NCBI GenBank assembly: GCA_029941135.1
Contig: JAPYRI010000018.1
Location: 1-39,744 of the forward strand
Direction: 5' to 3'
Length of the DNA: 39,744 bases
From: Alphaproteobacteria bacterium
GTDB lineage: Bacteria > Pseudomonadota > Alphaproteobacteria > JAPYRI01
The translations under genes and the position numbers were made by a program. A model generated the notes under the pieces. That model had not been told where the DNA came from and ran no database searches. It saw only the letters and a program-made list of their open reading frames with translations. Positions within the stretch are counted from its first letter, which is position 1. Every line of letters starts with the position of its first letter. Of this stretch, positions 1 through 39,744 are shown in pieces.

Positions 1-187
1 ATGCCGTGCAGTCCCCGACAGGTATCGGCCGCGTGAACAGCGCACAACAAATGGCGTCAGGTCAGGTCCCCCACTTGACTGGACGTTTTTTATGGGCCGC
101 TGCGACCGGATAATCCTTGGCGAAAAGCAACGAGACGCGTACATCTAGCGCCCGCGTATGGTTTACATTAATTTGTAGAGTCCCTCG

Positions 188-823
188 ATGTCGGATGAAC
201 TAGACCCAGAGTTTGAAGTTGACACTTCAGTCATTGAAGTGGACACCGAGACCCTGGCAACCATCGATGGCCTATCGCGTATCGTCGATGGTATCAATTG
301 GTTTCGGGCAGCAGGCGTGCCCTTAATCGACACTGATTACCGCGTTACAGAGGCCTATTTGGCGGCGCTCGGATTTTCGGATTTGCGCGTCGTTGCGGCA
401 GAGGACCGGGAAGAGATAGAGCAGATATTGTCGGACCGGGCCTCGTGCGGTGATTGGGGTAACGCGTGGAACGGTGCCGAAGAACAAGTGAAATCTGCCC
501 TCGCTGAAGAAGCCCTAGAACAGCTGGATGCCGAATTGATCCAAGTGGTGGTTCAGCAACTGGGTCTCCGGGCCCACGGCGCGGCTCGCACGGCGGCAAA
601 TTTGGTACCAGTGCTTCAAGCGCCCATGCAGCTGCTGTCTGACCCCGACCTCGCTAGCCCCGCGGACCAAGCTTCCGAAGACGCCCGCGATGCTGCCTGT
701 CAGGCCTTGCTGGTGGCACTGTCCGGGGTTGGTCCCGACCATCCTTTGGCGCTTAAATTCCGGCTGTTTGAAGCCGGCCGTTGGCCTTTGGGGGCGATTG
801 GCGGCAGTTTTTATGTGTTGTAG
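188..823 (+). CDS. hypothetical protein, 211 aa, acidic
   Basis: I do not recognise this protein. It starts with ATG after a weak GTAGAG sequence. The first 25 residues are strongly acidic, and the middle (about residues 75-125) is rich in Glu, Ala and Gln and probably helical. The last 30 residues (HPLALKFRLFEAGRWPLGAI and beyond) look compact and conserved in style. I see no signal peptide, membrane segment or metal-binding motif. It lies 57 bases before the start of the broken exonuclease III gene on the same strand. Base composition and the long open frame support a real gene. The function is unknown. Confidence 0.6.
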   Translation: MSDELDPEFEVDTSVIEVDTETLATIDGLSRIVDGINWFRAAGVPLIDTDYRVTEAYLAALGFSDLRVVAAEDREEIEQILSDRASCGDWGNAWNGAEEQVKSALAEEALEQLDAELIQVVVQQLGLRAHGAARTAANLVPVLQAPMQLLSDPDLASPADQASEDARDAACQALLVALSGVGPDHPLALKFRLFEAGRWPLGAIGGSFYVL

Positions 824-880
824 TAATTGGGGTCTTGTCCACCGCATACTCTCAAGACTTCAAGGATTACGAGCTCGCCC

Positions 881-1566
881 ATGTCTTTGAGGATTGCGAG
901 CTGGAACGTGAACTCGATACGGGTTCGGCTGGAGCACGCAAAGAGGGTGGCCAACCAATATAAGCCCAACGTTTTTTGTTTTCAGGAAACCAAAGCCGCA
1001 GATGCGGTTTTTCCGGCCGAGGCGTTTCGCGCGTGGGGATACGTGCACCAGGCTCTGTCCGGGGCCGCGGGTGCGCCCGGGGTTGCCATTTTGTCGAGAC
1101 GGCCCTTTGCCCAGGTTATTGCGCGCGGTTACGACCCACTACCGGGCGCTGGCGATATCTGGTGCTCATAGGGGGTCGACATCCGCCTTGGAGACGATGT
1201 CGCATCGCACGGCCTAGGCCTCCGACTGCTGGTTGGCGATCTGAACGTGGCCCCCCTTCAAACAGACGTTTGGTCGCATCAAAAATTGAAAAACACCATC
1301 ACCCATACAGAGATTGAAATCGCGGCCCTGAACAAGCTCTGCCGCGCCTTCGGGGGCGTTGGCTTGATGCGACGCTTTGTCCCTCCGGACACACCCTTAT
1401 TCACCTGGTAGAGCTACCGTTCGCGGGACGGCGTTCAGAGCAACCGGGGCCGGCGCTTGGATCATGCATGGGCGACCCCCGCCCTTGCCCCCCCCGATGC
1501 ACGGCGATCACCGTCGCCCAAGAAACCCCGGGCTGGGTGCGTCCGTCAAACCACGCCCTATTATAG
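881..1566 (+). pseudogene. xthA: exodeoxyribonuclease III remnant (xthA), multiply disrupted
   Basis: The frame from ATG 881 encodes a typical exonuclease III start (LRIASWNVNSIRVRLEHAKR, then FCFQETKAAD with the metal-binding Glu, then GVAILSRRPF). It hits TAG at 1169-1171. The same frame resumes with LLVGDLNVAPLQTDVWSH and FVPPDTPLFTW, then meets a second TAG at 1409-1411 where the family has a second Trp (TGG to TAG). RRLDHAWATPALAP follows in frame. The end (ITVAQETPGWVRPSNHALL) is in another frame after an eight-C run at 1488-1495, consistent with loss of one base. The central segment normally found before the GDLNVAP motif is also largely missing. Intact, this would be an AP endonuclease/3'-5' exonuclease of base excision repair. 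Two stops, a deletion and a frameshift make a sequencing artefact unlikely as the whole explanation. Confidence 0.88.
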
Positions 1567-1728
1567 TTGTTTTGAATTTACCTTGATTTTCGGCATGATT
1601 GCATAGATGTGCGGATTGGGGCTAGCCCCTTCCATATGTAGTAATTGGAAACGATAAATCTTCATTGGTTCCAGTGACGCGTTGGTGAAGTGTGCTACAG
1701 TCCCGGCCCGAGTTGCGAGGAGATCCTT

Positions 1729-2025
1729 GTGAGACCAGAGCCGAAACCCATAGCGCCAAATCCAAACAACGAAACCGTACATGTGGGGGCGCGCTTTTAT
1801 CGTGTCGGCCGGTGGCCGGTTACCTGTGTGGTCCGGCGGCTTTTTGTGCCCGAGGGAGAAGCTCACCTCCATGTATTAATGGAACGGGAAGACCGCGCCG
1901 CCAGCCCCTATACCATTACCTTGGGCGGCCTGTTTAATCGGGCGAATTTCCGCCCTGACCGGCGCCGGACCGACACCCCCAATGCCGGAAAGTTTGATCG
2001 CCGAGCCTCGGACAGCAAAAGCTAA
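1729..2025 (+). CDS. small conserved hypothetical protein, 98 aa
   Basis: The frame is open from ATG 1690, but I place the start at GTG 1729 because a strong GAGGAG Shine-Dalgarno (1717-1722) sits six bases before it. The product is small and basic, with a core VHVGARFYRVGRWPVTCVVR followed by RLFVPEGEAHLHVLMEREDR. This resembles short alphaproteobacterial proteins of unknown function built around a 'trW-x-V-x-R-hFVPeGE' pattern. No signal peptide or membrane segment is visible. It lies between the xthA remnant and the enoyl-CoA hydratase homologue. The next gene starts 43 bases downstream on the same strand, so the two may be co-transcribed. The role is unknown. Confidence 0.6.
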   Translation: MRPEPKPIAPNPNNETVHVGARFYRVGRWPVTCVVRRLFVPEGEAHLHVLMEREDRAASPYTITLGGLFNRANFRPDRRRTDTPNAGKFDRRASDSKS

Positions 2026-2068
2026 CCGGGGTCACCGGCCGGGCCTGTCAACACATGAAACATTGCAG

Positions 2069-2836
2069 ATGAGCGCCGCATCGGACCATTTCCGACCCAG
2101 CATTGATGGCGACTGCGCGACCATCACGCTCAACCGGCCCGAGCGTCACAATTCACTGGACCCTGCCGATTTGGCCGAACTCCGCCGCCTACTGGATCAA
2201 GTGGAGGGGCAGCCGGCTGTGCGGGTGCTGGTGATAACCGGTGCCGGCGAGAAGACCTTTTGCGCCGGTTTTGCCCTCGATCAGATCGCTGATCAGGACT
2301 GGAAAGACCGACCCTTTGAGCGAGCGGTCGAGCGCCTTGAACAGGTGTCTGTGCCAACCATTTGTGCTTTGAACGGCGGGGTTTACGGCGGCGGCGTGGA
2401 GCTTGCGCTGGCGTGCGATTTTCGTATTGGGGTTGATGGCATGAACATGTTTGTGCCGCCTGCCCGTCTCGGCATTCATTATCCGACCAGCGGCCTCCAG
2501 CGTTATGTGCAGCGACTCGGCCTCAATGTTGCCAAACGTATTCTCGTGGCGTGTGAAAAATTTGATGCCCAGGAGCTTTTGCGGATTGGCTTCGTCGATG
2601 CGCTCGTGCCTGCGGACGGCTTGACCGATCGCGTGAGTGAGTGGGGTACGCGGATCGCGGCATTGGCGCCGCTTTCCGTCCAGGGCATGAAACAGACCCT
2701 AAATGAAATTGCCCGCGGCACATTGCAGCCGGAGGAAGCCGCAGCCCGGATCGAAGCGTGCTGGCGATCAAACGACCACCAAGAAGGCATCGCCGCCCGC
2801 GCGGAAAAGCGGAATCCACAGTTTACCGGAACTTAA
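2069..2836 (+). CDS. enoyl-CoA hydratase/isomerase family protein
   Basis: This is a crotonase-fold protein of 255 aa. ATG 2069 gives the usual family N-terminus (ATITLNRPERHNSL at about residues 17-30); the frame is open upstream to 1982, but that extension is not crotonase-like. The CoA-binding and oxyanion segments are present: GEKTFCAGFAL (60-70) and NGGVYGGGVELALACD (102-117). Glu111 matches the first catalytic glutamate (Glu144 of the rat hydratase). The second catalytic glutamate, normally in a P-E-x-x-L-G motif, is replaced: the text reads VPPARLGIHYP, so the position is Ala132. True hydratases need both, so this may be an isomerase, decarboxylase or other crotonase-family enzyme. It converges with the response regulator gene downstream. 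Confidence 0.88.
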   Translation: MSAASDHFRPSIDGDCATITLNRPERHNSLDPADLAELRRLLDQVEGQPAVRVLVITGAGEKTFCAGFALDQIADQDWKDRPFERAVERLEQVSVPTICALNGGVYGGGVELALACDFRIGVDGMNMFVPPARLGIHYPTSGLQRYVQRLGLNVAKRILVACEKFDAQELLRIGFVDALVPADGLTDRVSEWGTRIAALAPLSVQGMKQTLNEIARGTLQPEEAAARIEACWRSNDHQEGIAARAEKRNPQFTGT

Positions 2837-2855
2837 GCGGCGCTCGCGAGCCAGG

Positions 2856-3545
2856 TCATGGCACCAGCCGGTAGCCCCCGGGCGCTGTCACCAGCAAATC
2901 TGACGATGACGGATCAGCTTCGATTTTCTGGCGCAAGCGGTAGATGTGGGTTTCCAACGTGTGTGTTGTAACCGCAGCGTTATACCCCCAGACCTCGTTT
3001 AATAATTTATCCCGGGGAACGACCTTTTCGCCGGCCCGATACAAATATTTAAGGATCGACGCTTCTTTTTCGGTCAGTCTGATTTTCTGATTTTGAGAGT
3101 CGTCCACCAGTATTTTGGCGGCGTGCCGGAAAGAATAGGGGCCAATGGTGAACACGGCGTCTTCGCTTTGCTCGTGCTGGCGTAATTGGGCCCGGACACG
3201 GGCGAGCAAAACCCCAAACCGGAACGGCTTGGTCACATAATCATTGGCGCCCGAGTCGAGGCCCAAAATAGTGTCAGAATCAGAATCGGCGCCGGTCAAC
3301 ATTATGATCGGCGTATTCACCCCGGCCCGGCGCAATGCACGGCAGGCTTCGCGGCCATCCATGTCGGCCAAGCCCACATCGAGAATAATCAGATCGAAAT
3401 GCTCGTCTTTGGCTCTCACAAACGCATCACTCGCCGTGCTGAGGCCAATGGTTTCGAAATCTTCATGCAAATCCAGCTGCTCGGCAAGAGATTGCAGCAG
3501 CGACTCATCATCATCGACAAGTAATATTCTTTTAGGTGCACTCAT
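2856..3545 (-). CDS. OmpR/PhoB-family DNA-binding response regulator
   Basis: This is a two-component response regulator of 229 aa. The receiver domain (about 1-120) has the acidic pair Asp11/Asp12, the phosphoacceptor Asp56 (LIILDVGLADMDG), Thr84 and Lys106 (YVTKPF). The C-terminal winged helix (about 130-229) has the OmpR-type signatures LTEKEASILKYLYRAGEKVV, LLNEVWGYN and THTLETHIYRLRQKIE, ending in PGGYRLVP. The protein resembles a response regulator widely conserved in alphaproteobacteria (CenR-like), but I cannot prove orthology. No histidine kinase gene is adjacent, so it is an orphan here. It is transcribed divergently from the GTP cyclohydrolase II gene. Confidence 0.93.
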   Translation of the reverse strand: MSAPKRILLVDDDESLLQSLAEQLDLHEDFETIGLSTASDAFVRAKDEHFDLIILDVGLADMDGREACRALRRAGVNTPIIMLTGADSDSDTILGLDSGANDYVTKPFRFGVLLARVRAQLRQHEQSEDAVFTIGPYSFRHAAKILVDDSQNQKIRLTEKEASILKYLYRAGEKVVPRDKLLNEVWGYNAAVTTHTLETHIYRLRQKIEADPSSSDLLVTAPGGYRLVP

Positions 3546-3840
3546 ACTTTAATCCCCACACTCGACCCTGCTGGTCCCCTGCCCCCACAATTCAGGCCGC
3601 AGTGTCCCTGATTGTGGAGCCTTGGCAAGCCGGCTGCAAGGGTCTCGTCAATTGGATCATGCGCGAAACCTCGCCGTTGCCCCCTGATAATCTTTGTTTT
3701 TCCGCCCCCGTCACTCTGGTATGCTGGTATTCGTGGGTTGTTCCCACCGGTCCTGGCATCCGTGGAAACTGGTCGGCCATGGCCCAAAAACCCTATCCTG
3801 CGCCGTTGGTGCGGTCATAATCAACGCCTTAACACCGGGT
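3546..3840. other. divergent intergenic region, response regulator / ribA
   Basis: About 300 bases separate the starts of two divergent genes, so promoters for both should lie here. An open frame runs through it into ribA from 3612, but its sequence is not like the enzyme family and I treat it as non-coding. A weak promoter-like pair TTGTTT (3694-3699) and TGGTAT (3717-3722) with a 17-base spacer points toward ribA; each box matches consensus at only half its positions. I see no FMN riboswitch signature. Confidence 0.4.
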
Positions 3841-3885
3841 CACCTTCGCCCATGTCACCTTCGCCCATGTCACCTTCGCCCATGT
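3841..3885 (+). repeat. three perfect 15-bp tandem repeats carrying start codons
   Basis: The unit CACCTTCGCCCATGT is repeated three times without mismatch. Each copy holds an ATG in the same ribA frame (3852, 3867, 3882), and the translated repeat is PSPMS. Because the unit is a multiple of three, copy-number changes would keep the frame and only change the number of start codons and N-terminal repeats. Confidence 0.95.
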
Positions 3886-5003
3886 CCGCAAGCCCCGAAC
3901 GCCGAGGACTGGTGCACGTAGACCGGGCCATTGCCGAACTGCGGCGCGGTCTGCCGGTGGTCTTGACAGCCCCGGGGGCTGACACATTCCTATTTATCAT
4001 GGCTGCCGAGTTTGCCACCGAAGACAGGATCGCCACCCTCATGCCATGGTCGCCTGCTGGCCCAACATTGACGCTGACCGCCAATCGGGCGCAGGTGCTA
4101 AATATTGATACTTTTGGCCACGAAACTGTGTTGATCCCGCTCGGTCCGGCATTGGATGCCGCCATCATTCAAAGCCTTGCCGACCCTACCGCCGACCTGG
4201 CCAGCCCCTTGCGTGGCCCCTTTCGTACTTTACGGACGCCGCCCACCAATTTGCATCATGCCGCGATAAAACTTTGCAAACTTGCCCGGCTATTGCCGGC
4301 AGCGATCGTCGGTACGCTGGAGGGTGGAGTCAAAGGGGCCGAGGCTTGGGCCGGGGCTCAAAACCTGCTGGCCGCCACTGTCGACGATGTGGCCGGCTAC
4401 GACATCCGTACCGCCCAGCGTTTATCCCAGGTTGCGTCCTCTCGGGTGCCCCTGGAGTATGCCGAAAATGCCCGCATTATTGCCTTTCGCCCGGAAGATG
4501 GCGGGACCGAACACTTCGCCATTTTGATCGGCGACCCTTCCCGATCTGAGCCGGTATTGACCCGCGTACACTCTGAGTGTTTTACCGGCGACCTGTTGGC
4601 TTCGCTTAAATGCGACTGCGGCGATCAATTGCGCGGCGCCATCCAGCAAATATCTGCAGTTGGTCACGGGGTGCTTTTGTATCTGGCGCAGGAAGGCCGG
4701 GGCATCGGCCTCATCAATAAGTTGCGGGCGTATCAGCTTCAGGATCAGGGCTTTGACACAGTAGAGGCCAACTTAAGGCTGGGGTTCGCCTCGGACGAGC
4801 GCATCTTTCTGCCCGCCGCCACCATGTTACGGTTGCTTGGATTTGGCACCGTACGCTTAATGACCAATAATCCGGACAAAGTAGCCGGACTTGAGCGCTG
4901 GGGTGTTACAGTCCACGAGCGGGTGGCCCATGCGTTCCCCGCCAACGATCACAATGCGTTCTACCTATCGACCAAAGCGAAGAAGAGCGGCCATCTTTTG
5001 TAA
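3852..5003 (+). CDS. ribA: GTP cyclohydrolase II (riboflavin biosynthesis)
   Basis: The enzyme opens the GTP ring to form 2,5-diamino-6-ribosylamino-4(3H)-pyrimidinone 5'-phosphate, the first step of riboflavin synthesis. From ATG 3852 the protein has 383 aa; ATG 3867 or 3882 are equally possible, because all three lie in the tandem repeat and none has a clear Shine-Dalgarno. The catalytic C-terminal half carries the zinc cysteines Cys243, Cys254 and Cys256 in HSECFTGDLLASLKCDCGDQ, with the standard family spacing. The GTP-binding and catalytic stretch QEGRGIGLINKLRAYQLQD and LMTNNPDKVAGL follow. The first 190 residues (HVDRAIAELRRGLPVVL onward) resemble a degenerate RibB-like domain, as in other alphaproteobacterial versions, and lack a clear DHBP synthase active site. 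It stands alone between unrelated genes. Confidence 0.93.
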   Translation: MSPSPMSPSPMSASPERRGLVHVDRAIAELRRGLPVVLTAPGADTFLFIMAAEFATEDRIATLMPWSPAGPTLTLTANRAQVLNIDTFGHETVLIPLGPALDAAIIQSLADPTADLASPLRGPFRTLRTPPTNLHHAAIKLCKLARLLPAAIVGTLEGGVKGAEAWAGAQNLLAATVDDVAGYDIRTAQRLSQVASSRVPLEYAENARIIAFRPEDGGTEHFAILIGDPSRSEPVLTRVHSECFTGDLLASLKCDCGDQLRGAIQQISAVGHGVLLYLAQEGRGIGLINKLRAYQLQDQGFDTVEANLRLGFASDERIFLPAATMLRLLGFGTVRLMTNNPDKVAGLERWGVTVHERVAHAFPANDHNAFYLSTKAKKSGHLL

Positions 5004-5158
5004 TCCTTGTTTGGGGCGGTCGTGGGGCTGGACTTTTTCTGCCCTCTACGCGGTAATTGCTGCCGGAAACATACCTGGTGGTTCCGTGAATTAAGCCCCA
5101 GCTCATTGATATTAAAGAACTTCACTATGGTGCGAGTCTTGCTTTCTATATTCATGCC

Positions 5159-6088
5159 ATGGCCATAACGACCGACATTCCTCCGGGCTCAATGCCCCCC
5201 CATGTTTCGCCCGCCAGCCAACCGGCAGGCGGCTCGCAGGAGTCGGCAAACAGTCCCGCCAAAGATCATGCCCATTCTCTTTTTGGCACCGATGGACTTA
5301 CTTTTCTTGATGTCCTGGACATGATCAACCCCCTGCAACATTTGCCGGTGATATCGATTGTTTGCCGAACTTTGACCAACGACGAGCTGAGCCCGGGGTC
5401 GCGCCTGGTAGGGGGCGGATTGTTTGGCGGCTTCATTGGTTTGGACATCGCCATATTCAATACGGGTATCGAAGACCTGACCAGGCGGGATTTTGGCGGC
5501 CATGTACTCGCCATGTTCCAGGGCGACAGCAAAGACAGCGACACGCCTGATGTGAAGTTCGCCGCCGTAGCACCAGACAAAGAGAGCGCTACTTCGCAAC
5601 TGCCGGCGGCCTCCCGTGCCTCCAGCAGTCCGCAAGAAGAACCCCGCCCTCAGCCTCCGCCGGTCATCGCCGCGGTCACCCGTCAATCCCTTGAACCGCC
5701 GGTATGGCTAACATCCGCGCCAAAGTCGCTTGTGGCAACATTGCCTGCCCCATCCGCAACCCCGACCACCTCGACCGACCTCGCTGCCAGGCCAGCGCAC
5801 CGCCCCACATGGCCAAAGCAGCGCGTCTACCTTCTGAACACAGATCTGATCGATATTCTGATGTACTCGGTGCCAGAGGAAGTGGGCGCACCACCCGCCG
5901 GGGGTCACAAACCTGGTGCGCAAAGGGGAGGCCGTACTTCATTTATGGGTATCAGCGACCCTGTTATCGGTCTTCCTCCCGGGATTCAAGCAGTAGGGCA
6001 TCGCGCTTATCAGAATGGTCTCGCGACCCGGACCGCCTCCACACACGGCCGCGAATTCATCCCGCTGAAAGCATCCGAGCAGCTTTAG
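5159..6088 (+). CDS. conserved hypothetical protein with Pro/Ala-rich linker, 309 aa
   Basis: The function is not known. A compact N-terminal module (about residues 40-125) reads FLDVLDMINPLQHLPVISIV, then GSRLVGGGLFGGFIGLDIAI, then RRDFGGHVLAMF. I recall a similar 'DhiNPLQHiPv' plus glycine-rich hydrophobic segment in hypothetical proteins of Rhodospirillales. The glycine-rich stretch could sit in or on a membrane. Residues 130-225 are low-complexity Pro/Ala/Ser sequence, typical of a flexible linker. A short C-terminal segment (about 225-245, QRVYLLNTDLIDILMYSVPE) looks ordered again. No classical signal peptide is present and no clear Shine-Dalgarno precedes ATG 5159. The next gene, an L,D-transpeptidase homologue, starts 58 bases downstream on the same strand. 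Confidence 0.65.
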   Translation: MAITTDIPPGSMPPHVSPASQPAGGSQESANSPAKDHAHSLFGTDGLTFLDVLDMINPLQHLPVISIVCRTLTNDELSPGSRLVGGGLFGGFIGLDIAIFNTGIEDLTRRDFGGHVLAMFQGDSKDSDTPDVKFAAVAPDKESATSQLPAASRASSSPQEEPRPQPPPVIAAVTRQSLEPPVWLTSAPKSLVATLPAPSATPTTSTDLAARPAHRPTWPKQRVYLLNTDLIDILMYSVPEEVGAPPAGGHKPGAQRGGRTSFMGISDPVIGLPPGIQAVGHRAYQNGLATRTASTHGREFIPLKASEQL

Positions 6089-6146
6089 GAATTTAGCTTT
6101 CACCAAATAGCTGTTATCACTCATTCGGCTTTGCTAGGCTCAACCC

Positions 6147-6659
6147 ATGCGCATTGACGTCATACCCGATGCCAAGCCCGCGTATGCGGGCAAGTTGCTC
6201 TGGCTTGGCCGAACTTACAAATGCGTCTTGGGACGAACGGGAGCAACCGCCACCAAACACGAGGGCGATGGCGCTACGCCGCGCGGACGATTTTACCTGC
6301 GCGAGGTTTTATACCGCGCCGACCGCTTAGATCAGCCCAATACCCTATTGCCCGTGCGGCCCCTGCGCTCCACCGATGGCTGGTGCGACGCTCCGGTCGA
6401 TCCAAATTACAATCGGGCCGTCACCCACCCGTATCCGGCCAGTGCCGAGAAATTATGGCGGGACGATGGGCTTTACGACCTGATGGTGATCCTCGGCTAC
6501 AATGATACCCCGGTGGTTCCCGGCGCGGGCAGTGCGATTTTTTTTCATATCGCTGCGCCTGATTTTGGCCCAACCGACGGCTGCGTCGCCGTGGCAGGAG
6601 ATGATTTGTTTATGATTCTCGCTGGCTGCACGCCGGACACTCAGATTGACATCACTTAA
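6147..6659 (+). CDS. L,D-transpeptidase (YkuD) family protein
   Basis: This is a compact YkuD-fold protein of 170 aa. The active-site motif is visible near the C-terminus as FFHIAAPDFGPTDGCVAVAG: a His followed by a T-D-G-C-V-A segment, with the Cys expected to be the nucleophile. The family cross-links peptidoglycan or anchors proteins to it through L,D bonds. The N-terminus (MRIDVIPDAKPAYAGKLLWL) shows no obvious signal peptide, so export is unproven; related single-domain proteins in alphaproteobacteria have the same layout. GDGATPRGRFYLREVLYRAD is the usual substrate-side strand. It converges with yggS. Confidence 0.85.
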   Translation: MRIDVIPDAKPAYAGKLLWLGRTYKCVLGRTGATATKHEGDGATPRGRFYLREVLYRADRLDQPNTLLPVRPLRSTDGWCDAPVDPNYNRAVTHPYPASAEKLWRDDGLYDLMVILGYNDTPVVPGAGSAIFFHIAAPDFGPTDGCVAVAGDDLFMILAGCTPDTQIDIT

Positions 6660-6718
6660 CCCGTTCTGCGCCCCCATTCGAGCCCCCGCCGAAGACCCAT
6701 CAACGTGCGCAAAAAAGA

Positions 6719-7408
6719 CTACCCCCGCGCGCCAAAAATGGCCGTGCCAACCCGCACATGGCTCGCCCCAAATTGAACCGCTATCTCGAAATCGCCGCTC
6801 ATACCCATACTTATTTCACCAAGATCATTGCGATCGGCAATTTTTTTCAGCAGGGCGAAATGCAGCGATGGCTCCTCGTCCGCCGGAGGAATGCACATCA
6901 AACCTGCGATCGGCAGTCCGTGGGTGTCCCGGCAGACGGTGATAAAGGCGTCTGCATCCGCCGGGTGAAGCCCGGCCTTCTGCGCCTCTTTGCCGGTATT
7001 GACTTGTACATAGCACTTCGGCCGACGATCCAGTTTCGCCATTTCCCGGGCCAGAACAAGTGCCAATTTAGGCCGGTCCACGGTTTCGATGACATCAAAT
7101 AACTGAACAGCGTCCCGCGCCTTGTTGGTTTGAAGCGGCCCCACCAAATGAAGCTCGACGTCCGGGTAACGAGCTTTCAAGGGAGGCCATTTTGCCGCCG
7201 CTTCTTGAACACGATTTTCCCCGAATACCTGTTGACCCGCATCCAGCGCAGGCAAAATCATACTGGTGTCATGGGTTTTTGAAATCGCAACCAATGTCAC
7301 TGCCCCGGGCTCCCGGCCCGAATTTTCTGTCGCGGTAGCGATTGCCGCCCTTACCCGACCGAGTTGGGCCGGGATATTATTTACTTCTGTGTAGGGGGAT
7401 GCTGGCAT
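6719..7408 (-). CDS. yggS: YggS-type pyridoxal-phosphate homeostasis protein
   Basis: This is a PLP-binding barrel protein of the YggS/PROSC family, which has no established catalytic activity and acts in vitamin B6 and amino-acid homeostasis. I use ATG 7408; an in-frame GTG at 7420 would add four residues. The PLP lysine lies in VTLVAISKTH. Other signatures are FGENRVQEA, LHLVGPLQTNKA, YVQVNTGKEAQKAG, GLMCIPP and the phosphate-binding C-terminus SMGMSGDFEIAVQFGASHVR followed by VGTAIFGAR. Its start lies next to that of the ThiE-like gene, which runs the other way, so the two probably share a small control region. Confidence 0.94.
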   Translation of the reverse strand: MPASPYTEVNNIPAQLGRVRAAIATATENSGREPGAVTLVAISKTHDTSMILPALDAGQQVFGENRVQEAAAKWPPLKARYPDVELHLVGPLQTNKARDAVQLFDVIETVDRPKLALVLAREMAKLDRRPKCYVQVNTGKEAQKAGLHPADADAFITVCRDTHGLPIAGLMCIPPADEEPSLHFALLKKIADRNDLGEISMGMSGDFEIAVQFGASHVRVGTAIFGARG

Positions 7409-7472
7409 TTGTGTCGTCACCGTGGCAGGTTGCGAAAGGCTGGATCATTCCGTTGCCACGACCATAACAAAT

Positions 7473-8108
7473 ATGACCCCCCTCGCACACTCCGCACGCG
7501 CGCTCAATCGAACTCGGCCTACACGGCCGGCCCAAGCTGGCGCGGGCCATCTTCGGCGTGCGTTGCCGCCCCTGCTTCTGATGACCGACCCAGATCGGCT
7601 GCCTGACCCGCTGAAAGCAGCCGAAATTTTGCCCTGCGGAAGTGGCATTATCCTAAGGCATTACAATGATCCCCACCGCGCCCTGTTGGCCATGAAGCTC
7701 AGCCGCATATGCCACAACCGCGGACTGGTCCTATTGGTCGCCCTGGACGGATGTTTAGCCGCCAGAGTGGGCGCACACGGTGTTCATTTTCCGGAACACG
7801 CTGTGGCTACGGCTCCCCCGTGGCACCGGCGGCATCCGGACTGGCTCATCACGATGACCGCCCATGACAGCCGGGCATTACGCCGCGCGGCTCAAGCGGG
7901 AGCCCACGCGGCCCTACTGTCGCCTGTGTTTCCGACGTTAAGTCATCCGGGCAAAAGGACGCTGGGCCCCCTGCGATTTGCCCGGCTTACCCACGACAGC
8001 CCCGTCGCTGTCTATGCGCTGGGCGGCATCAATGCGGCTAACGCGGCCCAGTTGAACCGCTCGGGCGCTGCGGGGATTGCAGGTATAAGCGGCATCGCCT
8101 TAGGGTGA
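7473..8108 (+). CDS. ThiE/TenI-like thiamine phosphate synthase superfamily protein
   Basis: The protein (211 aa from ATG 7473; the frame is open from 7422) has a ThiE/TenI TIM-barrel pattern: GAHGVHFPE, then HAALLSPVFPTLSHPGKRTL, then VYALGGINAANAAQLNRSGA. ThiE joins the pyrimidine and thiazole moieties of thiamine. Several ThiE substrate residues are not conserved. The QLREK segment reads ILRHY, keeping only the Arg, and the Asn-Asp magnesium pair is replaced in LVALDGCLAAR. It could be a divergent ThiE, a TenI-like protein or something with another role. No other thiamine gene and no TPP riboswitch lies nearby. The neighbour yggS (-) is divergent, a pairing I recall from other alphaproteobacteria. 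Confidence 0.75.
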   Translation: MTPLAHSARALNRTRPTRPAQAGAGHLRRALPPLLLMTDPDRLPDPLKAAEILPCGSGIILRHYNDPHRALLAMKLSRICHNRGLVLLVALDGCLAARVGAHGVHFPEHAVATAPPWHRRHPDWLITMTAHDSRALRRAAQAGAHAALLSPVFPTLSHPGKRTLGPLRFARLTHDSPVAVYALGGINAANAAQLNRSGAAGIAGISGIALG

Positions 8109-8192
8109 ATGCGGTCCCATTCGCTCACTGGCATTCTCGGCGATGAACAAGGTATGGCTGTTTTATGAGCTTAGGCTGTAGTGCGCAGACGC

Positions 8193-8205
8193 GCCGGTCT
8201 CCGGC
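8193..8205 (+). terminator. possible weak terminator after the ThiE-like gene
   Basis: A short hairpin GCCGG-TCT-CCGGC is followed by TTAAAATTT on the + strand. The stem is only five pairs and the tail is not a pure T run. It abuts the stop codon of the convergent porin gene. Confidence 0.3.
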
Positions 8206-9336
8206 TTAAAATTTAAAGTGGCTCCCCACGAGAAACAGTAGATCCTGTTGCCCATCGTCTTCCGCCGTAACGCCCGCAAATTCACCCCATTTCCAGAACT
8301 GAATGGCGGCCCCTAGGGATAACCTTTGCCCTAATAAATAAGACCCCCCGATTTCGTAGGAATCTACTTTCTGATCCCCTAAATCCGGTCCAATCCGCAA
8401 CCTGTCGAGTTCGCTATGGCTATACTGAACACCGAAGGCCCACGGTCCCAAGTCATATTTGACCCCGAGGTCGAATGTTTCCTGACCATCCAAGTTTGAA
8501 AATTGGTCCGGCTCGCCGTCGGTCTGCACATGGTTTTCAAAATAGGAAGTGCTGAAGGTAAATCCGGTATAGCCGGCCGAGAGGCCTAGTTTCCAGCTTT
8601 GAAATTCCGGATGCACTTGGCCTGTATTGTCTTCTTCCAGGGCAGTCGAACTGAGGCTCGTGGAAAGACTGAGGTCTACATCCTGAACCCTTTTTTGATA
8701 AGCAAAACCAAGGGCAAACGCTTTCTCGACGCCAGAACCGGTCTCAAGCCCGGCTTGCAAATCGTTAGATAATTCTTGGTTCAGCCCCTGGGTCAGTCCT
8801 TGCGCAAGCGCCTGGTCCATGGCTGATCCTGCCGCCAATCCCGTTGCTTGTCCGGCGCTTAAGGCGAGGCTCGCCCCGGCGCCCACGGCGTATTTATAGC
8901 AACTTGCGTCATCGATCTCCGGGCTGATGAACTTACAATTTCCGGCTTCACTCCCCCGGTCACCGCCAAAATCTACAATTCGTGGCGTGAAAAACAGCAT
9001 GCTACTCGTCGGCACAGGTAAATTTTGCGCGCCTTCAATGGTGATGGGCCGACCCAGAATAAACCCCGGGGTTACTGCAAACTGAGATGTGCTGTGGTCA
9101 AGATTTGCCGGGCCCATTGGATGGCCACTTTGGGTGTCGGCCTCACGCGGGTTGATTTGATCGATTTCTGTCAACTCCAAGGCCCATACTGGCTGGCTCA
9201 CGAGCGCACAAAACATCGCGCCGGCGATGATCCATCCCCCGCGAATGGGCCGGCAGCACAGGTGCACACCAGTGCTGTTAGCGGTCCTGCAGCCGCCAGC
9301 AATTCTCAGCCGTCTGATGTTACTTTCCAAACTCAT
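8206..9336 (-). CDS. porin-like outer-membrane beta-barrel protein
   Basis: The C-terminal two thirds alternate polar and hydrophobic residues with aromatic girdles, e.g. FALGFAYQKRVQDVDLSLST, LGLSAGYTGFTFSTSYFE, FDLGVKYDLGPWAFGVQYSH and SYEIGGSYLLGQRLSLGAAI. The protein ends in LVGSHFKF, a terminal-Phe signal recognised by the BAM complex. Near the N-terminus the hydrophobic run GGWIIAGAMFCALVSQPVWA is a signal peptide with cleavage likely after the final VWA. From ATG 9336 (GGA seven bases upstream) the leader is long; ATG 9357 and a GTG at 9267 are alternatives. Residues near the middle form an unusual Ala/Gly/Gln-rich stretch (AMDQALAQGLTQGLNQELSN) that may be an extracellular loop or plug. 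It resembles generic Gram-negative porins; the substrate is unknown. Confidence 0.8.
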   Translation of the reverse strand: MSLESNIRRLRIAGGCRTANSTGVHLCCRPIRGGWIIAGAMFCALVSQPVWALELTEIDQINPREADTQSGHPMGPANLDHSTSQFAVTPGFILGRPITIEGAQNLPVPTSSMLFFTPRIVDFGGDRGSEAGNCKFISPEIDDASCYKYAVGAGASLALSAGQATGLAAGSAMDQALAQGLTQGLNQELSNDLQAGLETGSGVEKAFALGFAYQKRVQDVDLSLSTSLSSTALEEDNTGQVHPEFQSWKLGLSAGYTGFTFSTSYFENHVQTDGEPDQFSNLDGQETFDLGVKYDLGPWAFGVQYSHSELDRLRIGPDLGDQKVDSYEIGGSYLLGQRLSLGAAIQFWKWGEFAGVTAEDDGQQDLLFLVGSHFKF

Positions 9337-9911
9337 CGTACGATCCAAGCGCCTCATTCGCGCGCTTAACAGCTCCCGCGCGTCCCTATCAATTAATTGG
9401 TCGCAAGCTCATCTAATATTGGTCGCAAGCCCGCTCGTTATTTGTCGCAAGAACACTAGCCGCTACCGGCGCTTCTCCTATTTATACTTCTGCGATCGGC
9501 GCGCCTCTTGCCCCCGCTTCCCGAACCAGGCTCCGGCAGAAGCTCTGATCATTGGAGACCGGATCAATGGCCGCCAACTTGCTTGGCCGGGGCCAATTTT
9601 CGGTATTGCAACGGCCCAAGTCACGTATTTGGGTCCACCCCGTTCCACATTCTCGATCCAGTTTCCGATTAGGCCATGGCCGGTGTCGCTTGTAAAGATT
9701 CGTGCCCCCCTGTGGCTGTAGGTTTCCCCCGGCCTATGGCGTCTCGGCCACAGTCCGCCCTAAACCCGCGAGAGGCCTATACTTTTAAGAACGGATACCG
9801 CATAAAGAGCGCGCAATCGACGGTGGGGGCAAGATAGAGTTGTTTGCCGTTGCTTAAGAGGGATACGAGGCCGCGCAGGGGCACAGCCGCGCGGTGTGGA
9901 TAAGGTGAGAT
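9337..9911. other. 554-base gap with phased repeats; no gene supported
   Basis: This gap separates the divergent porin (-) and DUF3576 lipoprotein (+) genes. An open + strand frame at 9227-9721 overlaps the porin start and encodes nothing recognisable, so I do not call it. Besides the repeats at 9396-9452, the minus strand has a TATAAA box (9481-9486) that could be a -10 element for the porin, without a good -35. No tRNA or riboswitch is recognised. Confidence 0.45.
9396..9452. repeat. three direct repeats at exact 22-bp spacing upstream of the porin gene
   Basis: ATTGGTCGCAAGC occurs at 9396-9408 and 9418-9430, and a variant ATTTGTCGCAAGA at 9440-9452. The offsets are exactly 22 bases, about two helical turns, so all three copies face the same side of the DNA. 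The spacers between copies are unrelated. This suggests a cooperative operator for a regulator binding upstream of, or within the leader of, the porin gene. The regulator is unknown. Confidence 0.6.
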
Positions 9912-10448
9912 ATGGGTTTTACTAGGTTTCGAGCGGGCCTCGTACGGGTAACGCCGATCGTTGTGCTGGCCGGCCTTGTAACCGGGTGCGTATGGCCGTT
10001 TGGCAGCGGCGAAAGCGGGATGTTTGACGCGCAAACGACGCCCCCGACGATCGTCCGTCCGCTCGCCACGCCCCTCGCACCCCCCGATCCTGGGCCCGGT
10101 CCTGGGGAAAACAAAGATATCGCCAGCCGGGTCAACAGCTTTCTCTGGCGGGCCTCCCTCGACACCATCGCTTTTATGCCTTTAGCCAGCGCCGACCCCT
10201 ATGGCGGGGTCATTATCACCGATTGGCTGGCCACGCCGGAAAATCCCAATGAACGCTTTAAACTCACGGTTTATGTGCTCGATTCGGAATTGCGGGCGGA
10301 CGCCGTCAAAGTCGCCGTGTTTCGTCAAACCTTGCGCGTAAGCGGCATCTGGGCCGACGCCAGAGTCGGCCCGGAAAGCGCCATTCGCATCGAAAACACG
10401 ATCCTGTCCCGGGCGCGCCAGTTGCGGCTGCGGACGACGGTCGGATAA
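9912..10448 (+). CDS. DUF3576 lipoprotein
   Basis: This protein of 178 aa matches the DUF3576 family, typically found just upstream of leuS in alphaproteobacteria. A lipoprotein signal peptide ends in the lipobox LAGLVTGC with Cys26 as the lipidation site. A Pro/Thr-rich linker (about 40-65) leads to the conserved domain: VNSFLWRASLDTIAFMPLAS, DPYGGVIITDWLATPENPNE, RFKLTVYVLDSELRADAVKV and IENTILSRARQLRLRT. The family function is not established; the envelope location follows from the lipobox. It is followed by leuS, lptE and holA in the same direction, a known alphaproteobacterial cluster. Confidence 0.9.
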   Translation: MGFTRFRAGLVRVTPIVVLAGLVTGCVWPFGSGESGMFDAQTTPPTIVRPLATPLAPPDPGPGPGENKDIASRVNSFLWRASLDTIAFMPLASADPYGGVIITDWLATPENPNERFKLTVYVLDSELRADAVKVAVFRQTLRVSGIWADARVGPESAIRIENTILSRARQLRLRTTVG

Positions 10449-10508
10449 CCCCAGCCAGGCGCGGTTCGCTGGCTGCGGCGTAAATCCGCGCCGCCGGCAC
10501 CGGCGTTC

Positions 10509-10525
10509 GGGAGGATCGAAAAATC
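10509..10525 (+). promoter_or_regulatory. Shine-Dalgarno and probable ATC start of leuS
   Basis: GGGAGG at 10509-10514 is followed, after eight bases, by ATC at 10523-10525 in the leuS frame. From the in-frame stop TAA at 10481-10483 to the GTG at 10610 there is no ATG, GTG, TTG or CTG in that frame, yet conserved LeuRS sequence is already encoded from about 10535. Confidence 0.6.
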
Positions 10526-13129
10526 GAGCCCACCTCACGCTACAACCCTCGGGAAAGTGAAGCCAAGTGGCAGGCGGTCTGGTCTGACCGCCAGACCTTC
10601 CGCGCCGACGTGGATTCGTCGCGGCCGAAATACTATGTGCTCGAAATGTTTCCCTATCCGTCGGGGCGCATCCACATGGGGCACATCCGCAATTACACCT
10701 TGGGCGATGTTGTCGCCCGCTATCGCCGTGCCCAGGGCTTCAATGTCCTTCATCCGATGGGCTGGGACGCCTTTGGCATGCCGGCGGAAAATGCCGCCAT
10801 TGAAAACCAAGTGCCGCCCGCCGACTGGACTTATCAAAATATTACCCAGATGCGCGCACAATTGCTGGCCATGGGCCTGTCCATCGACTGGAGCCGGGAG
10901 ATCGCCACCTGCCATCCGGGTTATTACCGGCATGAGCAAAAGATGTTCCTGGACATCTACGCCGCCGACCTCGCTTACCGCAAGGAAAGCTGGGTCAATT
11001 GGGATCCGGTTGACCACACCGTGCTGGCCAACGAGCAAGTCATCGATGGCCGGGGCTGGCGCTCGGGCGCCCTGGTCGAGCGGAAGACGTTGTCCCAATG
11101 GAATTTCCGCATCACAGCCTTTGCCGACGACCTGTTGAGCGAGCTGGAGCGCATGGACGGCTGGCCGGCCAAAGTGCGGACTATGCAGCGCAATTGGATC
11201 GGCCGCTCGGAAGGCATGCGGCTGCGGTTCAAGATCGCGACCGGCAGGAGCGGCACAGGCGCCGGCGACTTGCCAGAGACGCTCGACGTCTATACCACCC
11301 GCCACGACACGTTGTTTGGCGCCAGTTTTTGCGCCATCGCGGCCGACCACCCTTTGGCGACTGAGATCGCCTTAAACGATCCGGCGCTGACCGATTTTAT
11401 CGACCGATGCCGAGTTACAGGCACGTCCGAGGCGGCCATCGAAACCGCCGAGAAAGAGGGATATGACACGGGGATCACCGTCCATCACCCGTTTCGCAAG
11501 GGTACCGAGCTGCCGATTTACGTGGCCAATTTTGTCCTGATGGAATATGGCACCGGCGCCATCTTCGGCTGCCCCGCCCACGATCAGCGGGATCTCGAAT
11601 TCGCCCGCAAGTATGGCTTACCGGTCCTGCCGGTCGTTGTGCCCGTGGACGCAGACCCCCGCACCTTTCACGTCGACAAGGACGCTTACGTGGGCGCTGG
11701 TTGCCTCGCCAATTCTAACTTTTTGGATGGGATGACGGTGCCTGACGCCCAAATCGAGGTCGCACGCCGCTTGGAAGCCGCCAATGTGGGTGAGCGCACG
11801 ATCAATTACCGACTGCGCGATTGGGGGGTGTCAAGGCAGCGTTATTGGGGCTGTCCCATTCCAATGATCCATTGCCCGGCCTGCGGCATCGTCCCCGTGC
11901 CGGCCGCCGACCTGCCGGTCACTTTGCCGGACGACCCTAGCTTCGACACGCCTGGCAATCCGCTCGACCGCCACCCCACGTGGAAGTATGTATCCTGTCC
12001 CCAATGCGGCGCCGAGGCCGAGCGCGAGACCGATACCTTCGATACCTTCATGGAATCATCATGGTATTTTGCCCGTTTTTGCACCCCCCGCGGGGACTCC
12101 CCATTTGACGACGAGGCGATCGACTATTGGATGCCGGTGGATCTTTACATTGGCGGTGTCGAGCACGCGATCCTCCATTTGTTGTACTCACGCTTTTTCA
12201 TGCGCGCGCTTAAACAATGCGGGTATTTAGAGCATAAGGAGCCGTTCACCGGTCTGTTTACCCAAGGCATGGTGTGTCACGAAACCTATCGTGCAGAGGA
12301 TGGCGAATGGCTAACGCCGGCTGACGTGGTGCGTAAAAAAGATCGGATGGTCAGGGTCGGCACCGGGGCGCCGGTCACCATTGGCCGTTCCGAAAAAATG
12401 AGCAAATCGAAAAAGAACGTGGTCGATCCGGCGGATATTGTGGACACCTATGGTGTGGATGCGGCACGCTGGTTCATGGTTTCAGACAGTCCACCCGACC
12501 GGGACTTAGAGTGGACGGACGCGGGCGCCGAGGGGGCGTGGCGGTTTATCCAAAAACTTTGGCGCTTGGTCGCGGGGATAGCCGGCGATTTACCGCTGGC
12601 AGAAAGTCCGTGCCCGGATCGGTTAAGCGATCCGGCACTTGCCCTCCGCCGCGCGACCCACAAGGCGATTTTGGCGGTCACCCGGGACATTGAAGATCTG
12701 CGATTTAACACCGCGGTCGCGCAAATTTACGAAATCACCAATACGCTTACCGGATTTGTGCCGCAGAAAGAGGACCCTATTGGCGATCTCTGGGCGGTGC
12801 GCGAAGGATTGGATGCCTTGGTGCGCTTGTTCGCACCAATGATGCCGCATTTGGCGGAGGAATTGTGGGCAATGCTGGGACATAGTAATCTGGTGGCCAA
12901 TAGCGACTGGCCCCAAGGAGATCCCGCCTTACTCGAGCAAATCACCGTTACGATCGCCGTTCAAGTGGGCGGTAAACTGCGCGCCACTTTGGAGGTTGCC
13001 CGCGATCTTGAAAAGTCCGAAATTGAAGCGGCAGCTCTCGGCGATGCAAAAGTCATAAAAGCCATCAACGGTCGGGACATTCGTAAGGTTATTGTCGTCC
13101 CTAATAAGATCGTCAACGTGGTAGTTTGA
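10523..13129 (+). CDS. leuS: leucyl-tRNA synthetase
   Basis: LeuRS charges tRNA-Leu in the cytoplasm. The class I signatures are HMGH (residues 51-54, in [19 protein letters not shown]) and KMSKS (625-629). Between them lie the CP1 editing domain (e.g. [20 protein letters not shown] and [16 protein letters not shown]) and zinc-binding cysteines (CPACG and CPQCG). The C-terminus [14 protein letters not shown] is typical. With the ATC start the protein has 868 aa, the normal family size. Starting at the first standard codon (GTG 10610) would delete the conserved [15 protein letters not shown] helix that all LeuRS have, so translation very likely begins upstream. ATC 10523 is the only well-placed candidate. 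Either leuS uses a rare AUC start or the genome has a base change or error at that codon. lptE and holA follow. Confidence 0.95.
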
Positions 13130-13183
13130 GCGTTAAATCAGTCAAGTGCCCACAGGGGTAAAATCTATGGGGTTTAAATATTG

Positions 13184-13696
13184 ATGGGGTACAGAACTTT
13201 CTTGTGGATTGCGGTGTTCGTGCTAACCGCGAATTGCGGGTTTCGCCCGCTCTATGGTGAACGTTCGATGAGCGCCAGTACGGTAGATGCCATGGCGTTG
13301 GTCGACGTGGCACGATTGCCTCACCGGTATGGTCAGATTTTGCGCAATCATCTGCTCGATAGAATTACCCCCATGGGTCGCCCGGTCTCCCCCCGCTACC
13401 GTCTGAAGCTCAGCATTAAAACCCAAAAGGAAGCGCTGGCGATCGAACAGGATGAGACTGTTGAGCGCTTCAATTTTAGTTTGGTCGCGAGCTATAAGCT
13501 CGTCGATTTGGCGACGGCGGCAACCGTGTTTCAAGCCCAGTCGCAATCAATTGCCGCCTATAATGTCGTGCGGTCCGACTACGCGACCTTGGTTGCCGAA
13601 CAGGATGCTGCGGCCCGGGTCGCCCGCGAAGTCAGCGACGATATTAAAGTTCAATTGGCGATTTTCTTTGATCGGCAATTGTCTCCTAGAAGCTAA
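13184..13696 (+). CDS. lptE: LPS assembly lipoprotein LptE
   Basis: LptE plugs the LptD barrel and helps insert lipopolysaccharide into the outer leaflet. This protein has 170 aa from ATG 13184 (a TTG at 13181 directly precedes it). The hydrophobic signal FLWIAVFVLTANC ends in a Cys with Asn before it, an unusual lipobox, followed by the hallmark GFRPLYG. The rest has the LptE fold pattern: RYGQILRNHLLDRITPMG, YRLKLSIKTQKEALAIEQDE, VERFNFSLVASYKLVD and the helical end ARVAREVSDDIKVQLAIFF. Its place between leuS and holA matches the conserved alphaproteobacterial order and supports the call. Confidence 0.9.
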   Translation: MGYRTFLWIAVFVLTANCGFRPLYGERSMSASTVDAMALVDVARLPHRYGQILRNHLLDRITPMGRPVSPRYRLKLSIKTQKEALAIEQDETVERFNFSLVASYKLVDLATAATVFQAQSQSIAAYNVVRSDYATLVAEQDAAARVAREVSDDIKVQLAIFFDRQLSPRS

Positions 13697-13738
13697 AGAG
13701 CACGCCGTTTTCCCCGACGGTCCGATTGACGTAACGCC

Positions 13739-14797
13739 ATGATTGTAACGCCCCGTTCGGTCTCCTCCTTTCTCAAAAAACCTGATCCTTCCGTGCGAGC
13801 AGTATTGGTTTATGGAAGTGACGAAGGCCTGGTGCGTGAGCGTGCGGAAACCTTGCTTTTGACCGTGGTCGCGGATTTAAGAGACCCTTTTTGTGTCACT
13901 GATTTCAGGGCCGATATTTTGAAGGACGATCCCGCCCGTCTTGCGGATGAAGCTGCGGCCATCGCCATGACCGGGGATCGCCGAGTGGTTCGGGTGCGCA
14001 ATGCGGCAAATGGACATGCTAAAATTTTTGAGGACTTTTTGACCCATCCGGTTGGTGACGCCTTGATCGTGGTCGAGAGTGGAGCGCTCGCGAAAAATGC
14101 AGCTTTGCGTAAACTCTTTGAAAAGGCGGAAGCCGCCGCAGCCCTGCCATGTTATCCGGATGAGGGTCATGGCTTGGTGGAACTCATTGCCGACCATCTG
14201 CTGAGCCGACACGGTCTTAAGGTGGAACCCGGCGCACTTACGTATTTGGCTGATAGGCTCGGCAGTGACCGGCGGATGACCCGCCAGGAACTGGATAAGC
14301 TTGCCTTATTCAAAGGGTCGGCGGAGGGTTCAACCATCACCTTGGAAGATGCCGAACAGGCTGTAGGAGATGGCGGGTCCGTGCAATTGGATGAGATTGT
14401 CTATGCCGCCACCGGCGGCGATATGGTTGGGCTCGACCGCAATCTTGCGCGCTACTATTCAGCCGGTGAAAACTCTATCCCGCTTTTACGCGCCCTATCC
14501 CGCCATCTGGAGCGGCTGCAATGGGCCCGGGCCGATGTGGATTGCGGCTCAACGCCCGCTCGCGCCATGGAATCCCTGCGGCCACCGGTGTTTTTTAAAA
14601 AAGAACGCTCATTTAGTCAACAACTGCAAATGTGGTCGCGGGAACGGCTGATCACCGCCCTTCAGATTGTCCTCGATGCTGAAATTGACTCTAAAACCAC
14701 CGGGTTACCTCCTGACGTGGTTTGCGGGCGGGCGCTCCTGCGAATTGGCAATGCCGCACGAACTCGGGCCACCAGAGGCGACCAATACCGTCGTTAA
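13739..14797 (+). CDS. holA: DNA polymerase III delta subunit
   Basis: The delta subunit opens the beta clamp in the clamp loader. The protein (352 aa) has the expected HolA layout: an N-terminal AAA-like start AVLVYGSDEGLVRERAETLL, strand IAMTGDRRVVRVRNA, a central region ELIADHLLSRHGLKVEPGAL with LGSDRRMTRQELDKLALF, and a C-terminal helical collar with IPLLRALSRHLERLQWARAD and RSFSQQLQMWSRERLITALQ. It follows lptE by 42 bases, completing the leuS-lptE-holA cluster. It converges with parB across 41 bases. Confidence 0.94.
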   Translation: MIVTPRSVSSFLKKPDPSVRAVLVYGSDEGLVRERAETLLLTVVADLRDPFCVTDFRADILKDDPARLADEAAAIAMTGDRRVVRVRNAANGHAKIFEDFLTHPVGDALIVVESGALAKNAALRKLFEKAEAAAALPCYPDEGHGLVELIADHLLSRHGLKVEPGALTYLADRLGSDRRMTRQELDKLALFKGSAEGSTITLEDAEQAVGDGGSVQLDEIVYAATGGDMVGLDRNLARYYSAGENSIPLLRALSRHLERLQWARADVDCGSTPARAMESLRPPVFFKKERSFSQQLQMWSRERLITALQIVLDAEIDSKTTGLPPDVVCGRALLRIGNAARTRATRGDQYRR

Positions 14798-14809
14798 CGG
14801 GCAAATTAG

Positions 14810-14822
14810 TTGTGATTCACAA
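14810..14822. repeat. 13-base palindrome between holA and parB
   Basis: TTGTGA-T-TCACAA is a perfect inverted repeat with a one-base centre in the short convergent gap. It contains TGATTCACA, which resembles a weak DnaA box, and one GATTC site. There is no T tract, so it is not a convincing terminator. Confidence 0.35.
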
Positions 14823-14838
14823 TTGGAAACCGCTTGAA

Positions 14839-15708
14839 TTACTCGCCTTGGGAACACAAACGTTTGCAAATTTCGTCTAGTTGCTCCAAGGTTGCATAGG
14901 TAATTTTCACTTCCCCGCCCTTTTTCTCCCCGAGAAATTTCAGATCGACTTTAAGTCCGAGCGCATCAGAGATATCGCGCGCGAGGGCCAAAGTGTCTGG
15001 ATCTTTTGCCGGAGATGGGACATCGCGGCGTGGCTTTTTGGTGATTTTTTCCGCTTCGCGTACATTTAGTGATTGATTGACGATCCGGATTGCCAGTTTT
15101 GCTGGGTCGTCAGCGGTAACTAAGGCCCGGGCGTGACCGGCCGATAATCGGCCATCGGCCAAGTATGCTTTCACACTATTGGGTAAAGAAAGCAGCCGTA
15201 ACATGTTGGCGACATGGCTGCGACTTTTACCAACCAAACGACCGGTTTGGTCTTGTGTATAATTGAAATCAGCCTTAAGGCGTTGATATCCTTCGGCTTG
15301 GTCCAATGGTGTCAGGTCTTCCCGTTGAATATTTTCAATGAGGGATATTTCTAAAGCTTCGGCGTCGTCAAGGTCTTTGATGATCACCGGCACTTGATGA
15401 AGTTGTGCTTTTTGCGCGGCGCGCCAGCGCCGTTCCCCGGCCACGATCTCGTAGCAGGTCGGATCGCTTTCGACACGACGGACCAATAAGGGTTCCAAGA
15501 CACCCTTCTCGCGAATTGAATCCGCCAGTTCCGTCGCTTTCTTTTCGTTAAAATACCGCCGGGGTTGAAACTTGTTGGGCCGCAATTTATCGACTGGAAC
15601 GTCTTTGGTGCTGCGCACCCGGTCAAGGGCGGCGTAATCTTCCCCTTCGTCCCCCATGAGAGCCGATAAACCCCGGCCAAGGCCGCGACGTTTGGTTTTC
15701 TCGTTCAT
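14839..15708 (-). CDS. parB: chromosome partitioning protein ParB
   Basis: ParB is a CTP-dependent clamp that loads at parS and spreads along DNA for chromosome segregation. From ATG 15708, preceded by GGGGG, the protein has 289 aa and starts with the typical RRGLGRGLSALMGD. ATG 15747 would add 13 unrelated residues. The CTP-binding region carries NKFQPRRYF and EIVAGERRWRAAQKA, then ENIQREDLTPLDQAEGYQRL. The helix-turn-helix is VGKSRSHVANMLRLLSLP, then SAGHARALV. The C-terminal dimerisation domain ends in YATLEQLDEICKRLC. It lies downstream of parA, with two perfect parS sites 1.6-3.7 kb away. Confidence 0.97.
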   Translation of the reverse strand: MNEKTKRRGLGRGLSALMGDEGEDYAALDRVRSTKDVPVDKLRPNKFQPRRYFNEKKATELADSIREKGVLEPLLVRRVESDPTCYEIVAGERRWRAAQKAQLHQVPVIIKDLDDAEALEISLIENIQREDLTPLDQAEGYQRLKADFNYTQDQTGRLVGKSRSHVANMLRLLSLPNSVKAYLADGRLSAGHARALVTADDPAKLAIRIVNQSLNVREAEKITKKPRRDVPSPAKDPDTLALARDISDALGLKVDLKFLGEKKGGEVKITYATLEQLDEICKRLCSQGE

Positions 15709-15849
15709 CTTACCCCCACTGTGAGGAAGAGATTGTACGTTTGTCATGGCGCCACATTTGCCGAATCAATTGTTGACTTTGGTATTTGTGTTGATGAGGT
15801 ACCCGGTTTTGTTTGCCGATCATGTTCCGCTTCCGGTTGAGTATCCCTC

Positions 15850-16695
15850 TCAGGCCGCATGAACCGCCCGTTCCCGTCGCAACATTTCGCTGGCGAGTTG
15901 CATATAAGCGCGGCTGCCGGCACACCGGTGATCGTACAGCAATGCTGGCTTTCCATGGGAGGGGGCCTCGGAAACCCTTACATTCCGGGGAATAATCGTG
16001 TCGAAGACTTTATCACCCATAAACTCACGAACATCCTCTGCCACTTGATCGGACAAATTGTTGCGTCGGTCGTACATGGTCAACACAATTCCCTCGATGT
16101 CCAATTCTGGATTGAGACTTTTGTGTACGCGCCGAATAGTCCGCAGTAATTCGCTCAAGCCTTCAAGGGCAAAAAACTCGCATTGTAGCGGGACCAAAAT
16201 CGATGTTGCCGCTACCATGGCATTTACCGTCAGCAAACTAAGGGCCGGCGGACAATCAATGAGGAAATAGTCATAGGCCTGGTCGGAATTATGTAAAAGC
16301 TCTTTCAGGGCCGTGATTGAATCTTTTAGACGAAAGGCCCGATTTGCAGCGTCAATCAATTCCAATTCAGCCCCAACAAGGTCGACTGTCGAAGGCACCA
16401 CGTGAAGGTTCGGTATTTTGGTATCAATGATTGCCTGTCGCAAAGGCGCCTGGCCCATCAGGATTTCGTAGCTGGAACAGGTTCTTTCTTTTCGGTCAAT
16501 GCCAAACCCGGTACTTGCGTTGCCCTGGGGGTCCAAATCTATCACCAGAACCCGTCGCCCGACCGCGGACAAGGCGGTTGCCAAATTGATGGTTGTTGTG
16601 GTTTTGCCAACCCCGCCTTTTTGATTGACCACGGCAATGACCCGACCCGCGTGACCATTTAGGGGATCTTGCAGTGGAGGAATATACTCAGACAC
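15850..16695 (-). CDS. parA: chromosome partitioning ATPase ParA
   Basis: ParA is the Walker-type ATPase that moves the ParB-parS complex over the nucleoid. The protein has 281 aa. The deviant Walker A motif is KGGVGKTT (about 26-33, in VIAVVNQKGGVGKTTTTINL), followed by VLVIDLDPQGNASTGFG and the Walker B-like YDYFLIDCPPALSLLTVNAM. Later motifs VPLQCEFFALEGLSELLRTI and IIPRNVRVSEAPSHGKP are standard. The start is GTG 16695, overlapping the end of rsmG by eight bases, so the two are translationally coupled. A gap of about 140 bases separates it from parB. Confidence 0.97.
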   Translation of the reverse strand: MSEYIPPLQDPLNGHAGRVIAVVNQKGGVGKTTTTINLATALSAVGRRVLVIDLDPQGNASTGFGIDRKERTCSSYEILMGQAPLRQAIIDTKIPNLHVVPSTVDLVGAELELIDAANRAFRLKDSITALKELLHNSDQAYDYFLIDCPPALSLLTVNAMVAATSILVPLQCEFFALEGLSELLRTIRRVHKSLNPELDIEGIVLTMYDRRNNLSDQVAEDVREFMGDKVFDTIIPRNVRVSEAPSHGKPALLYDHRCAGSRAYMQLASEMLRRERAVHAA

Positions 16696-17359
16696 GACGC
16701 ACCTCTTTAACGATCAATATAGTACCAGATCCCCCTGTCTGGCTCTGAACACGTGTTGTCACCATACTCCAAGATTTAGTCGCTTGCACCAATTCTTTCT
16801 CAACATCTTGTCCCTTAAGAAAAAATCCGCATGTTTGAGGCGCCCAGAATTTGGCGGCATAGGGCATCAGTACATCCAACGGCGCGCACGCGCGGGCGGT
16901 AACAACGTCGGCTTTGAAGGGGTTAATATCTTCAATGCGCTGGGTGTGCAGAATGATATTTGTGCCGGTGACCCGGGCGGCCTCCTGGAGGAAAGCGCCC
17001 TTACGTTGATGGCTTTCGACTAAATGGACTTGCAGATTAAGCGCCGTCTCAGATGCCATAATCGCGAGAACAAGGCCCGGAAACCCGGCCCCACTCCCCA
17101 GGTCAACCATCACCGTAGTTCCGGATATTTTGTCGTTTTGAATAAGGTTGGAAATCAACGGCCAAAGTTGTGCCGAATCGAACATATGCCGGTGCCATAA
17201 TCGAGATAATGAGCTCGTTCCGACCAGATTAATTTTGGTTTGCCACTTCTTGAGCAGATCACCGTAAGCAATGAGGCGATCCAATGTTTCACGTGAAACA
17301 CCGGTGACCTTTGCAAAGTCCAGAGCGCTTTCGGCCTCAACCGGCGGGATGCCGGTCAC
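16688..17359 (-). CDS. rsmG: 16S rRNA m7G527 methyltransferase RsmG (GidB)
   Basis: RsmG methylates N7 of G527 in 16S rRNA using S-adenosylmethionine; its loss gives low-level streptomycin resistance in other bacteria. The protein has 223 aa. The SAM-binding core is [19 protein letters not shown], followed by [40 protein letters not shown] and [13 protein letters not shown]. The start is GTG 17359, whose GTGA overlaps the mnmG stop. The early segment VTGVSRETL is encoded by DNA that includes a perfect parS site. parA starts within its last codons. Confidence 0.95.
17285..17300. promoter_or_regulatory. parS: parS site 1, inside rsmG
   Basis: TGTTTCACGTGAAACA is a perfect 16-base palindrome identical to the conserved bacterial parS consensus bound by ParB. 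It lies in the coding sequence of rsmG, where it encodes V-S-R-E-T. It is about 1.6 kb from the parB start. Confidence 0.95.
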
Positions 17360-19242
17360 GCAGATTTCCGGGAGTGGCCCCGTCTCACGTAGCCAAGCAC
17401 GGCTGTGAGAGCTGCCGGGGTCATGCCGGGAATGCGGGCAGCAGCCCCCAATGTTTCGGGCCGAACTTGTTCCAATTTTTCCCGGGCTTCATTGGATAAA
17501 CTATGGATTTGTGTGTAGTCAATTTCTGGGTCTATCCGTAATGTCTCATCACGGCGAAAGGCGATTACATCGGCCTCTTGGCGCCCCAGATACCCTGCGT
17601 ACTGCGCTTCCACTTCCAATTGTTCAACGATGTCCGGCCGCAGCTCCCGCAGCTCAGGCCACCGGTCCGCGAGTCGCGCAAGAGTCATGCCGGGATACAC
17701 CAGCAATTCCATAACCGATCGTCGTACGCCATCCAGATTGATCGCAATGCCAAATTTCCGGGCCTGATTGGGCGTCATGTTTAATTGACCTGCCTGCTGC
17801 CTGGCCGCTGCGAGGGCTTCCATTTTACGGCCAAACTGTGTGGCCCTTCGGGTATCGATGCACCCGATGGCGAGACCCCGGGGTGTGAGCCGTTGATCAG
17901 CATTATCAGCGCGCAATGTTAAGCGGTATTCTGCCCGCGACGTGAACATGCGATAGGGTTCGGACGTTCCCCGTGTAGTCAGATCATCAACCATGACCCC
18001 CAGATACCCTTCCGCCCGGTCGATGGTAAAGGGGTTGCCGCCTCCCGCCGACAGGGCTGCGTTGACGCCCGCCAAAATACCCTGGGCAGCAGCTTCTTCG
18101 TACCCCGTCGTTCCATTAATTTGACCCGCCAAATAGAGGCCCGGAATGCGCCTGGTCTCCAAAGATTGGGTCAATTCCCGTGGGTCGACGAAGTCGTATT
18201 CGATGGCATAGCCCGGGCGGAGTATTTTGGCATTCTGCAGCCCAGGAATGGTTGCGATCATTTGTTTTTGAACATCTACGGGCAGGGATGTGGATATGCC
18301 ATTTGGATAGACGGTGGGATCATTCAATCCTTCCGGTTCAAGAAATATCTGATGGCTATTCCGTTCCGCGAAACGGACAACTTTATCCTCGATTGACGGA
18401 CAATACCGGGGACCATTTGATTGTATTTGCCCACTATAAATGGGTGATTTAGTCAAATTTTCGCGAATGAGGTCGTGGGTTTTTACGGTTGTGCCGGTGA
18501 GGTGACAACTGATCTGTGGGGTGGTGATTTGCTCCGTCAAGAACGATAAGGGCACCGGTTCCGGGTCGCCCGGTTGTTCTTTGAGCGATGTCCAGTCAAT
18601 GGTCCGGCCGTCCAATCGCGGTGGTGTCCCCGTTTTCAGCCGGCCCATATTGAACCCGGCCCGGGTGAGAGTCTCGGCCAATCCCAAAGAAGGTGCCTCA
18701 CCCACGCGGCCACCCGGCTGCTGATTCTGTCCCACGTGCATGATGCCCCGTAGGAACGTCCCTGTTGTGAGGATCACCCGGCCGGCCCGCCATTCACGGC
18801 CATCTTCCGCAGTCACCCCTGACGCCCGTGGGCACGATTCTGGTTTCCCGTTGGCTAAAATGAGGTCATGGGCCGTCGCCGCCCGAATATCCAGATTGTC
18901 CTGGGACTTGAGGTGGCTTTGAACTGCTGCCCGATACAGCGCGCGGTCTTGTTGGGCGCGTGGCCCGCGCACCGCCGGTCCTTTGCGGCGATTGAGCAAG
19001 CGGTATTGAATGCCGCCCTGATCAGCCGCCAACCCCATGACGCCACCAAGGGCGTCAATTTCACGAATGAGGTGACCTTTTCCCAAGCCCCCTATGGCTG
19101 GATTACACGACATTTCGCCAATCGTGTCGGTCCGATGGGTGAGCAACAAAGTTTGCGCCCCAAGACGCGCCGCCGCAGCCGCGGCTTCCACCCCAGCGTG
19201 ACCTCCTCCGATCACGATCACATCGTACATTTTTTGGTTCAT
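17356..19242 (-). CDS. mnmG: tRNA uridine-5-carboxymethylaminomethyl synthase subunit MnmG (GidA)
   Basis: With MnmE, this FAD protein installs the cmnm5 group on wobble U34 of certain tRNAs. From ATG 19242, with AGGA eight bases upstream, the protein has 628 aa; the frame runs on to 19275. The FAD-binding motif is [20 protein letters not shown], with [20 protein letters not shown] next. [15 protein letters not shown] holds a catalytic Cys, and [20 protein letters not shown] and [17 protein letters not shown] are family signatures. The C-terminal helical domain that contacts MnmE and tRNA is complete ([20 protein letters not shown]). It overlaps rsmG by four bases and lies downstream of mnmE, with a parS site between. 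Confidence 0.97.
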
Positions 19243-19356
19243 GTGGAATATCCTGGCGCGGCTCAAGACGCGCAAGCGGCCGGTACTTTAGGGTCGCACT
19301 GTGCAGATGTCAAAAATTTGACCGCTGAACGAAAGCAAAACTTCTCAGGGCCACCG

Positions 19357-19372
19357 TGTTTCACGTGAAACA
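19357..19372. promoter_or_regulatory. parS: parS site 2, between mnmE and mnmG
   Basis: This is a second perfect TGTTTCACGTGAAACA palindrome. It lies in the 222-base gap between the mnmE stop and the mnmG start, 2072 bases from parS site 1. Two such sites next to parAB mark the ParB loading zone. Confidence 0.95.
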
Positions 19373-19464
19373 AATTCGATCGAAGCCGCCTGAATCGACT
19401 TCGCGGGCCTGCATCGAAGTATCTGCCGCATTCCGGGCCGGCCAAAATTTGCCGGTTTCAGTCT

Positions 19465-20841
19465 CTACTTGCCGATACAAAACTCGGCAAACACTTGGTC
19501 CAAGACATCCTCTACATCGATCTGGCCGGTAATTTGACCGAGACAGCGGGTGGCCAATCGAAGCTCCTCGGCCGCAAGTTCACTCATATTCGGGGTTTGT
19601 GCGACAACATTTGTAAACCGATCCATGGCATCCATGCAGTCTTCGAGGGCCCTGCGGTGCCTAGCTCGGGTGAGGCTCGGCCCGGGCCCTGAGACCAGAC
19701 GGTCCGCCACCCTGGCCTCAAGCGCCACAAGGAAGTCTTCCATACCGGCCCCGGTGTTGACCGACAGAGGCCAAGTTCCGGAGCCTGGGGGTAATCCATC
19801 GGCCAGCTCCACCACCCCGACAGGCTCATCCAGCAGGTCAATCTTGTTGACAACTATCATCGCGATTTCATCCACTTGGTCACGGGTGTGCACGTCCATA
19901 TGGGGCCACTCCTGGGCATCAAACATGACAACTTTAAGGTCGGCAGCGGCGGCTTTCTTTCTCGCCCGAAACATTCCTTCCCGCTCGACCGGGTCTTCGC
20001 TCAGCCCCCGCAAGCCCGCCGTATCCGCCAATGTCACTGGAAATCCGCCGAGATCCATATGAACTTCGATGACGTCCCGGGTGGTCCCTGCCAGGTCCGA
20101 AACGATTGCCGCGTCCCGCCGGGCAAGGGCGTTCAACAAACTCGATTTTCCCGCATTGGGTGGCCCGACAATGGCCACATAAACCCCGTCGCGCAGGCGC
20201 TCACCACGATGATCATCATTCAGATGACTCCCGACATCCTGTTGTAACGCACTAATCTGCTGTCCCACGTTACCCAATATGGCGTGCCTTTCGCCGGGGC
20301 TCAGTTCATCGTCGGGAAACTCAAGATCTGCCTCCAGGTGGGCCAAACCGATGATCAGACGATCCCGCCAACCTTGGTAGAGACCGGCGAGGGCACCATC
20401 CATCTGCCGCAAGGCTTGGCGGCGCTGGGCCTCGGTCTCCGCGTTAATAAGGTCGGCGAGACCCTCGGCGCGGGTCAGATCAAGCTTGCCATTGTCGAAT
20501 GCCCTGCGGGCGAATGCCCCGGCCTCCGCCGGCCGGAACCCCGGCAGGCCAGCCAAGGCCGCGAAGAGAGCCGCGACGACAGCACGCCCCCCGTGGACTT
20601 GAAATTCGGCAACATCTTCGCCGGTGAAACTTTCGGGGCCCGGAAACCACAGCACCAATCCCCGGTCTATCAGACGACCCCCGTCGGGCCATCGGAGGGT
20701 CCGTAAGGCCGCAAATCTCGGGGCGGGGAGAGCGCCAGACAGAGCTATTATCGCCTCCCCGGCCCCAGGGCCGGAGACTCGCACGACGGCGACGCCGCTG
20801 CGCCCGGCGCCACTCGACAAGGCATAAATGGTCGTGTCCAT
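19465..20841 (-). CDS. mnmE: tRNA modification GTPase MnmE (TrmE)
   Basis: MnmE works with MnmG in the wobble-uridine modification. The protein has 458 aa. The N-terminal tetrahydrofolate-binding domain starts MDTTIYALSSGAGRSGVAVV and includes SFTGEDVAEFQVHGG. The G domain sits in the middle: P-loop GPPNAGKS (226-233), then DLAGTTRDVIEVHMDLGGFP, DTAGLRGLSEDPVEREG and the NKID motif. The C-terminus ends in CIGK, the family motif with the Cys needed for modification. ATG 20841 is the natural start. It is the first gene of the mnmE-mnmG-rsmG-parA-parB run. Confidence 0.97.
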   Translation of the reverse strand: MDTTIYALSSGAGRSGVAVVRVSGPGAGEAIIALSGALPAPRFAALRTLRWPDGGRLIDRGLVLWFPGPESFTGEDVAEFQVHGGRAVVAALFAALAGLPGFRPAEAGAFARRAFDNGKLDLTRAEGLADLINAETEAQRRQALRQMDGALAGLYQGWRDRLIIGLAHLEADLEFPDDELSPGERHAILGNVGQQISALQQDVGSHLNDDHRGERLRDGVYVAIVGPPNAGKSSLLNALARRDAAIVSDLAGTTRDVIEVHMDLGGFPVTLADTAGLRGLSEDPVEREGMFRARKKAAAADLKVVMFDAQEWPHMDVHTRDQVDEIAMIVVNKIDLLDEPVGVVELADGLPPGSGTWPLSVNTGAGMEDFLVALEARVADRLVSGPGPSLTRARHRRALEDCMDAMDRFTNVVAQTPNMSELAAEELRLATRCLGQITGQIDVEDVLDQVFAEFCIGK

Positions 20842-20940
20842 ACCCTCAGGGACTCCGCTGTTTTCTGTTTATCGCCCCGACCACCTATGCCGACCCTAAG
20901 CCCCGCGCGGCTTCGACCCCCATTCGACTTCGTTCCCGTG

Positions 20941-21291
20941 CTATTTCGGTCTCTGTCCGGGGGTGAGCATCAGACGCGCCACCCGGCCGCCATCACGCAC
21001 GTGAACCTCAAGGATCTCGTCCACATCCGCTTGACTGTCATAGCGGTACCACACCCCCTCCGGATATATCACCAGGGTGGGGCCCAATTCGCACCGATCC
21101 AGGCATCCACTCGCATTGATGCGGACCGGCCGCATTTTCATTTCCTTGGCACGGGCTTTCATGTAGCCCCGTAACTCCAGCGAACCCTTGTCCCGGCAAC
21201 ACCCGCGTGGATGACCGGTCTCGCGCTGATTGGTGCAGCAAAATACATGGCGCTGATAAAATTGCGGGGGATCGTCGGGGGGGTCGTTCAT
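20941..21291 (-). CDS. thioredoxin-like [2Fe-2S] ferredoxin-domain protein
   Basis: This small protein (116 aa) matches the (2Fe-2S) ferredoxin family with a thioredoxin-like fold. Candidate cluster ligands are Cys18 or Cys19 in HVFCCTNQRETGHPRGCC, Cys31 or Cys32, and Cys63 and Cys67 in SGCLDRCELGPTLVIYPEGV. The sequence WYRYDSQADVDEILEVHV is typical of the family. A soluble electron carrier is likely; the partner is unknown. It lies downstream of the DUF6489 gene on the same strand, with an AT-rich island between them, and upstream of mnmE. Confidence 0.88.
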   Translation of the reverse strand: MNDPPDDPPQFYQRHVFCCTNQRETGHPRGCCRDKGSLELRGYMKARAKEMKMRPVRINASGCLDRCELGPTLVIYPEGVWYRYDSQADVDEILEVHVRDGGRVARLMLTPGQRPK

Positions 21292-21298
21292 GGCGCCA

Positions 21299-21362
21299 CT
21301 ATTCTATAATACACATATTTATTGGTAAATATTATATATTACAATTATCATGTGTATATTAC
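21299..21362. repeat. AT-rich island with long inverted repeat
   Basis: This stretch is overwhelmingly A+T in an otherwise GC-rich region. An eight-base perfect inverted repeat, ATACACAT (21309-21316) and ATGTGTAT (21350-21357), encloses AT-rich sequence. On the minus strand it lies between the end of the DUF6489 gene and the start of the ferredoxin-like gene. It could be the promoter region of the latter or a structured transcript end. Confidence 0.5.
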
Positions 21363-21609
21363 TCCGATTTTGGGTCACTTTTTACCCCCGCTGCCGACCA
21401 GAAATTTTTCATGGTCTGCTCCCCGCCGGATACGTCACCACCCCCGAACCAGGGTTTCATCAGGCTCTCCGGATCCATGGTGCCGACGCTCGCACGTATT
21501 CGATCCATCATCTCTTCAGTGGCATTTTTTGCAGCTTGGTCAGATCCGGTAGACCGAGAAACGACCGCGCCTCCATCGTCGTACATTCCACCTCGATTTT
21601 GATTTTCAT
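21359..21609 (-). pseudogene. DUF6489-type small protein, frameshifted at an A6 tract
   Basis: The frame from ATG 21609 encodes MKIKIEVECTTMEARSFLGL and PDLTKLQKMPLKR, then stops. An overlapping frame supplies the rest: NATEEMMDRIRASVG, TMDPESLMKPWFGG and QTMKNFWSAAG. Joined, this is an 83-aa protein that matches my memory of the DUF6489 family in its start, MDPE segment and length. The break lies at six As (minus strand; T6 at 21525-21530 on +). One missing A, or a -1 slip on the codons CAA-AAA, restores the family reading L-Q-K-N-A-T-E-E-M-M. So it may be a recent pseudogene, a sequencing error, or a gene using slippage. GAGGA lies upstream of the ATG. The family function is not known. Confidence 0.75.
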
Positions 21610-21835
21610 GTCGACACCGATCCTCCCCTTGTCGGCCCTCGTGGGCGCCCAAGATTTAACCTCGACCCTAGGGGATCGAATGCGCGCGCGCAACGACAGC
21701 ACAAGCATACGGCTCTCCGGGCCTGAACCTTGCTTGGAGTTTGACCCAATCGCAACCGCAGCTTACCTTGAAACCAACCACGAATAACCAGAATTTGACG
21801 ACTTCGACGCCGCCCCATCGCACCCGAAGGATGCC

Positions 21836-23890
21836 ATGAGCCGTAATCGCCTGCACGAAGAAACCAGCCCCTACCTGCTCCAGCACCGGGCCAATCCGGT
21901 CCACTGGCAGGCATGGGGCCCGGACGCGCTTGAACTTGCACGGTCGACCCAGCGGCCCATATTGCTCTCGATCGGCTACGCTGCGTGCCACTGGTGCCAC
22001 GTCATGGCGCACGAAAGTTTTGAAGATCCGGCCTGCGCCAATATCATGAATGAGCTCTTTGTGAACATTAAAGTGGATCGTGAAGAACGCCCGGACATCG
22101 ATGCTATCTATCAGTCCGCTTTGGTGTTTTTGGGCCAGCAGGGGGGCTGGCCGCTGACCATGTTCCTGACCCCGGAGGGAACGCCGTTCTGGGGCGGCAC
22201 CTATTTTCCCAACCCTGCCCGCTATGGCCGGCCGGGATTCCCCGACTTGTTGAGGCTCGTCAACGAGATTTTTCAATCCGACCCGGACACTGTCAAACAA
22301 AATTGTGAGGCCCTGGGCGGGGCCCTGGATCGGTTGGCGAAGAGCCCCACCCCCGGGGCTCTTTCACTGCAAGACCTGGATGCTTACGCACTCCGATCGC
22401 TCGAGGACATGGACACCGTGCATGGCGGCACCCTCGGCGCACCAAAATTTCCGCGTCCATTTCTTTATGAATTTTTGTGGCGGGGGTTTCTCCGCAGCGG
22501 TGATGCCCGGCTTAAAGCTGCGGTTACTGTGTCCTTGGATAACATTTGCCAGGGCGGTATTTACGACCACCTGGGCGGCGGCTTTTCGCGCTATTCAACG
22601 GACGAACGGTGGCTCGCGCCGCATTTCGAAAAAATGCTTTACGACAATGGTTCGCTGTTGGGGGTGTTGCGACTGGTGTGGCAGGAAACCCAAAGCCCGC
22701 TTTATGAAAGCCGCATCCGCGAGACGATAAATTGGCTGTTGCGCGAGATGGTCGCGGACGGCGGAGGATTCGCCGCCTCCCTGGACGCCGACAGTGAGGG
22801 CGTAGAAGGCCGCTTCTATGTGTGGTCGGCGGACGAAATTTCCGACCTGCTCGGGCCAGACGCAGATAAATTTAACGCGATTTATGACGTCACGCGGGGC
22901 GGCAATTGGGAAGAAGCCAACATTCTCAATCGCTTGCGCAAGCTTGCCTTGGAGCCGGCTGAAGTTGAAGCGGATCTTGCAGATTGCCGCCGGCGGTTGC
23001 TGGACCGCCGAGCACAACGGGAACGTCCCGGCTGGGACGACAAAGTCCTCACCGACTGGAATGGCTTGGCCATCCGGTCCCTCGCCCTAGCCGGCCAAAC
23101 TTTTGGCGAGCCCATGTGGATCGACACCGCCAAAGCCGCTTACCAATTTATTGTCGAGCATATGTCGAGCAGCGAAGCACCGGCCCGACTGTACCATAGT
23201 TTTAGGGCCGGACAGGCCAATCATACAGCGGTCCTTGATGACTATGTCAACATGACCGGTTCGGCTTTGGGCCTTCACGAGGTCACCGGGGACCCCACTT
23301 ATCTCGCGCACGCGCAAGCCTGGATCGACACCCTCGACCGCCATTATTTGGACGCGGAAAATGGCGGCTATTTTTTTACGGCTGATGACGCGGAAGCCCT
23401 GATCACGCGGACGCGCGCGGCCCTCGACAACGCGAGCCCGTCAGGGAATGGAGCGGTGGTCGGCTGGCTCGCTCGCCTCTATCACCTCACGGGAGAGGCC
23501 CGCTACCGGGACCGGGCCGACGAAATCATCAGCGCTTTTGCCGGTGACGCCCCCCGCATGTTTCACTCGCTGCAATCCTTGATGAACGGTTTTGAAGATT
23601 TGGCGAGCCCTGTGCAAGTGGCAGTCATCGGCGCACGCACGCATCCGGATACGGCAGCATTATTAGGGGCCCTGCAAGAGTTTTCACTTCCTCATCTGGT
23701 GCTCTCGGTGGTGACCCCCGGCGACTCGCTGCCCGCCAATCATCCGGCTACCGGCAAACTCCAAAACAACAGCGTCGCCACCGCCTATGTCTGCGTGGGC
23801 ACGACTTGCTCCCTCCCTATTACATCGATCGACGACCTGCGCACGCAATTGCGGGCGGCCGCGCCGTCCTCTGCCCATGGAGCCACTTAA
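21836..23890 (+). CDS. YyaL/DUF255 thioredoxin-domain protein
   Basis: This large protein (684 aa) belongs to the YyaL/SPATA20-like family: an N-terminal thioredoxin-like DUF255 domain followed by an alpha/alpha barrel resembling glycosyl hydrolases and epimerases. The start MSRNRLHEETSPYLLQHRAN and PVHWQAWG is diagnostic. The redox motif CHWCH sits in SIGYAACHWCHVMAHESFED. QQGGWPLTMFLTPEGTPFWG and GGTYFP follow. The barrel shows YDHLGGGFSRYSTDERWLAP, HFEKMLYDNGSLL and DWNGLAIRSLA. No signal peptide is present. The biological role is unproven. It leads a same-strand run with the ogt-type gene three bases downstream. Confidence 0.94.
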   Translation: MSRNRLHEETSPYLLQHRANPVHWQAWGPDALELARSTQRPILLSIGYAACHWCHVMAHESFEDPACANIMNELFVNIKVDREERPDIDAIYQSALVFLGQQGGWPLTMFLTPEGTPFWGGTYFPNPARYGRPGFPDLLRLVNEIFQSDPDTVKQNCEALGGALDRLAKSPTPGALSLQDLDAYALRSLEDMDTVHGGTLGAPKFPRPFLYEFLWRGFLRSGDARLKAAVTVSLDNICQGGIYDHLGGGFSRYSTDERWLAPHFEKMLYDNGSLLGVLRLVWQETQSPLYESRIRETINWLLREMVADGGGFAASLDADSEGVEGRFYVWSADEISDLLGPDADKFNAIYDVTRGGNWEEANILNRLRKLALEPAEVEADLADCRRRLLDRRAQRERPGWDDKVLTDWNGLAIRSLALAGQTFGEPMWIDTAKAAYQFIVEHMSSSEAPARLYHSFRAGQANHTAVLDDYVNMTGSALGLHEVTGDPTYLAHAQAWIDTLDRHYLDAENGGYFFTADDAEALITRTRAALDNASPSGNGAVVGWLARLYHLTGEARYRDRADEIISAFAGDAPRMFHSLQSLMNGFEDLASPVQVAVIGARTHPDTAALLGALQEFSLPHLVLSVVTPGDSLPANHPATGKLQNNSVATAYVCVGTTCSLPITSIDDLRTQLRAAAPSSAHGAT

Positions 23891-23893
23891 GCC

Positions 23894-24370
23894 ATGCCAC
23901 AGCTTTCCCTTCGTAGTCCCATCGGCGACCTTTCAGTAAGCGAGGAAGCGGGCGTTATCGTGGCCCTTGATTGGGGTTGGGGATCGCAACAGCAAGCGAC
24001 GCCCCTCTTGCGAGCGGCCAAGCGTCAGCTGGACTGCTATTTCGATGGCACGCCGATGACATTCGACCTGCCCCTCGCGCCCCAGGGCACCGCGTTTCAA
24101 GTGCGCGTGTGGGAGGCCATGACGGTCATCCCTTACGGCCGCACCCAAACCTACGGCGAGATTGCCCGCGACCTAAACTCTGGTCCTCGCCCGGTCGGAA
24201 CGGCGTGTGGACGCAATCCCATCCCCATCATCATTCCGTGCCATCGGGTCTTGGCGGCCGGTGGTGCTTTGGGCGGGTACTCCGGTGACGGCGGGCTCGA
24301 CACCAAGTTCGCGCTTTTGAGGCTTGAACGAGCTGATGGATTCGTGGACGCACTGCCGTTCGCGGTTTAG
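23894..24370 (+). CDS. ogt: methylated-DNA-protein cysteine methyltransferase
   Basis: This suicide repair enzyme moves alkyl groups from O6-alkylguanine to its own cysteine. The protein has 158 aa. The acceptor is Cys116 in IIIPCHRVLAAGGALGGYSG. The DNA-binding segment is GTAFQVRVWEAMTVIPYGRT followed by QTYGEIARDL and RPVGTACGRNP. The length fits the single-domain Ogt/MGMT type without an Ada regulatory part. It starts three bases after the YyaL-type gene, so the two are probably co-transcribed. The symbol reflects the best-fitting subfamily. Confidence 0.93.
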   Translation: MPQLSLRSPIGDLSVSEEAGVIVALDWGWGSQQQATPLLRAAKRQLDCYFDGTPMTFDLPLAPQGTAFQVRVWEAMTVIPYGRTQTYGEIARDLNSGPRPVGTACGRNPIPIIIPCHRVLAAGGALGGYSGDGGLDTKFALLRLERADGFVDALPFAV

Positions 24371-24445
24371 TGACAACCGCAACCCCAATCGCTAGAGTTC
24401 TGCGCCCGAGCGTCACAGCTCGGTAACCACAGGGGAGATGGCGTG

Positions 24446-25144
24446 ATGAGCGGACACGAGATTGACATTGCCTGCAGCGATGGCACCTTCACGGGATACC
24501 TGGCAACACCAGAGTCTGGCAGCGGGCCCGGAATTATCGTCATTCAGGAAATTTTCGGCGTTAACCAGGGCATCCGCCAAATGTGCGCCGATTACGCCGC
24601 CCAAGGGTACGTCGCGCTGGCGCCGGATTTGTTTTGGCGGCAAGAACCCGGTATCCAATTGACCGACCAGGCGGAGGCGGAGTGGGCGAGGGCATTTGAA
24701 TTGTTTCAAAGCTTCGATCTGGACAAGGGTGTCGACGACCTAAACGCAACACTCGAGCATTTACGGGGATTGTCCGAATGTACCGGCAAGGCCGGCTGCG
24801 TGGGTTTCTGTTTGGGCGGTCAACTCGCCTATCTGATGGCGTGCCGGACCATGATCAACGCCGCCGCCAGCTATTATGGCGTTTACATTCAGGATTATAT
24901 CGCCGAAGCCGCCAACATTGGTCAGCCGCTTATTTTGCACGTCGCCGAAAAGGACGAGTTTGTGCCGCCTGAAGCTCAAAAAATCATGGCCGATGGCCTG
25001 CAAGAGAACCCTCTCGTAACGCTACATAATTACCCCAACGATGATCATGCTTTCGCGCGGGTGGGGGGCAACCACTACAATGCCGCCAGCGCGCAAGCGG
25101 CAAACGACCGCACGCTGCAACTGTTTCCCACAAACTTGAGTTAG
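24446..25144 (+). CDS. dienelactone hydrolase family protein
   Basis: This is an alpha/beta hydrolase of the DLH family, 232 aa from ATG 24446, which follows AGGGGAG by eight bases; GTG 24443 is directly upstream. The catalytic triad is visible: nucleophile Cys122 in GCVGFCLGGQLAYLMA, Asp170 in HVAEKDEFVPPEA and His201 in NYPNDDHAFARVGG. Glu36 (IIVIQEIFGVNQGIR) is also conserved. The classical reaction hydrolyses dienelactone in chlorocatechol breakdown, but most chromosomal homologues have unknown substrates and no catabolic cluster surrounds this one. It is followed ten bases later by the quinone oxidoreductase gene. Confidence 0.92.
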   Translation: MSGHEIDIACSDGTFTGYLATPESGSGPGIIVIQEIFGVNQGIRQMCADYAAQGYVALAPDLFWRQEPGIQLTDQAEAEWARAFELFQSFDLDKGVDDLNATLEHLRGLSECTGKAGCVGFCLGGQLAYLMACRTMINAAASYYGVYIQDYIAEAANIGQPLILHVAEKDEFVPPEAQKIMADGLQENPLVTLHNYPNDDHAFARVGGNHYNAASAQAANDRTLQLFPTNLS

Positions 25145-25154
25145 GACGCGCACG

Positions 25155-26129
25155 ATGGTTATGGCCATACGTATCCACGAGACCGGTGGCACCGACGTTC
25201 TGCGGTGGGAAGAAGTTGATGTGGGGAGCCCGGGGCCCGGCGAGGCCCGCCTGCGGCAATCCGCGATTGGACTCAATTTCATCGACACCTACCATCGCAC
25301 CGGTCTCTACCCCATGCCTTTTCCGGCCATTCTGGGTGTCGAAGCCGCAGGCGTGGTTGAAGCGGTTGGCGAAAACGTGGCAACAGTGAAAGTCGGAGAT
25401 CGAGTGGCCTATACCGAAATGCCGCCCGGTGCTTATACCCAGGCGCGGATCATGCCGGCAGATCGCCTGGTCAAACTGCCCGACAGCATGGATGACCTAA
25501 CTGCCGGAGCCGCAATGTTAAAAGGTCTTACAGCGCAATTTCTCCTGCACCGAACCTATCCGGTTCAGCCCGGGGATACCATTCTCGTGCATGCCGCCGC
25601 GGGCGGGGTCGGGCTCATCATGTGCCAGTGGGCGAAGCACTTGGGTGCAACCGTCATCGGCACGGTGAGCTCGGAGGGAAAAGCCGCGCTTGCGCAAGCG
25701 CATGGTTGCGACCATCCAATCCTCTATACGCAGGAAAATTTCCGCGATCGGGTGATGGAATACACGGACGGGAAGGGGCTTCCCGTGGTCTATGATTCAG
25801 TTGGTAAAGACACCTTTATGGCCTCGCTCGATTGTCTGCGGCCGCTTGGCATGATGGTTACTTACGGCAATTCATCAGGCCCACCGCCTGAGATCAGCCC
25901 GCTGTTGCTTGCCCAAAAGGGCAGCCTGTTTCTCACCCGTCCGGTACTGATGGCTTATAATCAGGAGCGCGCTGCGCTGACGGCGGCAGCGGATGACCTG
26001 TTTGAGGTAATGAGCAGCGGTGCCGTCAAAGTGGAAGTGCGCCAAACGTACGCCCTCAAGGATGCCGCTCAGGCACAAGAAGATCTGGTCGCGCGCAGAA
26101 CCACCGGATCGTCTGTGTTGGTGCCCTAA
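25155..26129 (+). CDS. NADPH:quinone oxidoreductase (zeta-crystallin type)
   Basis: This is a medium-chain dehydrogenase/reductase without zinc, quinone oxidoreductase subgroup, 324 aa. The GroES-like N-terminal domain contains IGLNFIDTYHRTGLYPMPFP and ILGVEAAGVVEAVGE. The Rossmann fold shows ILVHAAAGGVGLIMCQWAKH, with the AAGGVG nucleotide-binding motif, and LGATVIGTVSSEGKAALAQA. VVYDSVGKDTFMASLDCLRP and VTYGNSSGPPP are typical of Qor. It probably reduces quinones or enones with NADPH. It closes the four-gene + strand run that starts at 21836 and converges with rho. Confidence 0.93.
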   Translation: MVMAIRIHETGGTDVLRWEEVDVGSPGPGEARLRQSAIGLNFIDTYHRTGLYPMPFPAILGVEAAGVVEAVGENVATVKVGDRVAYTEMPPGAYTQARIMPADRLVKLPDSMDDLTAGAAMLKGLTAQFLLHRTYPVQPGDTILVHAAAGGVGLIMCQWAKHLGATVIGTVSSEGKAALAQAHGCDHPILYTQENFRDRVMEYTDGKGLPVVYDSVGKDTFMASLDCLRPLGMMVTYGNSSGPPPEISPLLLAQKGSLFLTRPVLMAYNQERAALTAAADDLFEVMSSGAVKVEVRQTYALKDAAQAQEDLVARRTTGSSVLVP

Positions 26130-26171
26130 GCGGCGCTTAAGCGACACCCAGGCACTATTGCGGCACTCACA

Positions 26172-27428
26172 TCACGTATTCATGCTGTCGAAGAAATCGT
26201 CATTGCACTTAGTCTGCTTTAATTTGTCCAGCAGGAACTCCATCCCATCGGTTATGCCCATGGGGGACAGGATGCGCCGCAAGACCCACATTTTTGACAA
26301 TGTGGCTTTATCGACCAGCAATTCTTCCTTACGGGTTCCAGACTTAGCGATATCAATGGCCGGGAAACTGCGCTTGTCGGCCAGTTTGCGATCAAGAACG
26401 ATTTCCGAGTTGCCGGTACCTTTAAATTCTTCAAAGATCACCTCATCCATCCGGCTGCCGGTATCAATCAGAGCCGTCGCGATAATCGTCAGCGACCCGC
26501 CTTCTTCGATGTTGCGCGCCGCGCCGAAGAACCGTTTTGGCCGCTGCAGTGCGTTGGCATCAACACCACCGGTTAGCACTTTCCCCGATGAGGGCACGAT
26601 GGTGTTGTAAGCGCGCGCGAGACGTGTGATCGAATCCAACAAAATGACCACGTCCCGTTTGTGCTCAACTAAGCGTTTCGCTTTCTGAATGACCATCTCC
26701 GCCACTTGCACATGCCGGGTCGCGGGCTCGTCAAAAGTGGAACTGATCACCTCACCGTCTACCGAGCGCGACATATCGGTCACTTCTTCCGGCCGCTCGT
26801 CAATCAGCAGTACAATGACAAATACTTCCGGATGATTCTGGGTGATCGCATGGGCGACGTTTTGCAAGATCATGGTCTTGCCGGTACGTGGGGGCGCGAC
26901 AATCAACCCGCGCTGCCCCTTGCCTAGCGGTGAAATCAGATCAACCACCCGGCCGGACAGATCTTTGACCGCCGGATCATTCGGCTCAAGGATAAATCGA
27001 TCTTCCGGATAAAGCGGTGTCAAATTGTCAAAATGAACTTTGTGTTTGACCTTTTCCGGGTCTTCAAAATTGATCGAGCTGACTTTTAGGAGCGCAAAAT
27101 ATCGTTCGCCGTCCTTGGGCGCCCTAATTTCTCCCTCGACGGTATCGCCGGTGCGCAACCCAAATCGCCTGATCTGACTTGGACTGACATAAATGTCATC
27201 CGGGCCGGGCAAATAATTAGATTCGGGCGAGCGCAAAAAACCAAACCCATCTTGCAAGGTTTCTAATACGCCACCACCTGATACTTCATCGCCCTGATCT
27301 GCCAATTGCTTGAGGACAGCGAACATTATGTCCTGCTTGCGCATAGTACTGGCGTTTTCAATATTCAAATCTTCTGCAATGGTAAGAAGATCCGTGGATG
27401 CTTTACTTTTTAGTTCTTGTAAATTCAT
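26172..27428 (-). CDS. rho: transcription termination factor Rho
   Basis: Rho is the hexameric RNA helicase that ends transcription at C-rich rut sites. The protein has 418 aa, the usual size. The N-terminal domain starts [20 protein letters not shown], followed by the RNA-binding OSB fold with [20 protein letters not shown]. The ATPase core has the Walker A segment APPRTGKT (178-185) and [20 protein letters not shown], plus the Q-loop/R-loop region [11 protein letters not shown] and [23 protein letters not shown] 27428 is well placed. hemJ lies upstream on the same strand with a 281-base gap that forms the rho leader and holds a C14 tract in the transcript. Confidence 0.97.
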
Positions 27429-27459
27429 GGCAGACCTGCCGTCGAAAAAACTTGGTACA

Positions 27460-27473
27460 GGGGGGGGGGGGGG
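27460..27473. repeat. 14-base G homopolymer (C14 in the rho leader)
   Basis: Fourteen consecutive Gs on the + strand read as C14 in the rho transcript, ending 31 bases before the rho ATG. Rho binds C-rich RNA, so this could serve autoregulation, and the tract could also vary in length by slippage. Its exact length should be treated with caution because such runs are read poorly. Confidence 0.9.
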
Positions 27474-27542
27474 TGAAGTTCGTATTGGTATTTCCGGCAG
27501 AATACGGAACGCCCGTTATTGCTGCCCGAATGGTGATGCGCT

Positions 27543-27584
27543 ACCGAGGGGCACTAGGAATTTAAATTTTTGAGAAACCTCGGT
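27543..27584 (-). promoter_or_regulatory. inverted repeat in the rho leader
   Basis: ACCGAGG (27543-27549) and CCTCGGT (27578-27584) form a seven-base inverted repeat. The enclosed sequence contains the AT-rich palindrome AATTTAAATT. It lies about 115-157 bases upstream of rho and could fold in the leader RNA. No terminator-like T tract follows. Confidence 0.3.
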
Positions 27585-27709
27585 GACATGGTTTGGCTCC
27601 GAGCGGAACCTTTACTACGCTCGTCCAACATCAAGCAATTGAACCCACAAGTCAAATGGTGTTTTTGCGTCGTCCATGTCCCGCGCCTACCTTTATCGGG
27701 GGTCAGAGG

Positions 27710-28165
27710 CTAGAGAGGCCGGACAATCACCATAATAACGATGCCGATCATCAACAGTGTCGGCACCTCATTGACCAACCGATAAAACTTAGCACTGTGA
27801 CGGTTGTTGTCTTCGGCAAATTGCTGTTGCCAATTGGTCAGCATGAAATAGAAGATCTCCAGCAACACTAACATTCCGAGCTTCAACCACATCCAGTATT
27901 CGTCAGCAGGCACAGCGCCCGGCGCCGCCAGCATGAGAATGCCAAAAAACCATGAGGCGAACATTGCCGGCGTGGTGATCGCCTTCAATAACCGGCGCTC
28001 CATGATTTTGAAGGTTTCCGATTGCTCGGAGCCCGACACAACACCGCAATGATAAACAAACAATCTTGGCAGATAGAGCATCCCCGCCATCCAGGCGATC
28101 ACCGAGATCACATGCAGGGCCTTGAGCCAATCATACCAATCCCAGAGGAAATAGAGCTCCGACAT
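27710..28165 (-). CDS. hemJ: protoporphyrinogen oxidase HemJ
   Basis: HemJ oxidises protoporphyrinogen IX to protoporphyrin IX in the inner membrane. The protein has 151 aa with four hydrophobic segments: around residues 13-35 (ALHVISVIAWMAGMLYLP), 65-83 (AMFASWFFGILMLAA), 90-108 (WMWLKLGMLVLLEIFYFML) and the C-terminal LLMIGIVIMVIVRPL. Conserved His18 and Lys95 lie where the family has its invariant His and Lys. The context supports the call: it follows hemE and hemH on the same strand, 26 bases after the hemH stop, providing the step between their products. rho comes next. Confidence 0.93.
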   Translation of the reverse strand: MSELYFLWDWYDWLKALHVISVIAWMAGMLYLPRLFVYHCGVVSGSEQSETFKIMERRLLKAITTPAMFASWFFGILMLAAPGAVPADEYWMWLKLGMLVLLEIFYFMLTNWQQQFAEDNNRHSAKFYRLVNEVPTLLMIGIVIMVIVRPL

Positions 28166-28191
28166 GATGGATTAATGTTCTCCCTTGGCTG

Positions 28192-29286
28192 TCACCGGGC
28201 AAGCCGGGCCGGGCATTGATTATGATCCATTGGACAGTACCGATCTCCCGAGGCCGGGCAAATACGATTGGCGGCCGAGGCTTCCCCGGCTGCTGTTACC
28301 AAGCGCGCCAAGCTAGATATGTAATCTGCGTGGGTGCCCAAGGTTGGCACCCGCAAATATCCCGCCGCCCCATTTTGCTCGGCTAACTGTCGATATTCTA
28401 TATCCAATTCAACCAAGGTTTCCGAATGTTCGGAAACAAACGCAATGGGCGAGATAACCAGCCGTTTGCCGGCGGCAGCAGCCTCTGTAATGGCGTCATC
28501 CGTCGAGGGACCAATCCATTCCAACGGCCCAACCCGGCTTTGATAACAGACCCGCCAATCAAGATTATTCCAGCCGAATTGGTCCGACTGAAGACAGGCC
28601 ATGACCGCCGCAGCCGTTTGTTCGATCTGCCACTGATACGGATCACCGCGATCAACAATTTTTTTCGGCAACCCGTGGGCAGAAAAAAGGATCTGTACAT
28701 CGGGCAGGTTACGCGACTGGTCGGTGATTAAGGCGCGCATGGTTTCGTCTATTTTCTGTGCGTGGGCGCGCACAAAGAGGGGGTCCGTCGGGTAGCAACA
28801 GAGGGTCGCTGTCGGACAGCTCAAACCGGCAGAGCGGGAGAGCCGGTTCCATGCGGCGGCGGATGAGCCCGCGGTCGTCGACGAAAATTGAGGATACAGG
28901 GGCAAAAGAACCACGTGATCGGGCGCATAGGCCACCACTTGTTGGACTGCATCCTCGGTCAACGGAAACCAATAGCGCATGGCGACAAACACACGGGTGT
29001 GATTGACCCCCTGCACACAGGCCCTCTGTTCTTCTAATTTCCGCTCCAGCGCTTCGGCTTGGGCCTTGGTTTGCCCGAGCAAGGGCGAGCAGTTTCCCAT
29101 TTGCCGATATATATCTTGGGCAAACGGCGTTCGCCGCCGAGAAGCCAATTTTGCCACCAGCCAGCGCAAAGGGCCGGGCAACGATATTATTGCTGGGTCA
29201 TTGAACAGATTGAACAGAAAGGGCTGCACCGCCTCAAGGGAATCCGGTCCCCCCAAATTGAACAGAACCACGGCCGTTTTTGTCAT
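28192..29286 (-). CDS. hemH: ferrochelatase
   Basis: Ferrochelatase inserts iron into protoporphyrin IX, the last step of heme synthesis. The protein has 364 aa. It starts TKTAVVLFNLGGPDSLEAVQ and carries VFVAMRYWFPLTEDAVQQVV, LLPLYPQFSSTTAGSS, ILFSAHGLPKKIVDRGDPYQ (with the active-site His) and ISPIAFVSEHSETLVELDIE. The C-terminal tail has three cysteines in ICPASGDRYCPMDHNQCPAR. Some alphaproteobacterial ferrochelatases hold a [2Fe-2S] cluster with C-terminal cysteines, so this one may too. It starts 32 bases after hemE and precedes hemJ. Confidence 0.95.
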   Translation of the reverse strand: MTKTAVVLFNLGGPDSLEAVQPFLFNLFNDPAIISLPGPLRWLVAKLASRRRTPFAQDIYRQMGNCSPLLGQTKAQAEALERKLEEQRACVQGVNHTRVFVAMRYWFPLTEDAVQQVVAYAPDHVVLLPLYPQFSSTTAGSSAAAWNRLSRSAGLSCPTATLCCYPTDPLFVRAHAQKIDETMRALITDQSRNLPDVQILFSAHGLPKKIVDRGDPYQWQIEQTAAAVMACLQSDQFGWNNLDWRVCYQSRVGPLEWIGPSTDDAITEAAAAGKRLVISPIAFVSEHSETLVELDIEYRQLAEQNGAAGYLRVPTLGTHADYISSLARLVTAAGEASAANRICPASGDRYCPMDHNQCPARLAR

Positions 29287-29318
29287 GGCATTAACCCAAT
29301 TCCACGCACATGATCAGC

Positions 29319-30377
29319 TCACTGTCCGTCCTGGGACCGGACCAGGGAGACCAGTTCCGCAACATGTTCTGGCGGCGTTTCCGGAACAATGCCGTGGCCC
29401 AGATTAAAAATATGCGGCCCGCCTGCAAGCGCCGCAAAAATCTTATCAGTTTCAGATTTGAGGATGTCGCCACCAGCGACCAAAGCCAGTGGATCCAGGT
29501 TGCCCTGGACGGCAATCTTCTTCTGCAGGTTTTTAGCGGCCCAGGCCAACGATAGCCCGGTATCGATGCTCACACCGTTAACCCCGGTCGCCTCTACATA
29601 GTCGCCATATAGGGGTCCGGCACCGCGGGGAAAGCCGATGATTGGCACGTCCGGTCGGGCAGCCTTAACCTGGCGAATTAGATCAGCGGTGGGTTGAATG
29701 CACCATCGATTGAACTGGCTGGGTGGCAAGTTTCCCGCCCAAGTGTCGAAGAGTTGCAGAACCTCCGCACCTGCGTCTACTTGGGCAATCAAATATTCCG
29801 CGGTCGCATCGACCAACAATTGGATCAATACATCAAAGCCAATCGGATCTGTATAGGCCCATGATTTTGCTGCCGCTTGATTAGGTGATCCCCGGCCTTC
29901 TACCATGTACGTCGCCACAGTCCACGGTGCCCCAGCAAAGCCAATCAAAGTCATTGGAGGGGGCAATCTTTGCGCCAACTGCCGCAAGGTCTCATACACT
30001 GGAGCTAATTTCTGATGGAGACCTTCGGTGTTTAGTCCCGCCAATGCGTCACGGCCCCGAACAGGCTCTAGGACAGGCCCTTCGCCTTCTCGGAACGCCA
30101 CATTTTGACCCAGTGCGTCCGGGATGAGTAAAATATCTGCAAACATGATCGCGGCGTCTAAGTCGTATCGGCGTAAGGGTTGAAGCGTTACCTCGACCGC
30201 CAGCTCGGGTGTGTAGCACAGATCGAGAAAATCCCTAGCTTTGCTTCTGGTCTGTCGATATTCAGGTAGATAACGGCCCGCTTGGCGCATCAGCCAAAGC
30301 GGCGTGCGTGTCGGTTCAAGCCCTGATAAAACATCAAGCAAGGGTTTGCGAAGCGGTACTTTATCTTCTGAAATCAA
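29319..30377 (-). CDS. hemE: uroporphyrinogen decarboxylase
   Basis: HemE decarboxylates the four acetate groups of uroporphyrinogen III to give coproporphyrinogen III. The protein has 352 aa. Signatures are TPLWLMRQAGRYLPEYRQTR near the N-terminus, AAIMFADILLIPDALGQNV with the catalytic Asp, GFAGAPWTVATYMVEGRGS and FNLGHGIVPETPPEHVAELV. No ATG fits the start; TTG 30377 is used because GAGG lies eight bases upstream and the next residues already align with the family. Its promoter must lie in the probable oriC. hemE-hemH-hemJ run in one direction with short gaps. Confidence 0.95.
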   Translation of the reverse strand: MISEDKVPLRKPLLDVLSGLEPTRTPLWLMRQAGRYLPEYRQTRSKARDFLDLCYTPELAVEVTLQPLRRYDLDAAIMFADILLIPDALGQNVAFREGEGPVLEPVRGRDALAGLNTEGLHQKLAPVYETLRQLAQRLPPPMTLIGFAGAPWTVATYMVEGRGSPNQAAAKSWAYTDPIGFDVLIQLLVDATAEYLIAQVDAGAEVLQLFDTWAGNLPPSQFNRWCIQPTADLIRQVKAARPDVPIIGFPRGAGPLYGDYVEATGVNGVSIDTGLSLAWAAKNLQKKIAVQGNLDPLALVAGGDILKSETDKIFAALAGGPHIFNLGHGIVPETPPEHVAELVSLVRSQDGQ

Positions 30378-30797
30378 TGAAAAAGCCTCGCCAAAAAAGT
30401 ATCCCTAAAATCCTCTACTATATTCTTTCTATTAAGAAAATAGTAGTTGTTAGTGGATCCCTGTGAATATCGGGGATGATTTATTATCCCCAACTTTTTC
30501 ATAGTCCGGCGGCAGAATACCATGCGATCGAGTTTATGTGCGCCATTCTGTGGGCAACCGATAATGAACAAACATTTCTGCCTGAAACACCACATGTGAA
30601 TACCGGTAACAACCAGGGAGTAGTCGGCAAGGGCATGAGTTATACCCGCTAATCTGGAACCGATACGTCAGTGTCCCCCGGAGGAAACACTTGGGTAGAA
30701 TACGTGCATAAATATGAACAAATATTTTCGAGTTTTGACCATGGTCGGTTTATTCTCACTATTCACAGATTTCCCCAGGACCGGGGAGTTGCTTTGA
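30378..30797. other. oriC: probable chromosomal replication origin (oriC)
   Basis: This 420-base gap lies between divergent hemE and an RP001-type PPDK regulator gene. In Caulobacter crescentus and Rickettsia the origin lies between these same genes. The sequence is AT-richer than its surroundings and has four DnaA-box-like sites, each with one mismatch to TTATNCACA: 30462-30470 (complement), 30484-30492, 30595-30603 (complement) and 30759-30767. A 13-base imperfect inverted repeat (30415-30446) and a GGGGAT/ATCCCC pair (30472-30491) lie on the hemE side. No perfect DnaA box and no CtrA site (TTAA-N7-TTAA) was seen. No coding frame here is convincing. Confidence 0.7.
30415..30446. repeat. AT-rich inverted repeat in the probable oriC
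   Basis: CTACTATATTCTT (30415-30427) pairs with AAGAAAATAGTAG (30434-30446) at 12 of 13 positions across a six-base loop. It could form a cruciform at an unwinding element, or a hairpin in the hemE leader RNA, 38 bases upstream of the hemE start. Confidence 0.6.
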
Positions 30798-31682
30798 GTG
30801 GATGTGGTTATGGAAGATACTCTCCCAACAGATCTTAATGCTGCCAAAGACGAACCGACGGCAAAGCAGTTTCATCTTCATCTAGTATCGGACTCGACCG
30901 GCGAAACATTAGACGCGGTTGCGAAAGCAGCGCTGGTTCAGTTTGAAGGGGTGCGTCCAATTCTTCATCCGTGGTCGTCGGTACGTAGTCTCGGGCAAGT
31001 GGAGAGGGTGCTTCAGGAAGTTAAGGTTACATCTGGTATTGTTATCTTTACCCTGGTGAAAACCGAATTGCGGGATGCTCTCATGGAGGGATGCAACAAA
31101 CTGCAGACGCCGTGTGTGCCGGTACTCGACCCAATCATCGGGGCTCTGGGAACTTTCCTTGGCGTGGAAAGCCAGCATCGGCCAGGCCTTCAGCATGCCA
31201 TGAATGAAGATTATTTTGGCCGCTTGGAGGCCATGAAATTTACCATTGAACATGATGACGGGCAAAACCCAGAAGATTTGGACTTGGCCGACATCGTGCT
31301 CATCGGGGTTTCGCGAACGACCAAAACCCCAACATCCATCTATTTGGCGAACCGCGGTTTTCGGACCGCGAATATTCCTATCGTTCCCGATTGTCCTTTA
31401 CCCCGTCAATTGGAGGAACTCGGCGCCAACATTCAGGTCGTGGGTTTGATTATCAGTCCTGATCGTCTGGTGCCCGTGCGGCGCAGCCGGTTACTGTCGT
31501 TGCGGCAGGAAGATACCGATTACGTGGATCCCGAGCGGGTTCGGGACGAGGTGAACTATGCGCGGCGACTGTTTTCCCGCAAGTCGTGGCCGGTTATTGA
31601 CGTGACCCGGCGCTCAATTGAGGAGACGGCAGCAGAAGTGATCAATCTGCGCGCCCGCCGGGCGGAAAGCGGCAATGTCTGA
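30798..31682 (+). CDS. PEP synthase / pyruvate phosphate dikinase regulatory protein (DUF299, RP001 type)
   Basis: This bifunctional kinase/pyrophosphorylase reversibly phosphorylates a threonine of pyruvate phosphate dikinase or PEP synthase. The protein has 294 aa from GTG 30798, nine bases after GGGGAG; ATG 30810 is an alternative. The family start FHLHLVSDSTGETLDAVAKA is clear, and the P-loop-like nucleotide site is VLIGVSRTTKTPTSIYLANR. RPGLQHAMNEDYFGRLEAMK and NYARRLFSRKSWPVIDVTRR are also family signatures. It is the homologue of the gene next to oriC in Rickettsia. It overlaps maf by eight bases. Confidence 0.94.
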   Translation: MDVVMEDTLPTDLNAAKDEPTAKQFHLHLVSDSTGETLDAVAKAALVQFEGVRPILHPWSSVRSLGQVERVLQEVKVTSGIVIFTLVKTELRDALMEGCNKLQTPCVPVLDPIIGALGTFLGVESQHRPGLQHAMNEDYFGRLEAMKFTIEHDDGQNPEDLDLADIVLIGVSRTTKTPTSIYLANRGFRTANIPIVPDCPLPRQLEELGANIQVVGLIISPDRLVPVRRSRLLSLRQEDTDYVDPERVRDEVNYARRLFSRKSWPVIDVTRRSIEETAAEVINLRARRAESGNV

Positions 31683-32280
31683 AATCCACCATCAATTGTG
31701 CCTCGCCTCGGCAAGTATTGTACGGGCCCGTTTGCTGCGTGCAGCCGGCGGTGATTTTGTTACCGACCCGGCGGATATTGACGAAGCGTGCGTGAAAAAT
31801 ACCTATAAACCATATCCCGACAAGCCGCCTCTGGCGGCGGCGCTGGCGGAACAAAAAGCCTTGCATGTGACGGCTCGATGGCCGCATTCGTTGGTTTTGG
31901 GCGCAGACCAGACCCTCGTCTGTGACGGCCAGGCCTTCGATAAACCAGACAACCTTGAAGCGGCACGGGAGATGCTTTCCTATCTTCGGGGTCGCCGACA
32001 TACGTTGACGGCAGCCGTGTGTGTGGTGCGCGATCAAGAAACGTTATGGCAATATCATGCGGAAGCTACGCTGGAGATGCGGGCATTTTCCGACCGCTTT
32101 CTCGACGAGTATCTCGCCCAGGCGGGAGAGAGAGAGTTGAGTGGCGTCGGCGCCTATCGGCTCGAAGATAAAGGCGTCCAGCTTTTCAGCGCGGTCGAAG
32201 GAGACTACTTTACCATATTGGGATTGCCGTTAATCCCAGTTTTGAACTTCATGCGGTGCGAGGGAGTAATGGCCACGTGA
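31675..32280 (+). CDS. maf: Maf-family nucleotide pyrophosphatase
   Basis: Maf proteins hydrolyse non-canonical or damaged nucleoside triphosphates. The protein has 201 aa. The N-terminal LCLASASIVRARLLRAAG is the family start (usually S-x-S-x-R-R-x-L-L). VLGADQTLVCDGQAFDKPDN holds the active-site Asp, and LSYLRGRRHTLTAAVCVV, GVGAYRLEDKGVQLFSAVEG and DYFTILGLPLIPVLNFM follow. It starts inside the end of the PPDK regulator and overlaps aroE by four bases, so the run is probably one transcript. Confidence 0.94.
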   Translation: MSEIHHQLCLASASIVRARLLRAAGGDFVTDPADIDEACVKNTYKPYPDKPPLAAALAEQKALHVTARWPHSLVLGADQTLVCDGQAFDKPDNLEAAREMLSYLRGRRHTLTAAVCVVRDQETLWQYHAEATLEMRAFSDRFLDEYLAQAGERELSGVGAYRLEDKGVQLFSAVEGDYFTILGLPLIPVLNFMRCEGVMAT

Positions 32281-33146
32281 CCCTATCAGGTAAATCCCGG
32301 ATTGCCGGTATATTGGGCTGGCCGGTATCCCACTCTTTATCGCCGCGAGTGCACGGCTTCTGGTTGCGCGAGCACGGCATTGATGGCGCTTATATCCCCT
32401 TGCCCGTGGATCCTAAAAACTTTGCGGTGGCGGTGCGCGCGCTCCCCCAATTGGGTTTTCGGGGCGCAAACGTAACCGTACCCCACAAAGAAGCAGCGTT
32501 TAGGGCGGTTGATGTGGTTGACCCAATGGCCGAGCGCCTGGGCACGGTCAACACAATTGTTGTGACCGAAACCGGCAAACTCGAGGGCCGGAGTACCGAT
32601 GGCTACGGATTTATGGAAAACCTTTACGCCGCTGAAACCGGCTGGAGGGCCAACTCGGGTGCGGCCATGGTGCTGGGGGCCGGGGGCGCCGCACGGGCTG
32701 TGGTTGCGGCTTTACTGGAGGCGGGCGTGAACGAGGTACGGGTGAGCAATCGCACGTGTGCGCGGGCGGAAGCCATCGCCTCAGAGTTCGCCCACATGGC
32801 TGCGGGCGAGATCACCGTTGTCCCCTGGGAGGCATGCGCGGTGGGGCTGGAGAACGCAGCGCTTTTGGTTAACACGACAACGCTGGGCATGATTGGTCAC
32901 CCGGCACTGTATTTGCCTTTGGGCACCCTGCCGCTTTCCGCCACGGTCATGGATATTGTTTACACACCCCTCGAGACCGAACTCCTGGCGGCAGCCCGCG
33001 CGCGAGGGAACCCGGTAGTTGATGGGCTGGGCATGCTGCTCCACCAGGCCCGCGCGGGATTTGCCGCGTGGTTTGGTGTGGAGCCGCAAGTGACCGCAGA
33101 TCTGCGGCGCTTTGTCTTGGACGACTTGGAAGGTCCGGCCGCATGA
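32277..33146 (+). CDS. aroE: shikimate dehydrogenase
   Basis: AroE reduces 3-dehydroshikimate to shikimate with NADPH in aromatic amino-acid synthesis. From GTG 32277, whose GTGA overlaps the maf stop and follows GGGAG, the protein has 289 aa; GTG 32256 would add seven residues. The shikimate site is [17 protein letters not shown] and [12 protein letters not shown] with the catalytic Lys, plus STDGYGF with its Asp partner. The NADP site is [20 protein letters not shown] with [34 protein letters not shown] closes the protein. It overlaps coaE by four bases. Confidence 0.95.
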
Positions 33147-33760
33147 TTGTTCTAGGCATGACGGGGTCTATTGGGATGGGTAAAACTGAAACCGCACACA
33201 TGTTCCGCGCACTTGGGGTGCCGGTCTATGATGCCGATCAGGCGGTGCATGATCTTTATAAAAAGGGTGGCGCCGGCGTCGATCCCATTGAACAAACATT
33301 CCCCGGTGTGTGCGTCGACGGGGCCATCGACCGGGAGCGCCTAAGCGCCCAGGTGATGAACGATGCGGCCGCATTCCGCAAATTGGAGCAGATTATTCAC
33401 CCCTTGGTGCGCACCGATCAGAAATCGTTCATGGCGGAACTAATTGCCGACCATGTGCCGCTGGTTGTTTTGGATGTGCCGCTTTTGTTTGAGGGCGGCG
33501 GTCATGCGGCCTGTGATCGGGTGGTTGTTGTGAGTGCGCCCGCGGCGGTTCAGCGGCAGCGCGTCTTGGCGCGACCGGGCATGAGCGAAGAGAAATTTAA
33601 TACCATCCTCAGCCGGCAGACTCCGGATGCGGAAAAGCGTGCACGCGCCGATTTCATCATTGAAACCGACCGCGGTCTCATGGATGCCGCCCGGCAAGTT
33701 GCAGCGATTGTTGCCCAGTTAACGGGTCACGAAGCCACTTCCGATAGGCAGGATTTATAA
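33143..33760 (+). CDS. coaE: dephospho-CoA kinase
   Basis: CoaE phosphorylates the 3'-hydroxyl of dephospho-CoA, the last step of coenzyme A synthesis. From ATG 33143, which overlaps the aroE stop as ATGA, the protein has 205 aa; the open frame upstream to 33068 is inside aroE. The P-loop is [60 protein letters not shown] and the Arg-rich lid [20 protein letters not shown] are standard. The C-terminal FIIETDRGL is typical. dnaQ starts 12 bases downstream. Confidence 0.95.
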
Positions 33761-33772
33761 AGGGCAAAGTCC

Positions 33773-34441
33773 ATGCGCGAGATCGTATTAGACACGGAAA
33801 CCACGGGCCTGGACCCGCGCAGCGGCGACCGCATTGTCGAGATCGGCTGTTTTGAGGTGATCAATCACGTGGCCACCGGAGAAAATTACCATTGCTACAT
33901 AAATCCCCAGCGCGACATGCCTGAAGCAGCCTATGCGGTGCATAAATTGAGCGAAGAGTTTTTGCGCGGCCATCCGGTGTTCGCCGACGTGGTCGACGAT
34001 TTTCTTGCCTTTATCGGCGAGTCGCCCCTGGTCATCCACAACGCCGAATTTGACATGAAATTTATCAATGCCGAATTGGACCGGCTGGACCGCCCGATAA
34101 TCCCCATGTCCCAATCCATCGATACACTCGCGATGGCGCGGCGCAAGTTTCCCGGCGCGGCGGCGAGCCTCGATGCTTTATGCCGACGCTTTAATATAAA
34201 TTTGGCGGACCGCACCCAGCACGGCGCCTTGTTGGACGCGCGCTTGCTGGCCGAGGTTTACATGGAATTGTCTGGCGGGCGGCAGCCCGACCTGGGGTTG
34301 GCAACGGCGGCAAGCGAACACTCGAACGCACCCGTCACCCGCATAGCGCGGCCCCCGCGACCGCATGCGCCGACGGCGACCGAACTCGCAGCCCACGAGG
34401 CTTTTGTTGAAACCCTGCCGGACGCTGTCTGGAAACGCTAG
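33773..34441 (+). CDS. dnaQ: DNA polymerase III epsilon subunit (proofreading exonuclease)
   Basis: DnaQ is the 3'-5' exonuclease of the replicase. The protein has 222 aa. The DEDDh motifs are intact: Asp7/Glu9 in IVLDTETTGLDPRSGDRIVE, the ExoII segment LVIHNAEFDMKFINAEL, and ExoIII with its His and Asp in RTQHGALLDARLLAEVYMEL. A flexible Pro/Ala-rich stretch precedes the C-terminal FVETLPDAVWKR, the alpha-binding tail. The maf-aroE-coaE-dnaQ order is conserved in alphaproteobacteria. It converges with secB. Confidence 0.96.
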   Translation: MREIVLDTETTGLDPRSGDRIVEIGCFEVINHVATGENYHCYINPQRDMPEAAYAVHKLSEEFLRGHPVFADVVDDFLAFIGESPLVIHNAEFDMKFINAELDRLDRPIIPMSQSIDTLAMARRKFPGAAASLDALCRRFNINLADRTQHGALLDARLLAEVYMELSGGRQPDLGLATAASEHSNAPVTRIARPPRPHAPTATELAAHEAFVETLPDAVWKR

Positions 34442-34471
34442 GCCGGCACGCGCCGTTCGACTATCTGCGGA

Positions 34472-35044
34472 TTAATTAGTGCCGCCATTATTTTTGCTGT
34501 TGTTGTCTTCTGCAACCGTTATGGTGGCGGCGTCACCGGCATCTTCGCCTTTCTCTTGCCGTTCAGCTATCCGTTGCTGGTAAAGGCCAACAAAATCAAT
34601 TGGATCAAGCATTAACGGCGGAAAACCGCCGTCGCGCGTGGTGTCGGCCAGTACCCGCCGAGCGAATGGAAATAACATCCGCGGGCATTCAATCAGGCAC
34701 ACCGCCTCAAGTTGGTCTGCTGGGACGTTCTTGATACCGAATAATCCGGTGTACACAAGCTCGGCGACAAAGGCGACTTTCTCTCCCTGAGTGGCTTTGG
34801 CGGAGAATTTAAGATCGATTTCAAAAACTTCCTCAGCCATACGATTGGCCTGCAAATCGACAGCCACATCGATTTTAGGTTGCTCTTTTGCCTGAAACGA
34901 AGCTGGCGCATTCGGATTCTCGAATGACAGATCTTTTATGTATTGGCCCAACACGGCCAATTGCGGCGGGGTGTTCTGCTGTTCTTGCTCATCTCCACCA
35001 TCTGCACCTGCAAGGGCTTTGGGGTCATCGGTCTCGTCTGACAT
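34472..35044 (-). CDS. secB: protein-export chaperone SecB
   Basis: SecB keeps preproteins unfolded and hands them to SecA. The protein has 190 aa. The core follows the family: LAVLGQYIKDLSFENPNAPA, VAVDLQANRMAEEVFEIDLK, AFVAELVYTGLFGIKNVPAD, CLIECPRMLFPFARRVLADT and GGFPPLMLDPIDFVGLYQQR. The N-terminal 25 residues are acidic and Gln-rich. The C-terminal tail (EDAGDAATITVAEDNNSKNN) is longer and more polar than in enterobacteria, as is common in alphaproteobacteria. fxsA lies 88 bases upstream on the same strand. Confidence 0.96.
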   Translation of the reverse strand: MSDETDDPKALAGADGGDEQEQQNTPPQLAVLGQYIKDLSFENPNAPASFQAKEQPKIDVAVDLQANRMAEEVFEIDLKFSAKATQGEKVAFVAELVYTGLFGIKNVPADQLEAVCLIECPRMLFPFARRVLADTTRDGGFPPLMLDPIDFVGLYQQRIAERQEKGEDAGDAATITVAEDNNSKNNGGTN

Positions 35045-35132
35045 TGGGGAATCCTCACCTGAAATTGCCCGGTGTGGCTATCATGTATGGGGGGGCCGCA
35101 CAAGCGGCGAGCGCGCTGGTTGAGAGGGCGAC

Positions 35133-35639
35133 TTAACGGGAGTCCCGGGGCGTGTGCCCATCAATCCGGCGGGCATCGCCTCCCTCAGCCTTATTTTTAT
35201 CCGCGTCGTCGTTCACCACTTGATACTCGCCATCAATGACGGGGTCGCCTGAGCCCCGGTGCTTGTCGTGGGAGACCGGCTTTTGAAACGCATTGCGCGC
35301 CATAACGGCACGTCGCAATACAAGCCGCAAGGGCGGCACCAACAGGAGGCCGCCTATCCCATCGGTGACAAATCCTGGGGTCAGTAACAGCACCCCCGCG
35401 ACAGCCAAGCACAGTCCGTCAAACGCCTCTTCCAGGGGAAACTCGTTTCGTTGCAGGCTCAATCTCGCCCGGGTAAGGATCGCAAGTCCCTGGGCCCGGA
35501 CTAATGAAACACCGAAACCAGCGGTTAAAATAATCGCGCCGACGGTCGGCCAGGTGCCGATGGCGCCGCCAACCTCAATAAAAACGGCGAACTCAAGGGC
35601 GGGAAACAGCAGAAAAATGATAAGAAGAAGAAGGGGCAT
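35133..35639 (-). CDS. fxsA: FxsA family membrane protein
   Basis: FxsA is a small inner-membrane protein; in E. coli its overproduction reduces F-plasmid exclusion of phage T7, and its normal role is unclear. The protein has 168 aa. Hydrophobic segments are the N-terminal LLLLIIFLLFPALEFAVFIE, TVGAIILTAGFGVSLVRAQG and LCLAVAGVLLLTPGFVTDGI followed by GGLLLVPPLRLVL. The LLTPGFVTD-x-x-G motif is the family hallmark. A hydrophilic C-terminal tail follows from about residue 115. It is divergent from the Tim44-like gene and sits upstream of secB, an order also seen in related bacteria. Confidence 0.92.
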   Translation of the reverse strand: MPLLLLIIFLLFPALEFAVFIEVGGAIGTWPTVGAIILTAGFGVSLVRAQGLAILTRARLSLQRNEFPLEEAFDGLCLAVAGVLLLTPGFVTDGIGGLLLVPPLRLVLRRAVMARNAFQKPVSHDKHRGSGDPVIDGEYQVVNDDADKNKAEGGDARRIDGHTPRDSR

Positions 35640-35867
35640 GGTTGTGATGTCAGAAAAAATTACTTATCTAGGAATGGTGAAAGTCTGTGTGGACCCAGTG
35701 AGCAGGCTGTTTAAGGGACTTATAATCGCCGGGTGCGGTTAAACTTAAACGCAGGTTAACTGGACCCGGAGGGCACGACCCGCTAACATTGTTGGACCAC
35801 AGGGCGAAGTGTAGCATTAGTCGGCAATTGGGCCATAGTCCACTGATCAAAGCCAGAGGCGCAAAGC

Positions 35868-36545
35868 ATGAATGAAGGCTTCCAATTTCTGGAAATCATA
35901 TTCCTCGCCATGGTCGCGGGGTTTATTGCCTTGCGCTTGCGCGGCGTACTGGGCCGGCGCACGGGGCATGAGCGTCCGCCCAACGAAGCCAATCAACGGC
36001 GGCGCTATGAAGTCGAGAAAAACGACGACAATGTGGTCCAGCTCGACCCAGGACAAAGCGACTCGGAAGACCCGGAAGCGGAGGCTGACAACTCTCTGCA
36101 AGGTGCGCTTAGGCGGATCATGGCCGAAGACCGGGATTTCTCGGTCAATCGGTTTCTTGACGGGTCGCGGGCGGCTTATCGTCTGATCGTGACGGCATTT
36201 GCTGACGGCGACAAAACTGCCCTGCAGAACCGGTTGAATGAGCATGTGTTTGAAGATTTCGCCGCTATCATAGATCGTCGGGAGAAGAACGGGCAAACCG
36301 CCACGGCCGACATTGAAGGCGAAACCGAAGCCGAGGTTGCCGGGGCACAATTCGACGATGGGGTTGCCGATATCACGGTCAAATTTGTCAGCCAATTGAT
36401 CCGGGTGACCCGCGATGAAGATGGCGCGGTGATCGAAGGACATCCGACCCTTGCCCAGGAAACCACCGATATTTGGTCGTTCAGACGGGACGTTCGGGAC
36501 CGGGACCCCAATTGGTTGCTGGTGTCCACCCGGAGCGCCGACTGA
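35868..36545 (+). CDS. Tim44-like domain protein
   Basis: This protein (225 aa) has an N-terminal membrane anchor (FQFLEIIFLAMVAGFIALRL), an acidic, flexible linker (about 45-80) and a C-terminal Tim44-like domain. The domain starts LRRIMAEDRDFSVNRFLDGS and includes RAAYRLIVTAFADGDKTALQ, EHVFEDFAAIIDRRE, ADITVKFVSQLIRVTRDEDG and TTDIWSFRRDVRDRDPNWLL. Mitochondrial Tim44 recruits import Hsp70; the bacterial homologue in alphaproteobacteria (TimA) is membrane-associated with an unsettled role. Placement near secB and fxsA, and ahead of mltA, is conserved in the group. Confidence 0.92.
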   Translation: MNEGFQFLEIIFLAMVAGFIALRLRGVLGRRTGHERPPNEANQRRRYEVEKNDDNVVQLDPGQSDSEDPEAEADNSLQGALRRIMAEDRDFSVNRFLDGSRAAYRLIVTAFADGDKTALQNRLNEHVFEDFAAIIDRREKNGQTATADIEGETEAEVAGAQFDDGVADITVKFVSQLIRVTRDEDGAVIEGHPTLAQETTDIWSFRRDVRDRDPNWLLVSTRSAD

Positions 36546-36559
36546 TAACAGCGAAGACC

Positions 36560-37930
36560 GTGGCCGTCCGCCCAGCACTCCAACGGGATATCGGCAGGCT
36601 TGTCGCATTGGGGATCATCCTGATCGCCGTCGTCGCCGTCGTTTATGTATGGCGACTGACGCCGCCGTCCACCGAGCCTCCAGTGTCGCCCGAGCAGGCC
36701 GATGCCCGCCAATTGAAGGGTGCCACGTTTGGCCAACTGCGCGGGTGGGGGGCCGATGATCATGCCCTTACACTGGTTGCGTTTCAGCGGTCGTGCGCGA
36801 GTTGGCGAAAAGCGCCTGACAACAAGTCGCTGAAGATGGCCGGCACCGTGGCGGATTGGCGCGGCGTATGTGATGCGGCACGCGCGGTTGCCGCCAACGT
36901 TCAAGAGCCCGAGGATGAGGCTGGGGCGGCGGGGAAGTTGACGGATAAAACCAGGGCGCGTGCGTTTTTTGAAACTTGGTTTGAGCCGTTTGAGGTGTCG
37001 AATAACGGCGACCCTGAGGGGTTGTTTACCGCCTACTTTCAAATCGAAGTCGATGGCCGGCGGGGGGCAACAGATCCCCTGCAGGTACCGCTTTACGCGC
37101 GGCCTCCGGATCTCGTGCAAGTGGACTTGGGAAAGTTCCGAGCTGAATACTCCGGGCGCAGCATTGCCGGCCGGGTCGAGGACGGTCGACTCCATCCCTA
37201 TTTGCCCCGCCGGCGGATCGACCAAGGCGCTCTCAATGACCAAAACTTGGAACTAGTGTGGGTCGACAACCCGGTGGATGCTTTTTTTCTCCATATCCAG
37301 GGGTCGGGACGCGTGCGTCTGCCGGATGGGGACATAGTGCGAGTGGGTTATGATGGCACCAATGGGCACAGCTACACGACCGTTGGCAATTTGATGGTAA
37401 AGCGGGGCCTTCTGCCGCCGGGCGCGGCGTCCATGCAGGGTATCCGCCAATGGATCGGCGAGAATCCGAAGGCCGGCGCCGCCCTCATGGCCGAAAACGC
37501 ACGCTATGTGTTTTTCCGATTGCTTGATGGGGATGAGCCCATCGGTGCCCAGGGCGTGGCGCTCACCGCCGGCCGGTCCTTAGCCGTCGATCGCAAATTT
37601 TTACCCCTAGGTGTGCCGCTCTGGTTGGATACGACGGCACCCGGTATTGACGGAGCGAAGCCTGCCCCCTTCCGGCGCTTGATGGTCGCTCAGGATACCG
37701 GCAGCGCCATTACCGGGCCGGTGCGCGGCGATATTTATTGGGGCACCGGGGCACACGCAGGCGCCGTCGCCGGGCGGATGAATTTCCCGGGGCGGTATTT
37801 TGTCTTGCTGCCTAAGCCGGTCGCCCTGCAGATTAACGGCTTGATGGCGAAAGGAGTTTTGCTGCCACCCTGTGCTAAGCTCGTGTCCTTCGCATTGAAA
37901 TATAATCAAAGGCATAGACCCTGCTCATGA
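36560..37930 (+). CDS. mltA: membrane-bound lytic murein transglycosylase A
   Basis: MltA cleaves peptidoglycan glycan strands. I place the start at GTG 36560 (456 aa), 14 bases after the Tim44-like gene; no strong Shine-Dalgarno is visible and the frame is open back into that gene. A signal anchor (LVALGIILIAVVAVVYVW) is followed by the MltA domain: GWGADDHALTLVAFQRSCAS, EGLFTAYFQIEVDGRR, VDAFFLHIQGSGRVRLPDGD and VGYDGTNGHSYTTVG. The 3D domain has RKFLPLGVPLWLDTTA, MVAQDTGSAITGPVRGDIYW and GAVAGRMNFPGRYFVLLPKP with the catalytic Asp. About 35 further residues extend past the usual end. It overlaps the next gene by four bases (ATGA). Confidence 0.93.
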   Translation: MAVRPALQRDIGRLVALGIILIAVVAVVYVWRLTPPSTEPPVSPEQADARQLKGATFGQLRGWGADDHALTLVAFQRSCASWRKAPDNKSLKMAGTVADWRGVCDAARAVAANVQEPEDEAGAAGKLTDKTRARAFFETWFEPFEVSNNGDPEGLFTAYFQIEVDGRRGATDPLQVPLYARPPDLVQVDLGKFRAEYSGRSIAGRVEDGRLHPYLPRRRIDQGALNDQNLELVWVDNPVDAFFLHIQGSGRVRLPDGDIVRVGYDGTNGHSYTTVGNLMVKRGLLPPGAASMQGIRQWIGENPKAGAALMAENARYVFFRLLDGDEPIGAQGVALTAGRSLAVDRKFLPLGVPLWLDTTAPGIDGAKPAPFRRLMVAQDTGSAITGPVRGDIYWGTGAHAGAVAGRMNFPGRYFVLLPKPVALQINGLMAKGVLLPPCAKLVSFALKYNQRHRPCS

Positions 37931-38721
37931 CCGCATCCTCAGAACCGCCCCTGCCCCCCTCAGAGAAACCCAGAGTTGCTCTTTTTGTCACCTGCCTTGC
38001 CGATCTTTTCCGGCCAACGGTTGGTTTCGCGGCGGTCAAGCTTCTCATGGACGCCGGGTGCGATGTGCACGTGCCCGATGCGCAAACCTGTTGCGGACAG
38101 CCGGCCTACAATGCTGGCGACCGGGCGGATGCAATCGGGATCGCCGAAAATGTGATCGCGGCTTTTCGCGGGTATGACTACTTGGTTGCTCCGTCGGGGT
38201 CCTGTGCGGCGATGATCCGCAAACATTACCCACGTTTGTTCGAAGACGACCCTGACCGACGTGAACCCGCCGGGGAACTGGCCGGGCGCACGTATGAGCT
38301 AACCTCATTTCTGGTGGACGTCCTGAAAGTCACCGATATCGAAGCGTCTTTTGAAGGCACGGTAACGTACCACGATGGCTGCTCGGGGTTGCGTGAAATG
38401 GGGGTGCGGGACCAGCCTCGCCAATTGCTTGCATCGGTCACCGGCCTCGAATTATTAGAGGCGCCGGAGGCTGAAACCTGTTGCGGGTTTGGCGGCACGT
38501 TTTGTGTGAAGTACCCGGAGGTTTCAACCGAGATTGCGCGCAAAAAGCTCGACGATGTAAAGCAAACAGGAGCGGATACCCTGCTTGCCGGGGACTTGGG
38601 GTGCCTGCTCAATTTGGCCGGAAAATTATCCCGTGACGGCGGTGGACCGCAAGTGCGGCACGTGGCCGAAGTGTTGGCGGGCCTTACCGATGGGCCCGCG
38701 ATAGGTGAGGGGTCGGGCTAA
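37927..38721 (+). CDS. lutA: LutA/YkgE-type (Fe-S)-binding protein
   Basis: This protein (264 aa) contains two CCG domains, the cysteine-rich modules of LutA, GlpC and heterodisulfide reductase subunit B: DAQTCCGQPAYNAGDRADAI and ETCCGFGGTFCVKYPEVSTE, each with associated earlier cysteines (FVTCLADLFRP and YHDGCSGLREMGVRDQP). LutA acts with LutB and LutC in oxidising L-lactate to pyruvate. The next gene is a LutB homologue three bases downstream, which supports the call. The start ATG 37927 overlaps mltA. Confidence 0.92.
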   Translation: MTASSEPPLPPSEKPRVALFVTCLADLFRPTVGFAAVKLLMDAGCDVHVPDAQTCCGQPAYNAGDRADAIGIAENVIAAFRGYDYLVAPSGSCAAMIRKHYPRLFEDDPDRREPAGELAGRTYELTSFLVDVLKVTDIEASFEGTVTYHDGCSGLREMGVRDQPRQLLASVTGLELLEAPEAETCCGFGGTFCVKYPEVSTEIARKKLDDVKQTGADTLLAGDLGCLLNLAGKLSRDGGGPQVRHVAEVLAGLTDGPAIGEGSG

Positions 38722-38724
38722 ACG

Positions 38725-39744
38725 ATGGAACTTTCAAGCCGCGATTTCGAAGAAAAAGCGCGTAACGCCCTTAAAGACCCGGATCTCCAAATTGCGTTGC
38801 AGCGGATCGAGAAAGGGTTCGGCCACTTGCGCATTGCCGCCAGCAAAGGACTGCCTGAGTTCGAGACGTTGCGTGACGAAGGCCGCGACATCAAAAATCA
38901 TGTGCTTGAGAACCTGGATCATTACCTGGTGCGCTTTGAAGAAAAGGTGCTGGCGTCGGGTGGACAGGTGCATTGGTGTGGTGACTCGGATGAGGCGCGG
39001 GCAACAATATTGAAATTATGCCGGGACGCTGACGCCAAGACCGTAACCAAGGGCAAATCCATGATCGCCGAAGAAATCGGCATCAATAAATATCTTGAAG
39101 ATAATGGAATTGCGCCCATTGAAACCGACATGGGCGAATACATTATTCAGTTGGCGGATGAAACGCCGAGCCACTTGCTCGGTCCCGCGCTTCACAAAAC
39201 CCGCGAACAAATCACCGAACTGTTTTATGAGCAGCACCAAAAATATGGTCGCAACGCGCGCCTGACCGAGGGGCGCGAGCTGATCAACGAAGCCCGGGGC
39301 ATATTGCGCGAAAAGTATTTCGCCGCCGATGTGGGCATCACCGGGGCAAACTTTCTGATCGCCGAAACCGGCTCCACGGTGATCGTGACCAACGAAGGCA
39401 ACGGGGATCTCACCCAATTGCTGCCCAAAATGCATATTGTCATTGCTTCGCTTGAGAAGGTGGTGCCGACCCTTGAAGACGCAAGCACTCTGTTGCGCTT
39501 GCTGGCACGCTCAGCTACCGGACAGGAAATGTCGGTCTATACCACTTTCTCGACTGGCCCCCGGCGGGAAGATGATCTGGATGGCCCGGCCGCGTTTCAC
39601 GTGGTTCTGCTGGATAATGGACGCTCCAAATTATTGGGCGGCCCGTTTCAAGAAGTCCTGCGCTGCATTCGGTGCGCGGCCTGCATGAATACCTGCCCGG
39701 TCTACGGCGCTGTGGGGGGGCATGCCTATGGGGCAGTATATATG
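38725..39744 (+). CDS. lutB: LutB-type lactate utilization iron-sulfur protein (3' end beyond window)
   Basis: This frame runs open from ATG 38725 to the window edge (340 codons) and is incomplete. The LUD domain is clear: ILKLCRDADAKTVTKGKSMI, EEIGINKYLEDNGIAPIETD, GEYIIQLADETPSHLLGPAL, DVGITGANFLIAETGSTVIV and TNEGNGDLTQLLPKMHIVIA. A 4Fe-4S ferredoxin motif follows with Cys314, Cys317, Cys320 and Cys324 in RCIRCAACMNTCPVYG. LutB probably carries electrons in L-lactate oxidation with LutA and LutC. It starts three bases after lutA, so the two form an operon. A LutC gene would be expected just outside the window, which I cannot see. Confidence 0.94.
   Translation, partial: MELSSRDFEEKARNALKDPDLQIALQRIEKGFGHLRIAASKGLPEFETLRDEGRDIKNHVLENLDHYLVRFEEKVLASGGQVHWCGDSDEARATILKLCRDADAKTVTKGKSMIAEEIGINKYLEDNGIAPIETDMGEYIIQLADETPSHLLGPALHKTREQITELFYEQHQKYGRNARLTEGRELINEARGILREKYFAADVGITGANFLIAETGSTVIVTNEGNGDLTQLLPKMHIVIASLEKVVPTLEDASTLLRLLARSATGQEMSVYTTFSTGPRREDDLDGPAAFHVVLLDNGRSKLLGGPFQEVLRCIRCAACMNTCPVYGAVGGHAYGAVYM

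Follow-up and report, generated by a model that had tools for sequence, protein, structure and literature searches.

In programmed −1 ribosomal frameshifting, the ribosome changes frame at a tandem slippery heptamer, X XXY YYZ, that is positioned in the zero frame; at such sites, including those of dnaX and of IS elements, a run of As is found at the frame change. Runs of As have also been connected to the rescue of frameshifted genes. For instance, Citrobacter tssM is rescued at a run of 11 As (PMC4256274), and for the poly-A/T tracts of the AT-biased symbiont Blochmannia, the authors say that slippage may correct frameshifts (PMC3017870). One paper gives run lengths at which polymerases slip: T7 polymerase slips on three As, slippage by the host polymerase in the E. 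coli reporter described in the same paper was undetectable below seven Ts or eight As, and the 0.82% insertions reported there for T6 were apparently made by the E. coli enzyme (PMC6260861). Potyviruses slip at GAAAAAA (PMC5027478). In a large proportion of genomes, A/T runs can be seen to be selected against once they reach a length of nine, a length that differs among bacteria (PMC1088944).

The locus described here resembles the slippage-rescued genes in that it has a frameshift at or near an A run and a second frame that is still recognizable. However, its run has six As while that of tssM has 11, it lies in a window with 57% G+C and not in an AT-biased genome as in Blochmannia, and neither the run nor the frameshift was seen in its relatives. 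With the programmed sites of dnaX and IS elements it shares the run of As at the frame change, but it lacks a zero-frame heptamer, a stimulating fold and any conservation that we could see.

A DUF6489 gene in two overlapping frames

The window is the whole stretch of alphaproteobacterial DNA that was analyzed (39,744 nucleotides). On its minus strand, a gene of the DUF6489 family (PF20099), which comprises small proteins of unknown function, is divided between two overlapping frames, and a run of six As lies close to where they meet; the initial annotation had described both the split and the position of the run, and the sequence and its frames agree with it on both counts. The first frame starts with ATG at 21609, reads MKIKIEVECTTMEARSFLGLPDLTKLQK and then MPLKR, and closes with a stop codon whose last base is 21508. 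Shifted back by one base, the overlapping frame runs open from 21652 as far as 21359 and finishes with ...NATEEMMDRIRASVGTMDPESLMKPWFGGGDVSGGEQTMKNFWSAAGVKSDPKSE, TAA. Joined, the product has 83 residues, of which the second frame provides the remainder. The locus and its neighbours comprise the following features:

21359-21609, minus strand: DUF6489 gene, whole split locus, two overlapping frames meeting near the A6 run
21508..21609, minus strand: first piece, 28 family-fitting residues, then five out-of-frame residues; PF20099 27.4 bits, residues 1-27
21525..21530, minus strand (T6 on the plus strand): A6 run, likely break, with first-frame codons CAA AAA ATG
21359..21527, minus strand: second piece, frame one base back with a TAA end; 31.4 bits alone against the relatives' model
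20941..21291, minus strand: (2Fe-2S) ferredoxin-like gene, downstream neighbour; NCBIfam ferredoxin models 70.3 and 62.5 bits, below cut-offs
19465..20841, minus strand: mnmE, downstream neighbour; NF003661, 565 bits
21836..23890, plus strand: DUF255 gene (PF03190, thioredoxin-like), divergent upstream neighbour; 236.8 bits

An AT-rich inverted repeat (21309-21357; 24-nt arms, 75% complementary, 1-nt spacer) lies between the DUF6489 and ferredoxin-like genes. A Pfam run covered 43 of the 44 listed ORFs of the window, the omitted one being 21350-21787, antisense over DUF6489; nine of the 43 had no family at the thresholds used, and the ferredoxin-like one had a match only below cut-off.

The family name holds. 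The joined product scores 41.2 bits against PF20099, where the curated cut-off is 23.6 bits; the first piece alone also passes this cut-off, and the second piece alone has no Pfam match. A model derived from 81 distinct relatives gives the joined product 90.7 bits and the first piece 50.9 bits, and it recognizes the second piece by itself. When the second piece was shuffled in 1000 joins, this model gave a mean of 49.9 bits and a maximum of 60.1 bits. Because the real join lies above that maximum, the second piece is homologous to the family and homology runs across the break.

Moving the join along the gene with the relatives' model showed that codons 26-32 all give 87.5-90.7 bits, with codons 27-28 best. 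Thus, the A6 run to which the break had been assigned is the neatest site but not the sole candidate. At columns in which one residue is found in at least 60% of relatives, the second piece retains that residue in 5 of 7 cases and the first piece in 13 of 18. Few columns thus stand behind the earlier description of the downstream frame as free of decay, and they suggest no more than a break of no great age. A literature search with DUF6489 as a word found no paper.

DUF6489 in relatives

The relatives available for comparison are at the level of the class only and are at most 54% identical, over 30 residues only; consequently, a site conserved no further than the genus or order would escape detection. 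Those identified by name are Alphaproteobacteria, which makes the same class probable for the window's organism. Among 385 genomes of the class, 143 have a DUF6489 match, the window's own genome included, and the frame is split in the window's own genome only. In 140 of the 142 others, the match lies in one stop-free frame that extends from residue 1 or 2 to at least residue 52 and thus across the break. The remaining two matches end near the break (residues 1-28 in G243 and 1-30 in G324, in open frames of 108 and 107 residues) and say nothing about the frame across it. One genome, G366, has an extra match starting at residue 22, in a frame of 59 residues, besides a full match. A separate search of 58 genomes with the Pfam model gave the same picture, with matches in 20 of the 57 others, all stop-free and all reaching at least profile position 56. 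When a relative was sought at the DNA level in the 58 genomes, the own genome was the sole match. Among viral contigs, 59 stretches fitted a pattern, and none was confirmed.

In 85 relative loci, representing 81 distinct proteins, we tallied A runs in the codons aligned to residues 24-34. The longest run is 1-4 in 83 loci and six in two, L049 (at residues 24-26) and L070 (at residues 32-34), both at codons other than those that carry the run in the window. Six As at the window's break codons were found in none of the 85. The DUF6489 proteins of these loci have 76-107 residues, a range that includes the 83 residues of the joined product. Thus, the gene resembles its relatives in sequence across the break, in length and in neighbours, but differs in that its frame is split here while it is single in the relatives that are readable across the break.

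We searched for the neighbours, scoring presence only, in 81 distinct relative loci of 2.7-6.3 kb each (at least 35% identity, E up to 1e-6). MnmE-like matches are present in 68 of the 81 loci, DUF255 matches in 40 and ferredoxin matches in 20, and at least one of the three is present in 71. Because of this recurrence, the window gene is probably the orthologue, and its locus the orthologous locus. No second DUF6489 copy was found in the own genome. Since there is one copy and its neighbours recur beside relatives, the reading of the locus as a decaying second copy is rejected.

Recent mutation or consensus error

Because the readable relatives have the gene whole and without the suspected slippery run, the most likely cause of the break is either an ordinary, recent mutation or an error in the assembly, rather than a built-in frame switch. 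Both of these alternatives, already named in the initial annotation, fit the comparison with relatives. We give an even chance to a natural, recent one-base frameshift in the sole DUF6489 gene found, in or within a few codons of the A6 run. The main competitor, at an appreciable but less than even chance, is an error of sequencing, assembly or strain mixing, in which the gene would be intact and the consensus would be wrong by a single base, in the A6 run or close to it. A one-base lesion beside a homopolymer, with a recognizable second frame, in a draft of 178 contigs is what such an error would look like, and the whole frame in the class genomes readable across the break fits it as well. The state of the genome, a 3.02-Mb draft with 95.26% completeness and 2.81% contamination, likewise counts against a real mutation.

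On the other side, A6 runs are not unusual in this genome: the sense strands of 194 ORFs of at least 900 nt contain 63 A6 and 21 A7 runs. To see whether homopolymer indels are widespread in the assembly, we searched 439,744 bases (the window and 400,000 bases of its own genome) ab initio for frameshifts. A first Viterbi model made 289 frameshift calls and was too loose for use, and a second called no frameshifts; its 13 nonsense-type events all fell on the minus strand and are taken to be a model artefact. A third model, run at three costs, recovered 38, 18 and 9 of 60 planted frameshifts. In the real sequence it called 104, 24 and 4 events at these costs, and it flagged none of 60 unmodified ORFs; among its 24 listed events, none is within 15 bases of a run of at least six. 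When 100 frameshifts were planted in long ORFs, a test of ORF pairs recovered 37, and it flagged 1 of 100 unmodified ORFs. Because of this recovery rate, and because the DUF6489 break itself is absent among its 29 real candidates, which are ab initio calls only, this test is weak. All 29 are more than 15 bases away from any run of at least six. Thus, in this low-power test of 440 kb, no other candidate join is found beside such a run, and there is no sign of widespread homopolymer indels in the assembly, which argues against error and supports a real mutation.

A real mutation is also supported by the homology that runs on past the break with both PF20099 and the relatives' model, by the single frame in the readable relatives, by the probable orthology of the gene, for which no second copy was found, by the nearly end-to-end matches of rho, mnmG, mnmE, hemE and hemH to NCBIfam models, and by decay elsewhere in the window, where a PF03372 match has two in-frame TAG codons. 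On balance, we lean slightly towards a real recent mutation over error, and we infer that the change is present in cells rather than in the consensus only.

Two observations concern other parts of the window. The PF03372 (exonuclease III-like) match with the two TAG codons, at 896-1516, looks like a pseudogene; the genome has two further PF03372 matches (C17 and C54), both stop-free, and TAG terminates 45 of the 194 long ORFs. The rho gene (26172-27428, minus strand) has a run of 14 Gs at 27460-27473, 31 bases ahead of its start codon. No homopolymer in the sampled 439,744 bases is longer, and apart from it only a T9 reaches a length of nine; the G run may be a switch that acts on rho through changes in length, or it may be an oddity of the assembly.

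Slippage at the A6 run and the fate of the gene

The initial annotation had also offered functional slippage, in which an A added by the RNA polymerase, or a −1 slip of the ribosome on AAA, would yield a useful share of full-length product. It had named unbroken relatives without an A tract as an observation that would refute this, and such relatives, albeit distant ones, are what we found. We regard functional slippage as very improbable. It could draw on the recognizable second frame, on the precedent of rescue at A runs in Citrobacter and Blochmannia, on the slippage of other polymerases on short runs (T7 polymerase and potyviruses) and on the insertions at T6. Moreover, the lysine tRNA on AAA could, by reasoning, re-pair one base back inside the A6 run. 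However, the run is not shared at the break codons by any relative locus, and potyvirus slippage uses the virus's own polymerase. Six As also fall short of the approximately eight or nine As or Ts, or more, that would be expected for transcriptional slippage from the reporter data and the runs under selection as those papers present them (PMC6260861, PMC1088944). On this length and on the missing conservation, transcriptional slippage is rejected.

Codon phase further argues against slippage by the ribosome. The zero frame at the break reads CTG CAA AAA ATG and has no X XXY YYZ heptamer, because the glutamine tRNA would need to re-pair with GCA; by this reasoning, the site would allow no more than a slip of one tRNA, that for lysine on AAA. 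The 95 nt that follow the run showed no stimulating fold (z 0.11 for folds without pseudoknots, with 106 of 200 shuffles folding equally well or better), and neither the site nor the frame change is conserved in the class-level relatives. Programmed −1 frameshifting is therefore rejected. Moreover, CAAAAAA occurs in frame five times in the 194 long ORFs; efficient slippage on this sequence and on the A6 and A7 runs would be expected to harm many genes. That the lineage keeps DUF6489 as a two-frame gene, with low-level slippage at the A6 run giving a small, limiting amount of full-length product, is more improbable still.

Returning to a natural, recent frameshift, it would act as an ordinary knock-out of DUF6489. 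Translation from the ATG would give approximately 28 family residues and five foreign ones before the stop codon, so that no working protein would be expected; the product would thus be lost. The gene would then have become a pseudogene very recently, or else the population that was sampled would carry a broken allele of it.

If, however, rescue by slippage at the A6 run were true, slippage in bacteria would have to be taken seriously at lengths at which the E. coli reporter detected none. More generally, when a draft genome shows a frame broken beside a short homopolymer, this can look like recoding; at the window locus, both the relatives and the phase of the run within its codons speak against recoding.
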